From: Candidatus Nanohaloarchaea archaeon
GTDB taxonomy: Archaea; Nanohalarchaeota; Nanosalinia; Nanosalinales; Nanosalinaceae
DNA length: 64,000 bases
Reading direction: 5' to 3'
Assembly: GCA_013343275.1 (NCBI GenBank)
Contig: CP046106.1
Coordinates: 372,001-436,000, forward strand
The translations under genes and the position numbers were made by a program. This document shows, in pieces, positions 1 through 64,000 of the stretch. The first letter of the stretch is position 1, and each line of letters opens with the position of its first letter. The notes beneath the pieces are model-generated. The model saw only the letters and a list, made by a program, of their open reading frames with translations. It was not told where the DNA came from and did no database searches.

Positions 1-1
1 T

Positions 2-91
2 GAGGAAGAATCTGGAGAAGAGCGAGGAGAGGGAAATGACGAGGACTGGAGAAGCAGGATTAGAGAATGGGAAGAGAAGTATATGCTCTAA
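2..91 (+). CDS. C-terminal end of an unidentified protein (partial)
   Basis: An open frame enters from the left edge and stops with TAA at 89-91. The 29 visible residues are acidic at first (many Glu and Gly) and end in a charged, Trp-containing tail finishing WEEKYML. The stop overlaps the stop of the convergent gene on the other strand by three bases, a tail-to-tail arrangement seen several times in this window, which supports it being a real gene end. Too little is visible to name a family. Confidence 0.45.
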   Translation, partial: EEESGEERGEGNDEDWRSRIREWEEKYML

Positions 92-531
92 CCCATAGGA
101 TTGAAATCTCTATCTGAGGAGTCATCCTCGTCCTCAAAGAAATCGTCTACGTCTTTATCGTCTTCCTCTTCCTGATCCCTGGAACGGCCTCTACTGCTGT
201 TGGAGTTTTGCTGGCTTCGGCTACTGTTTCTGGAACGGGAGCGACCAGAGTTACTGTTTTTCCGGCTTCGGTCTGTATCAGAATTGCTACCTGAATTTCT
301 ACTTGAACCTCTATCCTGGCTCTGGCTCTGCTGCCGGGCCTGTTGCTGTTTCTGCTGGCTTTGCTGCTGTATCTGGCTGATAAACTGGTCTGTGTCGATG
401 CCTTGGTCCTCGAGTGCGCTCAGATGTCTTTCCAGCTGAGAGTTAACTATCTGTAGTATTCTTGAAAGCTCTTTCTTCTCATGTAGAAGTGTTTCAACTG
501 CACCTTTGTGACGGCCTATTTCCTCTGACAT
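88..531 (-). CDS. Hypothetical protein with coiled coil and RS/Gln-rich disordered tail
   Basis: 147 residues in three parts. Residues 1-50 are charged and helical, likely a short coiled coil. Residues about 50-115 are low complexity: Gln/Ser repeats followed by Arg-Ser and Asn-Ser repeats (for example SGRSRSRNSSRSQ). Residues 116-147 form an acidic tail rich in Glu and Asp. A TATA-like GTTTTAATG about 27 bases before the ATG fits a leaderless transcript. RS-like tails are uncommon in archaea and could bind RNA or be phosphorylated; that is inference. No family is recognised. Confidence 0.7.
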   Translation of the reverse strand: MSEEIGRHKGAVETLLHEKKELSRILQIVNSQLERHLSALEDQGIDTDQFISQIQQQSQQKQQQARQQSQSQDRGSSRNSGSNSDTDRSRKNSNSGRSRSRNSSRSQQNSNSSRGRSRDQEEEDDKDVDDFFEDEDDSSDRDFNPMG

Positions 532-573
532 AACGGTTTCTTCGCACCCGACTTCATTAAAACTTCCTGTAGT

Positions 574-1698
574 TCAGCCGATGAGAGATGCGATGTACCC
601 TGCGGAGATAAATGTCGCTGCGGCGCTGCCGATCGTTACAAAGCCGAAGGTCAGGAGTATCCTCCCCATCTGGTTGTTCCATAGCTCTCTGTAACTCTCG
701 ATCTTCGAGACATCTTCCAGTTCTTCCACGGTTGGAGGGTGGAGCTTGGCCTCTGCATAGGATGCAACCATACCCGCCCCAAGAGCAGGATCAAGCGAGG
801 TGAGAGGAGCAGCAAGGAAGGAAACTATCCATGTAGAGACATGTGATCGAGCTATTATCGCTCCCAGCATTGCAAGTATACCATTGGAGAGAATCCAGAA
901 CTTAGTAGCTGATACACCGGTAGCGAAACCTATCTGAAAGAAGCTGTAGGCAAGTCCTGCTATAATAAATGCCGGTACTCCATAACTCAGGGCCTTCATC
1001 CACGGGAAGCCTTTGACATCAGGGAAGTCTGTGTCTCTACTTTCTTTCTTCAGCTCCTCTATCAGGCCTTCCATGTGTGCTGCGCCGACCACTACAACTG
1101 CGGAGTCAAAGTCCTCCTCCAGTATTTTCTTTGCCATATACGTGTTTCTCTCATTCAGGAACACTCTGGAGAGCTCGGGGAACTCCTCTTCCAGCTGCTG
1201 CACCAGCGTGTTGATTAGATTGTCTTCCTTCAGTTCCTCAACTTCCATCTCCTCGCCGGAGACCATGAGTGAGGCCGCCAGCTTCATCTTATCCCATAAG
1301 CTGAGAGAACTGATCGCTCTGTTCAGAGTAACGTTGATATCCTGATCAACCAGTGCATAGTCAAGGCCTTCATCCTCTGCAGTTTTAACGGCCTCAAGAA
1401 GTTCCTCTCCAGGTTTCATTCCCTGTTCCAGTCCTAGCTGTCTCTGATAGATTGAAAGTATAAGGTTTAACAGCAGAAGTTTTCCGTTGCCTTCTCTTAT
1501 GGCCTCAGTTACATCCAGGTCACGCCATCCTGAATCCTCTCTAAGAGATTTCAACCTGTTCTCATCCAGCTCTACACATACAGTGTCCGGTCTCTCCTCT
1601 TCGATAGTTTTTCTGACCTCTTCCTTGCTCTCCTGGGACACGTGTGCGGTACCGACTACCGTGATCTCTCTGTCATCTAGCTGGATTTTCTTCTTCAT
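574..1698 (-). CDS. TraB family membrane protein
   Basis: 374 residues matching the TraB/PrgY family. The N-terminus carries the family motif GTAHVS (residues 16-21) followed by CVELDENR, and near residue 205 is the second conserved motif VGAAHMEGL. The C-terminal third (from about residue 232) has several hydrophobic spans ending in FISAGYIASLIG, as in archaeal TraB proteins that carry a membrane domain. Bacterial PrgY relatives lower pheromone activity and the fold is related to metal proteases (TIKI/GumN); the role in archaea is unknown. A TATA box TTTAAATAA lies about 28 bases upstream of the ATG. Its own promoter and the next gene's promoter suggest single-gene transcription. Confidence 0.85.
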   Translation of the reverse strand: MKKKIQLDDREITVVGTAHVSQESKEEVRKTIEEERPDTVCVELDENRLKSLREDSGWRDLDVTEAIREGNGKLLLLNLILSIYQRQLGLEQGMKPGEELLEAVKTAEDEGLDYALVDQDINVTLNRAISSLSLWDKMKLAASLMVSGEEMEVEELKEDNLINTLVQQLEEEFPELSRVFLNERNTYMAKKILEEDFDSAVVVVGAAHMEGLIEELKKESRDTDFPDVKGFPWMKALSYGVPAFIIAGLAYSFFQIGFATGVSATKFWILSNGILAMLGAIIARSHVSTWIVSFLAAPLTSLDPALGAGMVASYAEAKLHPPTVEELEDVSKIESYRELWNNQMGRILLTFGFVTIGSAAATFISAGYIASLIG

Positions 1699-1722
1699 TA
1701 AAACAGGAAAGCGGACTGAAGA

Positions 1723-2253
1723 TTATTTAAACTGCTGCAACTCCTGGAAATCCTTTTCCACGAGTTCACCGAACTCAAGCTCACGCCAGAAAAAGTACGG
1801 TTCATCACCGAGCAATATACTGAAGTAGAGGCCGTGACCTACCACGAGAACCCTTTCATACTCCATATCCTCAAGTTTCTCAATAAAGGTTCTAATCCTG
1901 TTTTTAACCTCTGATTTCGGCTCCCAGGCCGTTTTTGGGAAGTCATTCTGCAGGTATGTCTTGGCAGTCTCCACGTACTCAGAATGATCTTCAATAAAAC
2001 CTCTACGAGATCTATCTACTTCACGCAGCTCCTCCATAGGTACAACTTCCTCTCCTGTCTGCTCTAGAATCTTTTCCGCAGTATTTCGGGCCTTTGGCTC
2101 CGGACTTGTCAGTATCGCTTCGACATCAGGGATATCTCTATCCAGGAACTCCTGTAGCTGGTTCATTCCTTCTTCCGAGAGCGTCCACTCTGAGACCGGA
2201 GTGTCGGGATCTACCTCTGTCTGGAAATGCCGGAGGAAGAATACTTTCTGCAT
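1723..2253 (-). CDS. Histidine phosphatase superfamily protein (phosphoglycerate mutase-like)
   Basis: 176 residues. The N-terminal catalytic motif is LRHFQTE, where the usual RHG has become RHF but the catalytic His is kept. ILTSPEPKARNTAEKI matches the substrate-side motif of the family, and VLVVGHGLYFSILL near residue 140 supplies the second catalytic His. Length fits SixA/CobC-type small members. The substrate cannot be told from sequence. A TATA-like AAATATACC about 28 bases before the ATG suggests a leaderless message. Confidence 0.85.
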   Translation of the reverse strand: MQKVFFLRHFQTEVDPDTPVSEWTLSEEGMNQLQEFLDRDIPDVEAILTSPEPKARNTAEKILEQTGEEVVPMEELREVDRSRRGFIEDHSEYVETAKTYLQNDFPKTAWEPKSEVKNRIRTFIEKLEDMEYERVLVVGHGLYFSILLGDEPYFFWRELEFGELVEKDFQELQQFK

Positions 2254-2281
2254 AAAGAGACGTTAGTCATTGCAGGTATAT

Positions 2282-3286
2282 TTATCTTCTCAATTTCTTA
2301 CCGAATGCGTTCCAGGCCGGTAGGATGAATGCTCCAATACCTATCACCATGATCACTGCCTGAGCCATAGCACCTACTACAGGTATCAGGTCAAGGAACA
2401 GCCAGAGAAGGACTCCGAGAAACATGGCCAGGTAGTCATGCTGCGACTGCTCTGTAGCTATTGCCCTCTTCATAATACTGTAAGGGCCATAGAACGTTCC
2501 GAGCAGAAGAAGCACGATAAATACAATACCTATGAGAGCTGCCAGAGGAAGACCTACAAATGTGAATGCCAGAACTAGAGCTGCTGCAGGCAGAAATATT
2601 AGGGAAGCTAGACCCAGAAATGCAGAAGCAGCAGTCCGTCCCCGGAAACTTTCATCAACTCTACGGGCATAGGCAGGAGCCAGAGCTATCAGTACAAGGC
2701 CTGCTGCCATCCGTATAACAGCTGTTACTGCCTCAGTAACTATATCTGTGAATTCACTGGATATATCGAGTTCTCTACTATCTATTTTCTTTCTGAGAAT
2801 CTTGCCTGTGACATTGGCCTGTTTTTCGAAGGTATCGGCGTCATAGATAAGCGTTCCGTTGACTCTGGCCAGAGAATCGATTACAAGTCTTTCAGAATCT
2901 ACAGTGGAGTTCTGTACTGATCCGTTGATGTGTGCGTTCTGTGCAACCACTTTCAGAGATCCGTTTATAGCGCCTGTGTGCCTAAGTGAGAAAGATTCTG
3001 CATATATTTCTGCGTTACCTTCTACAGCTCCCCATATTTCAACCTGGCTGGCGTATACAGTTAAATCGCCCTTTACCGGTCCTTTAACTTTCACAGTATT
3101 GGCAAACAGCGTTAGATTTCCTCCGGCCCTCTCCACGATCACGTCTTTGCCGAAGACTGTGGTACTGGTATTGGTGTCTACACGAATATCATCTCCGAAA
3201 ACAGTCTCAGCTGCGGCTGCAGGCGTCAGAACCAGCATTAGTAATGATAAAGCCAGGAGAACAGAGATTTTGCTCTTTGAAAACAT
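2282..3286 (-). CDS. Exported bactofilin-like membrane protein
   Basis: 334 residues from the chosen start. A signal peptide or first membrane span follows Met1 (LLALSLLMLVLTPAAAAE). Residues about 30-150 form a repeating beta pattern (VKGPVKGDLTVYASQVEIWG) like polymer-forming bactofilin/DUF583 right-handed helices. Four or so hydrophobic spans follow, ending in a basic KKLRR tail. An ATG at 3310 is also in frame, but AAAGATATCTTA lies about 30 bases before 3286, which favours the shorter, leaderless start. The frame extended to 3415 would overlap the divergent gene. It may scaffold the envelope; this is inference. Confidence 0.75.
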   Translation of the reverse strand: MFSKSKISVLLALSLLMLVLTPAAAAETVFGDDIRVDTNTSTTVFGKDVIVERAGGNLTLFANTVKVKGPVKGDLTVYASQVEIWGAVEGNAEIYAESFSLRHTGAINGSLKVVAQNAHINGSVQNSTVDSERLVIDSLARVNGTLIYDADTFEKQANVTGKILRKKIDSRELDISSEFTDIVTEAVTAVIRMAAGLVLIALAPAYARRVDESFRGRTAASAFLGLASLIFLPAAALVLAFTFVGLPLAALIGIVFIVLLLLGTFYGPYSIMKRAIATEQSQHDYLAMFLGVLLWLFLDLIPVVGAMAQAVIMVIGIGAFILPAWNAFGKKLRR

Positions 3287-3358
3287 AATACCTGTAACCT
3301 TTTCCGACATTAAGATATCTTTCGGTTCTGCCGAGATAGTTGATTTTTTGTAGTTTGT

Positions 3359-3742
3359 GTGGCAAAAACCAGTTATATGAACTTGGAGAAGCTTATACCC
3401 GACAATTACGGACAACTGGAAAACGATGACCTCGCTCTTTCAGAAGGACGAATCCGGAGAATCATTCGTGAAGGAATGGACGAGGAACAAACTCTTGACG
3501 GCGATGTACCTCACGTAATCAACTGCGTCCTCTCAAGAATGCTTGACGAGATAACAGAAAAAACACTTGAAGAAGGCGAGATGATGGCAAAAATCAAGGA
3601 GGCGCACCTTCGATCCGCACTGAGAGATCTGGAGATAGAGGAAGAGTATTCTGCCAGAAGCGAGGCCTTTATCGACCAGCTCCGAAGCATCTCAGAGGAA
3701 ATGGAGAGAACAGCCGAGAAACTGGAGCAGAAGCAGAATTAA
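3359..3742 (+). CDS. Hypothetical acidic helical protein
   Basis: 127 residues from a GTG start; an ATG six codons later (3377) is an alternative and lies about 30 bases after a T-rich TATA-like stretch. Mostly predicted helix with charged heptads from residue 50 to the end (MLDEITEKTLEEGEMMAKI), so a helical bundle or coiled coil is likely. The strongly acidic composition fits a salt-in cytoplasm. No family recognised; no catalytic motif seen. Confidence 0.65.
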   Translation: MAKTSYMNLEKLIPDNYGQLENDDLALSEGRIRRIIREGMDEEQTLDGDVPHVINCVLSRMLDEITEKTLEEGEMMAKIKEAHLRSALRDLEIEEEYSARSEAFIDQLRSISEEMERTAEKLEQKQN

Positions 3743-3783
3743 GGCCAAGCTATAAAATCTTCAGGCCAGTAATACAGGACTAG

Positions 3784-4035
3784 GTGAAAAATTCAATGGC
3801 AGACGTAAAATATCTCGACTGGTCTACTCTTGCACTGGTAGTAATCGGCGCCCTTAACTGGGGTCTTGTAGGATTAGGGATGCTGACAGGTGCAGACAGA
3901 GAAGCGTACAACCTGGTCAATCTGATCTTCGGGGGAGTAGCCGGTGGACAGCTCGAAGCAGCAGTCTACCTACTAGTAGGACTGGCAGGACTTTACCAGA
4001 TCTACTTCGGCTACGAGCTCTACGAAGAAAAGTAA
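3784..4035 (+). CDS. DUF378 family small membrane protein
   Basis: 83 residues with two hydrophobic spans. The first contains the DUF378 signature ALNWGLVGL and the second is YLLVGLAGLYQIYFGYEL. TATA box CTATAAAATC at about 3749-3758 lies 30 bases before GTG 3784, so the GTG is taken as a leaderless start; ATG 3796 is the alternative. Function of DUF378 is unknown. It ends four bases before a convergent single-span protein. Confidence 0.85.
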   Translation: MKNSMADVKYLDWSTLALVVIGALNWGLVGLGMLTGADREAYNLVNLIFGGVAGGQLEAAVYLLVGLAGLYQIYFGYELYEEK

Positions 4036-4039
4036 AAAA

Positions 4040-4267
4040 TCAATCCGTATTTTCCTCTTCTTTATTCTCAACTTCCTCAACGCCGCCTAAATCATCTACA
4101 TCACCAAGGCCTTCAGTCAAATCCTGCGTTGATTCCATCAAATCACTCATCTGATCCTCCATCATACCGAGCTGCTGCCTCATCTTCCACCTCAGATAAA
4201 GCAGAGCTCCTCCAAGGCCTACAAAAATACCGACAAAGACACCAGCTACAAAGATCATCCAGTTCAT
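4040..4267 (-). CDS. Single-span membrane protein with acidic tail
   Basis: 75 residues from ATG 4267 (MNWMIFVAG). One N-terminal membrane span with glycine repeats (VFVGIFVGLGGALLYL) is followed by a basic stop (RWKMRQQ) and an acidic, Met-rich helical tail. The topology places the tail in the cytoplasm. The longer open frame to 4366 has non-acidic, Phe/Cys-rich residues unlike the rest, so it is rejected. No family recognised. Confidence 0.65.
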   Translation of the reverse strand: MNWMIFVAGVFVGIFVGLGGALLYLRWKMRQQLGMMEDQMSDLMESTQDLTEGLGDVDDLGGVEEVENKEEENTD

Positions 4268-4395
4268 AACTACAAGCTTGGAGAAGCAGAAATTAAAAAC
4301 TGCTTGATGGACTCTGGAGGTTAGAAAATCAGATGAGTTTTTTGGCATGAAAGCGATGCAGGGCATGGCTTATGATGATCAAACTTTCAGAAGTT

Positions 4396-4555
4396 TGGAC
4401 TCTGTGGGATTTGAACCCACGGCCTCCTGCTATTTCAGGCCTTTACACTGATCAAGGTTCCTACATAATCCATGCGAAGCATGGTTTGTTGCGTGCCGCA
4501 CTCAGCGTAACGAGGCGTGCGAAGCCGGCGTTCCGCCAAGCTGAACTAAGAGCCC
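4396..4555 (-). tRNA. tRNA-Ala(CGC) with an 86-base intron
   Basis: On the minus strand the acceptor arms are GGGCTCT and AGAGTCC with A73. The D stem is GTTC/GAAC and the T arm is GTGGG TTCAAAT CCCAC. The anticodon loop begins TTCGCA, then an intron runs from 4517 down to 4432, and the 3' exon resumes A GCAGG. Helix GCCT/AGGC beside both junctions fits a bulge-helix-bulge splice site at 37/38. The anticodon stem CCGGC/GCAGG has a G-A mismatch at its centre, which is odd. The arms outside the anticodon match the tRNA-Ala(GGC) at 5992. The intron carries the shared hairpin element described separately. Confidence 0.85.
4468..4512 (-). repeat. tRNA-associated hairpin element, copy 1
   Basis: Lies inside the tRNA-Ala(CGC) intron, sense to the tRNA. 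It consists of TTACGC, a spacer, CACGCAA, then the perfect hairpin CCATGC-TTC-GCATGG (4470-4484). The same layout occurs at 45147-45190 and 49297-49340, and the hairpin alone recurs at 47318-47332. Confidence 0.7.
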
Positions 4556-4612
4556 TTTCAGTCCAGGTTTCTTCTGGAAATTATTAAGTAGCTACTGTTG
4601 GAGTATACTTGT

Positions 4613-5032
4613 ATGAACGCCCTCGATAACATCCGCGACAATATTACTGATGAATCAGCGGCATACGGGTATACGCTGAGCATCTGGGGTTCAGGAGCCC
4701 TTCTGCTAAACAAATATTCTATGGATCCTGGCGCCATATTGGCTTTCGTCTTCGGGGGCGTAATAGGCTTCGCTTTACTCGCTGCCATCAGCTTTAGAGG
4801 GCTCTTCGAAGAGGTAGAGTCGCCAGATGTAGACCATATAGCCGCCTCGATGATCCATATTTTTGCCTCTCTAGGTAGTGTGCTGATAACATATCTAGTT
4901 ATAACAAGTGTAGAGAACTTCTCAAAACCACTAGTCTTCCTGATAGGAGCTCATGTAACATTCACATACAATCTGCTCCTGGTTCTGGAAGAATTAGTTT
5001 CAGAAGACATTTACCGGCTAGAGAATCAGTAA
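4613..5032 (+). CDS. Hypothetical four-span membrane protein
   Basis: 139 residues from ATG 4613; TTATTAAGTA about 30 bases upstream fits a leaderless start, and the TTG at 4598 is less likely. About four hydrophobic segments, with acidic connecting loops (FEEVESPDVDH). An acidic C-terminal tail (EELVSEDIYRLENQ) follows. It is followed one base later by another small membrane gene, so the two are probably co-transcribed. No family recognised. Confidence 0.65.
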   Translation: MNALDNIRDNITDESAAYGYTLSIWGSGALLLNKYSMDPGAILAFVFGGVIGFALLAAISFRGLFEEVESPDVDHIAASMIHIFASLGSVLITYLVITSVENFSKPLVFLIGAHVTFTYNLLLVLEELVSEDIYRLENQ

Positions 5033-5033
5033 A

Positions 5034-5204
5034 ATGAATAAGAAATTTTTGAAAGCTGTACTGGCCTTCGTTGCAGTTAATTTAACCGGCATTGGCGCTG
5101 CGGCATTCATAGCAAGGCATGATATAGGTGCAGCACTGCTCACATTAGCTGTTTTCCTGATTGGTGGTCCTGCGCTCGTCTTTGATCGTTTCTTTACACA
5201 GTAG
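5034..5204 (+). CDS. Small two-span membrane protein (56 aa)
   Basis: ATG 5034 follows the previous stop by one base. 56 residues: basic start (MNKKFLKAV), a span AVLAFVAVNLTGIGAAAFIA, a short basic turn, and a second span LLTLAVFLIGGPALVF. It ends by overlapping the tail of the convergent gene by 11 bases. The spacing suggests translational coupling to the upstream membrane protein. Family unknown. Confidence 0.55.
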   Translation: MNKKFLKAVLAFVAVNLTGIGAAAFIARHDIGAALLTLAVFLIGGPALVFDRFFTQ

Positions 5205-5586
5205 CGAACTCGTAATCTTCCTCATACTTCAGGAATCCTGTAACGGCCCCTGCCAGCACACTTGAGACCAGAACGTATGCTGATGCAAATACAAACATCT
5301 TCATGGTTGTATCGAAAGGTGCAAAGCCTATTGCAGAACTGAAGATACCTTCTGTAGGGAACACAGAGCCATAGTATAGATTAATTACTCCGAAGAAAAG
5401 TAGTGTAAACCCTATGATGGAGCCTGTTAAGAGGCCTTCTTTACCATTCTTAGCCAGTAGAAAAGCTGCTACAGCGGCACCAGCTACTGTGGAGATTAAC
5501 TGTAAAGCTGGCAGAAAGACTGATCCTGCGAGAGCAACTGCAAGGCCCGCAAATATCCCTACCTCAAGACCTCTTTCCTCGAACAT
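5194..5586 (-). CDS. DUF5518-like haloarchaeal membrane protein
   Basis: 130 residues with four hydrophobic spans and glycine-rich turns (GLLTGSIIGFTLLFFGVINL). The pattern of a first pair of spans, a GKEGLLTGSIIG loop and a last pair is like small haloarchaeal DUF5518-type proteins; the family call is tentative. Starts with acidic MFEERGLE. No transport motif seen. Confidence 0.6.
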   Translation of the reverse strand: MFEERGLEVGIFAGLAVALAGSVFLPALQLISTVAGAAVAAFLLAKNGKEGLLTGSIIGFTLLFFGVINLYYGSVFPTEGIFSSAIGFAPFDTTMKMFVFASAYVLVSSVLAGAVTGFLKYEEDYEFATV

Positions 5587-5744
5587 GGATGAGTTATACC
5601 GAGGCTAGTTAATAGGGTTTGTCCCGTAAATACCTAGACCGAGATATTCTAACTCCAAACACCTCTTCTAGAAAGCTATAAAAGGCCTGTCCCGGCCTAA
5701 ACAGAGTTTCTTCTTTTTAAGGGTTAATCCGTTGAGAGTCCTAC

Positions 5745-5978
5745 ATGGCCTCAAAATCAGCTGTTGACAGGTTTGCTGCAGCCTTCGTCCAGATACACCT
5801 AGCCTCAATTCTTGCAGGTATAATAGCAAATAGGACATCTGGAACTCTACACGGCCTCGCAACCTACCTGTTCTCAATACACCTCTTAGCTGGTCTGATC
5901 TACATATTCAATGTCAAAAGCAGCAGGGCTCTAAAAGAACTGGCTGTCAAAATGCTGGCTGAAATGAAAGAACAGTAA
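5745..5978 (+). CDS. Small membrane protein, unknown
   Basis: 77 residues with two hydrophobic stretches (FVQIHLASILAGIIA and TYLFSIHLLAGLIYIF) and a basic/acidic helical tail. TATA-like TTCTTTTTAAGG lies about 30 bases before ATG 5745. It is followed by a convergent tRNA-Ala. No family recognised. Confidence 0.6.
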   Translation: MASKSAVDRFAAAFVQIHLASILAGIIANRTSGTLHGLATYLFSIHLLAGLIYIFNVKSSRALKELAVKMLAEMKEQ

Positions 5979-5991
5979 GTAGAGAAAGACT

Positions 5992-6065
5992 TGGACTCTG
6001 TGGGATTTGAACCCACGGCCTCTTCCCTGCCAAGGAAGCGTTCCGCCAAGCTGAACTAAGAGCCC
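5992..6065 (-). tRNA. tRNA-Ala(GGC)
   Basis: Full cloverleaf on the minus strand with no intron: acceptor GGGCTCT/AGAGTCC, D arm GTTC/GAAC, anticodon stem CTTCC/GGAAG with loop TTGGCAG (anticodon GGC), T arm GTGGG/CCCAC, and A73. Identical to the tRNA-Ala(CGC) outside the anticodon arm. Confidence 0.95.
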
Positions 6066-6127
6066 GTTGCTGTAAAGAGAAACTGGAGGGCAGAATTTTT
6101 TAAATTAGAGTGAAGGGACGTGAACTT

Positions 6128-6886
6128 TTAGAAAACGTACGGCCCTTGCTGCCTGATTGCTTGGTTGTGTGGTTTACCCTGTACAGCGACTATCCTGAGT
6201 TCTTGACCTGCAATGTCTACTTTATCGGCTTTTTCGATTGTAAGTACGTCTCCCTCTCCAAAGGCCTGATCTTTTACCTTTCCGCTGCCTTTAACCCCGA
6301 AGAGAAATCCTTGCCATCCCTCCCTGATTTCCCAGCTCCATTCTCCACTGATCTCTACATCCAGATACTGCATCTCGGTTTGAAGTGTTATAGGCGATCC
6401 TTCTCCGATTACAGTAGTAATTTCTGCGTCTTCAGTTTCTGATGTCGGTAACTCGCTTTTCTCAGCGTCCTGATAGCCGGCTTCGATCTCTTTTTTATCT
6501 CGTGGCAGATTCACCCAGAGCTGAAGGCCGTTACAGGACTTATCATTTGCTGGAAATTCGGAGTGTCTTATTCCACTGCCGGTAGTTATCCTCATGACTT
6601 CCCCTTCGCTGGCCGTGTTTTTGACTCCTAGAGAGTCTTCATGGGCCATTCCTCCTTCGATCATGTAGGATACTATTTCGAAGCCTTTATGCGGATGCAT
6701 AGGAAATCCTTTATCCTCGTCTATGTAGAAACGCTCGAACAACACGAAAGGATCTAAACTACTGCTGTAATTGCTCGTTGGGAATGCACGTCTAGAGTTA
6801 ACGCCAGTACCGTGTTTAACCATTTCGCCTTCAACCAGACGGCCTTCAAACTGTTGATTGCTTTGAGTTTCTTTTTCCTCTGTCAT
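6128..6886 (-). CDS. Pirin family protein
   Basis: 252 residues from ATG 6886 (MTEEKETQ). The N-terminal cupin holds the pirin metal-binding pattern: PMHPHKGFEIVSYMIEGG (two His then Glu region) and SGIRHSEFPAN. LQLWVNLP and the C-terminal cupin (GVKGSGKVKDQAFGEGDVL) complete the family layout. Pirins bind iron and some oxidise quercetin; others act as redox sensors. The longer frame to 6934 adds Cys/Leu-rich residues lacking the acidic character and is rejected. Confidence 0.9.
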   Translation of the reverse strand: MTEEKETQSNQQFEGRLVEGEMVKHGTGVNSRRAFPTSNYSSSLDPFVLFERFYIDEDKGFPMHPHKGFEIVSYMIEGGMAHEDSLGVKNTASEGEVMRITTGSGIRHSEFPANDKSCNGLQLWVNLPRDKKEIEAGYQDAEKSELPTSETEDAEITTVIGEGSPITLQTEMQYLDVEISGEWSWEIREGWQGFLFGVKGSGKVKDQAFGEGDVLTIEKADKVDIAGQELRIVAVQGKPHNQAIRQQGPYVF

Positions 6887-6961
6887 AGTAGAAAACCGGA
6901 GATCAAAACTTAAACAGAGACAGGTAACACTCATGCAACCTACTGGCTAAGAAAAAAGAAT

Positions 6962-7588
6962 TTACTCTACAAGAGTTATTTCCTCAACTTCCTCTACTCC
7001 CCCTTCATCTCCAATCGTTACTGAGAAGGCCTTTCCTGTTGATTCTGCTGCTGCATTGAGCACTTTTGTACCCATAAGTTCTCTTTCGCCGAAGTCTTCG
7101 TGTACATGGCCGTTGGCCCATAGTGCCGGTTTCTGCTTCAGGATTAGTTCTCTGAACTCTCCGAATCCGATTCTGTCTCCTGAGTGGATTCTGTCACCTA
7201 CTTTCAGTGGAGGATAGTGTGAGCCTACAATTACTTTCGAGGAGTCGCCGTGTTCTTCAATTATGTCAGTTACCTGCTCTTTGATGTCGTCAGGGAAGTC
7301 TCCGCCGATCAGGATCACGAGGTATTCTTCGTCGACATCAGCTTCAAGGAAGTGGAATACCGGCGCTTTATCCAGCATCTCCTCATCGTCAAAGAGGTCT
7401 CTGTTACCAGTACAGCCCAGGCCCGGAATCTCGATCCTGTCAAAGAGGTCCTCTGCGTACTCCGGCTCGATAAAGTCTCCTAGGTTCAAGTATAGATCGT
7501 AATCTCCTGAATTAGCTTCTTCGATAGCTGCCTCCTTCAGGTCCTCTTTTGCGTGAAAATCGCTGGTAACAAGTAGCTTCAGGCCCAT
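6962..7588 (-). CDS. Metallophosphoesterase
   Basis: 208 residues of the calcineurin-like fold. Motifs in order: SDFHAK (residues 9-14), NLGDFIEP (GDx), GCTGNRDL (GN[HR]D), GSHYPPL and NGHVHEDFG (GHxH). These supply the two-metal site. Length and compactness resemble the YfcE/MJ0936 and Icc-like group of small phosphodiesterases. Substrate unknown. TATA ACTTAAAAG about 28 bases before the ATG suggests a leaderless message. Confidence 0.88.
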   Translation of the reverse strand: MGLKLLVTSDFHAKEDLKEAAIEEANSGDYDLYLNLGDFIEPEYAEDLFDRIEIPGLGCTGNRDLFDDEEMLDKAPVFHFLEADVDEEYLVILIGGDFPDDIKEQVTDIIEEHGDSSKVIVGSHYPPLKVGDRIHSGDRIGFGEFRELILKQKPALWANGHVHEDFGERELMGTKVLNAAAESTGKAFSVTIGDEGGVEEVEEITLVE

Positions 7589-7694
7589 AGAGAGAAAGAA
7601 GTTGATTCAATCTTTTAAGTATTCTCAACCTCTTCCAGACAAAGTTTATTTACAGCGCCAGTTCAAAACCTGTAACAGGTGTTTTTCTAAAACA

Positions 7695-8414
7695 ATGAAA
7701 GCTATCAAAGCAGAAGGCCTCTCCAAAAGTTTTGGAAGTGTTGAGGCCCTAAAGAGCCTTGATCTAGAGGTTGAGGAAGGAGAACTCTATGGTTTTATCG
7801 GGCCGAACGGAGCTGGAAAATCTACTACCATCAATATTTTGACAGGACAGTTATCTGCGGACTCCGGTTCTGCGGAGGTTCTGGGTGTTGATCCTCAGAA
7901 GCATCCGAGAACTGTTAGGGAGAAGATAGGTATCCTGCCTGAGAGGGAGGATCCGCCAAGTTTTCTGACTCCCAGAGAGTACTTCCAGTTTGTGGGGGAG
8001 ATAAGAAATATTGAGGTAGCTGAAAAAGTTGATGAATGGGCTGAGAGACTGAAGTTTGAGGAGAAGCTTGATACATTGAATATGGATCTCTCGAAAGGAG
8101 AGAAACAGAAAGTTATGGTTGCCCAGGCCTTCATTCACGAGCCTGATCTCGTCTTCATTGATGAGCCTCTGACTAACCTGGATCCTCTGGTTCAGGAGAA
8201 CGTCAAGAGCTTCTTCCAGGAGTACCAGGAGAAAGGCAACACTATCTTCCTATCTACTCACGTACTGAGCCTGGCGCAAGAAGTATGCACAAAGATAGGA
8301 GTGCTTGACGAAGGAGAGCTAATCAGCGAGCACGATATCGAGGAGGTAGGAGAGCTGACAGAGGAGTTCCTTGACGAGGTGGAAGGATTTGAGTCTGCTC
8401 AGAGAAATGATTAA
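7695..8414 (+). CDS. ABC transporter ATP-binding protein
   Basis: 239 residues from ATG 7695. Walker A is GPNGAGKST, the Q-loop lies in ILPEREDPP, the signature is LSKGEKQKVMVAQA, Walker B is LVFIDEPLTNLD and the switch His is STHV. It belongs to the CcmA/NatA-like exporter ATPases (COG1131). The next gene overlaps its end and is a membrane protein, so the two form an exporter. The frame upstream of 7695 is not acidic and is rejected as coding. Confidence 0.92.
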   Translation: MKAIKAEGLSKSFGSVEALKSLDLEVEEGELYGFIGPNGAGKSTTINILTGQLSADSGSAEVLGVDPQKHPRTVREKIGILPEREDPPSFLTPREYFQFVGEIRNIEVAEKVDEWAERLKFEEKLDTLNMDLSKGEKQKVMVAQAFIHEPDLVFIDEPLTNLDPLVQENVKSFFQEYQEKGNTIFLSTHVLSLAQEVCTKIGVLDEGELISEHDIEEVGELTEEFLDEVEGFESAQRND

Positions 8415-9786
8415 AGAAGAATGGAGGATGCATTCCGAACTGTTCGGAGGCCGTAACTTCGCTCTATTCCCTGTAGTAATATTTGCGGCCTCAGCTTTCC
8501 TGGTAGCGTCTTCCTTTGTAACAGGATTCACAGTAGGTCAGATAGAGTCAGGGATTCTGGCATTGCTCTTCTTCCTCGGACTCAACGTCGGCTCAATAGG
8601 GTTTATCAGCAAGGATAGAGCTGCCAATCTCATAGGAGAGAATAACCTGCTTATATACTCGTCCAGGACACTTCCTATACAGCAGAGAAAGATTGTATCC
8701 ACATTCATACTGAAAGACCTGATCTACTACGCTGGACTGTTTGTAGCACCTCTATCACTGGGGCTTGTTGCTATTAACTACTTTACACCCTACAGCTTTC
8801 TGAGTATTGCTACAGCATGGGTTGCAGGCTCAGGGATGTTTATGCTTGGTGTATCGATCAGCCTGGCCTTTGCATCACTCTACAACCTGGGCAAGGAGTA
8901 CCTGGCAGGATTTACTCTTCCGCTCGCAGCTGTAATCTACTATGCTGATGTAGGCCTTCTGGAGCTTACACCGGTAGCCTTCTTCAACAACCCGGGAATT
9001 GGAAGCTTTATTGCAGGATTCCTACCATTTACAGTTCTCGCTCTCTACAGCGTGGCAATCTTCAAACCTTCACCCGGCAGGAAAAGCCGGACCAGCGATG
9101 CCAAGTTCATCGAGGTAAGAAACTGGCTGGATTTCGATGACACAGGGATAGTAGCCAAGTCAGTACTTCAGTTACTCAGAAGCAGCGGCGGCATAATCAA
9201 AATTTTCTTCTCCTACGGCCTGATCTTCAGTTTCTATGTATTCATGATGAGTCAGATCCCATTCCTGACCGCCGGGACAGCAGCACCAGGCCTTATCGCA
9301 GCACTTATCCTGTCGATCGCATCCCTCTCAACATACAACTGGATTACCTTGAACGACAGGCCTTCCAGCTACCTGAAATTCCCTATAGAGATGCATGAAG
9401 TATTTGACAAAAAGCTAAGCCTGTATCTGGTAGTATCGGTTCCGGTTTCCTGGGTATTCATGGCTGTAAACACCAATCTTTACGGGCCTACAGGAGGGAT
9501 TATCGGAGCACTAAGCCTTCCATCGATCTCGGTATATCTTGTCGGGGTTGCCGCATACCTTTCAGGACTTGAACCTAACGAGATGCTGTTCGGTGCCCGG
9601 AAATTCACTATATTCATGTTCAGCGCTGGCACAGTACTGGTGCCTATGTTTGTAGCAGGGCTGATGTACAGTTACGCTCCAATGGCTATCTCTGTAGGTT
9701 TCCTGCTGTTTTCAATGGTTATGGGGCTTGCAGGATTCCATATTTTCCATGAAGCAGCTCGTAAATGGGAGAGAAAGAACAAGTAA
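8407..9786 (+). CDS. ABC transporter permease subunit
   Basis: 459 residues from ATG 8407, which overlaps the ATPase stop by eight bases; TTG 8371 gives a longer form. At least ten hydrophobic spans. A cytoplasmic loop (FKPSPGRKSRTSDAKFIEVRN) near the middle divides two halves. It should form the membrane part of the exporter with the preceding ATPase. The substrate cannot be judged; ABC-2 type permeases of this size in archaea often export lipids, drugs or peptides. Confidence 0.85.
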   Translation: MIKEEWRMHSELFGGRNFALFPVVIFAASAFLVASSFVTGFTVGQIESGILALLFFLGLNVGSIGFISKDRAANLIGENNLLIYSSRTLPIQQRKIVSTFILKDLIYYAGLFVAPLSLGLVAINYFTPYSFLSIATAWVAGSGMFMLGVSISLAFASLYNLGKEYLAGFTLPLAAVIYYADVGLLELTPVAFFNNPGIGSFIAGFLPFTVLALYSVAIFKPSPGRKSRTSDAKFIEVRNWLDFDDTGIVAKSVLQLLRSSGGIIKIFFSYGLIFSFYVFMMSQIPFLTAGTAAPGLIAALILSIASLSTYNWITLNDRPSSYLKFPIEMHEVFDKKLSLYLVVSVPVSWVFMAVNTNLYGPTGGIIGALSLPSISVYLVGVAAYLSGLEPNEMLFGARKFTIFMFSAGTVLVPMFVAGLMYSYAPMAISVGFLLFSMVMGLAGFHIFHEAARKWERKNK

Positions 9787-9831
9787 AAAATTTGGAGAAG
9801 GCGGGGCCTTTCTTTTCCCTTTAATTTCTTC

Positions 9832-10164
9832 TTATTCATCAAAGTCGTCGAAGTTCTTGAAGGAGTCTACACCGTAGGCCACTGTTGATGCTGCTCTTAC
9901 TTCTGCAGCGATCTGTACCGCATCTGCTACCTCTTCCCTATCTGCACCGTGCCTGATTGCCTTCTTGCTGTGGGCATCGATACAGTAGTCACATTTTATG
10001 GCAGATGCTACGGCCAGCATCATCAACTCCCGTGTCTTATCATCGAAGCTAGTGCTGTCTTCAACCTCATTCTGCCACTCTGTAAACTTCCGGCCTCTCT
10101 CACCGGATGCCTCTTTGTACTCCTTCGCAGCCTCTTTATGGTCATGGTCAATCAGATCTGACAT
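9832..10164 (-). CDS. Carboxymuconolactone decarboxylase / AhpD-like protein
   Basis: 110 residues. The AhpD-like redox motif is CDYCIDAHSKKA (CxxC then His three residues later), within a helix bundle followed by ADREEVADAVQIAAEV. The CxxC suggests thiol peroxidase or alkylhydroperoxidase activity rather than decarboxylation. The acidic N-terminus (SDLIDHDHKEAAKEY) is typical of this genome. The TATA region between this gene and the divergent one is shared. Confidence 0.85.
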   Translation of the reverse strand: MSDLIDHDHKEAAKEYKEASGERGRKFTEWQNEVEDSTSFDDKTRELMMLAVASAIKCDYCIDAHSKKAIRHGADREEVADAVQIAAEVRAASTVAYGVDSFKNFDDFDE

Positions 10165-10220
10165 ACCTGAGATTTCGAATTGCCTGAATATTAAACCATT
10201 TGCCGACTAAAAGCAAGACA

Positions 10221-10853
10221 ATGGTGGAAAATTCAGACATAGAGAAATACTTTCTCCAGATACTGCCCGAAATCTTCCCTAGCGACGAATGCAGAGCTCT
10301 CCTGACACTGATAGCTGGCGAAAGGCCCGGCGTACTCCTGATGAGCGTGCAAGAAGAGGACGAAAAAGTAGTGGAGAACTTCTGCAACGATTTCAATCTT
10401 GAACTACGGTTTATGGGGGAGAGAAATGAGTTGTTTGAGCCAGGAGCGTTCATAGCTCATGAGGAAGACAGGTTCTCAGTCCTTGAGGAGAGTCACGGCA
10501 AGTTTTACACCTGTTCGGATGAAGCCGTTGGGAAGTTCCTCGGATATCCGGAGGATGCCATCAAGTTCTACTCCAGTACTGAGGAAGACGAGATTCCAGG
10601 CCAGAAATTCAGAGAGAAGGTTAAAGGACTCTTTGAAAGAGATGTACTGGACGAGGAGGATTTAAAGCACCTTCAGCTCGTTGACTACGTGCCAAGACCC
10701 GAGAAAGAGAATATTATTGAAGCTGTTAAGAGAGGGAAGAAAAAGGAGAAAAGCCTCAGGCAGTTCGACGAGAGAAGAGAAACCCGTGTCGCCGAAATCT
10801 ACCTCAGGGAGCTGTACGAAAGGTTCGATGTCGAGGAATTCCTATCCTCCTAA
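10221..10853 (+). CDS. Hypothetical protein
   Basis: 210 residues from ATG 10221 (MVENSDIEKY). Mixed alpha/beta and acidic, with three cysteines spread out and no clear metal motif. The central part (HGKFYTCSDEAVGKFLGYP) resembles a small globular domain, and the C-terminal half has a basic stretch KRGKKKEKSLRQ then a Tyr/Leu-rich helix. It overlaps the convergent beta-propeller gene by four bases. No family recognised. Confidence 0.65.
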   Translation: MVENSDIEKYFLQILPEIFPSDECRALLTLIAGERPGVLLMSVQEEDEKVVENFCNDFNLELRFMGERNELFEPGAFIAHEEDRFSVLEESHGKFYTCSDEAVGKFLGYPEDAIKFYSSTEEDEIPGQKFREKVKGLFERDVLDEEDLKHLQLVDYVPRPEKENIIEAVKRGKKKEKSLRQFDERRETRVAEIYLRELYERFDVEEFLSS

Positions 10854-12697
10854 CGCTTGAGCACCGGTTCCGGAAGATAAACTCTTCTATCCCCTGAGCT
10901 GAGACTTACTTCTTTGACTGTTTCCCAGCTCGTCTCATTGATTGCTACTGCCTTACTGCTAGAGAATACATACATGGTGTCGCCAATGTAAGTTGCTCTC
11001 TTCGGATTCTCTAACTCTACCTTCTTGATCTCTTCAAGCCCGTCACTGTAGCTGTAGATGTAGCCACCATCGGATGCCGGGAGGAAGAATGCCTTGTGTC
11101 TCCTGTCGATCATGAAGGCATGATGGTTGTTGAGTGCTGCAGAGTAGCTCTCGTTCAGCGATTTACTGGCCGATATCTCGGGACTTTCTCCTGAGACATC
11201 GAATACAGTCAGTTTGACAGAGCCGTTCTGCCTTCCAACACCTAGGATTCTGTCCTCTGAAAGAGGATGCAGATAGGAGGAGTATCCTTCCAGCTTCAGC
11301 TTACCCTCGAGAACGGGTTGATCTCCCGAGAGATCGATTACGTGGAAAGGATCAGTCCTCCGGTACGTCACTACATAGGCCTTATTATCGATAAAACGTG
11401 CAGAGTAAACCCTCTGCTTTAATCCCATACCTTTCAGAGATGATTTAACTTCAAGATCGCTGTTGAGTACGTAGAGATCGTTCTCAGATACCGCATCAAA
11501 CCTCCAGGAATCTCCTACCGTAGTTACAATCCTGAACTCTTCTCCCTGCTCATCCATCGAGAACTGATCATTGACTTCTCCAGGAACGCTACCTTCAGCC
11601 TCCAGCTTCAAATTGTCGAGTCCAAACCTGGCGATCGAGGTATTTACCAGCTTTCTCTTGCGTTCATCAGTGTAGTTTCCGAAAGCGTTCTCGAACTCTT
11701 TCTCAAACTGTTTTCTCTCGCTCTCCGAAAGCTGGGAGCGGTAATCCCTGAGAGTGGCCTGAATCTCGGCCTCAAGCGCTTGTTGAGATAGATCATAGCT
11801 GAAAACATCCTGGAGATGATTCCTGGCCTGGCTGTCAAGCATTTCAAGACCTTCTGCCTTCAGGAAGTCGACTGTGACCTGTGTCTCATCAGCTGAGCGG
11901 GAGTAAGTCAGGTAGATGTTATCTTTCGACATGTAGACCTCTGTATTTGAAGGGGAGCCTAGGAAGGCCTTCCTGGACTCTACTTTTCCATCTCGGGAAA
12001 TCTTCATCAGCACATAGGTTGAATCTACTTCTCCATCAGGACCGGGGTAGTAGATGCTGGTACAGGGGACTGCAATTTTGGAAGTAGTGAGAGGTTCTAC
12101 AGGACAGCTACTGGAAAGGCCTTTCCTGAGAACTACATAGAGAGAACCGTTGTACCTTCTGGCATCTTCCACCCAGGAGTTGTTGAGGCCGTAGCTCCAT
12201 ACTTCTTCATAACTTTCTGTATCGTAGGCCGTAATATTGCTGTTTCCGAGGAAGATGAGAGTATCGTTGGATAGCACCATTCTTCCTCTGGCCGAGAGGT
12301 TTCTCTCCGCAGTGAAGTTCTCCGGAGGCCTTGCATCGAAGACCGTTGCGTTAGATCCCCAGTAATTATCGGAGGAATAGAATATTTCCTCGCCGTTATT
12401 CTTCAGTATGTCCGGTTCCTGCACCCCGGTAACCTGATTGTTAGTGCTGGCGTACCGTGTACCGGAAGATCCTGCTGAAGCATCCGGTACGGTGGCTTTT
12501 GACTGCTCTAGAGAATATCCATTAAGTGAAGAAGTTGTATCGGAGGTGTGAGCGCTGACGTACTCGGCAAACTGCTGTTCCGAGCTAAAACTATTGAACT
12601 GGCCTGTACGGGTTTCAGAGCTGTTTAAAGCATTGAAAGATACTCCGGCTGCGAGCAAAAGTGTTAGAGATGCGATTACAAAGTATTCTCTTCTCAT
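10850..12697 (-). CDS. Secreted C-terminal beta-propeller protein
   Basis: 615 residues. A signal peptide or anchor is at the start (YFVIASLTLLLAAGVSFNAL). After a Ser/Thr-rich linker comes the family marker TNNQVTGVQEPDILKNNG, then repeated propeller blades (for example RIVTTVGDSWRFDAVSENDL, KAYVVTYRRTDPFHVIDL, YIGDTMYVFSSSKAVAI). This is the archaeal secreted beta-propeller family (COG4880). A central helical insertion (residues about 285-355) is charged. Likely extracellular; ligand unknown. TATA TATATTTAACC about 28 bases upstream. Confidence 0.85.
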   Translation of the reverse strand: MRREYFVIASLTLLLAAGVSFNALNSSETRTGQFNSFSSEQQFAEYVSAHTSDTTSSLNGYSLEQSKATVPDASAGSSGTRYASTNNQVTGVQEPDILKNNGEEIFYSSDNYWGSNATVFDARPPENFTAERNLSARGRMVLSNDTLIFLGNSNITAYDTESYEEVWSYGLNNSWVEDARRYNGSLYVVLRKGLSSSCPVEPLTTSKIAVPCTSIYYPGPDGEVDSTYVLMKISRDGKVESRKAFLGSPSNTEVYMSKDNIYLTYSRSADETQVTVDFLKAEGLEMLDSQARNHLQDVFSYDLSQQALEAEIQATLRDYRSQLSESERKQFEKEFENAFGNYTDERKRKLVNTSIARFGLDNLKLEAEGSVPGEVNDQFSMDEQGEEFRIVTTVGDSWRFDAVSENDLYVLNSDLEVKSSLKGMGLKQRVYSARFIDNKAYVVTYRRTDPFHVIDLSGDQPVLEGKLKLEGYSSYLHPLSEDRILGVGRQNGSVKLTVFDVSGESPEISASKSLNESYSAALNNHHAFMIDRRHKAFFLPASDGGYIYSYSDGLEEIKKVELENPKRATYIGDTMYVFSSSKAVAINETSWETVKEVSLSSGDRRVYLPEPVLKR

Positions 12698-12820
12698 GGA
12701 TAATCTGTTCTCTACGACAGGTTAAATATAGAGGTGTAAACGTTCGGATCATATCGAATAGCCTGAGGGCTTAAGCCTTTGAATCCGAAATTTTTTAAAG
12801 CTCAGAGCTTAAACTCGGTT

Positions 12821-13366
12821 GTGCCAGAAGAACATCAGGAGGAAGACTATGTCTGGATCGGAAACAACGGCGAAACCAATCCTATAGAACGTATTCAATC
12901 CGGAGAACTGAACGAAGGTAATTTCTACACCCGAACCGCAAATGCAAAGTTCAGACCCCTGGATACCGCACATGGAAACTACTTGACAACAGTAGAGGAC
13001 CACTGGCCTGATACCAACGACGTTCTAGCAGTTAACCCAGAAGTACTGGTGCCTTACCTGGAAGAAGGCTATGCAGCACAGGTACCGAAGGAAATTGATG
13101 CATGGGTACGGTCAGAGGAAGGAGGTTTCTCAACCACACTCAGGTTCGATCCAGAGTTTTACGAAAATCCTATGGAGTACGATATAATACTTGGATCAAC
13201 TCCTGCACCCGGACCTCAAACAAGCGAAACACAGAAACAGTTCCGGGAAAAGCTGAAAGGCCAGACGGTCAGAGTAACACCTGTCAAAAACGAGTCTGAG
13301 GCCATATTCCAGAAAATCGCATCGATAGACGATGTAGAACAGACACTAGAACCTCAGGCAAAATAG
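12821..13366 (+). CDS. Hypothetical protein
   Basis: 181 residues from GTG 12821 (VPEEHQEEDYVWIG); the A/T-rich AAATTTTTTAAAG about 30 bases before supports this leaderless start over TTG 12779. Acidic, beta-rich, with three Trp in the first half (YVWIGNNGE, DHWPDTND, AWVRSEEGG). The TPAPGPQTSETQ stretch is a linker before a short C-terminal domain. No family recognised. Confidence 0.6.
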   Translation: MPEEHQEEDYVWIGNNGETNPIERIQSGELNEGNFYTRTANAKFRPLDTAHGNYLTTVEDHWPDTNDVLAVNPEVLVPYLEEGYAAQVPKEIDAWVRSEEGGFSTTLRFDPEFYENPMEYDIILGSTPAPGPQTSETQKQFREKLKGQTVRVTPVKNESEAIFQKIASIDDVEQTLEPQAK

Positions 13367-13371
13367 ACTAT

Positions 13372-13761
13372 CTAAGCAGATTCAGCACAGTGCTCACAGC
13401 AGAAAATTTCCCCGTCCTCCTCGTAACCGCCGCTGTAGATCTCACAGCCGCAGTTTTCACACTCTTCCACCTGGTCAAGTACTGAGGCCTCTATTACTTC
13501 GCCGAATGATTCGACTTTTTCAGATGCGAAATCCTCTCCTTCCTCTGTCAGAGAATAAACTTTCTTTCTGCCGTCTTTCCGTTCCTCAACTAGGTTGTTG
13601 TCAACTAATTTTGACAGAAAAGGGTATATGTGAGAACTTGAAGGCCTGTTGCCTGTTAACTCCTCTATACGATCCATTAACTCATATCCGTGCCTCTCGT
13701 CGCTTTTCAGGAGAAGTACTGTGTACAGGCGGTTGACATTTGAGAGATTTATCTCGGTCAT
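13372..13761 (-). CDS. PadR-type repressor with Cys-rich metal-binding tail (copy 1)
   Basis: 129 residues. Residues 1-85 are a PadR winged helix (NRLYTVLLLKSDERHGYEL ... SSSHIYPFLSKLV ... KKVYSLTEEGEDF). Residues about 100-126 form a Cys-rich tail: C-x2-C-x-C, then the stretch EIYSGGYEEDG, then C-C-x2-C. This layout resembles TRASH/YHS metal-sensing domains. A second copy at 22006 keeps the same tail. The gene is divergent from the hydrolase, and a palindrome (13795-13811) lies just upstream of its TATA box. Likely role: metal-responsive, probably copper, repressor of the region; the metal is inferred from neighbours. It contains two AGGCCT hexamers, like the native genes. Confidence 0.85.
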   Translation of the reverse strand: MTEINLSNVNRLYTVLLLKSDERHGYELMDRIEELTGNRPSSSHIYPFLSKLVDNNLVEERKDGRKKVYSLTEEGEDFASEKVESFGEVIEASVLDQVEECENCGCEIYSGGYEEDGEIFCCEHCAESA

Positions 13762-13794
13762 ATAGTTTGGCTATTGTGAAAAAGATATAAAATT

Positions 13795-13811
13795 GTATCA
13801 TATTTTGATAC
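13795..13811. promoter_or_regulatory. Palindromic operator, site 1 (GTATCA-N5-TGATAC)
   Basis: Perfect inverted repeat between the divergent PadR gene and the broken hydrolase. It lies 34 bases before the PadR start, next to the TATA box TTTTATATC, and 5 bases before the hydrolase GTG. Five matching sites occur downstream in the window. Confidence 0.7.
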
Positions 13812-13815
13812 TTCT

Positions 13816-14641
13816 GTGAAAAAGTTCGAAGATATACGTAAAGAGCTTCCTGAACCAAAAATGGTAGAGATAGAGGAGGATTACTTTCTCGAAACGCTAT
13901 CGGGAGAGAGATTCCTCCTGCATCATCTTTGTTCACGGGGGCGGAGGAAACCTATGGAACTCTTACCGACAGTTTGACTGGTTTAAAGAGAAATACACTC
14001 TGATCTCTTACAACCTCTCGGGCTATGGTAGGTCCTCTTATCGTGAAGATCAAAGTCTGGAGAATCATGTTGAAGACCTCAGAAAACTCATAGAAAAATA
14101 TGGTATTAGGGACGTGGTTGTTCATGGACACAGTTACGGTACTGAGATCGCCCTCGAGTACGCAAAAGAGTATAGTCCGGAGGGCCTCGTTATCACTGGC
14201 GGCGGAGCATTCGACCTAACTCCGGAATGGGAGAAACCATTACTAAAGACCTTACTAGCACTAAGATTCTATAAAATACCTTCAAATACATGGCTGATGA
14301 AAAAACTGGCCTCAAAGGCCTTACACCCAGATACATCTGAGGAAAGAGTTCTTGACTTCCTCAAATCAAATCCTATGCCTCACCGAAGATCTGCATGGGA
14401 AACCGTGATCAAGTCTTTCTGGAGTTACGATGCCGAAAACCTCCACGAAATAAACTGTCCTACAGCTGTAATACATGGTCCAGAGGACGGAATAGTGCCC
14501 ATAGAGTCTGCCCGAAGAACAGCGGATAAACTCTCAGACTCCGAATTCCACGAGATCTCAAAGACAGGTCACGTACCGATGGCTGAAAGACCTGAGCATT
14601 ATAACCAGATTCTGGAGAAGTTTGTAGACGACCATCTGTGA
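13816..14641 (+). pseudogene. Alpha/beta hydrolase with a frameshift
   Basis: The N-terminal part reads in one frame from GTG 13816 (EEDYFLETLSGERFLLHH), then the family motif continues in the next frame from about 13925: IIFVHGGGGNLWNSY (oxyanion loop), YNLSGYGRSS, VVVHGHSYGTEIA (nucleophile Ser elbow), HGPEDGIVP (acid) and TGHVPMAERP (catalytic His). The complete set of motifs shows this was a working hydrolase; one extra base (or two missing) near 13905-13930 breaks it. Translation could restart at GTG 14114, but this would omit the HGGG oxyanion motif. A sequencing or assembly error is a fair alternative. The stop overlaps the next frame as GTGA. Confidence 0.7.
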
Positions 14642-14660
14642 AATCCAGAAATTATAAAAC

Positions 14661-14679
14661 TATATCATATACTGATATA
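14661..14679. promoter_or_regulatory. Palindromic operator, site 2 (TATATCA-N5-TGATATA)
   Basis: A 19-base inverted repeat placed between the TATA box ATTATAAAAC (14651-14660) and the GTG start at 14683 of the permease. A bound repressor here would cover the transcription start. Confidence 0.72.
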
Positions 14680-14682
14680 AAC

Positions 14683-15960
14683 GTGGAGAGATACGAGCAC
14701 CTCACAATATTCACTATAGCAGTACTCGCAGTACTGTCCGGAGTACTTACAACTTCAAGGCCTCTACTAGACTTCCTCGTAGCAAACGGATTAGATGCAG
14801 CACATACAGCATTCTACATGGGCTGGATCACGTGGTGGGCCCTGGTACTCGGATTCTCTATCGCAGGAGCAGTAGAGGCCTGGGTACCGAAATCCAAGAT
14901 CTCGGAGAAGCTTGAAGGAGAAGGCCTCAAATCTCTAGGCCTGGCGACATTCTTCGGATTTGTATCGTCTTCCTGTTCCTACAGCGCTATCGCTACCGCT
15001 AAAAACCTGTTCAAGAAAGGGGCTTCCGCAGGTTCAAGCCTTGGCGCCTTCATGTTCGCATCAACAAATCTTGTTATCGAGATCGGAGTTGTAATATACA
15101 TACTACTTGGATGGCAGTTTTTAGTCGCAGACTTCATCGGAGGCCTCGTTTTGATAGGCCTCATGGCTGTAACCTTCCGCTACCTGGTACCTGATGAAGT
15201 TATCGAGAAGGCGAGAGAAAATGCGAACTCTGGAACTGAGAAAGTTACTGATCCGGTCTGCGGCATGGATGTAGATCCTGAGGAAGCTGATTACAGCGAG
15301 GAAGTCAACGGCGAGAAGTTTTACTTCTGTTCAAAGAGCTGCAAGGAAAGCTTCGACCCTGAAGATGTGAACGTTGGGGTCTGGGAGAACATGACCTCTC
15401 TGAAGGGCTGGAAGAAACTCGCTGACAAACAGTGGAAAGAATGGGGAATGCTTTACGAAGACATAATCGTAGGATTCATCCTCGCCGGAATCATCGGGTC
15501 TTTCGTCCCACAATCTGTCTGGACTTCGCTTCTAGGAGGCCAGTTCCTGGGCCTTCCTGCATTCGTTGTCTGGTCTGCAATAGTCGGCACAGTCATCGGC
15601 ATAGCAACATTTGTCTGCTCTGTAGGAAACGTACCGTTTGGCGCCGTCTTATGGAGCAAGGGATTCCCGTTCGGATCTATCCTGTCATACATCTATGCAG
15701 ATCTTATAGTGCCGCCGATCATGGATGCGTACAAGGATTATTATGGTAAGAAGTTTGCTGCAATCCTTTCAGCGATGATATTCGTCGCAGCAGTGATAGT
15801 AGGAGTCCTTGTACACTTCCTGTTCCTTGCGACAGGATTCCTGCCAGATCCAGCAACAGCAAAAATTGTAGAGGAAAATATAAAGTGGAACTACAAGGCC
15901 TGGCTCAACATCATATTCACAGCAGCATTCATAGGTCTTTACTGGCTTCACAGGGACTAG
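14683..15960 (+). CDS. Permease (COG0701/DUF318) with an internal YHS metal-binding domain
   Basis: 425 residues from GTG 14683; the in-frame GTG at 14638 would place the operator inside the coding region, so the later leaderless start is preferred. Two membrane halves, each with four or so spans, carry permease motifs (FFGFVSSSCSYSAIATA and ATFVCSVGNVPFGAVLW). Between them, at residues about 188-232, sits a YHS domain: DPVCGMDVDPEEA ... FYFCSKSCKESF. COG0701 permeases include arsenic and other metal or metalloid exporters; YHS domains bind copper or related metals. The site-2 operator links it to the PadR sensors. Likely a metal efflux permease; substrate inferred. Confidence 0.85.
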   Translation: MERYEHLTIFTIAVLAVLSGVLTTSRPLLDFLVANGLDAAHTAFYMGWITWWALVLGFSIAGAVEAWVPKSKISEKLEGEGLKSLGLATFFGFVSSSCSYSAIATAKNLFKKGASAGSSLGAFMFASTNLVIEIGVVIYILLGWQFLVADFIGGLVLIGLMAVTFRYLVPDEVIEKARENANSGTEKVTDPVCGMDVDPEEADYSEEVNGEKFYFCSKSCKESFDPEDVNVGVWENMTSLKGWKKLADKQWKEWGMLYEDIIVGFILAGIIGSFVPQSVWTSLLGGQFLGLPAFVVWSAIVGTVIGIATFVCSVGNVPFGAVLWSKGFPFGSILSYIYADLIVPPIMDAYKDYYGKKFAAILSAMIFVAAVIVGVLVHFLFLATGFLPDPATAKIVEENIKWNYKAWLNIIFTAAFIGLYWLHRD

Positions 15961-16138
15961 CCAGCTGTTGCCATGTATCTAACTCAACCTATGGCCTCCA
16001 GAAAATATGTTTTCCCCTTTCTGAGATTGGAATGCTGACTTCCAAATCTTACAAAGCGGATGGCGACCTCCGAAAGGTTGTATCTGTCTGTATAGGCATA
16101 CAGTCTTTTATTCTATTTAACAAGAAAAGGAGGAAGTA

Positions 16139-16157
16139 GGAAGCTATGTTAGCTTCC
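16139..16157. other. Perfect hairpin in a 360-base intergenic region
   Basis: GGAAGCTA-TGT-TAGCTTCC, eight base pairs. It sits in the 15961-16320 gap between convergent genes, where no credible gene was seen. A terminator for the permease is one option; the gap also marks the left edge of the segment poor in AGGCCT. Confidence 0.45.
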
Positions 16158-16320
16158 CGATTGTTTCTTTCCAGGCCTTGGTTCTGTGAACCCAGGGCAG
16201 AGCAGACAGCATAAAAAATAACGAAAAACTAAAACAGGACTTCAACATCCAGACAGTTACGCTCCAGATAGAGAAAGATCAACAAAACCAGGGAGAAATA
16301 ACTCACTGACGAGGAACTTC

Positions 16321-17184
16321 TTAAATTCCTACGATAAGTCTCAGTAGAACCCTTAGTCCTGTCGCCAGACCGACCACGGTTAAGGCTAGTATCAATACGG
16401 CTTCAGTTATCTCGTCTTCATCTCCATCTTTGAGTACATATAGAACTGCTGCCAGTAAACCTGTTTTGACCAGCAGTATTCCAGGGGCTCCGAACAACTG
16501 TGTTGAGAACTGGGCCAGTAACTGTTTCTGCACATAGCCTTGAGAAACACTTACCATGCTGACTGCTCCGCCGAAGAACTGGCTGAAAGCTATAAGGTAG
16601 TAAGGAGCTTCGCCGAAGTCCGTATCCCTGTGAAGCCAGTAGAAACCCGTTAGCATAGCTCCCGGAATCAGAATGGATATAACCAGGAGGCTCCAGTTGA
16701 TTCCGAACTGGAACAACAGGTAGAAGGTGTAGAGAGCTACGGGCGTCAGGAATAGTGTTCCGATCTCGGCCAGTGACCGATCCCTGTCTTTACCATGTTT
16801 TTTTGAAATCCTGATCGCTCCAACGAACGAGATAACGTAGATTCCTGCGATTACGAAGTAAATCACAGGTGTTATCAGGAACGGCCTGAGGGAGAATACG
16901 ATGGCGCCGGTATCTTCGATGAACCGGAGCATACCACCCATCAGTATGAAAGGTACAGAGGCCACAACGGTTTCCGGTGTGAAGCGGATGTTTCTCCGGT
17001 CGAACTCCCTGTAAATAAGGTATCCAAAAAGTGCTGCGAGTATCCCCCATGCTGCGGTGTTGAAAATATTGTAGCCAGTTTGAGCAGTTACTCCGTTCCA
17101 GACGGCTGTCTCGGCGTTCTTTGCATCTGCAATTATAGGTCCTGCGATATACTTCCAGAGGAAGTTGAGAATTTTCTCTATCAA
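16321..17184 (-). CDS. DUF63 family membrane protein
   Basis: 287 residues with about seven to eight membrane spans. Haloarchaeal DUF63 features are visible: GPIIADAKN near the start, FILMGGMLRFIEDTGAI and AHQFFGG-like AFSQFFGGAVSMVS. Function is unknown. Last gene of the DoxX-DsbA operon (16321-20332) and begins directly after the stop of the MauE-like gene (next base), consistent with translational coupling. Its place here suggests an envelope or redox role; this is inference. Confidence 0.82.
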   Translation of the reverse strand: MIEKILNFLWKYIAGPIIADAKNAETAVWNGVTAQTGYNIFNTAAWGILAALFGYLIYREFDRRNIRFTPETVVASVPFILMGGMLRFIEDTGAIVFSLRPFLITPVIYFVIAGIYVISFVGAIRISKKHGKDRDRSLAEIGTLFLTPVALYTFYLLFQFGINWSLLVISILIPGAMLTGFYWLHRDTDFGEAPYYLIAFSQFFGGAVSMVSVSQGYVQKQLLAQFSTQLFGAPGILLVKTGLLAAVLYVLKDGDEDEITEAVLILALTVVGLATGLRVLLRLIVGI

Positions 17185-17613
17185 CTATATCACCACTTGT
17201 AGAAGCATGTATAGAACCGCCAGCAACATGCCTAGATCTAAGAGAATGTGTTCCCATGAGAGCTTGAGTTCAACTGCTGTACCCATACACCCACAGTTAG
17301 GTCTGTCTGGATTCTCCTTCATTTCGTATAGTTGTGCGGCTATGAATATGATGAGGCTCAGAGATATGAAAATAAGAGCGATCTCTGGCAAAATCCAGAC
17401 TAATAGCATAGCTCCGGAGATTACTTCGACTATAGGCAACAGATAAGCCATATATCTAGAGACTTCCTCGAATCTATCCGGGACTATAGCATAGGATGAC
17501 GCTATACCAGCAAAACCTTTCAGGTCGGGGAGCTTGAGTATACCTGATAAAATCAGATAGCCGCCTATAAGAACTCTTAGAGCTAGAATTAGCGGTGTCG
17601 AGTGCATGACCAT
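17185..17613 (-). CDS. MauE/DoxX-like membrane protein
   Basis: 142 residues, four spans. RVLIGGYLILSGILKLPD is the start of the MauE/DoxX fold, and LLPIVEVISGAMLLVW follows the family pattern. Unusually it has a loop NPDRPNCGCMGTAVE with a CxC pair, as in MauE proteins linked to disulphide formation. The start ATG 17613 overlaps the upstream stop (TGATG). With DsbA proteins in the same operon it may pass electrons to or from the quinone pool. Confidence 0.82.
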   Translation of the reverse strand: MVMHSTPLILALRVLIGGYLILSGILKLPDLKGFAGIASSYAIVPDRFEEVSRYMAYLLPIVEVISGAMLLVWILPEIALIFISLSLIIFIAAQLYEMKENPDRPNCGCMGTAVELKLSWEHILLDLGMLLAVLYMLLQVVI

Positions 17614-18224
17614 CAGCTCAGTTTGATTACTATGTTATCGCCGTCTCTTGGAATGTAACTTAATGGGTTTTCAAGTTTTTCTCCATTTGCTTTGACTGTG
17701 AGATTAGCTGGTTCTCCGTTGCAACTGGTTTGACCCATTACTGAGTCTTTCTTCAGCTGTCCGCCAAGATTATCAACTATCCAATCGAGCGTCGCCTGTT
17801 CTTTCGTCCTGACTCCTTCTAGGTGGAATGTTGTTGTTCCGTGCGTGTGTGCCTTAATTCCTCCGCCTTGTAGGACTCTGCTTTCTCCACAGACTATGAG
17901 CTGGTAGTTGGCGTGCCAGTGAACTGGAACTCCTATCCCTTTATCAGGAATTTTTTCTGGCTGCAGGGACTTGGAGAACTGGTATGCTTGGAAGCCTCCG
18001 ACTACGAGTCCTGCGAGAACCATGGCAGCGATTCCGCCATATACAATCTTTCTGTTCCGTTTATGTTTCGCTGTCTGTTCCTTCTCATTTAACTTGTTTA
18101 GTTTTCTCTGTTTGCCATCCTTATCGTGGCTTGACATCTCTTCCTCGTGATCCTTTAGTTCGTGCTGTAGCTTTCTCTTTTCTTTTTCGAATTCTTTTTC
18201 GCAGTAGTCGCAGTCTTCTGGCAT
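17613..18224 (-). CDS. Membrane protein with cytoplasmic C2H2 finger and external His-rich domain
   Basis: 203 residues from ATG 18224. Residues 4-25 form a C2H2-type pattern: CDYCEKEF, twelve residues, then HELKDH. A charged coiled region follows, then one membrane span (GGIAAMVLAGLVVGGFQAY, about residues 67-86). The external part carries VHWHANYQLIVCGES and KAHTHGTTTFHLEG, a His-rich cluster with two Cys, likely a metal site. It lies 10 bases after the zinc-finger cupredoxin gene. The finger plus span plus external metal-site layout recurs in that neighbour and is unusual. Role unknown. Confidence 0.7.
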   Translation of the reverse strand: MPEDCDYCEKEFEKEKRKLQHELKDHEEEMSSHDKDGKQRKLNKLNEKEQTAKHKRNRKIVYGGIAAMVLAGLVVGGFQAYQFSKSLQPEKIPDKGIGVPVHWHANYQLIVCGESRVLQGGGIKAHTHGTTTFHLEGVRTKEQATLDWIVDNLGGQLKKDSVMGQTSCNGEPANLTVKANGEKLENPLSYIPRDGDNIVIKLS

Positions 18225-18234
18225 AATTTGACAC

Positions 18235-18831
18235 CTAAGTTGAAACGAACCTTCCGACCATTCCCTGCTCTGAGTGACCTGGCAGTGTGCACTCGAACCT
18301 GAGTGGTAGTTCTCCTGCTTTTGAAACGTTGACCGTGAATGATTCGGACTGGCCGGGCTGTACCAGGCTGGTTCCTTTGCCGACACCTGTCAACCGGAGA
18401 TTGTGGCCGATAGAACCTCTGTTAGTGAACCGCACCATTACCGTTCCCGTTTTGTTTACTCCTGTAGTAGAGGGTCTGAAGTAGTATTCTCCTCCGGAGA
18501 TACGTACTATCTTGTCAACATTTTTACTGATTTTTTCCTCCGTACTTTGTCCCGGGTTCATAGAGTTAAGCGCTAATCCTCCGCCAGCCACGGTAAGAGC
18601 GATCAGTATCCCGGCTATAGCTAACTTGTTGCCTAGAACTGTTTTGCGGACAGTTCCCCAGTGTTTTTTCTTGTGTTCTCTTAGACTTTCCTTCGAGCTG
18701 AATTTCTCTCCACACTTGGAGCATTCTTCCAATTTGCTGTGGTCGTAATCTTCTTTGTGCTGCTGGAGCGCCTGTTCGGAACTGAAGCTCTTATCACATT
18801 TGTCGCAGTCGAATTTTCCCACTTGTATCAC
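18235..18831 (-). CDS. Membrane-anchored cupredoxin with two cytoplasmic C2H2 zinc fingers
   Basis: 198 residues. Two classical fingers at residues about 8-58: FDCDKCDKSFSSEQALQQHK and ECSKCGEKFSSKESLREHKK. A membrane span follows (LAIAGILIALTVAGGGLAL, about 69-88). The external domain, residues about 105-198, is a cupredoxin with the type I copper ligands in order: His in IGHNLRL, Cys in FECTLPGH, His in that motif, and Met in EQGM. The start overlaps the stop of the DsbA-cupredoxin gene by four bases. A cytoplasmic nucleic-acid or protein binding finger joined to an external copper protein suggests either signalling or simple anchoring. Confidence 0.82.
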   Translation of the reverse strand: MIQVGKFDCDKCDKSFSSEQALQQHKEDYDHSKLEECSKCGEKFSSKESLREHKKKHWGTVRKTVLGNKLAIAGILIALTVAGGGLALNSMNPGQSTEEKISKNVDKIVRISGGEYYFRPSTTGVNKTGTVMVRFTNRGSIGHNLRLTGVGKGTSLVQPGQSESFTVNVSKAGELPLRFECTLPGHSEQGMVGRFVST

Positions 18832-19919
18832 CCTGGAGTTATCTTTCCTGTCATCCCGTTAGCTGCGTGGCCAGGAAGGCTACACTCAAAGCTTATAGGG
18901 AAGGTTCCTGATTTTGGGGCGATAAATGTGAAGGAGTCGGTTTGTCCTGCTTGAATAACTCTTGAACCAACTCCTAGACTAGGAATCCTCAGGTTATGAG
19001 GGATGCTGCCGGTGTTTCTGAATTCTACTTTTACGGTCTGGCCTTTTTTCACTTGGATAGTGGATGGTGAGAAGCTGTATTCTGTCCCCGAGACTTGTAT
19101 GGTCTTATCAACTTGTTCGTTTCTTCCTGTTGTCTCAGTTCCTGAATCTGAGTTTTGAACTCGGTTGATAACAGAGCGGAACCTGCTATACGGCTGTGCG
19201 CCTGTAATTTGTTGACCGGTATCGGATCCTGTTCTGTAGATCACGAAGCCAGGAGTACCGGTGATTCCTACAGATCTGCCTTCACTTCTGTCCCTCTCTA
19301 TCTCGTCTTGGAATTTCTGCCTGTTGTTTTCCATGCAGCTTGACAGCTGATTTGCGTTTACTCCTGAAACCTGCCGTGTCATGGAGATTATATCCTGTTT
19401 GTCTCCCCATCCACTGTTTTCTCCGTCCTGGTTGTCGAACATCGAGGCGTGCCAGTTCCAGTAAGCTTCAGGATTCGATTCTCCTACCTGTTTCCAGACG
19501 CATTCAGAGGCTATTCCTGCTGTTGTTGAGTCCGGTCCGAGGAACTGGAAGTCTTTGAATACGAACCTTACCTTTCCTTCTGAAATGTAGTTGTTTTTCA
19601 GCTGTGGAAATGTCCTCTGCTCGAAACGCTTGCAGAACGGGCACTGGAAGTCACCCCAGTAAGCGATTGTGACAGGTGCATCTTCTTGACCGATCACGGG
19701 TTCTCCTGTAGTTTCGAAGCTGACAGTTACACCTGAATCGCCTCCTGAGGGAGAAGGCGAGGGGTTATTATCGCTGTTTCCTGTTGGTTGTACGGTAGCC
19801 TTACCAGTTATTTGCCCTGAAACTATTGATCCAGTTAGGAATCCAACACTAATTCCGAGGGCAAAAACCAGTATCATCGCATGCTTTACATTCAGGCTTA
19901 TCTCTATTTCCTCTGTCAT
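18828..19919 (-). CDS. DsbA-like thioredoxin fused to a cupredoxin domain
   Basis: 363 residues. An N-terminal span (MILVFALGISVGFLTGSIVS) and a Ser/Pro-rich linker precede the DsbA domain: APVTIAYWGDFQCPFCKRF (CPFC active site, about residue 93-96), a helical insertion, and the cis-Pro loop GITGTPGFVIY. After a linker the last 95 residues are a cupredoxin with IPHNLRI (His), FECSLPGH (Cys, His) and ANGM (Met). The fusion joins thiol oxidation with a copper redox centre outside the membrane. Its start overlaps the DoxX stop by four bases (ATGA type). A paralogous DsbA without cupredoxin lies at 24718. Confidence 0.88.
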   Translation of the reverse strand: MTEEIEISLNVKHAMILVFALGISVGFLTGSIVSGQITGKATVQPTGNSDNNPSPSPSGGDSGVTVSFETTGEPVIGQEDAPVTIAYWGDFQCPFCKRFEQRTFPQLKNNYISEGKVRFVFKDFQFLGPDSTTAGIASECVWKQVGESNPEAYWNWHASMFDNQDGENSGWGDKQDIISMTRQVSGVNANQLSSCMENNRQKFQDEIERDRSEGRSVGITGTPGFVIYRTGSDTGQQITGAQPYSRFRSVINRVQNSDSGTETTGRNEQVDKTIQVSGTEYSFSPSTIQVKKGQTVKVEFRNTGSIPHNLRIPSLGVGSRVIQAGQTDSFTFIAPKSGTFPISFECSLPGHAANGMTGKITPG

Positions 19920-20332
19920 TCTTTTTCCCTCCTGGCTGATTGAAGTGTTACCCCTAGAGCTAGAAGCAATAATCCGATATCCCTGATTATTACATCCATG
20001 TAACCTGCGCCTCCAAGAGCGAGGTTCAAAATTATTCCTGCCATCGACAGCGTGACTAATCCAGCTGCCACAGTAGTATATTTATCGAGTGTCAGGGCTG
20101 CTCCGAACAGAATCTCGAATACACCGTTCGCTTTCATGAAAAGAGTTCCAGTTAAGCCTATCTGGCTCATCAGGTCCGCGAAGACGGGAGCTATGTAGCT
20201 TGCCCATACAGCAGGATTTACCAGCTTGTGTACCCCGGAGAACAGTATAACGGTTCCAATACCCAGACGGAAAACCGTGCTTGAATGTTCTGAATATCGT
20301 TCTAAAAACTCTTTCAGGGAGTCGGTAAGCAT
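19916..20332 (-). CDS. DoxX family membrane protein
   Basis: 138 residues with four spans. FRLGIGTVILFSGVHKLVNP is the DoxX N-terminal motif, and MKANGVFEILFGAALTL follows the family. First gene of a six-gene minus-strand operon ending at 16321. TATA TTTAAAAC about 28 bases before the ATG, with the GTAACC direct-repeat element right upstream, fits a leaderless regulated promoter. DoxX proteins partner with thiol or thiosulfate redox systems; the DsbA next to it supports this. Confidence 0.85.
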   Translation of the reverse strand: MLTDSLKEFLERYSEHSSTVFRLGIGTVILFSGVHKLVNPAVWASYIAPVFADLMSQIGLTGTLFMKANGVFEILFGAALTLDKYTTVAAGLVTLSMAGIILNLALGGAGYMDVIIRDIGLLLLALGVTLQSARREKE

Positions 20333-20362
20333 CTCTGTCTGAGTTTAATCTGCTACAGTTTT

Positions 20363-20386
20363 AAAGGTTACAATAGGGTTACAATA
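20363..20386. promoter_or_regulatory. GTAACC direct-repeat promoter element, copy 1
   Basis: On the plus strand: AAAGGTTACAATAGG then GTTACAATA. Read in the gene direction it is GTAACCCTATTGTAACC immediately upstream of the TATA box of the DoxX operon. A near match lies at 20970-20995 in the same position relative to the next gene. Confidence 0.6.
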
Positions 20387-20429
20387 CTCTGGTTTCTTCA
20401 GTTGAAATTGTAAAGAATTTGCTATTGAT

Positions 20430-20942
20430 TCAGTTTTTTGGCTGCTGGCAGATCCTGGGATTGCCGACTTTTGCTATAGAAAAAGTTATGAGCAATATAC
20501 TCGCTGCTTTCAGACCATTTCCCTGGAAGGGTAATGCCGAGGCTATGCCTAATAGTCCAAAGAAACCTAGGATTCCTGCTCCGCAACCGGCACACCCTCC
20601 AGCCAGAAAAGCTGGGAACATTCCACCACCTTTTCTGATATTGGAGACGCCATTAATTTTTAGAGAACGGTAAAGGTTTACTACCAGAACACCTGAAAAC
20701 ACCGAATAAACTACAGAGAGAAAGATTCCTGTGTATCCAGCAGTATTGAATACATTCCAATTAAGGGCTAAGAAAGCCTCATCTAAATACAGGATACTTG
20801 CATTCAACATTTCTAAAGAATAATTAGGAAAACTACTCAAGGTCAGAACTAAATAGAAGATACTTGAGACGGCAATTAATCGTACTTTCGCTGGAAAAGA
20901 GTCGAAAGAAGACTTAAACCCGTTAACCAGTCCTCTACGCAT
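20430..20942 (-). CDS. Membrane protein with Cys pair motif
   Basis: 170 residues with four to five spans. A conserved-looking segment FLAGGCAGCGAGILGFFGLL near residue 113 has two Cys separated by three residues in a glycine-rich turn at a membrane edge. This type of motif occurs in small membrane thiol proteins, but the family is not certain. Basic start (MRRGLVNGFKSS). Its promoter carries the second GTAACC element, so it is probably co-regulated with the DoxX-DsbA operon next to it. Confidence 0.65.
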   Translation of the reverse strand: MRRGLVNGFKSSFDSFPAKVRLIAVSSIFYLVLTLSSFPNYSLEMLNASILYLDEAFLALNWNVFNTAGYTGIFLSVVYSVFSGVLVVNLYRSLKINGVSNIRKGGGMFPAFLAGGCAGCGAGILGFFGLLGIASALPFQGNGLKAASILLITFSIAKVGNPRICQQPKN

Positions 20943-20969
20943 GTAAATTTATTGAAGTTTCTAGAGATT

Positions 20970-20995
20970 AAAAGGTTACATTAGGGTTTAATTAG
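20970..20995. promoter_or_regulatory. GTAACC promoter element, copy 2
   Basis: Plus-strand AAAAGGTTACATTAGG then GTTTAATTAG. In gene direction it reads TTAAACCCTAATGTAACC followed by the TATA box CTTTTAATC, 27 bases before ATG 20942. Matches copy 1 at 19 or so of 22 positions by eye. Confidence 0.6.
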
Positions 20996-21043
20996 CTCTA
21001 CGTACAGGTAACTTTATTGTAGATAACCTCTCAAAATTGGATT

Positions 21044-21349
21044 ATGGTCGACACTGTCAGCCTCAGTCTAGTGATTTTTTCCTCAATACTATTTGGCGTA
21101 GCCGTATATTATACATACCGTCTTTCAGAGGAAACTAACAGAGGAAAGTACTGGATATTCTATCTATTAGCCGCGATAGGCTTAGGAATGCACGAATGGT
21201 TGAAAGTTCTACACATATTTCTAAGAATACCTGAGCCGATTTATAACCTTCTTCTCGAGTTAGGTATAGTCGCTGGAGCTGCAAGCCTGAGCTATGCTTC
21301 CTATGGCCTTTACACATCGATGAAGAAGATTAGAGAAAAGGTGGAATAA
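21044..21349 (+). CDS. Small three-span membrane protein
   Basis: 101 residues with three hydrophobic segments and an intervening EETNRGKYW loop. A His and Glu in the middle (GMHEWLKVLHIFL) are membrane-flanking. Ends in a basic tail KKIREKVE. The next gene, a winged-helix regulator, starts five bases after its stop, so the two form an operon. Such membrane protein plus regulator pairs occur in archaea. No family name can be given. Confidence 0.65.
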   Translation: MVDTVSLSLVIFSSILFGVAVYYTYRLSEETNRGKYWIFYLLAAIGLGMHEWLKVLHIFLRIPEPIYNLLLELGIVAGAASLSYASYGLYTSMKKIREKVE

Positions 21350-21353
21350 AGGC

Positions 21354-21617
21354 ATGGATGAATCCGTACTTTTCTACTTTTCAAAAGGTGCAAACATACG
21401 TAGAGAAATAGTTCAGATTGTGAAAGAAAAACAAGACGAAGGAATATACCTTAACGAGATAGCAGATGAACTAGATATGAGCCATGTGGCAGCAAGAAAA
21501 CATATCGAATTACTTCGAGAAGAGGACTACTTAGAACACATTAACCCGGAAGGCAAGCCCAAATATATCAGACTCACGGAAAATGGAGAAAAGATATTGA
21601 AAGATTTTGACGACTGA
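21354..21617 (+). CDS. Winged helix-turn-helix regulator
   Basis: 87 residues, an ArsR/MarR-like winged helix. EGIYLNEIADELDMSHVAAR gives the helix-turn-helix, KHIELLREEDYLEHI the recognition helix and lead into the wing, and PKYIRLTENGEKIL the wing. No Cys, so it is not itself a metal sensor. It is the best local candidate to bind the two GTAACC elements upstream; this link is inference from proximity. Confidence 0.82.
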   Translation: MDESVLFYFSKGANIRREIVQIVKEKQDEGIYLNEIADELDMSHVAARKHIELLREEDYLEHINPEGKPKYIRLTENGEKILKDFDD

Positions 21618-21817
21618 ATAATTAAGATTTATTTCCTTTAGCTGAAGCACCGAGCAGTTTACGGAAAACCATGGTTCTATTAGGTCTGGAGCTTCGGCAG
21701 GTATTAGGTTCACCGTTTTCCAACTTACTTCTTCGTGTCTGCCGTGGTAAGTTGTGGTGATTTCGACCTTTCTACTGTGGTTTTTCCTGGTATCTGGTGG
21801 AAAACGAGTTTCTCCTA

Positions 21818-21976
21818 TTATTTCGTGACCACTGCAGTCAGTAGAATAATCAGAAATATTGCGATGACAATTCCGAATCCTATAGCAAGCTCTTTCCAGG
21901 ATAGATGAGCAAGGGCGTGATTTAGGTCATCACCACCTCCGTGGAAAACTGAAGGAATCTGGAAAATAGAGCTCAT
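21818..21976 (-). CDS. Small membrane protein (52 aa) downstream of PadR copy 2
   Basis: ATG 21976 begins 30 bases after the PadR stop. The first half is His/Gly-rich (FHGGGDDLNHALAHLSW) and the second half is one span (LAIGFGIVIAIFLIILL). The His cluster may bind metal. Position suggests co-transcription with the sensor. The remaining 21618-21817 stretch shows a long open frame but nothing recognisable. Confidence 0.5.
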   Translation of the reverse strand: MSSIFQIPSVFHGGGDDLNHALAHLSWKELAIGFGIVIAIFLIILLTAVVTK

Positions 21977-22005
21977 AATTTAGTCTTTGACCTCTTGCCT
22001 TTGTT

Positions 22006-22401
22006 TCATTTTGAGGCAGCGCAGTGCTTACAGCAGTAAGTTTTTCCATCCTCTTCGTATCCTCCGCTGTAGATCTCGCAACCACAGTTCTCACATTCTT
22101 CTATCTCGCCTTCTATTGCGGCGTGAAGTATTTCTCCGAATGCATCAAGCTGTTCCTTTACAAGATCCTCTCCTTCCTCTGTCAACCGGTAGACTTTCTT
22201 ACCTCGATCTCCTTTTTCTTCTACTGTGGCAACACCCTTGTCCGTTAATTTTTCCAGGAAAGGGTAGATGTGGGATGTTGTCGGTTTATTGCCAGTGATT
22301 CTTTCTATGTCTTTGATTAGTTGATATCCGTGTTTCTCTCCAGATTCGAGCAGTAAAACCGTATATAGTCTGTTTACGTTTGATAGATCAATTTCTTCCA
22401 T
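22006..22401 (-). CDS. PadR-type repressor with Cys-rich metal-binding tail (copy 2)
   Basis: 131 residues from ATG 22401, chosen to match copy 1 (both then read M-x-E-I-x-L-S-N-V-N-R-L-Y-T-V); GTG 22434 and ATG 22425 would run into the operator. PadR winged helix with TTSHIYPFLEKLTDKGV and KKVYRLTEEGEDL. The tail CENCGCEIYSGGYEEDG then CCKHC matches copy 1 nearly residue for residue. It differs by an added GDRG turn. Lies inside the AGGCCT-poor segment, so the two paralogs may have different histories yet share operators. Confidence 0.85.
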   Translation of the reverse strand: MEEIDLSNVNRLYTVLLLESGEKHGYQLIKDIERITGNKPTTSHIYPFLEKLTDKGVATVEEKGDRGKKVYRLTEEGEDLVKEQLDAFGEILHAAIEGEIEECENCGCEIYSGGYEEDGKTYCCKHCAASK

Positions 22402-22423
22402 TTCCGAGTTCACATTATTAGAC

Positions 22424-22440
22424 ATATCATTCACTTATAT
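22424..22440. promoter_or_regulatory. Palindromic operator, site 6 (ATATCA-N5-TTATAT)
   Basis: One mismatch from the shared ATATCA-N5-TGATAT palindrome, 23 bases upstream of the PadR copy 2 start. Suggests autoregulation. Confidence 0.5.
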
Positions 22441-22447
22441 ATCAATT

Positions 22448-22993
22448 TCATATTTCTTTGCAGCAATCTACCGCCTTCTTTACCAAATTCCTGGCCTGGG
22501 AGAGCATTGAAGAATCTCTTGAATCTGCTTCATCAGATCCTTTCCTTGTACTGGCGCCCATATCATTTCCTTTAATGTCTTCGACTTCCTGTGTTACTTC
22601 TCCCTTATCCGCTACATCAAGATTGATCGCCCAAAACATGGAGTAAAGTGAGAACGCTTTGTCATAGAATTTTTCCGCCTTCTCACGATCCTGGTCAAGC
22701 ATTTTATCTCCGGTTTCCCGGAACCTCATAGAAGCTGCCAGCAAGTGTTTGGAAATACACCATTCTTCGCCCTCAGTGTTTTCCACCAGTTCTTTCATTG
22801 CTTCTGTCCTAATCTCCCTGATTTCGGAAAGCATTTCCAGAGAATCATCTGAACCTGTTTTTTCGTGAGTGAAGAAGAGATGCTCTTCAAGTGATATCAA
22901 GTTCATCAAACCTACAGACAGGTCTTCATCACGGGAGAGATCGAGTTTGTTGACATCTGAACCCAGTTTTTCCATTAGTTCATCTTTTTCCAT
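22448..22993 (-). CDS. Hypothetical helical protein
   Basis: 181 residues, nearly all helix. Conserved-looking patches: LISLEEHLFFTHEKTG, CISKHLLAASMRFRETGDKM and FYDKAFSLYSMFWAINLDVA. A flexible acidic linker (residues about 135-160) leads to a C-terminal helix with a CC pair (VDCCKEI). The promoter is shared, through a TATA box and palindrome at 23034-23050, with the DUF411 gene in the other direction. Probably cytoplasmic; function unknown. Confidence 0.65.
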   Translation of the reverse strand: MEKDELMEKLGSDVNKLDLSRDEDLSVGLMNLISLEEHLFFTHEKTGSDDSLEMLSEIREIRTEAMKELVENTEGEEWCISKHLLAASMRFRETGDKMLDQDREKAEKFYDKAFSLYSMFWAINLDVADKGEVTQEVEDIKGNDMGASTRKGSDEADSRDSSMLSQARNLVKKAVDCCKEI

Positions 22994-23033
22994 GCTCTTC
23001 GGGAAATGATTGAGTCCGATAATTTATAAATTC

Positions 23034-23050
23034 ATATCACAGAGTGATAT
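23034..23050. promoter_or_regulatory. Palindromic operator, site 3 (ATATCA-N5-TGATAT)
   Basis: Perfect inverted repeat between divergent genes. The TATA box TTTATAAATT (23024-23033) lies beside it and can serve both directions; the plus-strand start ATG 23054 is three bases after it. Confidence 0.72.
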
Positions 23051-23053
23051 ATC

Positions 23054-23563
23054 ATGAATTTAGATGTCGACAGGTTTCTCAACTTATACAGTGCAGGAGG
23101 AATAGCTTTAATTGGCCTTATAGCGATCACAGTGGCAGTTTCAGGATCAAATAGAGCTGTGAACGCCGCAGATCAAACCGCGATAAAAGACGTCCAAGCA
23201 GTAGTCTACAAGTCGCCCAGCTGCGGATGCTGTGGTGCATGGGCGCAGTACGCTGAAAGAAGAGGAATTAATGTAGAAGTGAATGCAGTTGGAAACCTGA
23301 ATCAAATTAAAGAAAAATATGGGGTTCCTGAAGGGAAACAGGCCTGCCACACAACAGTGCTGAAGGAATCAGGTTATGTGGTGGAAGGTCATGTACCGAC
23401 CAGGGCGATAAATAAGCTGCTCACTGAAAAACCGGATGTTCAGGGTATTGGTTTGCCTGGTATGCCCAAGGGAAGCCCTGGTATGCCAGGACCGAAACAG
23501 GGGGACTGGAAAATCTACTCGTTCACTGAAAGCAGCCAAACCTCAAAATTTATGACGGTGTAG
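23054..23563 (+). CDS. DUF411 metal-binding protein, membrane-anchored
   Basis: 169 residues. An N-terminal span (AGGIALIGLIAITVAVSG) acts as signal or anchor. The DUF411 domain starts at VVYKSPSCGCCGAWAQY, with the CGCC metal-binding motif, continues to ACHTTVLKESGYVVEGHVP (second Cys/His site) and ends in a Met/Pro-rich segment GLPGMPKGSPGMPGPK. DUF411 proteins are usually found with copper resistance genes. Leaderless start after operator site 3. First gene of a three-gene operon. Confidence 0.9.
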   Translation: MNLDVDRFLNLYSAGGIALIGLIAITVAVSGSNRAVNAADQTAIKDVQAVVYKSPSCGCCGAWAQYAERRGINVEVNAVGNLNQIKEKYGVPEGKQACHTTVLKESGYVVEGHVPTRAINKLLTEKPDVQGIGLPGMPKGSPGMPGPKQGDWKIYSFTESSQTSKFMTV

Positions 23564-23567
23564 AGGA

Positions 23568-24086
23568 ATGCTGTGGAGCATAGGGGTTCTCGTTCTCTTC
23601 TTACTTATTTTTACAGGTGCGGCTTCAGCGCACTGTCCTCTATGTGTTGTAGGCGCGGGTGCTGCGGTAGCGGGAGCATCATACCTCGGAGTGGCTAAAC
23701 CCGTTCTCGGCTTGTTCATAGGTGCATTCGCGGTTGCCACTGGCTGGTGGGTGGCCAATAAAATATCCAAAGAGTACATCTCATACCAGCGAGAGGTCGT
23801 AATAGCTTCCTCATTTCTGCTGACAGTTATCCCAATACTCCCGATAATGGGGAAAAAGAAAGCACTGTATCTAGGCTTAATGGGTAGCTACGGCACTTTA
23901 CTCAACGATACCTACATGTACGACGCGTCACTGGTTACGGCCTTAATCGGGGGCCTAGTGGTGACTTTCTCACCGAAGATCAGTAGCAAAATCACAGAAA
24001 TCAGAGGCAGACACATCGATTATCAGGGCATACTGGTGACATTCACCACATTGATTGTCTTAAGCCTCGTAATCCAGTTCATTTAA
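23568..24086 (+). CDS. Membrane protein with exported CPLC-type motif
   Basis: 172 residues, about five to six spans. After the first span comes AHCPLCVVGAGAAVAGASYL, a His-Cys-x2-Cys motif at the external side followed by a glycine/alanine-rich helix. Such proteins accompany copper and redox genes in several archaeal groups; no formal name is certain. Starts five bases after the DUF411 stop. Likely a partner in metal handling at the membrane. Confidence 0.65.
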   Translation: MLWSIGVLVLFLLIFTGAASAHCPLCVVGAGAAVAGASYLGVAKPVLGLFIGAFAVATGWWVANKISKEYISYQREVVIASSFLLTVIPILPIMGKKKALYLGLMGSYGTLLNDTYMYDASLVTALIGGLVVTFSPKISSKITEIRGRHIDYQGILVTFTTLIVLSLVIQFI

Positions 24087-24087
24087 G

Positions 24088-24675
24088 ATGAAACTACGGG
24101 AATCGTTGAAGGATAACAGGAGAAAAGTTGCAGTAACTGCGTTAATAGCCGGGGCAGCATTGATTTTTCTGGTTGCCTTCTTCGTGCCTTTAAACAACGC
24201 TCCAGCGAAAAACAGTTCTGAAACCGGATTCAACCGAGCCGACCTCATGTTCATGAACATGATGATAATCCACCACGATCAGGCGATTGAGATGGCGGAG
24301 CTAGCACCTAACAGAACTGATAACGAAAACATACTCGAACTTTCAAGAAATATTTCCGAAGCTCAGAGAGCAGAGAATGAACAGATGGCAGAGTGGCTGA
24401 GAGAACTCGGCTACCAGAGACCTGTAAGAGGGCACAGAATGGCAGGAATGGCTTCACAGGAAGAGATGCAGAGATTAAAGAATAGTAGCGGCAGAGGGTT
24501 TGATCGCTTGTTCTCTGAACTGATGATCCGGCATCACAGAGGCGGTATACAGATGGCGCAGGCTTTTTCTCGGCGAGGAAGTTACCCTGAACTTATCCAG
24601 ATGGAGAAACAGATGATCGAGGCCCAGCAGAAGGAAATCCAGTTGATGCAGGAGTGGCAGCAAAACTGGAACTGA
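24088..24675 (+). CDS. DUF305 family exported protein
   Basis: 195 residues. One N-terminal span (VTALIAGAALIFLVAFFV), then the DUF305 four-helix fold with two copies of the signature: MMIIHHDQAIEMAELA and MIRHHRGGIQMAQAF. The paired His-His and Met residues suit copper binding, as in CopM-like DUF305 proteins. Many Met and Gln near the end. Start lies one base after the upstream stop, so it is in the DUF411 operon. Confidence 0.88.
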   Translation: MKLRESLKDNRRKVAVTALIAGAALIFLVAFFVPLNNAPAKNSSETGFNRADLMFMNMMIIHHDQAIEMAELAPNRTDNENILELSRNISEAQRAENEQMAEWLRELGYQRPVRGHRMAGMASQEEMQRLKNSSGRGFDRLFSELMIRHHRGGIQMAQAFSRRGSYPELIQMEKQMIEAQQKEIQLMQEWQQNWN

Positions 24676-24696
24676 AGAAAAACGCTTAAAAACAAC

Positions 24697-24713
24697 CTGT
24701 CACTATGTGATAT
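24697..24713. promoter_or_regulatory. Palindromic operator, site 4 (TGTCA-N5-TGATA)
   Basis: One mismatch from TATCA-N5-TGATA. Sits between the TATA box GCTTAAAAAC and the start of the DsbA gene. Confidence 0.58.
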
Positions 24714-24717
24714 GTAA

Positions 24718-25521
24718 GTGTTTGATATGGCAGAAAAAGTTTCACTAGACATCTCGGTAAAGAACGCAATAGCAATTAGCTTCATAGCAGGAATAATTCT
24801 AGGCATCTTAATAGGAGGTGCAGGCGCATTAACTCTTCAAAAAAGCCCACAAACGCTGGAACCTACTTCTACAAACAATCCGTCGCCCAGCCCAACAACT
24901 AGCGACACCCAGCAAGACAACAAAGATGGAGGAAACACTGTCTCCGTTGCCGACCTGACATGGGAGAATGACCCTGTGTTAGGCAGCAAGGATGCAGAAG
25001 TTACACTTGTATGGTTCAGCGATCTGAACTGTATGTACTGTCGACGTTTCGCCCAAAACACATTCCCACAGATCAGAGAAAACTACGTAAGTCAAGGAGA
25101 GGTCCGAGTAGTGAAAAAGGACTTCATCACGATGGGAGCAAACTCCGTAACACTGGCAAAAGCCTCGCAAGCAGCATGGCAACTAGTCGGAGAAGAGAAC
25201 CCGAAAGTCTACTGGAGATGGACGGACGCGATCTCAGAGAACCAGCCTGAGAGAAAAAGGAATTCACAGACTGTTACAGAGGACATAATCTCAACAACCA
25301 GAGAGGTTGATGGGATTAAAGCAGAACAGCTCCGAGAGAAGATGAAAGAGATTAGCAGAGAGGAGATACAGCAGGATATTCAGGATGGCAAACAGAGAGG
25401 CATATCAGGAACACCAGGATTCCTGATATTCAGGACAGGATCTGATGAAGCCACGCAAATGACGGGAGCTCAACCCTACAGCGTCTTCAAATCTGAGATC
25501 AACAAACTCCTAGAGAGCTAG
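24718..25521 (+). CDS. DsbA-like membrane-anchored oxidoreductase
   Basis: 267 residues from GTG 24718, about 30 bases after the TATA box; ATG 24727 is possible. One N-terminal span (IAISFIAGIILGILIGGAGA), a Ser/Thr/Pro linker, then a DsbA domain with the active site SDLNCMYCRRFA (CMYC) and cis-Pro loop GISGTPGFLIF. The insertion and the final NKLLES match the larger paralog at 18828, without its cupredoxin. CMYC in place of CPFC would change the redox potential. It carries operator site 4 and so belongs to the PadR regulon. Confidence 0.88.
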   Translation: MFDMAEKVSLDISVKNAIAISFIAGIILGILIGGAGALTLQKSPQTLEPTSTNNPSPSPTTSDTQQDNKDGGNTVSVADLTWENDPVLGSKDAEVTLVWFSDLNCMYCRRFAQNTFPQIRENYVSQGEVRVVKKDFITMGANSVTLAKASQAAWQLVGEENPKVYWRWTDAISENQPERKRNSQTVTEDIISTTREVDGIKAEQLREKMKEISREEIQQDIQDGKQRGISGTPGFLIFRTGSDEATQMTGAQPYSVFKSEINKLLES

Positions 25522-25559
25522 CTCCTGGGCGCCACCTGTCTTTTATTTTTTACACTCAC

Positions 25560-25576
25560 CTATCACATACTGATAT
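25560..25576. promoter_or_regulatory. Palindromic operator, site 5 (TATCA-N5-TGATA)
   Basis: Perfect five-base arms, upstream of the Met/His-rich gene that begins the copB operon, following a T-rich TATA-like stretch. Confidence 0.7.
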
Positions 25577-25612
25577 AAAGACCTGTGAGGAATAACCAGA
25601 TGTGATCTCAAA

Positions 25613-25900
25613 ATGAAACTCAAAAACAAACTTTCCATAATGATTGTATCGCTGATTACAACCCTCTCCACAGTGGCAGCCCATTCAGGCGAAGAAGGAG
25701 GAACTAATACCGGCACGATGATGTGGAGCGATGGCGGGGGCTGGATGCACAACGGGTCGCATATGATGGGATACAACATGTGGGGAATGGGCTGGTTCGG
25801 ACTACTATTCGGCCTCGCATTCTGGATACTAGTAATCCTCGGAATAATCTACCTGTACCAGCGAATCACTGAAAACGGAGGCGGCGAACAAAATGAGTGA
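25613..25900 (+). CDS. Small Met/His-rich membrane protein
   Basis: 95 residues. Signal-like start (KLSIMIVSLITTLSTVAAHS), then an external Met/His/Gly/Trp-rich segment (GGGWMHNGSHMMGYNMWGMG) fit for Cu(I), one span (LLFGLAFWILVILGIIYLY) and a short tail. Similar small proteins sit near copper ATPases. First gene of the operon; its end overlaps the DUF302 gene by eight bases. Confidence 0.75.
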   Translation: MKLKNKLSIMIVSLITTLSTVAAHSGEEGGTNTGTMMWSDGGGWMHNGSHMMGYNMWGMGWFGLLFGLAFWILVILGIIYLYQRITENGGGEQNE

Positions 25901-26285
25901 GTACGGGAGAACCGCTGAAGTCGAATACAGCTACTCCGAAGCTATAGAAAAGACGAAAGAAGTTCTCGCAGACCATGGCTTCGGAGTCCTATCAGAGATA
26001 GAGGTATCCGAAAAACTCAGGGAAAAGCTGGATGTAGAGTTCGATGACTACATGATTCTAGGAGCATGCAACCCGGAAAAAGCCTACCAGGGACTGCAGG
26101 AGGAAAAAGAACTTGGGCTGCTTCTCCCCTGCAACGTAATAGTATACAGGCAAGACGGCAAAACCTTTGTATCGGCGATAAAGGCTTCAAAGGCACTTGA
26201 AGTGGCAGGAAATGAAAATCTGGAGCCGATAGCAGAAGAAGTTGAAAAAGACCTGGAAAAAGTCATAAACGAGGTAAAACAGTAA
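25893..26285 (+). CDS. DUF302 family protein
   Basis: 130 residues. Follows the DUF302 pattern: YSEAIEKTKEVLADHGFGVL, then ILGACNPEKAYQGLQEEKEL and LLLPCNVIVYRQDGKTFVS. The two Cys (GACNP and LPCN) are typical. DUF302 genes often travel with copper and thiol genes. No signal peptide, so cytoplasmic. The stop overlaps the next start (TAATG). Confidence 0.9.
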   Translation: MSEYGRTAEVEYSYSEAIEKTKEVLADHGFGVLSEIEVSEKLREKLDVEFDDYMILGACNPEKAYQGLQEEKELGLLLPCNVIVYRQDGKTFVSAIKASKALEVAGNENLEPIAEEVEKDLEKVINEVKQ

Positions 26286-26557
26286 TGGCAGGAAGTAAGA
26301 ATCAGACAGGAATCGCATTAGGAGCACTTTTCGGACTGATGCACACTCTATGGGTTGTAGCAGTAGGAGCAGGAGTAGGTCAACCCGTAGTAGACGCTCT
26401 TGAATCAGGACACTTCCTGTCCTCAAACTACTCTGTTACCGCGTTTGAACCTGTGACGGCTTTAACAGGGATAGTAGAGGCAATTATCGCAGGTTATATC
26501 ATCGGCTGGGCGTTCATTTACATCTACAACCTTACAGGTAGGAAGTTAGACAGTTAG
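26285..26557 (+). CDS. Small two- to three-span membrane protein
   Basis: 90 residues with spans [20 protein letters not shown] and [20 protein letters not shown]. Family unknown. Lies between DUF302 and copB, overlapping the former by one base. A clear ribosome site GGAGG for copB lies at the end of this gene (26557-26561). Confidence 0.7.
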
Positions 26558-26573
26558 GAGGTTTTTCAATAAA

Positions 26574-28589
26574 ATGGAACACGATCACGACCACGGCGAC
26601 GATTCCGACCACGACCATCACTCAGGTCACAGTCACAAGCATCACGAAGAAATGTTCAAGAGAAAATTCTTCATCTCCACAGCTCTATCCATCCCTGTCC
26701 TATACTTCAGTACTTTTGTTTCAGGACTACTGGGCTACACACCGCCATCTTTCACCGGCAGTAACCTGATTGTCCCTGTCTTTTCAATCATAATTTTCGG
26801 CTACGGAGGAATTCCTTTCCTCAAAATGGCAAAGTCGGAGTTCGAGGATAGACAGCCCGGAATGATGATGCTGATCTCGCTCGCTATAACAGTCGCCTTT
26901 GTCTACAGTATGGCGGCTTTATTCCTGAATACACAGTCCAGCTTCTTCTGGGAACTCGTAACTCTGATCGATATCATGCTTCTCGGACACTGGATCGAAA
27001 TGCGGAGTGTTCGACAGGCTTCAGGAGCTCTAGACGAACTCGCCCAGCTAATGCCAGATACTACAGAAAGAATAAACGAGGACGGAACGGTCGAAGAAGT
27101 CAAAGTAAGCGAACTTGAGGAAGGCGACAAAGTACTTGTCAGACCCGGTGCTTCAGTACCAGCTGATGGAGTCGTAGTCGAAGGAGAATCAGATGTCAAC
27201 GAATCCATGATAACAGGAGAATCCAAACCCGTCAGCAAAGAGCCAGGAGACGAAGTCATCGGCGGAACAGTAAACAAAGAAGGAAGCCTCAGAGTAGAAA
27301 TCACTGCCACAGGAGAAGAAACCGCACTATCCGGAATAATGAAGATGGTAGAGGAAGCTCAGGAAAGCAAGTCAAAGACCCAGTTACTGGCTGACAAAGC
27401 AGCCGGATGGCTTTTCTATATAGCACTAGGTTCAGGGGCAATCACGGCACTGGCCTGGACAATCGCAGTAGGATTTAACGTAACCGTAATCGAGAGAGTA
27501 GTAACAGTTCTTGTTATCGCATGTCCACACGCACTAGGTCTTGCTGTGCCGCTTGTAGTTGCAATCAACACTTCGCTGGCAGCCAAGAACGGAATTTTAG
27601 TTAGAGACCGTATCGCTATGGAAGAAGCAAGGAAACTAGACACAGTCATGTTCGACAAGACAGGAACATTGACAAAAGGAGAAATGGGAGTTGTAGAGAT
27701 TGAAACAGACGGAATAGAAGAAGACAAAGCGTTGACCCTACTTGCTTCAGTTGAATCGGACTCAGAACATATAATCGCCGAAGCAATCAGAAACTCGGCT
27801 GAAGAACGAGATCTCAGCATTCACGACGCAGAAGATTTCCAGGCGATCAAAGGGAAAGGAGTCAGAGCAGAGGTAAAAGGGGAAACGCTCTATGTTGGAG
27901 GCCCTAACCTAGCAAAGTCAGAAGGATTCAAGATCTCCGACAAACTGAACCAGTTTGCTCAGAATGCAGCAGAGAATGCAGAAACAGCAGTATACCTGTT
28001 CAGAGACGGAGAAGCAGTAGCGGCAGTAGGTCTTGCAGATGTTATCCGAGAAGAAAGTCGTGAAGCTATCGAAAAACTCCACGAAAGAGGTATCGAAGTG
28101 GCGATGTTGACAGGAGACAGTGAAGATGTAGCAGAAGCAGTCGCTAAAGAGCTCAATATCGATACATTCTTCGCTGAGGTCTTACCCGAAGATAAGGACA
28201 AGAAAGTCCAGGAGCTACAGGATCAAGACAAGGAAGTAGCGATGGTCGGGGACGGAGTCAATGATGCACCAGCATTAACAAGAGCTGATGTAGGAATAGC
28301 GATAGGTTCAGGAACTGATGTTGCGGTGGAGTCAGCAGACATCATACTGGTCCAGAATAATCCGCTCGATGTCGTCAAGCTGTTGAATCTCAGCGATCTC
28401 AGCTACAGTAAGATGAAGCAAAACTTGTTCTGGGCAACAGGCTACAACGCCTTTGCAATACCGCTCGCCGCAGGAGTAGCTGCGCCAATAGGTTTAGTAC
28501 TTTCGCCCGCAGTCGGAGCGGTAATAATGTCTCTGAGCACAGTAATCGTGGCCTTCAACGCCCAGTTAATGAAGAGGAAAGAAATCTAG
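26574..28589 (+). CDS. copB: Copper-exporting P-type ATPase, CopB type
   Basis: 671 residues, a P1B-type ATPase. The N-terminus is a His-rich metal tail ([20 protein letters not shown]). Motifs in order: [12 protein letters not shown] (actuator), [14 protein letters not shown] (CPH, marking the CopB/P1B-3 group), DKTGTLTKG (phosphorylation Asp), HP-like [22 protein letters not shown] and [18 protein letters not shown] (hinge). CPH members move Cu(II), Cu(I) or Ag(I) outward. Preceded by a GGAGG ribosome site. Last gene of the operon under operator site 5. Its stop overlaps that of a convergent gene by four bases. Confidence 0.93.
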
Positions 28590-28879
28590 AAGAGATGCTC
28601 TCTGTACTCCTCAAGCATCTCAAAGGCCTCTTCTATCTCTTCTTCACTGTATTCATCAGTTACCTCGTAGGATTTCAGGCCTCCGTTAATAACCAGAGCA
28701 TCGGCATCTTCAAGGATACTTAGAGCCGAGTTCGCTACATCAAAACCATCGAGATCCTGAGGATGCAATACCTCATTGTTCTTTAGAGCGTTACTGTACT
28801 GATCAGGTTTTGCCGCAAGCTCCCTAAGGCCTGCTCCTCCGCTACTAGCAATCTTCTTGTAGAGTTCTTCTCCACTCAT
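28586..28879 (-). CDS. Hypothetical acidic protein
   Basis: 97 residues, helical, ending in an acidic [19 protein letters not shown] stretch. Contains [19 protein letters not shown] and [16 protein letters not shown]. No motif recognised. Has AGGCCT hexamers again, marking the return to host-like composition next to copB. Overlaps the copB end by four bases. Confidence 0.6.
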
Positions 28880-28976
28880 GCCGAAGTATGTAATATGTTA
28901 CAACTCTTTTTACTGTTCTCCCTCACAGAAACCTCCGCTTAAAAAGTTGAGATAGGAAGTTCTGAAATATAGAAAG

Positions 28977-29390
28977 ATGGAGTACAGCGAACTTGAGGAA
29001 GGCCAGAAAATACTGTTCAACGACAGAAAGGCACCTCTAACAGTGGAAAAAGTAGAGGAGGACAGAGTACTGGTTGCAGGTCCGTCCGGCGGAGAATATG
29101 AAATATACAAGGAAGAAGATGCACTTCTAGTCTGCAAGCCAGGAAACAGAAGGTACTCCTCATACTGCAAAGATCTTCGGGACGTCGGCGAGTGGAACCG
29201 GGAAGGCGACACCTGGAAACACTCGAAGACCGGAGCGGAACTCACGCTGGAGAAAAAAGAAAACGGCTTCTGGACAATCAACTCGGAGAAATTTGGGTCA
29301 GAGATCGATACACCGATGTACGGGTACTCTAACAAGGAATTCGCCGAAGAAGACGCAGAGAAATTCGTAAAAAATAATCCAGAAGGATAA
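28977..29390 (+). CDS. Hypothetical protein, beta-rich
   Basis: 137 residues. The first 60 look like a small barrel (EEGQKILFNDRKAPLTVEKV then GGEYEIYKEEDALLVCK). The second half has Trp at regular places (VGEWNREGDTWKHSKTGAEL, NGFWTINSEKFGS). Acidic. No family recognised. Confidence 0.62.
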   Translation: MEYSELEEGQKILFNDRKAPLTVEKVEEDRVLVAGPSGGEYEIYKEEDALLVCKPGNRRYSSYCKDLRDVGEWNREGDTWKHSKTGAELTLEKKENGFWTINSEKFGSEIDTPMYGYSNKEFAEEDAEKFVKNNPEG

Positions 29391-29403
29391 AAAATAGAGA
29401 AGG

Positions 29404-31518
29404 CTATGAGGCCTCCCTGTACGGGATTCTGAAGTGGCCTTCGATGTTGTTCGGTATATGGGCTGGTGCTGGCATATGGCCCTCTACTCCACCGATCTTG
29501 TCCTGATTCTCACGGAGGAACTGTTCAATCTCTCTTTCCCTGTCCATAATGTTATCACGGCCCAGGAAGTCCATTCTAACCACGTAAGGTTCCTCTCCAT
29601 CGAGTTCGGCCTCGTACATTTCCTCGAAAGAGTCAAGCTGTACAGTCTGCATTGAATCAAAGTCAGGCCTTTCTCCATCAACAGCTCTATGCTTGGGCCT
29701 CATCTGTGTGAGATATACTTCATCGCCGTCGGTCACATACTCTAGATCTATATCTCCAAAGGTTTCATGTAGTTCCTCAAGATCCTCCGCCATTCCTTCC
29801 ATAGCTGTACCTTCAACCAATCTGTCTATAGTTTCACCGCTGTATGTTTCGCCTTCTCCTTCTACAGCGCTTTCTGCATCCTCGGCCTCGCTGATAGAGT
29901 AGCTTTCATCGGTAAGATGTACTACTCCACCTCTTTCGTGCTCAACTGCATCCTGGAGTATTACGCTGATGCCGCCGCCGTGCGTCATACCTTTGTCTTC
30001 TCGAGCATTGACTGCTTTCTCGGAGAAGTAGCTTTTGACTACATCCTTGACAGCCTGGCCTGGGGAGCCATCAGCATTGAACGAGTCGTACGTTCCTGCG
30101 AAGTTGGAGGCGCCGTCCTCTCCGTACATGCTGGATCGGGCAATAGTATCTTCACCAACACCCTCGACATACTCGCTGACATCTATATCGTCAATTCTAT
30201 CGATTACTTCTTCTCTCCTCTCTTCATCCATCTCGAAGACATCCTCCTCAACGAGCTCCTGCACTCCGGCATCTTCAAGCATCTGCTCAACGCCAACCGA
30301 GGAGACAACTTTCCCATCCGGGATCTCGTATCCAAGATCAAAGGCCTCCTGCGCATCGTTCAGCAGTTTCAGGCCTTTCCATTTTCCGCCTACAAGACCT
30401 GAGTACATGGCAGGATCGTCCATAGTGAACTCCGTGTAATTACTGCGGCCTTCGGAAAGTTCTTCATCTATTCTCTGCTCCCATTCGTCGACGGAGTCCT
30501 GGAAACTTTCTCTGTCGCCTAGGGTTTCTCCATCAACTTCTATTCCTTCGTCAAGCAGCCAGGAAAGTGCTAGGCCTTTAGGACTGGTTGCATCGCCTAT
30601 TTCATCCAGGTCGCTGTGAATAGCTCTTCCTTCTATCTTTTCCATTCCATCATCAGCTGGAGCACAGATGCTGTCGTACTGGTCGCCCTCTGGGCCTCCT
30701 TCTTTGATGTTGAGAGGCATCCAGTTGTGGAAACGGATGAAGGTGTTGTAGAACTTCCCGAACTCTGCGTTGGTATCGAAACGGGAGTTAGCAAGATCTG
30801 TTAGAACCTGTGCCGAGTCATCAAGGAACTCCTGATCGTAATCTCCAAGGCCGTGCATCTCTTCCAGCATGTCCACTGCCTCGTCAATTTGTGTATGTTC
30901 TCTTTCTACAACTGAGGAAAGCCTTATAGCAGCCCTATTCCATTCTTCCTCATCCATGTTCTCTCTGAGTGCTGGCAGCACTGTTTCAAGGCTGTCAAGC
31001 CCTCCTGCAACCATCGATGCATCCTCGCCGTTCAGGAAAGGATTAAGCTCTTCAGCGTCTCCACCTACGAGACCTTCAATTCCGTAGAAATCTGCGAGAT
31101 GTTTCCAGCCAGCCGTGAACTTACCCATTTTATCTTCAAGCGTGTCATCGGCCTCCATCTCCGCGATCACATTATCGTCTACATAGATATCAGCCAGGAG
31201 GTTGTCCATCATTTCTTTGCTGAGGCCTGGGTTTTGCTTCATTCTGCTGTAGAAATCCTGTACTACTTGCTGGGCCTCTTCGTTTCGTTCCAGTTCTTCG
31301 GCAAAGCTGCTGCCGTTCTCCTCGGCTTCCTGCATTACTTCTTCTAGCAGTTCCTCTTCGCCGGTAACTGAGAAGGGCATTGTATAGTATTCAAATCGTT
31401 TGAAAGTTCCAGCTTCTTCTCCTTCTACGTTTACAGTGAATTCGTCGTCTTCGATGTCTCCGAAGACGTTACCTTCTGGCAGCTTTCTCTCGCCGCCATC
31501 TTGCCCTTCTACTGACAT
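29404..31518 (-). CDS. PPDK/PEP synthase N-domain-like ATP-grasp protein
   Basis: 704 residues from ATG 31518, chosen because GGTGG sits six bases upstream; ATG 31548 is alternative. The first 370 residues are acidic, helical and unrecognised. From about 380 the order of motifs is that of the pyruvate phosphate dikinase ATP-binding domain: SGLVGGKWKGLKLLNDA, ARSSMYGEDGASNFAGTYDS, then ISVILQDAVEHERGGVV and DGDEVYLTQMRPKHRAV. The phosphorylated-His and PEP-binding domains of PEP synthase are absent, so it is not a full enzyme. It could phosphorylate another partner. It is divergent from a phosphoesterase. Confidence 0.7.
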   Translation of the reverse strand: MSVEGQDGGERKLPEGNVFGDIEDDEFTVNVEGEEAGTFKRFEYYTMPFSVTGEEELLEEVMQEAEENGSSFAEELERNEEAQQVVQDFYSRMKQNPGLSKEMMDNLLADIYVDDNVIAEMEADDTLEDKMGKFTAGWKHLADFYGIEGLVGGDAEELNPFLNGEDASMVAGGLDSLETVLPALRENMDEEEWNRAAIRLSSVVEREHTQIDEAVDMLEEMHGLGDYDQEFLDDSAQVLTDLANSRFDTNAEFGKFYNTFIRFHNWMPLNIKEGGPEGDQYDSICAPADDGMEKIEGRAIHSDLDEIGDATSPKGLALSWLLDEGIEVDGETLGDRESFQDSVDEWEQRIDEELSEGRSNYTEFTMDDPAMYSGLVGGKWKGLKLLNDAQEAFDLGYEIPDGKVVSSVGVEQMLEDAGVQELVEEDVFEMDEERREEVIDRIDDIDVSEYVEGVGEDTIARSSMYGEDGASNFAGTYDSFNADGSPGQAVKDVVKSYFSEKAVNAREDKGMTHGGGISVILQDAVEHERGGVVHLTDESYSISEAEDAESAVEGEGETYSGETIDRLVEGTAMEGMAEDLEELHETFGDIDLEYVTDGDEVYLTQMRPKHRAVDGERPDFDSMQTVQLDSFEEMYEAELDGEEPYVVRMDFLGRDNIMDREREIEQFLRENQDKIGGVEGHMPAPAHIPNNIEGHFRIPYREAS

Positions 31519-31608
31519 GTTTTCCACCTTAAAGTAACAATTGTTCAAGACTTAAATGGTTGGCGCTGGAGAGGCCAGAAATTTAACCCTGCAGAACAAA
31601 TATCGACT

Positions 31609-32481
31609 GTGAAATATGTCTGCATAACTGATATCCACAGTTACCTCGATCAAGCCATTGGTGCACTTAAGGAACTGGAAAAAGAGACAGGAATGCAGTT
31701 AATGCAGGGAGAGCAGTGGAGTTCGGAACATAAGCTGATTTTGAATGGAGACATGTTTGATAGAGGCCCTCAGAACAGGGAAACTCTGGAATGGGCACTG
31801 GAAAACGCAGATGTATACAATATAGGCAACCATGAGTTCTTCGCTATGTTTCCAGATATAGTCAACGAGTTCATGAGCGAGGCCTACTTCGAGAACCACG
31901 GTGAGGAAGGCCTTTACTGGAAGAACATGGATGAAGAAGTCAGGCATAGACTTCTTGAGGCCGTTGCCGAAGGCAAGATCACCGCCGCATTCAAAGGTCC
32001 AGAATACATTTACAGTCATTCAGGCAGTGACGAAGGCCCGGACGTAGAAGTTCTCAACCGTAAACTGAGAGATGTAGGTGAGAAGCTGCTTGAAGCCCAT
32101 GAAGAAATGATGGCCGGTGATGAAGAAGCCTTTGAGAGAGCGCAGAGAGAACTTATGCATATTGTTGAAACAGATAACGGCAGAGAGCTTGAGGGCTGTC
32201 CGGAACTTTTTGATGTAACTAGAGATAGCGAGGGCCGGACCTCTACCGGAGGTATTGTGTGGAACCGTTTCTACAATTTAGATACAGAAGTTCCTCAGGT
32301 GGTAGGCCACACAATGGGCATATACATGGTTAACGAAGGATTCGACTGGAATCCTCAATGGCGAGGAGAGGTCCTGAATATCAACACGATAAGAGATTAT
32401 GTACGTGGCGATTCTCCTGTAGCTATTACCGTAGAAGACAGGACAGAGATAGATGTTTTCCTACTCAGGCCTAAGAAATAG
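31609..32481 (+). CDS. Calcineurin-like phosphoesterase
   Basis: 290 residues from GTG 31609. Motifs: ITDIHSYLDQ (DxH), LILNGDMFDRGPQN (GDxxDRG), YNIGNHEFF (GNHE), YIYSHSG and VVGHTMGIYM (GHT). This matches the protein phosphatase/ApaH-like branch, which acts on phosphoproteins or dinucleoside polyphosphates. An acidic insertion lies between the GNHE motif and the SHSG motif. Divergent from the PPDK-like gene, with a short shared promoter region. Confidence 0.85.
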   Translation: MKYVCITDIHSYLDQAIGALKELEKETGMQLMQGEQWSSEHKLILNGDMFDRGPQNRETLEWALENADVYNIGNHEFFAMFPDIVNEFMSEAYFENHGEEGLYWKNMDEEVRHRLLEAVAEGKITAAFKGPEYIYSHSGSDEGPDVEVLNRKLRDVGEKLLEAHEEMMAGDEEAFERAQRELMHIVETDNGRELEGCPELFDVTRDSEGRTSTGGIVWNRFYNLDTEVPQVVGHTMGIYMVNEGFDWNPQWRGEVLNINTIRDYVRGDSPVAITVEDRTEIDVFLLRPKK

Positions 32482-32555
32482 GCTTCTGTATATCTAAGCG
32501 GAGATGTATTTAGGTAGCTGTATAAACAAGATAAGTATAAATGTAGAAAACTAGT

Positions 32556-32668
32556 CTGGCAGCGTCCCGAGGCTTCCGCCGAAAAGGCAGTACTGCTCGG
32601 ATCGCAGAGAGACTTTACTTCCGTGTTCGGAATGGGTACGGGTGTAACCCTCTCGCTGTGGCCGCCAG
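32556..32668 (-). rRNA. 5S ribosomal RNA
   Basis: On the minus strand the ends pair as CTGGCGGC and GCTGCCAG. The core reads CCCGTACCCATTCCGAACAC then GGAAG, the universal 5S helix and loop sequence. About 113 bases. A TATA box lies about 28 bases upstream, and a T-rich stretch follows the 3' end. No 16S or 23S gene is in the window, so this 5S is transcribed alone. Confidence 0.93.
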
Positions 32669-32692
32669 TATGGTAACATACCTTCTGTAACT

Positions 32693-32700
32693 CTTATAAA
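32693..32700 (-). promoter_or_regulatory. TATA box of the 5S rRNA gene
   Basis: TTTATAAG on the minus strand, about 27 bases before the first base of the 5S acceptor-like terminal helix. Confidence 0.7.
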
Positions 32701-32775
32701 CACTTCCTCAACGAGAGGTTTCGGGGATCTTGATCAGTGGTCTTAAAACAGTCCTCTGTCTTCTTTCATGTAACA

Positions 32776-34026
32776 ATGCTTGAACCGGTAATGTGGGTTC
32801 TGTACGCAATAGTACTTTACATAACGTTCTTCCTTCTAGTGACACTTTTCGACAAAGGCCACATCAAGCCCGATAGGAAGGGAATCAACGAGTACCCCTC
32901 ACTCTCGTTGATTATCCCTGCCTACAATGAGGAAGAAACAATCGCCATGACTATCGACTCGGCGCTCGACATCAACTATCCTCGGGACAAGTACGATATA
33001 ATCGTTGTTAACGACGGCAGCACCGATTCAACTCTTGAAGAGGCAAAGAAGTTTGAGGAAAACGAGAACGTAACTATAATAGACAAAGAGAACGGAGGGA
33101 AAGGTTCAGCACTGAATGCAGGGGTTCGAGAATCCGATTCAGAAGTCGTAGCATGTGTAGATGCAGATTCTATTCTCCAAGAGGACTCCCTCAAGCACAT
33201 GGTCGCAGAGATGGGAGATGAGTATGCAGGCGTGGCCTCTGCGATGAAAGTTTACAGGCCTGACAACATGCTGCAGAAGCTGCAGTGGGTAGAGTACATC
33301 GTAGGTATCTTCACAAGGAACATTATGGGCCTAATGAATGCCATACACGTAACACCAGGGCCTCTCTCAGTATATGACAGGGAGAAGATTATCGAGGTAG
33401 GAATGTTTGATGAGGACTCACTGGTGGAGGACCAGGAGATCTGCTTCCGGCTGCAGGAAGAGCACTACAAGATAGGCCACGCTAGCCATGCAGAAGTCTA
33501 CACTGTCGCACCATCTACATGGGAGGAGTTCAAGGCCCAGAGATACAGGTGGTACAGAGGTTCTCTTGAGACAGCGATACAGTACAAGCATATGCTTTTC
33601 AACAGAGATTATGGGGATCTCGGAATGTTTGCAGTACCTGCCAAACTTGCGCAGACCTTCCTCTCACTTGTAGTCCTGTTCATCACACTCTACATGTTTG
33701 GAAGGCCTCTTGTAGAGTTCTTAGTGGAGTTCGCCAAGATAGGCTGGTATGTATTTCAGTTCGAACCATTAACGCTTTCCTCGCTGGCGAACCAGATCTA
33801 CTGGAGCCTCATCAGCATAAGATACACCACGTTCTTCTTCATAGCAGCGCTGTTCGGCACATCCATAACTATGGCCTACTTCGCCTCAAAACACACCAAG
33901 GAGAACCTGCTGAAACAGGGTATTCTTCCCGTAGCAGCCTATCTTGGGTTCTTCGTATTTATCAATGGCTACCTCTGGCTGAAAGTCATAGTCAGCATGC
34001 TGAAAGGCACAGAGAGAACATGGTGA
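32776..34026 (+). CDS. Membrane glycosyltransferase, family 2
   Basis: 416 residues from ATG 32776. A first span (VLYAIVLYITFFLLVTL) is followed by a GT-A domain: SLIIPAYNEEETI, VVNDGSTDST, NGGKGSALNAGV, ACVDADSI (DxD) and VEDQEICFRLQ (acidic catalytic site), then YRWYRGSLE (QxxRW-like). Three to four spans close the protein. Processive cellulose or hyaluronan synthase-like layout. Likely makes a surface polysaccharide or glycolipid. A related enzyme lies at 53531. Confidence 0.9.
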   Translation: MLEPVMWVLYAIVLYITFFLLVTLFDKGHIKPDRKGINEYPSLSLIIPAYNEEETIAMTIDSALDINYPRDKYDIIVVNDGSTDSTLEEAKKFEENENVTIIDKENGGKGSALNAGVRESDSEVVACVDADSILQEDSLKHMVAEMGDEYAGVASAMKVYRPDNMLQKLQWVEYIVGIFTRNIMGLMNAIHVTPGPLSVYDREKIIEVGMFDEDSLVEDQEICFRLQEEHYKIGHASHAEVYTVAPSTWEEFKAQRYRWYRGSLETAIQYKHMLFNRDYGDLGMFAVPAKLAQTFLSLVVLFITLYMFGRPLVEFLVEFAKIGWYVFQFEPLTLSSLANQIYWSLISIRYTTFFFIAALFGTSITMAYFASKHTKENLLKQGILPVAAYLGFFVFINGYLWLKVIVSMLKGTERTW

Positions 34027-34094
34027 GTAGTACTCTCTTTCATCGATCACTCCCCCCAAAACATTTTTATATTTACCACTCAATAATAACAACT

Positions 34095-34640
34095 ATGAGA
34101 ACTATTGGTGAAGGACTTGAACAGGCTGGTTCGGAGTTTGAAGACTCTTATGACCAGATGATTCAGGCTATCGAAGACGAAGGGCAGATGAGTGACTCTG
34201 CCGAAGATTATTTTGAAGAGGCGCACAGCTATATCTCCGAAGAGCTTGGAGATTTCCAAACCGGAGTGCTTTCTGCACACCAGAAAATACAGGATGCATC
34301 CGACATAGATGATGCTGAGGGCGCAACCGAGTCATTAGAAGATGCAGGTCAAAGCCTAGCAAATGCATATAATGCAGCAAGAGTTGCGTACAACAAAGCC
34401 GAAGGCGTGATTTCAAACGGTGACGAAGCAATCACCTCCGACATCTCTGCTATAGACATGTCTCAAGATATGAGCGAGCTGCACGATGCAGTAGATCAAA
34501 AGGAGCAGGCCTTTGAAATGTACCAGGATGTACTTGATACTGCATCTGCTGAAGTCGCCGAGTTCTACGAAGATCATGGCCTGATAAGCAACATGGACTT
34601 CGGACTTGAGCACCAGCAACCGGAAGAGCTTGATTTCTAA
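34095..34640 (+). CDS. Hypothetical acidic helical protein
   Basis: 181 residues from ATG 34095; TATA TTTTTATATTTACC about 28 bases upstream supports this start. All-helical with regular Ala/Glu/Asp spacing (QSLANAYNAARVAYNKAE). No Cys. Probably a soluble helical bundle. Family unknown. Confidence 0.65.
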   Translation: MRTIGEGLEQAGSEFEDSYDQMIQAIEDEGQMSDSAEDYFEEAHSYISEELGDFQTGVLSAHQKIQDASDIDDAEGATESLEDAGQSLANAYNAARVAYNKAEGVISNGDEAITSDISAIDMSQDMSELHDAVDQKEQAFEMYQDVLDTASAEVAEFYEDHGLISNMDFGLEHQQPEELDF

Positions 34641-34708
34641 CATATCCACTTCTCAATTTTTTCTATCAGAACCATCACTCCAGCACCTTCCTATCGTTGC
34701 TTTTTTAC

Positions 34709-34825
34709 GTGGCCTCTGTAAAGGATGTGCGTATGGTGGATGACGAAGACCTCTTCTCCGCCGACGAGGACAGTGAAGACTCTGACTTTGATTTCGATTC
34801 AGACTTCGGCGAAGAAGAGGAGTAG
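34709..34825 (+). CDS. Possible short acidic peptide (38 aa)
   Basis: GTG 34709 to TAG 34825, or ATG 34733 for 30 residues. The sequence is almost all Asp, Glu, Ser and Phe (DSDFDFDSDFGEEEE), much like the acidic tails of this genome. Composition alone supports coding. The rest of the 34641-34992 gap shows only a TATA-like ACTTTTTTAAATC serving the next gene. Confidence 0.35.
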   Translation: MASVKDVRMVDDEDLFSADEDSEDSDFDFDSDFGEEEE

Positions 34826-34992
34826 AGGCCTTTAGTAGAGGTTTCCGGTGTGCACCATGTTCCGAGCGGCTTCCGACCTTGAGTTCCACATATCCGCTTT
34901 CTTCTTAATCAAGAAGTTTTGTAGGGAAAAAGAGGGCAGCACCTCTAATACGGCAGCAACTTTTTTAAATCTAGCTTGCAAACGTTAGGGTT

Positions 34993-35814
34993 GTGTCTAC
35001 CAAATCCAAATACAGTCTGGACGACGTACTTACACCTCAAGAACTTCAAACGCTTCAAACCCCAGATAACATAGATGAAAGACCTGATGCAGAAGTTGTT
35101 GAGTGGGGAGATACCTCTGCAGTCACCACACCAGGTTTCTCCATAGCTTCCTCGATTGAACGCTTCCAAGGCGGAAATCTATCACCCGCACAGGAATCAG
35201 CCCTCAGAGGATTTTCCAACGAGTTTTCAGAACACGGAGAGAATGTCCTATTCATGGATGACGAATTAAGAGAGGTCCTTGGGGACGAAGTAGTCGCCAG
35301 AGTGCAGGGATTTGAAGAGGCATACGTAGCAAAGGTTCTATCCCCTGATCAAGCGATGGACATAGTTGAAAGGTACGATGACCAGTATCTGGGAGATGTT
35401 GTCCAGAGATTTGGTGAGGAGATAGATAGCAACCATGCAGTGCTACCTGCTATTTACAACGATACAGGATTGATAGAGGAGAGGCCTGTAGCACTGATGG
35501 AGGGAGAAGGCCTTATGGCAGGTGAAGACAGCATACCTGTAGAGAAGATGCTTGATGAGGAAGAGGATGATGTCGGAAAGGTAGATCCTCAGTCGATCTC
35601 CATGAAACGATATCCTGCACCGGAAGATGTTGAGGCCAGTTTTTACCTGGATGTACAGCTTCCTGCACATTACGATGAAGCAAGTTACCAGGTAGAGAAC
35701 AACAGTATTGTAATAGAGGCTGATGGACAAAAAGAGCTCCAGAGCTTTGCAACTCCTCCAGAGATTATAGAAGAAGATGAAAACAACGGAGTGTACAGCT
35801 TCGAGATAAAATAA
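34993..35814 (+). CDS. Hypothetical acidic protein
   Basis: 273 residues from GTG 34993, about 28 bases after a TATA-like TTTTTTAAATC. N-terminal two thirds mixed helix and strand with VLFMDDELREVLGDEVVARV and PVALMEGEGLMAGED. The last 70 residues (ASFYLDVQLPAHYDEASYQV then NNSIVIEADGQKE) resemble an alpha-crystallin/HSP20-like beta sandwich, a weak match. Function unknown. Confidence 0.6.
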   Translation: MSTKSKYSLDDVLTPQELQTLQTPDNIDERPDAEVVEWGDTSAVTTPGFSIASSIERFQGGNLSPAQESALRGFSNEFSEHGENVLFMDDELREVLGDEVVARVQGFEEAYVAKVLSPDQAMDIVERYDDQYLGDVVQRFGEEIDSNHAVLPAIYNDTGLIEERPVALMEGEGLMAGEDSIPVEKMLDEEEDDVGKVDPQSISMKRYPAPEDVEASFYLDVQLPAHYDEASYQVENNSIVIEADGQKELQSFATPPEIIEEDENNGVYSFEIK

Positions 35815-35840
35815 ATTCTTTCTTCCCAATTTCTCTTTTT

Positions 35841-36170
35841 ATGGAAGAGCTAATCCAGGATCTCAGAAAGATAGAAGGAGTAAAGGCCGTAAGGAAACAG
35901 TCCGGGCCTGTACTGAAGATAGAATTATTTCACCGTGAGATCCCTGCCAGCGAGGCCGTCGATATACTTGGTGATCTCAGAAGCATTTCTCAGAGTATCG
36001 TCAGTATTCTCGATGAGGCCCGCAGTGACGGAGAGTTCGAATCCTGGGAATGGATTCAGAAACCGGAGAAAAAGTATCAGGAGACTTCTCTGGGCCGAAA
36101 CAGCAGTGTATCCGACAGAAAGGATAAAGGTCACAGGCCGGGATATTACCGCGTCTCAATCATTGAATGA
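35841..36170 (+). CDS. Hypothetical protein
   Basis: 109 residues. Begins MEELIQDLRKIEGVKAVRK with a beta-alpha-beta feel (ferredoxin-like), then a helix SEAVDILGDLRSISQSI. The tail is basic and disordered (GRNSSVSDRKDKGHRPG), unlike most proteins here and possibly RNA-binding. Convergent with the lipoprotein gene. No family recognised. Confidence 0.58.
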   Translation: MEELIQDLRKIEGVKAVRKQSGPVLKIELFHREIPASEAVDILGDLRSISQSIVSILDEARSDGEFESWEWIQKPEKKYQETSLGRNSSVSDRKDKGHRPGYYRVSIIE

Positions 36171-36173
36171 GAG

Positions 36174-37133
36174 CTAGGGATACCAGTTGACTTTCTTGAG
36201 CTGGCTTGAATGCTTGTAGCTGGGGTCTGAGTCGTATTCGATCACGTATCTGACGGTGAGGTTTTGTTTTTCTGCTTCGTAAGGTATTGAGAACATTAGG
36301 TCGGTTGTTATGGATTCTCCTGGTTTCAGTGTGGCGGCATAGTTTTCTTTGTAGTTGATGGCGCCTGAGGCCGTGTAGGTCTCGTAGCGGGTGCCGTTGT
36401 ACACTACGTAGAATTCGTCGCTTCTGACAGTCTCGATTTTGCTGTTGCCTACGTTTTTGAATTTGACTGTGGCGACTGCGTACTGGTTGTTGATTCTGTA
36501 AGGTGTTTTCTTGTGGACTTCGCCATCGGATCTGTACTTGTAGTAATAGATCAATTCAAGATTCTTGACGGTGTATGACACGTTCCACTGGGTCACATAG
36601 CTTTCGCCCATCGAAAGGTCTGGAACTGTCACATTGAGTCTCTGTTCTGCGATTGGCTCGGAGTCAACCCAGCCGCGGGATGGATCCTCGGTCGGCGCAA
36701 TCTTGGTCCTCCAGTCAAAGAAAGATACACCGGTTTCGACTCCCTGTCTCATGAAAGTAAACTTTTTTGTCTCTCCAGGCCCTAACGTAACGTTAAACTG
36801 CAGATCCTGCAACCTGGTAGTAAAATCATCAGGATGCCTCTTCAGCAAGCGGAAACGCTCAGAACCTTTTTTCCCTCCGATATTCTTCAAAGTCAAGTTA
36901 ATACTGTATTTCTCACTCAGCGAGACTTTGTCCGGCATCGAAAAGCTCACGACATTTATCTGGGTCTCGTCGGCCATGTCAGGGCTCCGAGAGGACTCCT
37001 CAGGCTGTGAAGCTGTCTGGTCCGAAGTATTGTTTCCGGTTTTCGGCGGTGTAGAGCTATCTGTACATCCTGATACGGCCACTACAGTTGAAAGTAAAAG
37101 AATTATTGCGAGCTTCTGGAATCCGGATTCCAT
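36174..37133 (-). CDS. Secreted lipoprotein with Ig-like/CARDB-type repeats
   Basis: 319 residues. Signal peptide with lipobox VVAVSGC (Cys about residue 23), then a Ser/Thr-rich linker. Two beta-sandwich repeats: SLSEKYSINLTLKNIGGKKG with GPGETKKFTFM, and VATVKFKNVGNSKIETV with KPGESITTDLMFSIP. The paired 'NxG' and 'xPGE' motifs are those of CARDB or DUF4352-like domains. Surface-exposed; partner unknown. Confidence 0.75.
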   Translation of the reverse strand: MESGFQKLAIILLLSTVVAVSGCTDSSTPPKTGNNTSDQTASQPEESSRSPDMADETQINVVSFSMPDKVSLSEKYSINLTLKNIGGKKGSERFRLLKRHPDDFTTRLQDLQFNVTLGPGETKKFTFMRQGVETGVSFFDWRTKIAPTEDPSRGWVDSEPIAEQRLNVTVPDLSMGESYVTQWNVSYTVKNLELIYYYKYRSDGEVHKKTPYRINNQYAVATVKFKNVGNSKIETVRSDEFYVVYNGTRYETYTASGAINYKENYAATLKPGESITTDLMFSIPYEAEKQNLTVRYVIEYDSDPSYKHSSQLKKVNWYP

Positions 37134-37192
37134 GTGAAAGATTTCACAGGCCTTTCTTTAAGAAACAGCAGGCTGACAGCCAAGGCCTCTAC

Positions 37193-39568
37193 CTATACTG
37201 CCTGGACCGTGCTTCCCTCTTTATCTTTCTGGACTTGGATGATGTTGTCAGCTTTTTCCCGGCCTATTCCGTGGTGTGTTATCAGCAGGATCTGGTTGAA
37301 CTGTTTGACTGCGTTCTGTATTTTTTCCAGCAAGTTTTCCCGGTTATCAGAGTCTGTTGCGTCAGTTGGTTCGTCGATCATGAGGAAGTCGGTGCCTGTC
37401 ATTTCTGCGAGCGCTAGCTGGTATGCGAGTGCTGTCAGTGTTCTCTGGCCTCCTCCCTGGTAGTCGCTGATAGAGTACTCGCGGTCCGCATTCTGTGGGA
37501 CTCCTTTCAGCCTGTAATCGTCTCTGTCGATAGCAAGATGACTGAACTCAGGTTCTACGGCCAGTTCCTGATACCATCTATAGACCTTTCTCTCCAGCTT
37601 ACGGATATTCTCCTCGCGCATTTTTGACTCGGCCAACGAGTACTTCTCAGAGGCCTCCTTCACCTCTTCAACTCTTTCCTGTAGTTGCTCCAGTCTCTCT
37701 ACTTCCTCCCGAACCTCTTCTACACGTTCCTTTATTTCTTCCAGTCTTTCCTGCTCCTCTTCTACAGCCCGAGCCTTCTCTCCCCGCCTTTTCTCCATCT
37801 CCTCGACCTTCGATTTTAGAGAGTTATACCTAGAGAGGGCCTTGTCCTTGGTTTCCTCCACATCTTCCAGCCTAACATCGATCTCGTCATACTCTATTTC
37901 CAAGCCTTCAATCCTCGACTCCAGTTCATCCAGTTTTTCTCTGCGGCCCTCCAGTTTCTGGTTCTTTTTCTCCAGTTCTTCTCTGTCGGACTCTACACCA
38001 GAGATCTCTTTCTCAAGGCTATTCCTACGTTCACGGAGCTCCTCTATTTTCTCCTCAATAGATTCAGCATCTCGTTTCTCGAGGCCTTCCTCAAGAAGCT
38101 GTTTGTCCTCTTCAAGGTCCTCCAGATTCTCTTCGAGTTCTTCGATCGTGTCAGAGAGTTCTTCCTTCTCATCTTCGGCCTCTTCAATCTGCTCCTCTAC
38201 TTCCTCAAGATCTTCTTTTTTGCTGGAAAGTTCCCCAAGTTTCTCTTCCTGATCCTCTTTCTTATCGATTTTTTCCTCGATCGCGGACAGCTCTTCTCTG
38301 ACGTCGTCAATCCGCTGATGGTATTGGTCCAGGTTTTCCACTTCTCGGCCGCAGACCTCGCATTCTCCCTTGTCATGTGTTTTCTCAAGGTCATCCAGTC
38401 GGGCCTTTTTCTCGCTCCGTTTCTCACGCAGCTCCTTCAGCTCCTCTTCAACTTCTTCCAGCGATTTATCAGTATCGTATTCATCTATCTCAGTCTGTAA
38501 CTCCTCTTTCTCATCTTCAAGATCTTCAATACGGGCCTCTACATCCTTCAGGCCCTCCGATTTCTCATCTATTTTCTCCTGCAGATTCTCTATCTTCAGT
38601 TCCTTTCTATCCAGTCTTTTGCGGACCTCCTCTATTTTCTCGGCCTCTTCCTCCACTGACTCGAATTTTTCATCTACCTGCTCCAGTTCCTCCTCGAGCT
38701 CGGCCTCCCTATCACCGATTTCGGCGTCATACTCTCGTCTGATCTCCTCTATATCTTCTTCCAGTGATTCTATGAACTCCTGCTGTTTCTCTATCTCGCG
38801 CTCTATCTTGGAGGCCTTTCTCAACTTCCTGTATTGTTCCTGTAGCTCATCTTTCTTCTCTACGGCCTCTTCAAGCTCCTCTCTTCTCTCTTCGAGTTCT
38901 TCTTCGAGTTCCTCCAGCGAGCCCTGTTTTTCTTCAAGCTCTTCCTCTGTATCTTCCTTCTGTTCTTCCAGTTCTTGTTCCCTCTCTTTTTTCTCTTCCA
39001 GGCCCTGGATCTCCTGTTCTTTACGGGATATGACTTCTGAGAGCGCATCTGACAGTATGTCGACTGTTTTGATGTCGAAGATGTAGTCCATGGCCTCCTG
39101 CTGTCTTCTTCCGCCCTCTACTTTCTCCACGAACTTCTGCTGGGCTGCGTAGTTGACGTGTTCTATCTTCTTTGAATCGAGGCCTGTGATCTGGAACACC
39201 TGTTTCCTGACGTCGTTGACTTTTGCACCACCGTCTTTCGATTCGAGAGTCTGTTCCTCGCCGTTACTTAGTAATCCTACCTCGTAATTCCCCCTACCGT
39301 TCTCTGAGTACTCCGAGACAACATAGTAGCTATCACCGCTAACAGAGAACTCAAGCCGGGCCTTCATACCAGTTTCAGAAAAATTAATGTATTCTTTCGG
39401 GCTTCGAAAGTTGAAGGCCTCTCCTGTCAATGCAAAGTATATTGCATAAAGGATTGAGGATTTTCCTGCATTGTTCGGGCCTTCTATCAGGTTCAGGCCT
39501 CCCGTAAAGTTTATCTCGGCGTCCTTCAGTTTTCTGAAGTTTTCGAGTTCCAGTTTCTCCAGTTTCAC
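37193..39568 (-). CDS. rad50: DNA double-strand break repair ATPase Rad50
   Basis: 791 residues. Walker A is GPNNAGKSSI near residue 35. Two long acidic coiled coils flank the zinc hook CEVCGRE near residue 400. The C-terminal head has the signature SDYQGGGQRTLTALA and Walker B FLMIDEPTDATD. Length is typical for archaeal Rad50. Overlaps mre11 by four bases (ATGA), giving the usual mre11-rad50 operon. Together they process DNA ends. Confidence 0.95.
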   Translation of the reverse strand: MKLEKLELENFRKLKDAEINFTGGLNLIEGPNNAGKSSILYAIYFALTGEAFNFRSPKEYINFSETGMKARLEFSVSGDSYYVVSEYSENGRGNYEVGLLSNGEEQTLESKDGGAKVNDVRKQVFQITGLDSKKIEHVNYAAQQKFVEKVEGGRRQQEAMDYIFDIKTVDILSDALSEVISRKEQEIQGLEEKKEREQELEEQKEDTEEELEEKQGSLEELEEELEERREELEEAVEKKDELQEQYRKLRKASKIEREIEKQQEFIESLEEDIEEIRREYDAEIGDREAELEEELEQVDEKFESVEEEAEKIEEVRKRLDRKELKIENLQEKIDEKSEGLKDVEARIEDLEDEKEELQTEIDEYDTDKSLEEVEEELKELREKRSEKKARLDDLEKTHDKGECEVCGREVENLDQYHQRIDDVREELSAIEEKIDKKEDQEEKLGELSSKKEDLEEVEEQIEEAEDEKEELSDTIEELEENLEDLEEDKQLLEEGLEKRDAESIEEKIEELRERRNSLEKEISGVESDREELEKKNQKLEGRREKLDELESRIEGLEIEYDEIDVRLEDVEETKDKALSRYNSLKSKVEEMEKRRGEKARAVEEEQERLEEIKERVEEVREEVERLEQLQERVEEVKEASEKYSLAESKMREENIRKLERKVYRWYQELAVEPEFSHLAIDRDDYRLKGVPQNADREYSISDYQGGGQRTLTALAYQLALAEMTGTDFLMIDEPTDATDSDNRENLLEKIQNAVKQFNQILLITHHGIGREKADNIIQVQKDKEGSTVQAV

Positions 39569-40746
39569 TGCTCTTCACCGAATATTTTCCTGTCGACTTC
39601 TTTCCTAAGTTTCTGTCGGGCCTCTTTCTTCAGGTTGATTCCTGATGAAGTAAGGTTCTCGTCGTCGGCCAGCATCGACGATGCTTTCTCATGCAGCTCC
39701 CTGAACTCCTCACTGCTGCCATCCAGTTCTTTTTCCAGAAATTCTTCTACACTGAAGGCCTCTCCATCAACTGTATCTGCATATCCCTTCACTCTGAGAT
39801 CAAGCACTACTTCGGCCATCTCCACGTTTTCCAGTTCCGGAAGTCGGGCCTCGATTTCCTGCACCGGTATCTCTCCGGGCTCTTTCTCCGTCTCGCCTTT
39901 TACCATGACCTTGACGGCTATCCTGTTCCCTTCCAGCTGCTGGACTCTGCCAACCGTTGGTTCGACACGAGCCTCGTCTACAGGCACTCGAATCTTTTTC
40001 AGCTCCAGATTCTGCGGTATAGCACCAGTCTCTAGATGTTTTACTCCTTCAAACCCTGCCTCGATTATGTTGTAGTGGTTTCCGAACTCCGTGGAATTGA
40101 AGTCGTAATCTACTGTGCCTCCTGTGGCCGAGAATACTGTATTATTGATTTCTTTCCAAGTGTTGGGCTGGTGGTCATGGCCTATCGCCAAGTAGTCCAG
40201 ATTTTTAGATGCTATTTCATCTGCCTTGACGCAGTCATCGGAGTAAGTCCTTGTAACTCCTTCGACAAAGTCGTGCATCATCAGGATATTGGTGCCATCG
40301 TTCGGTGAGAATTCATCCAGTATTTCACGCGTCTTGCTGGAGTGGTATCCGAGGCCGTAGATATTGAGGCCTTCAAGCTGTACTGCTGGTTCTCCAAACT
40401 CTTCCGGAGAAGGATCGATAAGGTGTACGTATTCGCCTGTGAGGTGTTCTATTGCGAGGCCTTTGAGTTTTCTTCCGTGGCCGTAGCTGCGATCGTGGTT
40501 ACCCCGGATCATGTACATCGGGATTTCGGCGTCTTCCAGTTTCTCCAGTATTTCACGAGCCTGTTCAATTACCGTGTGCCACGGGTATACTGTGTCGAAC
40601 ACGTCTCCTGCGTGTATTATCAGATCTACATCTTTTTCGACTGCTTTTTCGATCAGGAAGTTGAAGGCCTGGAGGGTTGATTCTACGCGTTGTTCTGCGA
40701 TCTGGCCGGGCTGTTTTCGACCTAGATGTGTGTCGCCGAAATGCAT
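39565..40746 (-). CDS. mre11: DNA repair nuclease Mre11
   Basis: 393 residues. Phosphoesterase motifs in order: FGDTHLGRKQ, IHAGDVFDTVYP, IRGNHDRSYG, LMMHDF and AIGHDHQP. The capping domain and a Rad50-binding C-terminal tail follow (GINLKKEARQKLRKEVD). The start is unusually short (MHFGDTH), missing two or three residues of the usual first strand, so an upstream start is possible though none is obvious. The promoter region is shared with the divergent Fic-like gene (GATAAATATTT). Confidence 0.93.
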   Translation of the reverse strand: MHFGDTHLGRKQPGQIAEQRVESTLQAFNFLIEKAVEKDVDLIIHAGDVFDTVYPWHTVIEQAREILEKLEDAEIPMYMIRGNHDRSYGHGRKLKGLAIEHLTGEYVHLIDPSPEEFGEPAVQLEGLNIYGLGYHSSKTREILDEFSPNDGTNILMMHDFVEGVTRTYSDDCVKADEIASKNLDYLAIGHDHQPNTWKEINNTVFSATGGTVDYDFNSTEFGNHYNIIEAGFEGVKHLETGAIPQNLELKKIRVPVDEARVEPTVGRVQQLEGNRIAVKVMVKGETEKEPGEIPVQEIEARLPELENVEMAEVVLDLRVKGYADTVDGEAFSVEEFLEKELDGSSEEFRELHEKASSMLADDENLTSSGINLKKEARQKLRKEVDRKIFGEEQ

Positions 40747-40857
40747 TATACGGTAGTTTTCAGAAATCTCTTGCTCCCCTCCAACAAGTTAAGCGGGAGA
40801 AATATTTATCGGCCTTACCCCGGTCTTTTCAGTTTCGAGAAACAAATCTTTCAGTGT

Positions 40858-41394
40858 ATGGCGCTGGAGATAGACTGCGAAAGTATAGATGATATGATCA
40901 GTATCGAGCTGATAACAGGCCTGAACGCACTGGTTACGCAGAGTCCAGAGATTGAGGAAGAGGCCGAACTGGAGCATGTAAACGGTGTGCCTGTCGGCGA
41001 CATGGAAGCTTTCGAGGTCGCCCGTGATGAGGATTATCACCAGTTAAGGCCTTCGGGAGAAGGCTTTATCGAGAATATAATTGAGTTTACACTGCCGCAC
41101 AGCTGCTCGGAGAACAACGATGCAGTATATCTTTCCGCAGTTCTGATGAAGGAACTGGCTGAATCACAGGCTTTCGGAGAAGGAAATAAGAGAACAGCGT
41201 ATCTTTCCGGAGTCATGTTTCTTATCAAGGCACAGGCCCAGCAGGGTTTTTCAAAGGCTGTCTACCCCGATCTTACGAGAGATTTCCAGGAAATCCTTCA
41301 GGAAGTAGCTGTAAGAGAGAAAGACGAGGAAGACCTCTACAGGTATATTACGTCTCTTATTCATGATCCTATGGAGAATGTTAGAGCTCGATAG
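40858..41394 (+). CDS. Fic/Doc family protein lacking the catalytic His
   Basis: 178 residues from ATG 40858. Near residue 113 is FGEGNKRTAYLSG, a clear Fic motif (F-x-x-G-N-K-R). The residue that should be His, two before the Phe, is Gln (ESQAFGEG). The neighbouring helices fit the Doc size class. Loss of this His normally abolishes AMP- or phosphotransfer, so it may be inactive or altered. No antitoxin-like gene is adjacent in the same direction. Upstream in-frame sequence to 40726 overlaps mre11 and is rejected. Confidence 0.72.
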   Translation: MALEIDCESIDDMISIELITGLNALVTQSPEIEEEAELEHVNGVPVGDMEAFEVARDEDYHQLRPSGEGFIENIIEFTLPHSCSENNDAVYLSAVLMKELAESQAFGEGNKRTAYLSGVMFLIKAQAQQGFSKAVYPDLTRDFQEILQEVAVREKDEEDLYRYITSLIHDPMENVRAR

Positions 41395-41575
41395 TTGATA
41401 CGTTGTCTTCTTCACTAGAGGTAAATTTCCGGTAGGCCTTACGTAGCTTCCGGTAGAATAGCGACTCACGCATTCTCTGTGCTGGCTTCTCCTCCGCCAG
41501 TTCTCTAAGGCCTTCTCGGTTGCTGGATATTACTTTCTCGGCCCATTCTGTTTCTTTCTTTTTTTCGTCGCTCAT
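41381..41575 (-). CDS. Small hypothetical protein
   Basis: 64 residues, charged and helical (KKKETEWAEKVISSNREGL), with a basic middle (FYRKLRKAYRKF). Its end overlaps the Fic-like gene end by 14 bases tail to tail. Contains NREGLRELAEEKP, which is like the [11 protein letters not shown] stretch in the protein at 28586, so the two share a short segment of unknown meaning. Confidence 0.5.
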   Translation of the reverse strand: MSDEKKKETEWAEKVISSNREGLRELAEEKPAQRMRESLFYRKLRKAYRKFTSSEEDNVSTIEL

Positions 41576-41697
41576 ACATGTTAGAACCGGGTTTGAGATT
41601 TAAAATGTGCGTGGGTTGGTAAAGTAAAATGAAATATAGAATGTAAGAAAAAACTTGTTTATGGCGTTGTACGCGTCGAAGAAATCCTTAACAGGAT

Positions 41698-41892
41698 TTA
41701 AGCTTCTACTACGTTTGTTGCCTTTGGACCTCTGTCGCCTTCTTCCTGATCGAATTCGACTTCTACGTCTTCTTCGATAGAATCGCCTTCTTCAAGATCG
41801 CTGACGTGGAAGAAAAGATCGTCGTCCATGTCTTCTGTCTCGATGAATCCGTACTTCTTCTGATCGTGGAAGAACTTAACTGTACCTTTCAT
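41698..41892 (-). CDS. Cold-shock domain protein
   Basis: 64 residues from ATG 41892. RNP motifs KKYGFIET and DLFFHVSDLE mark the five-strand cold-shock barrel, and KFFHDQKKYGF the nucleic-acid face. Length fits CspA-type RNA chaperones, found in haloarchaea. Among the strongest ribosome sites in the window, AAGGAGGTG, lies nine bases before the ATG, with TATA TGTATAAAGG further up. A hairpin AAATCC-TGTTAA-GGATTT follows the stop. Confidence 0.9.
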   Translation of the reverse strand: MKGTVKFFHDQKKYGFIETEDMDDDLFFHVSDLEEGDSIEEDVEVEFDQEEGDRGPKATNVVEA

Positions 41893-42084
41893 ACTACAAA
41901 ACACCTCCTTATAACAGAACATTTGAGGGCAACCTTTATACAAGGAAGTGAAATTTCGGAGGCCTCAAAACTGCTTCAAGGAGCAGAATCCTCTACAGAT
42001 GCTGCAAGCCGATAAAAAACCGGATTCTATCAGTCCCTCATCTTGGGAGCGAACTTTTATAAAACCCAGATCACAAATAAGAGA

Positions 42085-42470
42085 TATGACTCACGGAGCC
42101 CATCACCAGGTTTCCAGTATTGCGACCTCTACTAGGGGCAATGTGAGCTTCTTTAATAAGTATATCTCCAAGCTGAATATCCTGTATTTTTGATACAGGA
42201 TTAGTAGGTTGGGAAATCCTGGCCTGGCTCACAACTCAGTGGGCCTCGGGCAAAAGGACTCAACCGAAACCATTAGGTCTCATCCCTTACAAGGAAAAAC
42301 TGCCTACAATACAATTACAAAAATACACAAAGACGCTTAGACGTTACGCTGCCATGAAGACAAGGCCTTAAAAGGCTTGGAGAAAATCAAAACCCGCACA
42401 GAATCTTGAAAAAGGTGATAACCTAGAACACTACGACTCCGACCACGTATAATCCTCTTGTCTTTTCTCT
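42085..42470 (+). ncRNA. Candidate structured noncoding RNA, identity unknown
   Basis: A 629-base gap without a credible gene. A strong TATA box CTTTTATAAAACC (42053-42065) predicts a start near 42085, and a T-rich tract at 42455-42478 could end it. Ends pair as CGGAG/CTCCG and ATCACC/GGTGAT. Internal hairpins include ATTGC/GCAAT near 42117 and the 9-bp ATCCTGTAT/ATACAGGAT (42179-42201). Size suits RNase P RNA or SRP RNA, but the RNase P core GGAAAGTC and the SRP helix-8 motif were not found. Boundaries are approximate. Confidence 0.45.
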
Positions 42471-42521
42471 TTTTCTTCCGACCTTACCGTATAAAATTGG
42501 CCAGTCTTACAAACTACTTGT

Positions 42522-43529
42522 ATGGCAGGTCCTCTGTACTATCTTGCGCTCGCTACGGTTTCAACTGCAGTCATCTGGAAATCAAGCAATCTTCTGGAGG
42601 AAACCAGCGAAAAACTTGCAGCATACTACGGCCTTCCTGCAATAGTTCAGGGAGCTGTTATCGCAGCAGTAGGATCAAGCTTTCCAGAGCTCTCATCAAC
42701 AGTTATCTCGGTGCTTGTCCATGGAAACTTCGAACTGGGAGTAGGTGCGATAGTTGGCTCTGCTATATTCAACATACTGCTGATTCCAGCAATATCGGTG
42801 CTCGGCGATGGGAAAGTTCTGGACGCTAACAGAGATATAGTATACAAAGAGGCCCAGTTCTACATGCTCTCCATAGCTGTACTGTTACTGACATTCTCAA
42901 TGGCCGTCATCTACAACCCCCTACCGGGAGCACTGAAAGGAGAGGTTACCCGCTGGCTTGCAGTAATACCCGTACTGGTCTATGGCCTCTACATATTCAT
43001 ACAGTACGAAGACACGAAAGACGGAAGCATGGAGAGAGTTGAGAACATCTCCGAGATGAAACAGTGGGCCTTACTAGCTTTAAGCCTCGTATTTATTGTT
43101 GCAGGAGTGGAAGGGCTTGTTCGCAGCGCAGTAGAGTTCGGCAACATCTTCAACACTCCTTCATTCCTCTGGGGACTTACAATCGTTGCTGCAGGAACAA
43201 GCCTTCCAGACACTCTGGTAAGCTACAGAGCAGCGAAGAAAGACGAAGGTGTCACCAGTATGGCGAACGTACTCGGAAGTAACGTATTCGACCTGCTGAT
43301 CGCCATCCCAGCCGGTGTACTGCTTGCAGGCGCAACACCTATCAACTACGCAGTTGCAGTTCCAATGTTTGGATTCCTCACCTTCGCCACAATCGCATTA
43401 TTCACCACCCTAAGAACAGATCTAGAGCTTTATCGAAGAGAGGCCTACTTCCTGATACTGGTGTACGCGGTATTTATTGCCTGGATGATAGCCGAAACCT
43501 TCGGATACACCAACTTCATCCCTGTATAG
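42522..43529 (+). CDS. Sodium/calcium exchanger family protein (CaCA)
   Basis: 335 residues, ten or so spans in two inverted halves. The alpha-repeats read VGSSFPELSSTVIS with GSAIFNILLIP, and GTSLPDTLVSYRAAK with GSNVFDLLIAIP. These carry the acidic ion-binding residues. Exchanges Na+ or H+ for Ca2+ or similar. TATA GTATAAAATT about 29 bases before ATG 42522 suggests a leaderless message. Confidence 0.92.
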   Translation: MAGPLYYLALATVSTAVIWKSSNLLEETSEKLAAYYGLPAIVQGAVIAAVGSSFPELSSTVISVLVHGNFELGVGAIVGSAIFNILLIPAISVLGDGKVLDANRDIVYKEAQFYMLSIAVLLLTFSMAVIYNPLPGALKGEVTRWLAVIPVLVYGLYIFIQYEDTKDGSMERVENISEMKQWALLALSLVFIVAGVEGLVRSAVEFGNIFNTPSFLWGLTIVAAGTSLPDTLVSYRAAKKDEGVTSMANVLGSNVFDLLIAIPAGVLLAGATPINYAVAVPMFGFLTFATIALFTTLRTDLELYRREAYFLILVYAVFIAWMIAETFGYTNFIPV

Positions 43530-43576
43530 GCTGAAGTGCCAGCGATTTGTTAAAAATCGATGACTAACTAAGGAGT

Positions 43577-43948
43577 ATGTCTGATGTAAGTTTCAGTACA
43601 GCGCTTACCACCGAGCTGAGAACAAGACTGGACGGAAACTTCGAGGTTATACCCGAGTACGAATCAGCTTCCAGCAGTCTGGACAGGGTTCACGACCTGG
43701 TGATTCTGGAGGAAGGCCAGATAAGGTTGATCTTCGAACTCGAGGGCGGAACAGACGGATTTGAGGATGCAAAGCAGGAGTTAAGAAAATTCTACGAGAA
43801 AGAGTCTGGTGACGAAGTGTTTTTACTTGCGGTGTGCAGTAAAGAGGAACTACTGGTGTTCGATGCCGAAAACGAGATCTATTCACAGCAGTATACTGAT
43901 GACCCAGTGGAGAAGATAGCTGAGGATGTAGTCGATCTGCTTGAATAG
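43577..43948 (+). CDS. Hypothetical protein, possible nuclease-like fold
   Basis: 123 residues. Alternating strands and helices with VHDLVILEEGQIRLIFELEG, FEDAKQELRKFYEK and EVFLLAVCSKEELLVFD. The order 'D..I..E...I.FE.K-like' hints at a PD-(D/E)xK fold but the key Lys is replaced (ELEGG), so the match is weak. Short spacing to the next gene is 48 bases. Confidence 0.55.
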   Translation: MSDVSFSTALTTELRTRLDGNFEVIPEYESASSSLDRVHDLVILEEGQIRLIFELEGGTDGFEDAKQELRKFYEKESGDEVFLLAVCSKEELLVFDAENEIYSQQYTDDPVEKIAEDVVDLLE

Positions 43949-43996
43949 AGAACAGTTCGAAAAACCTTTTTCCAATCCCGACAACAAACATACAAT

Positions 43997-44446
43997 ATGA
44001 GACTTTCAAGTCCAGCATTCGAGGACGGCGAACACATGCCAGAGAAATATGGCAACACTACCGAGAACGTAAACCCTCCTCTAGAGATTAGAGACGTGCC
44101 TGAAGAGGCCGAGTCACTCGTCCTCATTATGGATGATCCTGACGCCAAAGAGCCAGCGGGAAAAATCTGGGAGCACTGGACGGTATGGAATATACCTACA
44201 AACAAATCGGAAATTCCGGAAGACTGGAATCCCAAAAAGGCAGTAGAGGGAATGACAGACTTTCGAGATACTGGTTATGGCGGCCCTAACCCTCCAGATG
44301 GAACCCACACATACAGGTTCCAGCTGTACGCAATCGATACAGAACTTGACCTTGATGAAGAAGCCGGCAAAGAAGAGGTGCTTGAGGCAGTAGAAGGTCA
44401 TGTAGTGGAGAAGACCTTGCTGCAGGGCAAGTTCGACCCTCTCTAA
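43997..44446 (+). CDS. YbhB/YbcL (Raf kinase inhibitor-like, PEBP) protein
   Basis: 149 residues. Family motifs: NVNPPLEIRDVPEEAESLVL, IMDDPDAKEPAG, HWTVWNIP, GYGGPNPPDGTHTYRFQLYA. These form the PEBP ligand pocket. Function in archaea is unknown. TATA-like TTTTTCCAATC upstream. Confidence 0.93.
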   Translation: MRLSSPAFEDGEHMPEKYGNTTENVNPPLEIRDVPEEAESLVLIMDDPDAKEPAGKIWEHWTVWNIPTNKSEIPEDWNPKKAVEGMTDFRDTGYGGPNPPDGTHTYRFQLYAIDTELDLDEEAGKEEVLEAVEGHVVEKTLLQGKFDPL

Positions 44447-44474
44447 TCTCCCGATTTTTCGGAGGGCGTGAAGG

Positions 44475-45134
44475 ATGGATTCTGTAACCAAGGAGCAGAT
44501 GCAGAGAATAGATGAGGAAGTACCGGAGAAATACAGTATAACAACTTCTCGGCTTATGGAGAACGCAGGCCTTCAGGTAGCAGAACTTGTTAGAGAGAAG
44601 GCCGAAGACAGAAAAATTTCCATCTACGCTGGTAAAGGCGACAACGGCGGTGACGCACTGGTATCTGCCCGAAGACTGCATAACTGGGGCTTTAAAGTGG
44701 AAGTTGTACTAGCGACCACGGAACTCGATGGGATCAGAGAAGAGGAACTGGAAATACTGGAGAACCTTGACATAGAGATAACGGCGAAAAGCTCCGACAG
44801 GAACTATCCTGTAGCACTGGAAGGATTAATAGGCTACAATTTGAACGGAAATCCAAGGCCTCCGTTCGACAGCATGATTCAGGAAATCAACAGCAACTAC
44901 GAGACGGTATTCAGTATCGACATTCCTACAGGCCTAGACGCAGAGACCGGGAAAAGTTTCGCCCCAGCTGTAAGGCCTGATCACACAGTTACACTGGCCG
45001 CAGCTTTCGACACCATGTCAGAGCAAAATTCAGGAGAGATCTGGGTTGCCGACATCGGAATACCTCCCGAGGCCTACAGAGAGTTTGACAAGGAAATAGT
45101 TTTCAAAGAGAAGTCGTTGATCAGGTTTAATTAG
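44475..45134 (+). CDS. nnrE: NAD(P)H-hydrate epimerase (YjeF N-domain)
   Basis: 219 residues. YjeF_N motifs: SRLMENAGLQVAELV, YAGKGDNGGDALVSARRL (phosphate-binding GxGNNGGD type) and SIDIPTGLDAETG (catalytic Asp). It interconverts R and S forms of damaged NAD(P)HX. The dehydratase domain usually fused in archaea is absent here, so it should be elsewhere. GGAGG lies 14 bases before the ATG. Confidence 0.9.
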   Translation: MDSVTKEQMQRIDEEVPEKYSITTSRLMENAGLQVAELVREKAEDRKISIYAGKGDNGGDALVSARRLHNWGFKVEVVLATTELDGIREEELEILENLDIEITAKSSDRNYPVALEGLIGYNLNGNPRPPFDSMIQEINSNYETVFSIDIPTGLDAETGKSFAPAVRPDHTVTLAAAFDTMSEQNSGEIWVADIGIPPEAYREFDKEIVFKEKSLIRFN

Positions 45135-45146
45135 ATGAAAATTTCA

Positions 45147-45190
45147 ATCCATGCATAGCATGGTTTCTTGCGTGTGAAACACGCGTAACC
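45147..45190 (-). repeat. tRNA-associated hairpin element, copy 2
   Basis: Sense to tRNA-Gly, about 120 bases after its 3' end. Read on the minus strand: TTACGC, GTGTTTCA, CACGCAA, GAAA, then hairpin CCATGC-TAT-GCATGG (45149-45163). Next to it lie hairpins GAATCAC-TCT-GTGATTC (45202-45218) and GCAAGTTAT-TCTC-ATAACTTGC (45224-45245). Confidence 0.7.
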
Positions 45191-45242
45191 GGTTTGCGGC
45201 CGAATCACAGAGTGATTCTTTGAGCAAGTTATGAGAATAACT

Positions 45243-45259
45243 TGCGGCATCCGGGACTT
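45243..45259 (-). repeat. 17-base copy of the tRNA-Gly 3' end
   Basis: TGCGGCATCCGGGACTT is identical to 45310-45326, the 3' end of tRNA-Gly including A73. The copies are 67 bases apart, same orientation. This could be an attachment-site scar or a broken second tRNA. Confidence 0.6.
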
Positions 45260-45309
45260 TCGAAAAAACAAGTTTTTCTTCTAAATCTCCGGAATCAGCA
45301 GCAAAGTGA

Positions 45310-45380
45310 TGCGGCATCCGGGACTTGAACCCGGGTCTCCACGTTGGCAACGTGACGTCGTACCACTGGACCAATGCCGC
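45310..45380 (-). tRNA. tRNA-Gly(GCC)
   Basis: Minus-strand cloverleaf: acceptor GCGGCAT/ATGCCGC with A73, anticodon stem CACG-region with loop TTGCCAA (anticodon GCC), T arm CCGGG/CCCGG with TTCAAGT. No intron. Confidence 0.93.
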
Positions 45381-45508
45381 ATATCATAGATGTGCTGTGT
45401 ATGGGAATTTGTGGGCTGGAAGTTTTAAGTGTATTAGCCGGCCGAAATTTCTGGAATTTTTCTACCTTGACCTAGGTATTTTGAACCTTGAGGGCCAATT
45501 CATGAAAC

Positions 45509-46432
45509 ATGGTAGAGGACAAAATTTACGATGTTATAGTGGTTGGTGGAGCCTCAGCAGCTCAGTCGGCAGCAATCTATGCTAAAAGAGCTGGCAGAAG
45601 CGTTCTCGTCATTGCAGACGAGTACGGAGGGCAGATAAACAATACTGATGTAGTGGAGAACTATCTAGGTTTTAAACATATTTCAGGGCCTGAGCTCGCG
45701 GATAAATATCTTGAACATATGCGAGATTACGATATAGATGAGGAAACAGGTTATAGAGTTACTGATATTCGGAGGCCTGACGAAGTTTTCGAGGTTGAAC
45801 GTGAGGACGGCGAAGAGTACAGAGGCAGATCTGTAGTTATTGCCACTGGCGGTCACCGCAGGAAACTCGGTGTTCCCGGCGAAGAGGAGTTCGCCAACAA
45901 AGGGGTAGGCTACTGTGCTGTCTGTGACGGACCTCTCTACCAGGGAGAAGAAGTAGCGGTTATCGGAGGAGGTTACGCTGGTACAGAGGCCGCAGATTAT
46001 CTTTCCGACATTGCAGAAAAAGTTTACGTTCTCAGCCGTTCAGGAGTGCTGAAGGGCGAGCAGATTACAATCGACAAGGTAGAGCAGGAGGACAATGTAG
46101 AGATTATCCGCGAGGCAGAGGCAGCCAAGTTCTACGGAGAAAACCTTCTGGAAGGCCTGAAGTACGAACAGGACAGCGAAATCAAGGACCTTGAGGTTAC
46201 CGGAGCTTTCATTGAGATTGGTACCGTACCGAACTCGGATATTACCGATCTCGTGGAGAAAGACGATTCCGGGCGAATCAAAGTTGATGAGGAGATGGAG
46301 ACCGGTGTTGAGGGCCTTTACGCAGCGGGGGACGTTAACGATGTAGGTGTGCAGCAGTTGCAGGTTTCCGCTGGCCAAGGGTGTCAGGCAGGTCTGAACG
46401 CCGCAGACTATGTTAAGCAGATGAAGGAGTAG
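45509..46432 (+). CDS. trxB: Thioredoxin reductase-like flavoprotein
   Basis: 307 residues. FAD motif VVGGASAAQSAAIYAKRAG, active site GYCAVCDGPLY (CAVC), NADPH-binding VIGGGYAGTEAADYL and final FAD motif GLYAAGDVNDVG. The family's usual GxGxxG becomes GGASAA at the first motif. Length is standard. It should reduce thioredoxin-type proteins with NADPH or another donor. Confidence 0.9.
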   Translation: MVEDKIYDVIVVGGASAAQSAAIYAKRAGRSVLVIADEYGGQINNTDVVENYLGFKHISGPELADKYLEHMRDYDIDEETGYRVTDIRRPDEVFEVEREDGEEYRGRSVVIATGGHRRKLGVPGEEEFANKGVGYCAVCDGPLYQGEEVAVIGGGYAGTEAADYLSDIAEKVYVLSRSGVLKGEQITIDKVEQEDNVEIIREAEAAKFYGENLLEGLKYEQDSEIKDLEVTGAFIEIGTVPNSDITDLVEKDDSGRIKVDEEMETGVEGLYAAGDVNDVGVQQLQVSAGQGCQAGLNAADYVKQMKE

Positions 46433-46468
46433 ATTCAAGTTATAATTTTAACCAGGTAAGAATTTGGT

Positions 46469-46720
46469 ATGCCACAGGAAACAGCAATGACAAAATGCGT
46501 GTTCTGCGGGAACAGCGCGACCACGAAGAATTCTGCAGGACAGCCTGTATGCAAGAATCACAAGGAGAAAGATCCTCGAGATGTGGCCTGTCCGGAATGC
46601 GGTATGCCTATGAAGATCAAGGAAGGCCGTTACGGGTACTTTTGGGGCTGTGAAGGCTACCCTCAGTGTCAGAAGACCTACCAGATAGAGGCCCTTGTAG
46701 ATGATGAGGAAGAGGAGTAA
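46469..46720 (+). CDS. Zinc-ribbon protein with topoisomerase-type zinc finger
   Basis: 83 residues. N-terminal Cys pair CVFCGNSATTK with CKNHKE, then the topoisomerase I C-terminal finger pattern CPECGMPMKIKEGRYGYFWG followed by CEGYPQCQKTY. An acidic tail ends it. Small stand-alone proteins of this type may bind single-stranded DNA or RNA. ATG 46487 is a possible second start. Confidence 0.82.
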   Translation: MPQETAMTKCVFCGNSATTKNSAGQPVCKNHKEKDPRDVACPECGMPMKIKEGRYGYFWGCEGYPQCQKTYQIEALVDDEEEE

Positions 46721-46723
46721 AAA

Positions 46724-47164
46724 TTATTCTATAGTGAGATCGTTAGGCTCGTAAGTTCCTATCCTGATGTTCTGGTACTTCTCATCAAGCCTGTTTGCGA
46801 TCTCAATATCAAGATCTCTTTGAGGTTCATCTCTAGGCCCTTCTCTGTTCTCAACCATGATCCTCTGTACATGATCCAGAGGAAGTTCATCCCTCATAAT
46901 TACATCGTAACACGAATCTGAATCCTCAACTACCTTGACATTCGCAGGATCAATCTCTAGGTAACCTCCTCCCCACGCATAGGCCTTAGCGCACTCTCTG
47001 CTGTCAGTCGCCCAGATTGCCTGATCTTTATCATAGACTTCTCTTTCAACATCCATCTCGGTGAAGACATCTTCCTCATCAATCGGATGGCCCTGTATAA
47101 AACCAGTCTCAGCAATATCCAGCAGACCTTCCTCGCCTCTTCCATGATAAAGTTTGTGAGTCAT
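46724..47164 (-). CDS. Possible ADP-ribosyltransferase-fold protein
   Basis: 146 residues. LYHGRGEEGLLDIAETGFI near the start and AIWATDSRECAKAYAWGGG in the middle follow the order of the ART-fold core (His-containing first strand, then Ser/Thr and Ala-Tyr helix). Near the end, HVQRIMVENREGPR might carry the Glu. The match is by pattern only, with no family named. Acidic composition. Convergent with the zinc-ribbon gene, four bases apart. Confidence 0.5.
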   Translation of the reverse strand: MTHKLYHGRGEEGLLDIAETGFIQGHPIDEEDVFTEMDVEREVYDKDQAIWATDSRECAKAYAWGGGYLEIDPANVKVVEDSDSCYDVIMRDELPLDHVQRIMVENREGPRDEPQRDLDIEIANRLDEKYQNIRIGTYEPNDLTIE

Positions 47165-47250
47165 GAAAAACCTTCACGTGTAGAAATCTTTTATTGTTTT
47201 TCAGTGACAAAAACACAATTAGATATGTTTATCTCCCAAAAATAACTTAA

Positions 47251-47383
47251 GAGCCTGTAGCTCAGCGGGACAGAGCATTCGGTTCCTAGGAACTTCTGTA
47301 AGTTCCATCAACAGGAACCATGCAATGCATGGATCTAGTTCGGAAATACCGAGAGGTCGAGGGTTCAAATCCCTCCAGGCCTG
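47251..47383 (+). tRNA. tRNA-Arg(CCT) with a 59-base intron
   Basis: Acceptor GAGCCTG/CAGGCCT then G73; pairs 1-72 G-T and 2-71 A-C are non-standard. D stem GCTC/GAGC. Anticodon stem TTCGG/CCGAG with loop TTCCTA...A (anticodon CCT). Intron 47289-47347, bounded by helix GAAC/GTTC that fits a bulge-helix-bulge. T arm GAGGG/CCCTC with TTCAAAT. Confidence 0.85.
47318..47332 (+). repeat. tRNA-associated hairpin, copy 4 (hairpin only)
   Basis: CCATGC-AAT-GCATGG inside the tRNA-Arg(CCT) intron, preceded by CAACAGGAA as copies 1 and 2 are preceded by CAACAAA and CAAGAAA. Sense to the tRNA. Confidence 0.6.
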
Positions 47384-47405
47384 TAAAATAAAGTGATATA
47401 GGAAA

Positions 47406-47993
47406 ATGATGGGAGTTACACATGCATTGATGGGAGGCCTTCTTGGGGCCTCCAGCGCAGTTTTCACGCTAGAGTACTTTCTGGCAGCAGTAATTGCAGG
47501 TTATCTTGGAGGCCTCTTCCCTGATCTCGATCTGGCGTTCAATCACCGCCAGACACTGCACTTCCCGGTAGGATACACAGTACTATCTGTTGCAGCAGTT
47601 GCCACAGCAGTTTTCACAGCGGAGAAAGGTCTTATTATTCTCTCGTACTTTATCCTGTCAGCTGCAGTGCATTCCTGGATTGATATACTGGGTGGAGGGC
47701 TGGAGGAAAAGCCGTGGGAAGGTACTACGGATAAAGGAGTTTACTCTCACAGCTTGGATCGGTGGTTCCCTCCTCTCCAGGTAATCCGGTATGATGGGGC
47801 GCCTGAGGACTTTCTACTTACTCTAGGCCTAGGTACTGCACTATTCCCTCTACTGGCTGGTTACCCTGTAGCTCAGAAAATTGTTGTAGCCAGCATCGCA
47901 GTCGGAGGCCTGTATTCACTGGTCAGGAAGAAGCTCCTCGATGTCAGGGACTTTCTTCTCAAGGCGTTCAACAGCCTGATCGACGAGTCCTGA
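47406..47993 (+). CDS. Membrane-bound metal-dependent hydrolase (YdjM/DUF457)
   Basis: 195 residues, four or so spans. MGVTHALMGGLLGAS (His), GGLFPDLDLAF (Asp pair), RQTLHFPVGY (His) and HSWIDIL (His, Asp) are the family's metal ligands. Close relatives hydrolyse phospholipid-like substrates, though function is not firmly known. Overlaps the convergent YjdF-like gene by 78 bases. Confidence 0.88.
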   Translation: MMGVTHALMGGLLGASSAVFTLEYFLAAVIAGYLGGLFPDLDLAFNHRQTLHFPVGYTVLSVAAVATAVFTAEKGLIILSYFILSAAVHSWIDILGGGLEEKPWEGTTDKGVYSHSLDRWFPPLQVIRYDGAPEDFLLTLGLGTALFPLLAGYPVAQKIVVASIAVGGLYSLVRKKLLDVRDFLLKAFNSLIDES

Positions 47994-48578
47994 GAGATAC
48001 GCCTCTCCAAAGAAAGCAACTAGCAGTGCTCCTGCCGAGTCAAAAAGCAGGTCCTTCATTGTATCTTCCAGGCCGTACTGTGTCAGAATCTTCGTACCTG
48101 TAACCTGTCCAAGTAGGCCAGTCATGAACTCGATAACCTCCCATACAACACCGAAGGCCATGACAAAGGCCACGAGGAACACCGGCATAAGTTTTGAAGG
48201 GAAGTGAATCTCCTCTGAGTGCTGGTCGAGCGCTCTCACAGCGATGTATCCTGAGGCCGCTACAATCGATGAGGAAAGTGCATGCGTCATATGATCCCAC
48301 CACCAGATATTCCTGTAGGGGCCTAATGCTCCGAAACTGTGAAGGAATACTGCAAGAGTAATCCACAGCGCCAGCGCTGGGTCAAGAACAATATCGAGGT
48401 CTCTCTCCAGGTAAGACGGTGCGAAAGTTACAGCCAGCGAAATCAATGCATTGATGGTTATACTGAAAACTCCTTCAACAATCCCTATACCTGCAATTGC
48501 CACCAGCAAGGCCTGTAGTACTCTGGTTAACTGCGACTGCTTCCTGGAGTTAAGACCTAATCTCCTGAGTATCCTCAC
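47916..48578 (-). CDS. YjdF/DUF2238-like membrane protein
   Basis: 220 residues, about five to six spans. Motifs: WWWDHMTHALSSSIVA and FGVVWEVIEFMTGLLG, then DTMKDLLFDSAGALLVAFF, matching the DUF2238 family seen in haloarchaea. Charged His/Asp within spans suggest ion or metal handling. The start overlaps the preceding gene's end by 29 bases. Confidence 0.82.
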   Translation of the reverse strand: MRILRRLGLNSRKQSQLTRVLQALLVAIAGIGIVEGVFSITINALISLAVTFAPSYLERDLDIVLDPALALWITLAVFLHSFGALGPYRNIWWWDHMTHALSSSIVAASGYIAVRALDQHSEEIHFPSKLMPVFLVAFVMAFGVVWEVIEFMTGLLGQVTGTKILTQYGLEDTMKDLLFDSAGALLVAFFGEAYLSGLVDQAVERLEKKVPDIEELLPDQ

Positions 48579-49155
48579 TGTATTTCACCTCTCTTATATC
48601 ATCCGCTCTCCTCTTGAAGTAGTAGTGGAAAAGCAGGCCGAAAACCGCTCCAATCGCTGTGGCTGCCGTGAATTCCCACATAAGGTGCTCTTCCGAGGTT
48701 ATCAGGGTAGTTCCAAGATAGATGTCCGAAAGCCAGCGAACCAAAGCCCAGAAACCCGCCATCGCCACAGTTACTATAGCGGTCAGAAAGACTGCGAAGA
48801 ATGAGCTAGTCCTGAGAGACGTGAATTCATCCATCTCTACAACTACAAGCAACGAGGTAACGGCGACCGAAGCATAGCTGACAGCCATACCGCTGAAAAG
48901 CGAAAAACCAAACGACTTATGGACGAAAGGAAGTGATACCAGGAAAAGCAGCTCCCATGGCGCAGCAACAGTATCTCTGTATACCAACGATGGAACTACC
49001 GACATAAAGAATACGAAAGCCGATAATATCAGCCATGCAAAGGCCTCTGACAGGAAAGCGTCAACAGCAGTTCCGAGAAATACGAGAGACAGGAGCATTG
49101 AAAACAGGAAGTTCCTCTTTTTCCTCTCGTAGACAAAATCAGAGCCGAGGCCCAT
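48550..49155 (-). CDS. Membrane protein, partner of the YjdF-like protein
   Basis: 201 residues with about six spans (FSMLLSLVFLGTAVDAFLSE, TAATAIGAVFGLLFHYYF). Acidic tail (EDTQEIRS) overlaps the start of the next gene, so they are likely translated together. TATA-like TCTTAAATAAGC upstream of ATG 49155. No named family. Confidence 0.68.
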   Translation of the reverse strand: MGLGSDFVYERKKRNFLFSMLLSLVFLGTAVDAFLSEAFAWLILSAFVFFMSVVPSLVYRDTVAAPWELLFLVSLPFVHKSFGFSLFSGMAVSYASVAVTSLLVVVEMDEFTSLRTSSFFAVFLTAIVTVAMAGFWALVRWLSDIYLGTTLITSEEHLMWEFTAATAIGAVFGLLFHYYFKRRADDIREVKYSEDTQEIRS

Positions 49156-49215
49156 ACTCTTCGTTGGTCGAAGAGCTTATTTAAGAATTCTACAAGAATC
49201 AGGTTATACACGGAA

Positions 49216-49290
49216 GGGCCCGTAGCTCAGCTTGGACAGAGCGAGCGGCTTCGGACCGCTAGGTCTAGGGTTCAAATCCCTACGGGCTCG
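49216..49290 (+). tRNA. tRNA-Arg(TCG)
   Basis: Acceptor GGGCCCG/CGGGCTC then G73, D stem GCTC/GAGC, anticodon stem AGCGG/CCGCT with loop CTTCGGA (anticodon TCG), T arm TAGGG/CCCTA. No intron. Confidence 0.94.
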
Positions 49291-49296
49291 AACTCA

Positions 49297-49340
49297 TTAC
49301 GCTGAGATTCGCACGCAATAAGCCATAAAGTATGGCTTCC
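49297..49340 (+). repeat. tRNA-associated hairpin element, copy 3
   Basis: TTACGCTGAGATTCGCACGC, AATAA, then hairpin GCCATA-AAG-TATGGC (49322-49336). Starts seven bases after tRNA-Arg(TCG) and lies before tRNA-Leu. The hairpin arms differ from copies 1 and 2 but stay paired. Confidence 0.65.
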
Positions 49341-49371
49341 AAAAGAACTTTCTCTTAGTCATCTACTATGT

Positions 49372-49509
49372 GCGGAGGTTGCCGAGTGGTCAAAGGCGCA
49401 GCGTTCAGGACACCGTCTCGTTCAACGTGACGGTTTGAGAAGGCTTCTGCCTTCGACGGGAAATGCGCTGTCCCTTAGGGGTTCGCAAGTTCGAATCTTG
49501 CCCTCCGCA
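49372..49509 (+). tRNA. tRNA-Leu(CAG) with a 55-base intron
   Basis: Acceptor GCGGAGG/CCTCCGC with A73. Anticodon stem CAGCG/CGCTG, loop TTCAGG...G (anticodon CAG), intron 49410-49464 closed by CCGTC/GACGG. Long variable arm TCCCTTAGGGG marks the Leu class. T arm GCAAG/CTTGC. The intron also holds hairpin GAAGGC-TTCT-GCCTTC. Confidence 0.9.
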
Positions 49510-49518
49510 AAATCCTGC

Positions 49519-49911
49519 TTATACAATTTTGTCTGAGAATTCGAAGTGGGCTATAAAGTAGCCTAGAAGAAGTGTGGCGGCTCCTAATGTCGATTGGATG
49601 AAGTTCTGATTGCTTACTCCTTGAGCTCCATATATCATTCCAACTGAGAAAAGGGCTGCTGAGAGAGCCAGATACAGCCAGTTCCTCTCATCTTCGGGCA
49701 GAACCTTATTATCTTGACGTGGGTCGATGAAGACTCCTGCTTCCACACGATGGATAACTAGATAAGAACTCCAGGCCAGCCCGGACAACATTATAGACTC
49801 CAGCAAGGCAGCCTCCTGTGCTTTAAGGAAAAGCCGGGCAAGACTCCCTGACAGAACAGCAAAGCCTGCAGATATAACCAATAACCGTCTCCAATCATAA
49901 CGTAGATTCAT
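49519..49911 (-). CDS. Small membrane protein
   Basis: 130 residues with four spans. The loop between spans two and three is acidic (DPRQDNKVLPEDERNW). Follows a similar-sized membrane protein by three bases, so the pair is probably an operon. No family recognised. Confidence 0.62.
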   Translation of the reverse strand: MNLRYDWRRLLVISAGFAVLSGSLARLFLKAQEAALLESIMLSGLAWSSYLVIHRVEAGVFIDPRQDNKVLPEDERNWLYLALSAALFSVGMIYGAQGVSNQNFIQSTLGAATLLLGYFIAHFEFSDKIV

Positions 49912-49914
49912 TTT

Positions 49915-50325
49915 TCACACCAGTGTATTATTTACCGCCCAGTGACCTATCATGTATCCTGCACCCATTGAGACTGCCGATGTGGCGGCTAGTAAGGGAT
50001 TCATCTGAAGTATCGATTCGGTCAAGGTCAAGAAGCCTAGAGCCATTAAAGCACTGCCTCCAGCAAAGGAGACCAGATCTATCCTGCTATAATTTTTGAT
50101 ACGGAAGAAATACTCTTTGAATATATTTTTCGAGGCCCTACCATTGTGAAGTCCTATCTGCGCAATTTTATAGCCCGAAACAAACCCTACTAGTGAAATA
50201 TATACCTGGAAAAAGCCTCCGTTAAAACCTGATACAAGGCCATACCCGGAACTCACAACTATCAACCCAGAGCCTATAAGCATCCAGTACAGCTTGTAAA
50301 AGTCCTTCTTAGACCATACCCTCAT
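49915..50325 (-). CDS. Small membrane protein
   Basis: 136 residues with four spans (LIGSGLIVVSSGYGLVSGF; ALMALGFLTLTESILQ; SAVSMGAGYMIGHWAV). Basic loop (RASKNIFKEYFFRIKNYSR) in the middle. Shares layout with the next gene, as if from a duplication, though residues differ. Family unknown. Confidence 0.62.
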   Translation of the reverse strand: MRVWSKKDFYKLYWMLIGSGLIVVSSGYGLVSGFNGGFFQVYISLVGFVSGYKIAQIGLHNGRASKNIFKEYFFRIKNYSRIDLVSFAGGSALMALGFLTLTESILQMNPLLAATSAVSMGAGYMIGHWAVNNTLV

Positions 50326-50397
50326 CTACAGAATAGAACTCCAGTTAATCGCTTAAAAATCTATCTAGAAGAAATAGACGAAGATCCCAGAGAGGAT

Positions 50398-51804
50398 TTA
50401 TTCCTCCAGGATGCTGTCAACCGTCCTGATCTGCATCATGTTGGTGGTACCTGTTACGTTAGTAGGTATTCCAGCGCTGAGAACAAGCTCATCATCCCCC
50501 TCCGCAAGGCCTAGAGTCTTCATTCTCCGGGCCGATGCCTGCAGCATTCCTTCAACGTCTTCCGGGAACTCCTCGTAGTAAGGCTGGACTCCCCAGGCCA
50601 GCTGGAGCTGTCGCTCAACTATTTCCGAGTCGGTGAATGCGATGATCGGGTTTTCGGGACGGTACTTCGAGATATTTCTGGCTGTCGATCCGGAAGATGT
50701 GTGGGCCACGATGTACTCTGCATTGGAGTCTCTGCCAGCCTGCCATACGTTCTTGCAGATAATTTCTCTGGTTGTTTCAGGAGGCTGTTTAACGGTGTGA
50801 TGAGTTATATCGTTGAGAGAGCTTTCTGCCTGCTCCACTACGTCAGCCATGAACTCTACAGTCTTGACAGGATACTCCCCGATAGCTGTCTCTCCTGAAA
50901 GCATTACAGCATCAGTACCGTCAAGAACTGCGTTTGCAACATCTGATATTTCTGCACGGGTAGCAGTAGGATTCTCTGTCATCGATTCCAGCATCTGTGT
51001 AGCAGTGATAACAGGTTTACCTGCCTTGTTGCATTTCTCGATCATCTCCTTCTGCATCATAGGGAGCTCTGCTGCTGGGAGTTCGACACCTAGATCTCCT
51101 CTGGCAACCATTATCGCATCCGAGGCCTCCAGTATCTCATCGAAGTTCTCAACCGCTTTCTTGTGCTCGATCTTCGAGATAATATGCATTTCAGAGCCAT
51201 GTTCATCAAGAATTTCTCTGACCTCCTCTACATCGGAGGCCTGTTTCACGAAGCTGAGGGAGACAAAGTCGTATCCTTTCTCCGCAGCAAACTCTATATC
51301 TTCAACATCTTTCTGTGTAGGGGCTTGAAGGCCTATATCCTTTCCTGGAACATTTACTGCTTTACGAGATGATACTTCGCCACCATAGACTACTGTACAT
51401 TCCGCTGTGTCATCTACTTTCTCAACTTCCAGCTCGATCTTCCCATCGTCAATCCTTACCTCGTCGCCGGCCTCAATATGGTTGATGAACTCACTGTAGT
51501 TAACCGAAATTTCCTCCTTATCGCCTCTTACATCTTCAGTTGTGAGTTTTACTTCGTGTCCAGTCTCAAGCTCTGTACCTTCTTCTACCTCGCCAAGCCT
51601 GATCTCAGGGCCCTTAGTATCTATCATTACAGCTGTCTTCTCCGATACATCGCGGATTCTGTCGTATATTTTTCCATGCTGTTCGTGGTCGACATGAGAG
51701 AAGTTCTGGCGTACAACATCAACCCCAGAATCTATTATTTCTTCAAGTTTCTGTTTTGTATCGGTTGCTGGTCCGATCGTTGATACAATTTTAGTATTCT
51801 TCAT
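50398..51804 (-). CDS. pyk: Pyruvate kinase
   Basis: 468 residues. Starts KIVSTIGPATDTKQ, has the active-site motifs MIDTKGPEIRLG, ISKIEHKKAVENFDEIL (catalytic Lys), IMVARGDLGVELP and TATQMLESM, and a C-terminal domain ending MMQIRTVDSILEE. Makes ATP and pyruvate from PEP and ADP. Glycolysis is expected to be central in a fermentative nanohaloarchaeon. Confidence 0.95.
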   Translation of the reverse strand: MKNTKIVSTIGPATDTKQKLEEIIDSGVDVVRQNFSHVDHEQHGKIYDRIRDVSEKTAVMIDTKGPEIRLGEVEEGTELETGHEVKLTTEDVRGDKEEISVNYSEFINHIEAGDEVRIDDGKIELEVEKVDDTAECTVVYGGEVSSRKAVNVPGKDIGLQAPTQKDVEDIEFAAEKGYDFVSLSFVKQASDVEEVREILDEHGSEMHIISKIEHKKAVENFDEILEASDAIMVARGDLGVELPAAELPMMQKEMIEKCNKAGKPVITATQMLESMTENPTATRAEISDVANAVLDGTDAVMLSGETAIGEYPVKTVEFMADVVEQAESSLNDITHHTVKQPPETTREIICKNVWQAGRDSNAEYIVAHTSSGSTARNISKYRPENPIIAFTDSEIVERQLQLAWGVQPYYEEFPEDVEGMLQASARRMKTLGLAEGDDELVLSAGIPTNVTGTTNMMQIRTVDSILEE

Positions 51805-51994
51805 AACCTTATCCAGTTGTGAACCGAAGAGTTAAAAGGAGAACGCTGTAGCGAGGCTTTCACAAGGTTTTTCTATTCTCCGGACTCAGCTAATTTGATT
51901 TATAAAGATAAGACTGTTATTCTTGGGTGTGCGAATGCGGCCTGTGAAAATTCTCAAGGATTTTCTGGCCCGGGTTCGCGGTTGGGTGATATCT

Positions 51995-53185
51995 ATGAGC
52001 GATAAAGATGTAAATAAAGAGAATGACGACGAAGGAAAAGAGCAAGAAGCTGGCAAGGAGCAGAAGGTTCAGTTCCCTCAGTACTTCCAGCAGAAGAAAA
52101 ATGATAATCCGAACTCAACCAGTCTGAAAACTCCTGTTATGAGAGGAGTTGTTGTCTCCGAGTTCGACGGAGACCGTATCTGGGTAGAGGCCTCAGGAAA
52201 CATGAAAGGCCGATACGGAGTAGAGGTACCTAACGGGTACAACCCAGAGGACTTCACACCCGGAACAGAAGTAGCCCTTGACCCAAACACGTTCAAGGTA
52301 ACAGATATTGTAGAAAAAGGAAAAGACGCAGAGTTCGAAGCAATCGATACCGATGTAACCTTCCAGGATATCGGAGGACTTGACCACGTAGTCAAGTCGC
52401 TGAAGTCGAACGTAGGCGCACAGCTTAACGAGGACAAGAGCAAAAAGATGCAGGAATGGGGCATCGAGATGGACAAATCAATGCTACTCGTAGGAAAGCC
52501 AGGAACAGGAAAGACACATCTGGTCAAAGCACTCAGCAACGAGTACGACGCCGACATGTTCATGATTAACGGCCCACAGATGGTCGAGAAGTTCATTGGA
52601 GAAGGAGCCAAGAAAGTCAAGAGACTCTACGATCAGGCCCGTGCATCCGACAAGCCTGCAATCGTGTTCATCGATGAAATTGATGCCATTGCAAAGAAAC
52701 GTCTCGATGATAGAAGGCACGGAGGAGAAGAAGTTGAACGTACAATGTCACAGCTTCTCTCCGAGCTTGACGGCCTTGACACCGAGAAGGACTCCGGAGT
52801 AATCAGCATCTTCGCTACCAACACTCCAGACATAATGGATCCCGCCCTACTGAACAGATGTAGTGCGATTGAGGTACCCGTACCAGATACAGAATCAAAG
52901 GAGGAAATCCTCAGAATCCACACCCGCAGGATGAACATTGGCGACGATGTCAACTACACTGCAATCGCAGAACAGTTCGAGGAAGGATTCACAGGCCGTG
53001 ATATCAAACAGATCGCGAAACAGGCCGCAGTCAATGCCCTTGAGAGACATGAAGATGTCTCCAAGACACAGATCGAGATGGAGGACTTTGAATCAGCCAT
53101 CAAGGATCTGAAAGAAGGTAACATGGGCGTCGAGAAGGACTTCCTTTCAGACGGCCAGGTTCATCCAAACGAGATGTTTGCCTGA
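51995..53185 (+). CDS. PAN-like proteasome-activating AAA ATPase
   Basis: 396 residues from ATG 51995, with GGTGAT six bases before. A TATA box (GATTTATAAAG) about 30 bases before ATG 51935 makes a longer leaderless start possible. An acidic N-terminus leads to an OB domain (MRGVVVSEFDGDRIWVEASG), then one AAA domain: QDIGGLDHVVKSL, Walker A GKPGTGKTHL, Walker B IVFIDEIDAI, sensor FATNTPDIMD and arginine finger region LLNRCSAIEV. The end is NEMFA, without the hydrophobic-Tyr-x tail that docks PAN on the 20S proteasome. The N-terminal coiled coil is short. Confidence 0.85.
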   Translation: MSDKDVNKENDDEGKEQEAGKEQKVQFPQYFQQKKNDNPNSTSLKTPVMRGVVVSEFDGDRIWVEASGNMKGRYGVEVPNGYNPEDFTPGTEVALDPNTFKVTDIVEKGKDAEFEAIDTDVTFQDIGGLDHVVKSLKSNVGAQLNEDKSKKMQEWGIEMDKSMLLVGKPGTGKTHLVKALSNEYDADMFMINGPQMVEKFIGEGAKKVKRLYDQARASDKPAIVFIDEIDAIAKKRLDDRRHGGEEVERTMSQLLSELDGLDTEKDSGVISIFATNTPDIMDPALLNRCSAIEVPVPDTESKEEILRIHTRRMNIGDDVNYTAIAEQFEEGFTGRDIKQIAKQAAVNALERHEDVSKTQIEMEDFESAIKDLKEGNMGVEKDFLSDGQVHPNEMFA

Positions 53186-53187
53186 GT

Positions 53188-53237
53188 GCAGCCAACGGAG
53201 TTTGGCTGTGCCATCTAGAAGATCTCTGATCTTCGGC
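53188..53237 (+). terminator. Twin hairpins after the PAN-like gene
   Basis: AGCCAA-CGGAGT-TTGGCT (53190-53207) then AGAAGATC-TCT-GATCTTCGGC (53217-53237). The T-rich CCTATTTTAACTTTTC follows. The second hairpin keeps the same frame as hairpins after ftsZ and near tRNA-Gly. Confidence 0.6.
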
Positions 53238-53282
53238 CTCCTATTTTAACTTTTCTACTTTCTATTAATTCTCTGTGATAAC

Positions 53283-53522
53283 ATGAGTGTTGACAAACAG
53301 TTTGTACTTGACAAGGATGGTGCAGCAGATTTTCTGCAGGACATAATTGATGCTATAGAGAACAAGGACGCAGTAAGGCTTGAAGGACAGAACTGGAAGG
53401 TCTCTCAGCCTACCGACGACAAAGTACCGGTGAGGATTTTCTCAGATGAGGAAGGCCTTGAAGTCATGTTCAAGGTACAGGGAGAAGCGGCAGAAAAGGA
53501 AGAAGAAAAAGAAGAGGAGTAA
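53283..53522 (+). CDS. Amphi-Trp domain-like protein
   Basis: 79 residues. DAVRLEGQNWKVSQPTDDKV then VRIFSDEEGLEVMFKVQGE follows the haloarchaeal amphi-Trp pattern (Trp in the first strand, acidic strands after), and an acidic tail closes it. Small soluble protein of unknown role. The family call is moderate. Confidence 0.7.
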   Translation: MSVDKQFVLDKDGAADFLQDIIDAIENKDAVRLEGQNWKVSQPTDDKVPVRIFSDEEGLEVMFKVQGEAAEKEEEKEEE

Positions 53523-53530
53523 GAAGTATA

Positions 53531-54868
53531 TCAGCCTTCTGCTCTTGAAGTTGTGACATACACGCTTTTCTTATCGAAGATAAATTCCTCTATAAACGCT
53601 GTCAGGTGTACAAGAGCCTGGAAGAAGAAGTAGGCCCACAGAGTTATCGCTGCAATATATTCAACCCTGTAGTGACGTTCTCCCTGCATAAAGTCTTGGA
53701 AGAACACAACGTAGGAAAGTGTGAAAGGTGCTATTCCTGCCAGTGTCCAGAGAAGGCCTGAGTGAGGAATATATGTTGCGGTATTAACTCCTAGATATGA
53801 TAGAACCATCATCGGCATCAGCAGGATCAGAAATGTTGGTACTACTGCATAAAGCAGTGTATAAGCTCCATCTATCCTCTTCGTCAGCGAGAGATCGGAG
53901 TCTCCTGTAAGGCCTTTAGTATGCTTTACAGCTACCTGCATCCAGCCTCGTGCCCATCTCTTTCTCTGGCTCCACCAGGCCTGAAGTGTATCCGGGTTCT
54001 CTTCGTAGGTGATAACCTTAGGATCTACGATAATTTTCTTTCCGGCGTGATGGATTTTCGTCGACATGTCAATGTCTTCTACAAGTATATCCTCATCAAA
54101 ATCTCCTAGCTCATCGAACACCTTACTACGGAAGAAAGCCTGTCCACCTCCAAAGAACGTGAATCCTCCGAAGATCTGACGTGCATAAATATCAATCTTC
54201 TCGGCAATATGGCGCTCAACAGTAGCGTGGAGAGAAAGCAGAGAATCAGTAGGATTGTAACCGAAGCAACGACCTTTAATACACCAAACATCCTCGTCTT
54301 CAAACCATCTAACTGCCCTTCTAACAGCGTTCGGCTTGAAACAGTGATCTGCATCAATACTTGCAATAATATCATTTTCCGCGTACTCAAGAGCATAGTT
54401 AGTGGCCTTGGCCTTTCCACCTCCTTCCTCATCTCTCCTGACTGCTTTCAGAAAGTCATATTCTTCTGCAGCTTTCTCTGCAATCTCCTCTGTACCATCT
54501 GTCGATGCAGCTTCATAACAGAGAACTACTTCATATTTATCTTCAGGATAGTCTAACTCTGCGCAGGCCTCAATAGTTTCTTCAAGCACTTGTGCTTCAT
54601 TGTATGCAGGTATAACTACACTCACAGAAGGTAGCTTTCCTTTTAGCTCTGGTGGTTCTATGTCCTTGAATGAGAAGATTGCTGATACATAGGTTCTGCC
54701 GATAAGCCCCATTAGCGCTATCAGTAGAACCGTATTCAGTGTTCTAATGTATGTGTTTGTAATGAAGCTTGGGCTCAAAACTAGCGTAATCAGTAGTACC
54801 GAGATTGCGGAGTATTTCATAAACTTAGACAGGGAGAAACCCATGTCTTCCGCTGGCTTGACTTCCAT
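53531..54868 (-). CDS. Membrane glycosyltransferase, family 2
   Basis: 445 residues from ATG 54868. Two N-terminal spans precede the GT-A domain: SVVIPAYNEAQVL, YEAASTDGTEE, IASIDADHCF (DxD), VEDIDMSTKI and the QRKRWARGW motif. Three or four spans end the protein. Processive synthase-like. Only about 20% alike by eye to the enzyme at 32776, so a separate glycan product is likely. Confidence 0.9.
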   Translation of the reverse strand: MEVKPAEDMGFSLSKFMKYSAISVLLITLVLSPSFITNTYIRTLNTVLLIALMGLIGRTYVSAIFSFKDIEPPELKGKLPSVSVVIPAYNEAQVLEETIEACAELDYPEDKYEVVLCYEAASTDGTEEIAEKAAEEYDFLKAVRRDEEGGGKAKATNYALEYAENDIIASIDADHCFKPNAVRRAVRWFEDEDVWCIKGRCFGYNPTDSLLSLHATVERHIAEKIDIYARQIFGGFTFFGGGQAFFRSKVFDELGDFDEDILVEDIDMSTKIHHAGKKIIVDPKVITYEENPDTLQAWWSQRKRWARGWMQVAVKHTKGLTGDSDLSLTKRIDGAYTLLYAVVPTFLILLMPMMVLSYLGVNTATYIPHSGLLWTLAGIAPFTLSYVVFFQDFMQGERHYRVEYIAAITLWAYFFFQALVHLTAFIEEFIFDKKSVYVTTSRAEG

Positions 54869-54927
54869 ATCACATTTTTTCAGCAAAGAAGTTTAATAAC
54901 CAAACGGAGGAACTCAAGAATTTATCC

Positions 54928-55224
54928 TTAAAGCTTAGATCTGAAATGATCAACAATTTTCTCCAGCTTCCTCTCCTTCTCCAGAGTGCTGCTCGAGTTA
55001 AGGAAGTCCTGAACCAGTTTATACATGTAACCGTTCACATCTCTCAGCTCCTCTATACGGGAACCAGTGTCAGGAACCTCAAGGCCTTCCACCTCGTACT
55101 GCTTCTCAACCGCGAACCGGAGGACTTCATACATCTGAAACCTTTTCTGGCCTACATCATCTCCTCCAACAGCACCCATCATTTCATCCAGCTGCTCCGA
55201 GATATCTTCAGAATCAGAGGACAT
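54928..55224 (-). CDS. Small hypothetical protein in the gat cluster
   Basis: 98 residues from ATG 55224, which overlaps into the upstream gene's tail. Acidic and helical (EDISEQLDEMMGAVGGDDVG; TLEKERKLEKIVDHFRSKL). Being last in the run gatB, YbaK-GatB fusion, this gene, it may be translated with them. No family recognised. Confidence 0.6.
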   Translation of the reverse strand: MSSDSEDISEQLDEMMGAVGGDDVGQKRFQMYEVLRFAVEKQYEVEGLEVPDTGSRIEELRDVNGYMYKLVQDFLNSSSTLEKERKLEKIVDHFRSKL

Positions 55225-55225
55225 T

Positions 55226-56125
55226 TTAACCACCTATCTTCTCCTCGATAGCCTGTCGGGCCTCACCGCCATCAGCCTGGCCATTGGTCTCCTGCATTAC
55301 CTGGCCCAGAAGATAGTTGAGGGCCGAATCCTTCCCGTTCCTGTAGTCCTCAACAGCTTCTGGATTCCCCTCAAGCACCTGGTCAACAGCTTCTTCAAGC
55401 GAGAAGTCCTTCTCATCCGGCAGCTCACCATCTCTTTCATAGGCCTGCACCAGTTTCTGCATGTGAGTCTCTCTTTCAGCTCTTCCCAGAACTTCCTCAG
55501 CAACTCCTTCTTCAAACTCAAGTCCATGTCTCCTGAATTCCTCCAGGAGACCAATCACAAGGCCAGTATCAAAACCAGTATTTAACTCACGGAACTGCTC
55601 CTCAATACCAGCGGAGAGAACAAATCTGGCCTCCTCTTCGTCGAGACCTTCATCTTCAAGTTCGCTGATGTCCTCCTCAGTGAACTCCACAATATCTGAT
55701 ACCTCAAAATCGAAGTCTGATTTTTCAAGGCCTTCCCTGAAGTTTTCTGTGTCAATTATTACTCCTTTCTGGCTGTCGCCTGTAGTAAATGAAATTCTAT
55801 TTTCTTCAAGAAGCCTTTGATCGACAAAGTGTTTCAGTTCTGATGAGAAAGGATGTACAGTTCCTGATTCCTGGCCTGTGATCTCCAGCGATTCCTCCGG
55901 ATCCACCAGCCTGTGTTCCCCGAATTTTCCTGCTGAAAGTATTCTGTCCCCGGGGAGAACGCAGTGAAACTTTTCTCCATCCCGTTCAACGATCAGGCTT
56001 TTTGCGATCTGAGAGGTCTCTACTCCTCTCTCCCTTGCCGCGTCGTCGCAGTCAAGCGTTGGATTGTCCTGATGGACGATCTCGTATTCCAGGCCTTTTT
56101 CATCAAGAAAATCGTCGGCCTTCAT
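55226..56125 (-). CDS. YbaK/ProX editing domain fused to a GatB/YqeY tail domain
   Basis: 299 residues. Residues 1-130 are a YbaK/ProX deacylase fold: FLDEKGLEYEIVHQDNPTLD, TSQIAKSLIVERDG (catalytic Lys) and CVLPGDRILS, then HPFSSELKHFVDQRLLEE. Residues 150-299 match the tRNA-binding tail of GatB and YqeY: DEEEARFVLSAGIEEQF, then LNYLLGQVMQETNGQADG, as in the tail of the GatB beside it (LNFLVGQVMQKSQGKADP). It starts one base after the gatB stop. Likely removes wrong amino acids from tRNA handled by GatABC; this is inference. Confidence 0.85.
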   Translation of the reverse strand: MKADDFLDEKGLEYEIVHQDNPTLDCDDAARERGVETSQIAKSLIVERDGEKFHCVLPGDRILSAGKFGEHRLVDPEESLEITGQESGTVHPFSSELKHFVDQRLLEENRISFTTGDSQKGVIIDTENFREGLEKSDFDFEVSDIVEFTEEDISELEDEGLDEEEARFVLSAGIEEQFRELNTGFDTGLVIGLLEEFRRHGLEFEEGVAEEVLGRAERETHMQKLVQAYERDGELPDEKDFSLEEAVDQVLEGNPEAVEDYRNGKDSALNYLLGQVMQETNGQADGGEARQAIEEKIGG

Positions 56126-56126
56126 T

Positions 56127-57536
56127 TCAGTCCAGCTGTTCCTTCAGCTTTTCGCGGGCGGTTTTTGGATCGGCCTTTCCCTGTGATTTCTGCATTACCT
56201 GTCCTACAAGGAAGTTGAGTGCCTCTTCTTCACCTGCGTGGTAGTCGTCGACTGCATCAGGGTTTTCCTCTACGACTTCTTCCACGAAGCTGTCGATCTC
56301 TGATTCCTCAGCCTTGAGGAGATCTTTTTCCTCGATTATGTCATCAGGTTCTCTAGGGTTTTCAACCAGTTCTCTGAGAAGCTGTTCTGCGTTTCTATCG
56401 GAGATCTGATCTTCGTCGAGAAGGCCGATGATTGTGTTCAGCCAGTGGATCTTCAGCGGAGATTCGGAGTACGTCATGTCGTTGTAGTTCAGGACTTTCT
56501 TCAGGTCTCCCGTCATCCATGAGGCCACCAGCTGTGCATCGTACTGCTGGGCTAGCTCCTCGAAGTGCTCTGCAATTTCAGGATCCGATATCAGCGATTC
56601 AACTATTTTCTCTTTCAGGCCGTACTCTTCCTTGAACCTCTCGAATTTCTCGTGCGGAAGCTCGGGGATCGTCTCTCTCAAGGCCTTTCTGTAGTTTTCG
56701 GATAGCTCCTGTCTTGTAAGATCGGGGTCGAAGATGTATCCGTAGTCTTCCTCCGTTTCCTTCTCTCTGAGTTTCTCTGTGATCTCCTGGTTGGCATCGT
56801 AGTTCCGTGTTTCCTGTTCTACTTCACGGCCTCTCTTCTTCAGCTGTTTCTGTCTTGAGATCTCGTAGCTGAGGGCCTGTTCAATTCCCTTGGTTCCTGT
56901 GATATTCTTGACTTCTACTCTCTGCCCCCCTTCAATCGAGATATTTGCGTCGGACTTTATTGCGAAGTCTGACTCCGGAAAGTATACCTCCAGGTACTCA
57001 AGCATCTGTGCGAGCTGCTGCAGGTAGGCACGGGCCTCCTCCGGAGATTTAAAGTCTGGATCTGTTACGATCTCCAGTAGCGGTGTTCCGGCCCTGTTGT
57101 AGTCTACTTTAGTATAGTTTGATTTTCCGATCTGGCCTCCTTCGTGGACGAGCTTGGCCGGGTCCTCCTCTATGTGCAACCGTGTGATTCCAATGTCTTT
57201 TTTCTCGTCGCCGACCTTGACCTCGAAGCTGCCTTCCTCTCCTACCGGTACCTCGTACTGTGTGATCTGGTAGTTCTTGCTCATGTCCGGGTAGAAATAG
57301 GTCTTTCGTGAGAAAAAGATATCTTCATTGATGTCGCATTGAAGGGCCTGTGCTGTCTTCACTCCTCGGGCCAGTGCCTCGTCGTTGAGTCGTGGCTTGC
57401 TTCCTGGGTGGCCTAGGCATGTTTCACATACATGTGTGTTCGGTTCGTCGGCCTCCCTGTTTGGGCAGCCGCAGAAAAGTTTTGTATCTGTGTCAAGCTG
57501 TACGTGTGTCTCTAGGCCTATTTTTACATCGGTCAT
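56127..57536 (-). CDS. gatB: Aspartyl/glutamyl-tRNA amidotransferase subunit B
   Basis: 469 residues. Starts VKIGLETHVQLDTDTKLFCG, zinc-type Cys pairs CGCPNREADEP with HVCETCLGHPG, kinase motif GITRLHIEEDPAKLVHEGG, and the YqeY tail GQVMQKSQGKADP. Phosphorylates and binds the misacylated tRNA, passing ammonia from GatA. Archaeal GatB with GatC and GatA can act on Asp-tRNA-Asn and Glu-tRNA-Gln. Confidence 0.95.
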   Translation of the reverse strand: MTDVKIGLETHVQLDTDTKLFCGCPNREADEPNTHVCETCLGHPGSKPRLNDEALARGVKTAQALQCDINEDIFFSRKTYFYPDMSKNYQITQYEVPVGEEGSFEVKVGDEKKDIGITRLHIEEDPAKLVHEGGQIGKSNYTKVDYNRAGTPLLEIVTDPDFKSPEEARAYLQQLAQMLEYLEVYFPESDFAIKSDANISIEGGQRVEVKNITGTKGIEQALSYEISRQKQLKKRGREVEQETRNYDANQEITEKLREKETEEDYGYIFDPDLTRQELSENYRKALRETIPELPHEKFERFKEEYGLKEKIVESLISDPEIAEHFEELAQQYDAQLVASWMTGDLKKVLNYNDMTYSESPLKIHWLNTIIGLLDEDQISDRNAEQLLRELVENPREPDDIIEEKDLLKAEESEIDSFVEEVVEENPDAVDDYHAGEEEALNFLVGQVMQKSQGKADPKTAREKLKEQLD

Positions 57537-57563
57537 AACAAGAAATCAAGCTGCAAGTCTTTT

Positions 57564-58718
57564 TTACTTTTCTCTTCCGTAGCCCATCATCTCGGTCATG
57601 AACTGGATTTTCTCCTTCGCGTCTTCCTTCTCCCAGTCGACTTCTTCTAGGTATTCGTTGGCTTCTTCCGTCAGGTATCTCGACAGGTTCTCCGAGGCCT
57701 CCATTGCAGGGGTGTCCTCAACTATGATGTCGTAGGCCTCTTCGAGTTCGTAGTCTCCTGGATCTTCTTTCTGTATTATCTCTGTCAGGTACTCTCCTTT
57801 CTGGTTGAGTTCTTCATCCGGGTGAGTGTGGAGGAATCTCTCTGCCACATAGATAGGTACTGTGTAGTTGCCGTCTCTGATGTCGGAGAATCTTTCCTGT
57901 CTGAAGTCAAGTACATCGTCAGCTATCTGGAAGGCCTGTCCTGCGTTCTCTCCCCACTCGCGTATTTCTTCTCCTTCGTACTCTGTAGATATTTCTGCGA
58001 GAGATCCTATCAGGCCGAAAAGTTTGGCAGTCTTGCCTTTATCAGCGGTAACCATTCTATCCATTACATCGAGATCTCCACCTAGATAGTTAGGTTTCAA
58101 TCCTAGTTCATCGTCACCGATCTGCGTTCCTGTCAGGTCGAGATTCTGGCCGTGAACCAGGCCGTTCTCAGCGTCTCCAAGAGCGTCCCGGATCTGCTCC
58201 CTGTCTTCCGCAGAAAAGTATTCGCTTGAAAGCTCTGAAACTATATCCCTGTTCCGGGTCTTGATATCGATGAAGTAGTTATTGGCCAGGCTTTCAGCAA
58301 GATCTTCATCGCCAAGAAGATCAGCCATGTGGGCATGAAGCGTTTTCTCACCGTTCCTGACCTCGTCGCCGTCCTGGATATCGTCGAGGCCCTTGGTGTA
58401 GAAATGTATCGTTTCGATCAATGTAGCGACCTTCCCAAGCTCTTCTTCAGGAACATTGGAGTCCAGAGAGTCCACTATCTCCTTGTAAACGCCAGGCCTT
58501 ACTCTTTTCTGGTCGGGAGACAGCATCAGTTTTGCGCCCTGCTTCTCCATCTCGTTCAGCAGATCGTCCTGCTGCTCTACCACTAGGCTGTCCGCCATGT
58601 TGTGAGATATCTCGGCCCAGAAGTCCTCATCGATCATAGGTAGCGGAGGGCCTTCTGTCTCTGCAACTTCATCTACTTCCTCAAGCAGAGTGTTAACGTA
58701 TTCTGTAGAAGCACTCAA
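57564..58718 (-). CDS. Polyprenyl (GGPP-type) synthase
   Basis: 384 residues. First Asp-rich motif GLDDIQDGDEVRNG, second FQIADDVLDF, with KGKTAKLFGLIG before it. Builds allylic diphosphate chains, probably C20 for membrane lipids. N-terminal 60 residues are longer than usual and acidic. Sits between gatA and gatB in the same direction; linkage looks accidental but conserved operons are worth a look. Confidence 0.9.
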   Translation of the reverse strand: MSASTEYVNTLLEEVDEVAETEGPPLPMIDEDFWAEISHNMADSLVVEQQDDLLNEMEKQGAKLMLSPDQKRVRPGVYKEIVDSLDSNVPEEELGKVATLIETIHFYTKGLDDIQDGDEVRNGEKTLHAHMADLLGDEDLAESLANNYFIDIKTRNRDIVSELSSEYFSAEDREQIRDALGDAENGLVHGQNLDLTGTQIGDDELGLKPNYLGGDLDVMDRMVTADKGKTAKLFGLIGSLAEISTEYEGEEIREWGENAGQAFQIADDVLDFRQERFSDIRDGNYTVPIYVAERFLHTHPDEELNQKGEYLTEIIQKEDPGDYELEEAYDIIVEDTPAMEASENLSRYLTEEANEYLEEVDWEKEDAKEKIQFMTEMMGYGREK

Positions 58719-58781
58719 AAAGTATTCTCCCCTCCTGAAAAGATTTCAGGCCTGCAAACTTTTTATTTATAGAGCAACCTG

Positions 58782-60143
58782 CTAACCTGAATAGGTATAG
58801 GCCAGATCCAGGATCTTCTGCTCCTCGAAGTGATCACCAACGATGTGAAGGCCTGTTGGCATACCCTGGCTTTCTCCGTTAGGTATAGATATCATCGGCA
58901 TGCCAGCAAGGTTAGGCCCTACTGTCAGAGTATCCATCGCGTAGATTTCTTCAGGAGCCATTGATTCGGCCTCTTCGATCTTGGGGGCGATGTTCGGCAT
59001 TGAAGGAGAGATAACAGCATCGTACTCCTCAAACACTTCCTTGTACTGGTCGATTATCTTCTGTCGGACCTTCGCGGCCTTGATATAGTATTCATCCCTG
59101 TAGCCTGCCTGACGGGTATAGGTTCCTAGAAGAATCCTTCTCTTAGCCTCCTCTCCAAACCCTTCTGATCTAACCTCTGAGAAGTATTCATTGAAGTCAT
59201 CGAAATCTTCAGGATCCATCTCCATGCCGTAACGCATGCCGGACATCTTTGCCAGGTTAGTCGAGGCCTCGCTCATCGCAAGAACATAGTAAGCTGGTAC
59301 TGCAACGTCTGCCGAGAGAAGCGGCATATCAACTTCCTCAACAGTAAAGCCTTTCTCCTCCAGCTCCTGGATAGAGGCCCTGAAGTTCTCCATTACTCCT
59401 TCCTCAACTCCTTCAAGTTCAAGGTACTGTTCTGGCACTGCAATTTTGCCTTCTGCTTCGGAAAGGTTCTCGGAGTACTCAGGTACTTCCTTGCTTGACA
59501 TTGTCTGGTCGTTCTCATCTTCACCGGCGATTACCTCCAGACCTTTTGCAACTCCAAAGACTGATTTGGCAAGGACTCCAATCTTGTCAAGAGAGTTAGC
59601 GTAATCTACAAGGCCATAGCGAGAGACTCTTCCATAGGTCGGTGTGATACCGACTACACCATTGTATGCTGCAGGATTGGTGATCGAGCCTCCGGTTGAT
59701 TCTCCCAGAGAGATCAATGGCTGATCCATTGCTGCGACAACTGCTCCAGCTCCTCCAGAAGAACCTCCAACAACTCTTTCTTCATCGTGAGGATTTCTCG
59801 GCGTGTCGAACGCACAGTTAGTGGAGAAAGTTCCAAAGCCGAATTCGTCCTGATTGGTTTTTCCGTAGAAACGGGCGCCGGCCTCCTTCAATCTTTCAAC
59901 TACTGTAGCATCGAATACCGGCCTGTAGTCCTCCAAGATCTTGCTGCCTGCAGAAGTAGTAACTCCTTCAGTACAGATAGCATCCTTCACCACGAAAGGG
60001 ATATTCTGCAGAGAGCCTTCTTTCGTCTCTCCCTGCTTGATCTCTCTCATGAAGCTCAGTTCTTCGTTTCTATCCTGGAGCTCCTGGTAGAATTTTTCGT
60101 GATCTATTTCTTTCTCGCCTTTCAGAACTTTTTCCACAGTCAT
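58782..60143 (-). CDS. gatA: Aspartyl/glutamyl-tRNA amidotransferase subunit A
   Basis: 453 residues of the amidase signature family: Lys in PFVVKDAICT, the motif VGGSSGGAGAVVAA with cis-Ser, and nucleophile Ser in LGESTGGSI (three residues Lys-cisSer-Ser). Generates ammonia from glutamine or asparagine. Ends near DLAYTYSG. Separated from gatC by the phosphoesterase and a small zinc-ribbon gene. Confidence 0.95.
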   Translation of the reverse strand: MTVEKVLKGEKEIDHEKFYQELQDRNEELSFMREIKQGETKEGSLQNIPFVVKDAICTEGVTTSAGSKILEDYRPVFDATVVERLKEAGARFYGKTNQDEFGFGTFSTNCAFDTPRNPHDEERVVGGSSGGAGAVVAAMDQPLISLGESTGGSITNPAAYNGVVGITPTYGRVSRYGLVDYANSLDKIGVLAKSVFGVAKGLEVIAGEDENDQTMSSKEVPEYSENLSEAEGKIAVPEQYLELEGVEEGVMENFRASIQELEEKGFTVEEVDMPLLSADVAVPAYYVLAMSEASTNLAKMSGMRYGMEMDPEDFDDFNEYFSEVRSEGFGEEAKRRILLGTYTRQAGYRDEYYIKAAKVRQKIIDQYKEVFEEYDAVISPSMPNIAPKIEEAESMAPEEIYAMDTLTVGPNLAGMPMISIPNGESQGMPTGLHIVGDHFEEQKILDLAYTYSG

Positions 60144-60194
60144 AGCCAGAGGTTAGGTGAAGAATCTTAAAAATTCAATCTTCAGCACGCCGCA

Positions 60195-60320
60195 CTAATC
60201 TCTCCTAACACAGTCATCGACATGGAAGTTTTTCCCACATGAAGTACATTTCGGAAATAGAGGCCTGTAACCCTGGAAACTCATTTCTCCTCCGCACTCA
60301 GGACATTCCAGATTCATCAT
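60195..60320 (-). CDS. Small zinc-ribbon protein (41 aa)
   Basis: ATG 60320 overlaps the phosphoesterase stop by one base (TAATG). 41 residues with two pairs: LECPECGG and KCTSCGKNFHVDDC. This is a typical four-Cys zinc ribbon. Coupled to the phosphoesterase upstream and close to gatA downstream. Function unknown. Confidence 0.75.
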   Translation of the reverse strand: MMNLECPECGGEMSFQGYRPLFPKCTSCGKNFHVDDCVRRD

Positions 60321-60808
60321 TAATCCTCCAGAAGATGGAACTCTATCTCCTCTTCCTTGGTATCAAGTACGGCTACGGAGAAGCCTTCTTCCTGGCCCGG
60401 CAGCCTGATACCACCAGGATTTAACTCCACAGTCTGGCCATCCTCATCGAGCTTTCTCTCGTGGGTGTGGCCCCGGAAAACATAGTCGTAGTTCTTCTCG
60501 ACGAGGCCTTCCACTATCCCCTCTTCGGTTCCATGGTATACTGCTATCTCAAGGTCTTCGATTTCCAGCTCTATTATATTATTGTGGAACTCTCCGAACT
60601 GCTGAACCGTAGATTTCAGGTTCCATTCGCCGTCGTTGTTCCCTCTTACGGCGTAGAAATCAAAACCCCGATCGAAAAGCTCTGCCGTGAACGGCGCGAT
60701 CATATCGCCGCAGTGAACCACTTTTTCCACACGATCATCGAAGAAATCAGCAGCCTTGTCGGCAAGTTCAATACTGTCGTGGGTGTCGGATACTATGCCT
60801 ATTTTCAT
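60320..60808 (-). CDS. YfcE/MJ0936-type phosphodiesterase
   Basis: 162 residues. Metal motifs: IGIVSDTHDSIE, VVHCGDMIAP, VRGNNDGE, YHGTEEG and FRGHTHERKL. Length fits the MJ0936 group of manganese phosphodiesterases that cleave artificial diesters; natural substrate unknown. Follows gatC by nine bases and is translationally coupled to the zinc ribbon. Confidence 0.9.
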   Translation of the reverse strand: MKIGIVSDTHDSIELADKAADFFDDRVEKVVHCGDMIAPFTAELFDRGFDFYAVRGNNDGEWNLKSTVQQFGEFHNNIIELEIEDLEIAVYHGTEEGIVEGLVEKNYDYVFRGHTHERKLDEDGQTVELNPGGIRLPGQEEGFSVAVLDTKEEEIEFHLLED

Positions 60809-60817
60809 CAGTACAGT

Positions 60818-61096
60818 TTAAGCGCTTGGGCCTTTGAAATGGCCTTCTTCCTCGTTTTCCGTGTTGCGGAATACTTCCTCTCTGTCAAGAGTCTCCTCTT
60901 CCTCGTCTTTACGAGTCTTCGAGTCGACATCTACAGGATGGAAGGCAGGTTCTACATCCTCTGTATCTACCTCATCAAGTGATGAGAACTTCTCAAGGAT
61001 GTTATCGAAATCCTCCTTGAACTCCTCGGCCTCACCATCTTCAAGTTTGATCCTTGCATTGTCGGCCACCTTCTTTACTGTTTCAATATCTACCAT
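60818..61096 (-). CDS. gatC: Aspartyl/glutamyl-tRNA amidotransferase subunit C
   Basis: 92 residues. Begins VDIETVKKVADNARIKLEDG (GatC helical start) with DNILEKFSSLDEVDTEDVEP and the tail segment AFHPVDVDSKTRKDE. Stabilises GatA against GatB. First gene of the minus-strand cluster. TATA CTAAAAGTTTC about 28 bases upstream. Confidence 0.92.
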   Translation of the reverse strand: MVDIETVKKVADNARIKLEDGEAEEFKEDFDNILEKFSSLDEVDTEDVEPAFHPVDVDSKTRKDEEEETLDREEVFRNTENEEEGHFKGPSA

Positions 61097-61317
61097 AGGT
61101 ATTTATTCCGGTTGAAACTTTTAGAAGAATATCGATGAAACACAGCCACAACCTCTATTTCATGTGGAGGGCTGATTATTGAGAGATTTCAGAACCTGTA
61201 AGGCTATTTTAGAGATAATATGAACGGTCGTGAACAATCAGTGTTAACTGCGAGCGAACATCGATTGTATGGCTAAATGGCCGAAGATTTATAAACAAGC
61301 TTAGAAAATGTTAGAGT

Positions 61318-61500
61318 ATAAGACTTGATCGTTGTTCGTGGTGGGACACGAACTGGGATCGATCGTTTCAAACTCATTGGGAAGTGAGTTTGAGTCAGAC
61401 TTGAATTGGGAAGTTCAAGTCGGGAATCGTATTATCGAAACATGTTGGGAATTTGGTTCAATTAGTTCTATCGTAGAATTAGCTTTGCCGCTTTAAAAAG
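61318..61500 (+). ncRNA. Candidate RNA of repeated GGGA-loop hairpins upstream of ftsZ
   Basis: TATA box TTTATAAA (61289-61296) predicts a start near 61318. Then: TTCGTG-GTGGGA-CACGAA (61335-61352), enclosed by GATCG/CGATC with an internal loop CTGGGAT; CAAACTCA-TTGGGAAG-TGAGTTTG (61369-61392); GACTTGAA-TTGGGAAG-TTCAAGTC (61398-61421); single-stranded CGGGAATC; and TTGGGAAT in a weaker stem near 61444. Six GGGA in about 110 bases, all in loops or spacers, with unrelated but fully paired stems. No open frame. It may be an independent RNA or a long ftsZ leader. Confidence 0.6.
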
Positions 61501-61535
61501 GTTAGGTTAAGCCTTGCCGGGGGCGGGTCAACACA

Positions 61536-62615
61536 ATGGAATCTATAATCGACAACACGCCAGACTCTCAGAATGAAGGCCAGAATGCCACAGAAAATCT
61601 TGATGATGTAAAAGATGCTAGAATCCTAGTAGTAGGAATAGGAGGAGCTGGCAACAACCAGGTAACCAGAATCCAGAACAAAGAAGTAGAAGGAGCTGAT
61701 ACTGTCGCTATCAACACAGACAAGCAGCACCTAGAGATGTCCTCCGCCGACAGAAAAATACTTGTAGGAAAAGACCTGACACGAGGTCTCGGAGCAGGAG
61801 GAAAACCTGAGAAAGGCGCTCGCTCCGCTGAAGAAAACAGGGCCGAACTAAGAAATCTATTCAAAGAAGCCGACATGGTCTTCCTCACCGCAGGAATGGG
61901 AGGAGGAACAGGTACAGGCGCAGCCCCAGTACTTGCAGAGATCGCAAAGAAAGAGGACTGCATCGTAATCGGAACAGTCACAATGCCATTCAGTATTGAA
62001 GGCGCACGAATGAGCAAGGCAGAAGACGGCCTCTACAAACTAAGACAACATGTCGACACAGCAATCGTAATTGAAAACGACAAACTACTTGATATCGCAG
62101 GCGACATGCCTCTCGACCAGGCATTCGGAGTAGCTGACGAACTGATCACAACAATGATCAAGGGAATCACAGAGACAATCTCCAAGCCTTCACTCGTCAA
62201 CCTGGACTATGCAGATGTCCAGGCAGTAATGAACGAGGGCGGAGTCGCAGTAGTCGGATACGGAGAGTCAGATACAAACAATAAAGGAAAAGAAGCGATC
62301 CATGAGGCCCTCTCCAATCCATTGCTCGATGTAGAGTTCGACGGAGCAAACGGAGCACTACTCCATGTTGCAGGAGGCGAGGACCTGACACTCAACGAGA
62401 TCAACGACGTCGGCCAGCTGGTAACGGACAAGCTCGACAATCAGGCCCAGGTAATCTGGGGCGCACGAATCCGCGACGACCTGCAAGGAAAACTACAGGT
62501 AATCTCAATTATCACAGGCGTGAAATCACCTTACGTCCTGGGAGAACTTGAGGAAGACGAAGAGACCGAGGTAAAAGGAGACGTAAACGACCTCGGACTT
62601 GAAGTCATGAAATAA
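61536..62615 (+). CDS. ftsZ: Cell division protein FtsZ
   Basis: 359 residues. Tubulin/FtsZ motifs: ILVVGIGGAGNNQVTRI, GMGGGTGTGAAPVLAEIAK (GTP-binding T4 loop), and T7 loop region VNLDYADVQAVMNEGGVAV (catalytic Asp). N-terminal 28 residues are acidic and disordered; tail is short. The first gene after the GGGA-loop RNA. Very few AGGCCT hexamers, likely from high-expression codon use. Confidence 0.97.
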   Translation: MESIIDNTPDSQNEGQNATENLDDVKDARILVVGIGGAGNNQVTRIQNKEVEGADTVAINTDKQHLEMSSADRKILVGKDLTRGLGAGGKPEKGARSAEENRAELRNLFKEADMVFLTAGMGGGTGTGAAPVLAEIAKKEDCIVIGTVTMPFSIEGARMSKAEDGLYKLRQHVDTAIVIENDKLLDIAGDMPLDQAFGVADELITTMIKGITETISKPSLVNLDYADVQAVMNEGGVAVVGYGESDTNNKGKEAIHEALSNPLLDVEFDGANGALLHVAGGEDLTLNEINDVGQLVTDKLDNQAQVIWGARIRDDLQGKLQVISIITGVKSPYVLGELEEDEETEVKGDVNDLGLEVMK

Positions 62616-62619
62616 ACTC

Positions 62620-62718
62620 GAAAGCCGGAGGCTTTCTGGGTTACCAGAAATTCTCCAAATTTCGAAAAGGCTGGAGATCGGAGATCTTCTGCTTCACAGA
62701 AAATCTCTGATTTTCGGC
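62620..62718 (+). terminator. Hairpins after ftsZ
   Basis: GAAAGCC-GGA-GGCTTTC (62620-62636) directly after the stop, then AGAAAATC-TCT-GATTTTCGGC (62698-62718). Likely ends or protects the ftsZ message. Confidence 0.6.
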
Positions 62719-62740
62719 AAGGAGGCCACCCGGCCTCATT

Positions 62741-62910
62741 AAACCTATATTACGGAGGAAGGCCTCTACTCGAAAACCCCTCCCCCCCCCTTCGACAGGC
62801 TTTCCTCCCTAAAAACCTATATTTCAACAGGCGAAGGCTACCAAGACCTCCACGCCACCGACAAAAACCCCTCCCCCCCTTTGTTTTGGCGTGGAGGCCA
62901 GCCTTTCGCC
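62741..62910 (+). repeat. Tandem C-rich-loop hairpins
   Basis: Two units about 72-76 bases apart, each starting AAACCTATATT. Hairpin 1 (62754-62808): arms GGAGGAAGGCCT and AGGCTTTCCTCC, loop with CCCC-T-C9. Hairpin 2 (62830-62910): arms GGCGAAGGCT with CCTCCACGCCA, paired to TGGCGTGGAGG and AGCCTTTCGCC, loop with CCCC-T-C7. Both loops carry AAAACCCCT. The arms differ in sequence, so pairing rather than sequence is kept. No gene in the 62616-62982 gap. Confidence 0.65.
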
Positions 62911-62982
62911 ACTTATTCTCAATTATTTCTTTTCGATCGCTAAACCAAAAAGTTCTTTACAGTTAACAAACAAAACAGAGCT

Positions 62983-63486
62983 ATGAAAGCTGAGAACGAG
63001 GCTATTCTTGGTCTTTCAGGCCTTCTAGCCTTGCTGGTTCCGGTAACTTTCTACACTACTGAAACACCGCTACTGGCAGGACTTTTCTCACTGGCCTCAC
63101 TTGGCATATACAGGTACTGTGACAGAAAGATGGCTATGTCCAGCCTAACCGACCTGGACGAGCTGAAAAGCCTTTATGTTCAGAAAGGTATAGAGGCCAT
63201 TATACTTCTGACTGCTGTTGCATCGCCGGTAGTTGATAAAAATGTCGCGGTATCCGTGCTCCTACTGGTTTTTGTAAGCGAAACCATTCGTGAAGAGGCA
63301 GAAGCTGTCTCGAAGACCGTACTGACATCTTACGCAGGGTTCGAGATCAGGGCAGCAGTCCTAGGTATAGGCATGGTCTTCCAGTCAGTGGCAAGTTACA
63401 GCCTGTTCTATGCGCTTGTTCTGGTAGGAGTCCTGACTGTCTACGAGCTGGGAAGAACTACTCATATCAGCCTGGAAAATATCTGA
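62983..63486 (+). CDS. Hypothetical membrane protein
   Basis: 167 residues with four to five spans (GLSGLLALLVPVTFY; AGLFSLASLGIYRYC; ILLTAVASPVV; VAVSVLLLVFVSETI). A loop in the first half (CDRKMAMSSLTDLDELKSLY) is charged. Ends in LGRTTHISLENI. No family recognised. TATA-like AACCAAAAAG upstream. Confidence 0.6.
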   Translation: MKAENEAILGLSGLLALLVPVTFYTTETPLLAGLFSLASLGIYRYCDRKMAMSSLTDLDELKSLYVQKGIEAIILLTAVASPVVDKNVAVSVLLLVFVSETIREEAEAVSKTVLTSYAGFEIRAAVLGIGMVFQSVASYSLFYALVLVGVLTVYELGRTTHISLENI

Positions 63487-63562
63487 AGTAGATGGCTTTT
63501 GAGGCGGCTAAATTTTCCTGGCAGCCTCAGGTATTTAATTTTTCACTGCTCCTTCATTAATT

Positions 63563-64000
63563 ATGAAGGCACCAATATGTAACGTCTGCTTGAAGAGCGA
63601 TGTGCTCTGCAGCAGTTGCAAGGAGAAGTACGAGAACGGTGAAATATCCGATCTGGAAATCGAAATCTCAAGGACACTACAGGATTTAAGCAACGAATAC
63701 GGCTCGCTTAGAGACTCAGAAATCAAACACGCATACGACACAGAAAACGTCGTAGTAATCGTCACAGCAGAGGGAGACGGAGCCAAAGTAGTTGGAAGAA
63801 GCGGAGACATCGTCAAGAAACTCGCAGACGAAATCGGCAAATCAATCAGAGTAGTTGAAAAAAGCGAAGACGACAAAGAAGTCATCAAAGGCCTGCTCAG
63901 CCCTGCTGAAATAGAATCAATCAACACAGTTTTCAGCCCTGACGGCCAGTACAAGAAGATCGTCGTCGACGAAGACTACGAAGGAAAGATCAACCTCTCC
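63563..64000 (+). CDS. KH-domain protein with N-terminal zinc motif, NusA-like (partial)
   Basis: 146 residues before the window ends. N-terminus carries ICNVCLKSDVLCSSCKEKY, two Cys pairs for zinc. A KH domain follows: ENVVVIVTAEGDGAKVVG then RSGDIVKKLADEIGKSIRVV (GxxG loop region). This order is that of archaeal NusA-like RNA-binding proteins. The rest of the gene lies beyond the right edge. Start ATG 63563. Confidence 0.85.
   Translation, partial: MKAPICNVCLKSDVLCSSCKEKYENGEISDLEIEISRTLQDLSNEYGSLRDSEIKHAYDTENVVVIVTAEGDGAKVVGRSGDIVKKLADEIGKSIRVVEKSEDDKEVIKGLLSPAEIESINTVFSPDGQYKKIVVDEDYEGKINLS

What the first reader, a model, noticed from the sequence alone, without database searches (positions are those of the whole stretch)
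61318..61500. Array of hairpins with the same GGGA loop upstream of ftsZ
Seen: two hairpins with eight-base perfect stems of different sequence but the identical loop TTGGGAAG; a nested hairpin showing TGGGA in apical and internal loops; two further GGGA. Conservation of loops while stems vary is what a protein- or RNA-titrating molecule looks like. Known: bacterial CsrB/RsmZ RNAs show GGA in many loops to sequester CsrA, which archaea generally lack. Inferred: an archaeal titration RNA or an ftsZ leader control element, by a different partner.
Basis: partly seen in the sequence, partly recalled or inferred. Interest (0 to 1): 0.8.

Follow-up and report, generated by a model that had tools for sequence, protein, structure and literature searches.

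The report
RNA hairpin array bracketing archaeal ftsZ
In a phylum of tiny salt-loving archaea, the gene for the cell-division protein FtsZ is preceded by a row of RNA hairpins that all show the same GGG loop and followed by hairpins that show runs of C; this looks like a previously undescribed RNA control device for cell division.

Summary
Window 61310-61500 folds far better than shuffles (z -5.1) into hairpins with TGGGA loops. It lies between a TATA box (61288-61295) and ftsZ (61536) in a nanohaloarchaeon. All 28 genomes held for the order (the whole phylum here) have such an array upstream of ftsZ, and essentially nowhere else. Stems vary with compensatory changes while loops stay constant: mostly UUGGGC, but UUGGGA/GUGGGA in the window's clade and UUGGCG in one family, changed together in all hairpins of a genome. 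Base-pair statistics place the structure on the ftsZ strand. ftsZ also has a strongly folded 3' UTR (z -9.1), two long hairpins with CCCCUCCCCCC loops; these are the genome's only two copies. The G-array and C-tract recur around ftsZ in other DPANN lineages, where in some genomes the C-tract is an exact complement of ftsZ's Shine-Dalgarno region. CsrA is absent from all 28 genomes and no Rfam family matches. Best reading: a two-part cis-regulatory RNA of ftsZ mRNA in which multivalent 5' GGG loops and 3' C loops interact, directly or through a protein. The anatomy is well supported; the mechanism is inferred (about 0.4).

The parts
61288..61295 (+). TATA box TTTATAAA (P1), conserved at the same place in most relatives; predicted start about 61316-61320
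   Evidence: aligned upstream regions; start site inferred from archaeal promoter spacing
61327..61360 (+). hairpin 1: GATC lower stem, internal loop, GTTCGTG/CACGAAC stem, loop GTGGGA
61367..61394 (+). hairpin 2, TCAAACTCA/TGAGTTTGA, loop TTGGGAAG
   Evidence: relatives have CTCGU-UUGGGC-GCGAG here
61398..61421 (+). hairpin 3, GACTTGAA/TTCAAGTC, loop TTGGGAAG
61424..61459 (+). degenerate fourth unit with TTGGGA at 61445-61450; well-formed hairpins in several relatives
61466..61478 (+). palindrome TTCTATCGTAGAA followed by TTA; arms conserved in sequence, so more likely a DNA operator or short hairpin before ftsZ
61492..61499 (+). TTTAAAAA, conserved A/T element 38-76 nt before ftsZ: second TATA box (P2) or loop of a hairpin
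   Evidence: perfect 10-bp stem around it in G053
61536..62615 (+). ftsZ (359 aa)
   Evidence: Pfam Tubulin 3.9e-46, FtsZ_C 8.5e-32
62754..62808 (+). 3' UTR hairpin, GGAGGAAGGCCT/AGGCTTTCCTCC stem, loop with CCCCTCCCCCCCCC (62777-62790)
62830..62910 (+). 3' UTR hairpin, GACCTCCACGCC/GGCGTGGAGG stem, loop with CCCCTCCCCCCC (62868-62879)
62912..62934 (+). T-rich stretch after the C-tract hairpins, candidate transcription terminator
   Evidence: sequence; similar T-rich runs in relatives; inference

Best explanation
The array is the 5' half of a two-part cis-regulatory RNA of the ftsZ mRNA. Transcription from P1 makes a leader of about 200 nt with 3-6 hairpins that hold a UGGG(C/A) motif in constrained loops; the 3' UTR ends in one or two long hairpins whose loops hold C-tracts. 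I propose that the multivalent GGG loops dock on the C-rich loops of the same (or another) ftsZ mRNA, closing it into a ring or dimer and so setting its translation and stability. In DPANN relatives that have a Shine-Dalgarno sequence at ftsZ, the same C-tract can instead cover that sequence, so the G-array would compete for it. Shown here: both elements, their conservation, strand, and restriction to ftsZ. Inferred: that the array is co-transcribed with ftsZ, that the two halves touch, and the effect on expression.
For: Array upstream of ftsZ in all 28 genomes; triple TTGGG(C/A) pattern hits 34 times in 28 genomes and all but one lie there. Flanks of 114 [TC]GGG[CA] motifs pair 61.5% against 38.9% +/- 1.9% with arms permuted, none of 5000 as high; G-U 24 against A-C 5. 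Thirty distinct stems, 88 compensatory cells, covariation 1.24 against 0.24 (rows were chosen for pairing). 3' UTR z -9.1; CCCYTCCCCCC occurs only twice in the genome, both there. C-tracts lie unpaired in loops of unlike stems across the phylum. Both elements recur together in several other DPANN families. ftsZ start region against own 3' UTR duplex energy beats permuted partners outside the phylum, p 0.002, with perfect 10-12 bp in G044, G082, G084. Four-base matches exist: GGGA/UCCC in the window's clade, UGGG/CCCA in f2-f5, UUGG/CCAA in G021.
Against: Loop-to-own-tract complementarity is not clearly better than to other genomes' tracts (nano p 0.12, others p 0.025, all p 0.06). In most C-type relatives of the window's family only three bases GGG/CCC pair, so pairing does not explain why the base after GGG is fixed within a genome. 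Start-region/3' UTR pairing is not better than permuted partners within the nanohaloarchaea (p 0.74). P2 could make ftsZ mRNA without the array. Some DPANN have one element without the other. No transcript data.
Confidence: 0.4

Rival explanations
1. A trans-acting RNA-binding protein (not CsrA), or a trans RNA, reads the UGGGC/UGGGA loops. The array is a multivalent landing pad in the ftsZ leader, and the 3' C-tract is read separately, for example by a KH-domain protein.
For: All loops of one genome share the base after GGG and change together: GGGC to GGGA in G000, G001, G002, G005, G012, G017 and separately in f44, GGGC to GGCG in G021. That is what co-evolution with one specific reader predicts. 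In AT-rich DPANN the motif is repeated without hairpins (CGGGCU, AGGGCAC), so the motif matters more than the stem. A NusA-like KH protein gene (63563-) lies downstream of ftsZ in nearly all f1 genomes.
Against: No reader identified; the KH gene is not next to ftsZ outside f1. Does not by itself explain why a C-tract counterpart accompanies the G-array around the same gene.
Confidence: 0.35
2. The array is a separate small RNA from P1 that ends before P2 and titrates a regulator in trans, functionally like CsrB/RsmZ.
For: Architecture of many stems with one loop; strong conserved P1; a second conserved promoter-like element (TTTAAAAA) and palindrome just before ftsZ. A 266-nt conserved intergenic small RNA was reported for a nanohaloarchaeon in halite (PMC7002113), position not given in the main text.
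Against: No T-rich terminator between array and ftsZ in most genomes; the array is always next to ftsZ, which a trans RNA would not need; CsrA absent.
Confidence: 0.15
3. GGG loops assemble into a G-quadruplex favoured by high cellular K+.
For: Four to six GGG runs per array in many genomes; nanohaloarchaea are thought to be salt-in (own knowledge).
Against: G021 loops have only GG (UUGGCG), some relatives have GGA or GG in one loop, and flanking bases are fixed per genome, which a quadruplex does not need.
Confidence: 0.05

Closest known systems
icaR mRNA 5'-3' UTR pairing, Staphylococcus aureus (PMC3868564)
   Same: C-rich motif in a 3' UTR (UCCCCUG) opposite a G-rich 5' region of the same mRNA. 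Exact SD/3' tract complements are seen in DPANN relatives G044, G082, G084.
   Different: Here a multi-hairpin array of GGG loops far upstream of the start, C-tracts held in long hairpins, conserved across a phylum and beyond, in archaea; in nanohaloarchaea no special complementarity of the start region to the 3' UTR was found.
CsrB/CsrC and RsmX/Y/Z titration RNAs (for example PMC7652899)
   Same: Many hairpins with unlike stems and one shared G-rich loop motif.
   Different: Loops are UGGGC in most members, without GGA; CsrA is absent; one copy fixed in front of ftsZ; paired with a 3' UTR element.
C-rich-loop sRNAs of Firmicutes (LhrC, RsaE type; own knowledge)
   Same: Exposed UCCC/CCCC loops able to bind G-rich start regions, like the ftsZ 3' UTR hairpins.
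   Different: Here part of an mRNA 3' UTR in archaea; no trans targets shown.

Membership tests
CsrB/RsmZ CsrA-titrating RNAs | several hairpins exposing GGA in loops | tested here: not met
   GGA occurs in the window's clade only; most relatives have UUGGGC, G021 UUGGCG
CsrB/RsmZ CsrA-titrating RNAs | a CsrA/RsmA protein in the genome | tested here: not met
   PF02599: 0 of 28 genomes; controls E. coli, B. subtilis, T. maritima positive
CsrB/RsmZ CsrA-titrating RNAs | stand-alone untranslated transcript | not testable with these tools
   no transcript data held
icaR-type 5'-3' UTR pairing | 3' UTR C-rich motif complementary to the Shine-Dalgarno region of the same mRNA | tested here: inconclusive
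   met in several DPANN relatives (p 0.002; 10-12 bp); not better than permuted within nanohaloarchaea (p 0.74)
icaR-type 5'-3' UTR pairing | mutation of the motif raises expression; compensatory change restores pairing | not testable with these tools
   needs genetics or in vitro work
known Rfam families (riboswitches, leaders, sRNAs) | match to a covariance model | tested here: not met
   no match in 61100-63000 at gathering score nor with E below 0.4

The most novel reading that the evidence does not exclude
A lineage-wide archaeal mRNA 'zipper': ftsZ messages of nanohaloarchaea and related DPANN archaea carry a multivalent G-loop array at the 5' end and C-loop hairpins at the 3' end that join head to tail (in cis or between messages), making expression of the division ring depend on RNA-RNA valency.
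Probability: 0.35. Interest if true: 0.9.

Novelty: new variant of a known kind. Interest (0 to 1): 0.78.

Why it matters
Post-transcriptional control of archaeal cell division is almost unexplored, and DPANN archaea have few recognised regulatory RNAs. This is a large, paired 5'/3' RNA structure tied to one essential gene in every sampled member of a phylum, with traces in further DPANN groups. The loops change in concert, which gives a natural handle for finding the partner, and direct tests (3' UTR swaps, pull-downs, loop-compensation mutants) follow at once.

Tried and rejected
CsrA titration: CsrA absent and loops not GGA. Known RNA family: none. Structure on the other strand: weaker fold and G-U excess on +. 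DNA hit L022 (G021:C14) was spurious; the real G021 array was found upstream of its ftsZ. Start-region/3' UTR pairing as the whole story in nanohaloarchaea: not supported. Lineage-specific loop/tract complementarity: weak. Stem around TTTAAAAA as proof that leader and ftsZ are one transcript: covaries in some genomes, broken in others, left open. One origin of the A-type loops: three changes on the FtsZ tree but a single clade not rejected (p-AU 0.14; G002 dropped from the tree).

Full report
What is there. The window comes from a nanohaloarchaeon; the closest named records are Nanohaloarchaea and Nanosalina genomes. Between divergent gatC (60818-61096, minus strand) and ftsZ (61536-62615) lies a 440-nt intergenic region. 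Its last part, from a TATA box TTTATAAA at 61288-61295 to ftsZ, holds the reported hairpins. RNA folding gives z -5.1 on the + strand. Three of the window's four TGGGA motifs in hairpins with stems of at least 7 lie here, and shuffles never give two in the region.

Conservation. DNA similarity finds only the two ends of the region in most family members, because the stems diverge. Read by eye and by script, the ftsZ loci of the order show the array: 28 genomes, the whole phylum as held here (G026 through the pattern hit only). A triple TTGGG(C/A) pattern finds 34 places in 28 genomes; all but one, apparently a coding match in G019, are upstream of ftsZ. Stems of one position differ completely between genera while the loop stays: for example actcgt-TTGGGC-gcgagt, gtctcg-CGGGCA-cgagat, gaacttg-GTGGGA-caagttt. 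Over 114 motif copies, flanks pair 61.5% against 38.9% when arms are permuted (sd 1.9%, none of 5000 as high), and mismatches of the G-U kind outnumber A-C 24 to 5, as expected for RNA of the ftsZ strand. On 30 distinct hairpins, chosen for pairing, all six pairs show compensatory change.

Concerted loops. Most genomes have UUGGGC. The window's genus and G002, G005, G012, G017 have UUGGGA or GUGGGA in their loops, with one GGGGC exception in G002; G021, from another family, has UUGGCG in all three; G014 has four C and one A. On the FtsZ tree this needs three changes, although one clade of A-types is not rejected. Loops that switch together must be read by something specific. This argues against simple GGA/CsrA logic, and CsrA is absent from all 28 genomes while controls ring.

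The other half. The ftsZ 3' UTR (62616 to about 62920) folds at -131 kcal/mol, z -9.1, into long hairpins whose big loops hold CCCCUCCCCCC. These are the only two copies of CCCYTCCCCCC in the 916-kb genome. In the family, 28 of 50 CCCYTCCCCC sites fall just behind ftsZ, by my count from the coordinates. In nearly all nanohaloarchaea a C-tract sits unpaired, usually inside a hairpin or a larger stem structure, with unlike stems. So ftsZ is bracketed by G-loops in front and C-loops behind.

Beyond the phylum. Among about 30 other archaea, and then about 65 relatives of two DPANN genomes, repeated GGGC-type motifs upstream of ftsZ and C-tracts after it recur in families f9, f29, f33, f38, f48, f49 and others; f44 has GGGACU instead. 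In AT-rich genomes the motif is repeated without stems (CGGGCU, AGGGCAC). In several of these genomes that have a Shine-Dalgarno sequence, the 3' tract is its exact complement: AAGGGGGAUGAA in G044, GGAGGGUGAAA in G082, AGAGGAGGGG in G084. Own start-region/3' UTR duplexes beat permuted partners (p 0.002), but not within nanohaloarchaea (p 0.74). The species are not independent, so these p values are guides only.

Mechanism. Shown: two conserved RNA structures, on the ftsZ strand, restricted to ftsZ. Inferred: that they act together. The simplest model is multivalent GGG:CCC docking between leader and 3' UTR, with release or exchange (against the Shine-Dalgarno where there is one) setting FtsZ output. 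For it: co-occurrence and available matches (GGGA/UCCC in the window, UGGG/CCCA in f2-f5, UUGG/CCAA in G021, CGGG/CCCG in G040). Against it: own-partner complementarity beyond GGG is weak, and the fixed base after GGG in C-type genomes of this family is unexplained. A specific RNA-binding protein that reads the loops is therefore nearly as likely. Whether the array RNA runs into ftsZ is open: there is no T-rich terminator between, but TTTAAAAA (61492-61499) looks like a second TATA box with a conserved palindrome in front, while in G053 the same element sits in the loop of a perfect 10-bp hairpin.

Known systems. icaR of S. aureus is the nearest mechanism: a 3' UTR UCCCCUG pairs with the Shine-Dalgarno (PMC3868564). 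CsrB is the nearest architecture. Neither membership is met. Rfam has nothing at gathering score, and only one insignificant hit (E 0.43) in the permissive scan. The literature searches found no account of this element; one conserved 266-nt small RNA from a nanohaloarchaeon in halite (PMC7002113) may or may not be it.

Noticed in passing
window 61210-61275 and the same place in f1 relatives: Repeated TGAAC(A/G) motifs, often 10-11 nt apart (one helical turn) and with TGTTCA inverts, between gatC and the P1 TATA box: a likely operator for an unknown regulator.
   Followed up: partly
window 63563-64000: Gene for a protein with an N-terminal cysteine cluster and a NusA-like KH domain (PF13184, 3.1e-12), downstream of ftsZ in nearly all f1 genomes with enough sequence but not in f2-f5: a candidate RNA-binding partner.
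   Followed up: partly
L080 (G044), L158 (G082), L127 (G084), L079 (G040): In other DPANN archaea the ftsZ 3' UTR carries an exact or near-exact anti-Shine-Dalgarno complement (8-12 bp) of the gene's own start region.
   Followed up: partly
window 47251-47383, 49372-49509, 4396-4555: tRNA matches of 133-160 nt in Rfam that ARAGORN misses: probably tRNA genes with introns.
   Followed up: no
window 61466-61478: Palindrome TTCTAnnnTAGAA(TTA) just upstream of the TTTAAAAA element, arms conserved in sequence across f1 unlike the array stems: looks like a DNA operator of the ftsZ promoter.
   Followed up: partly
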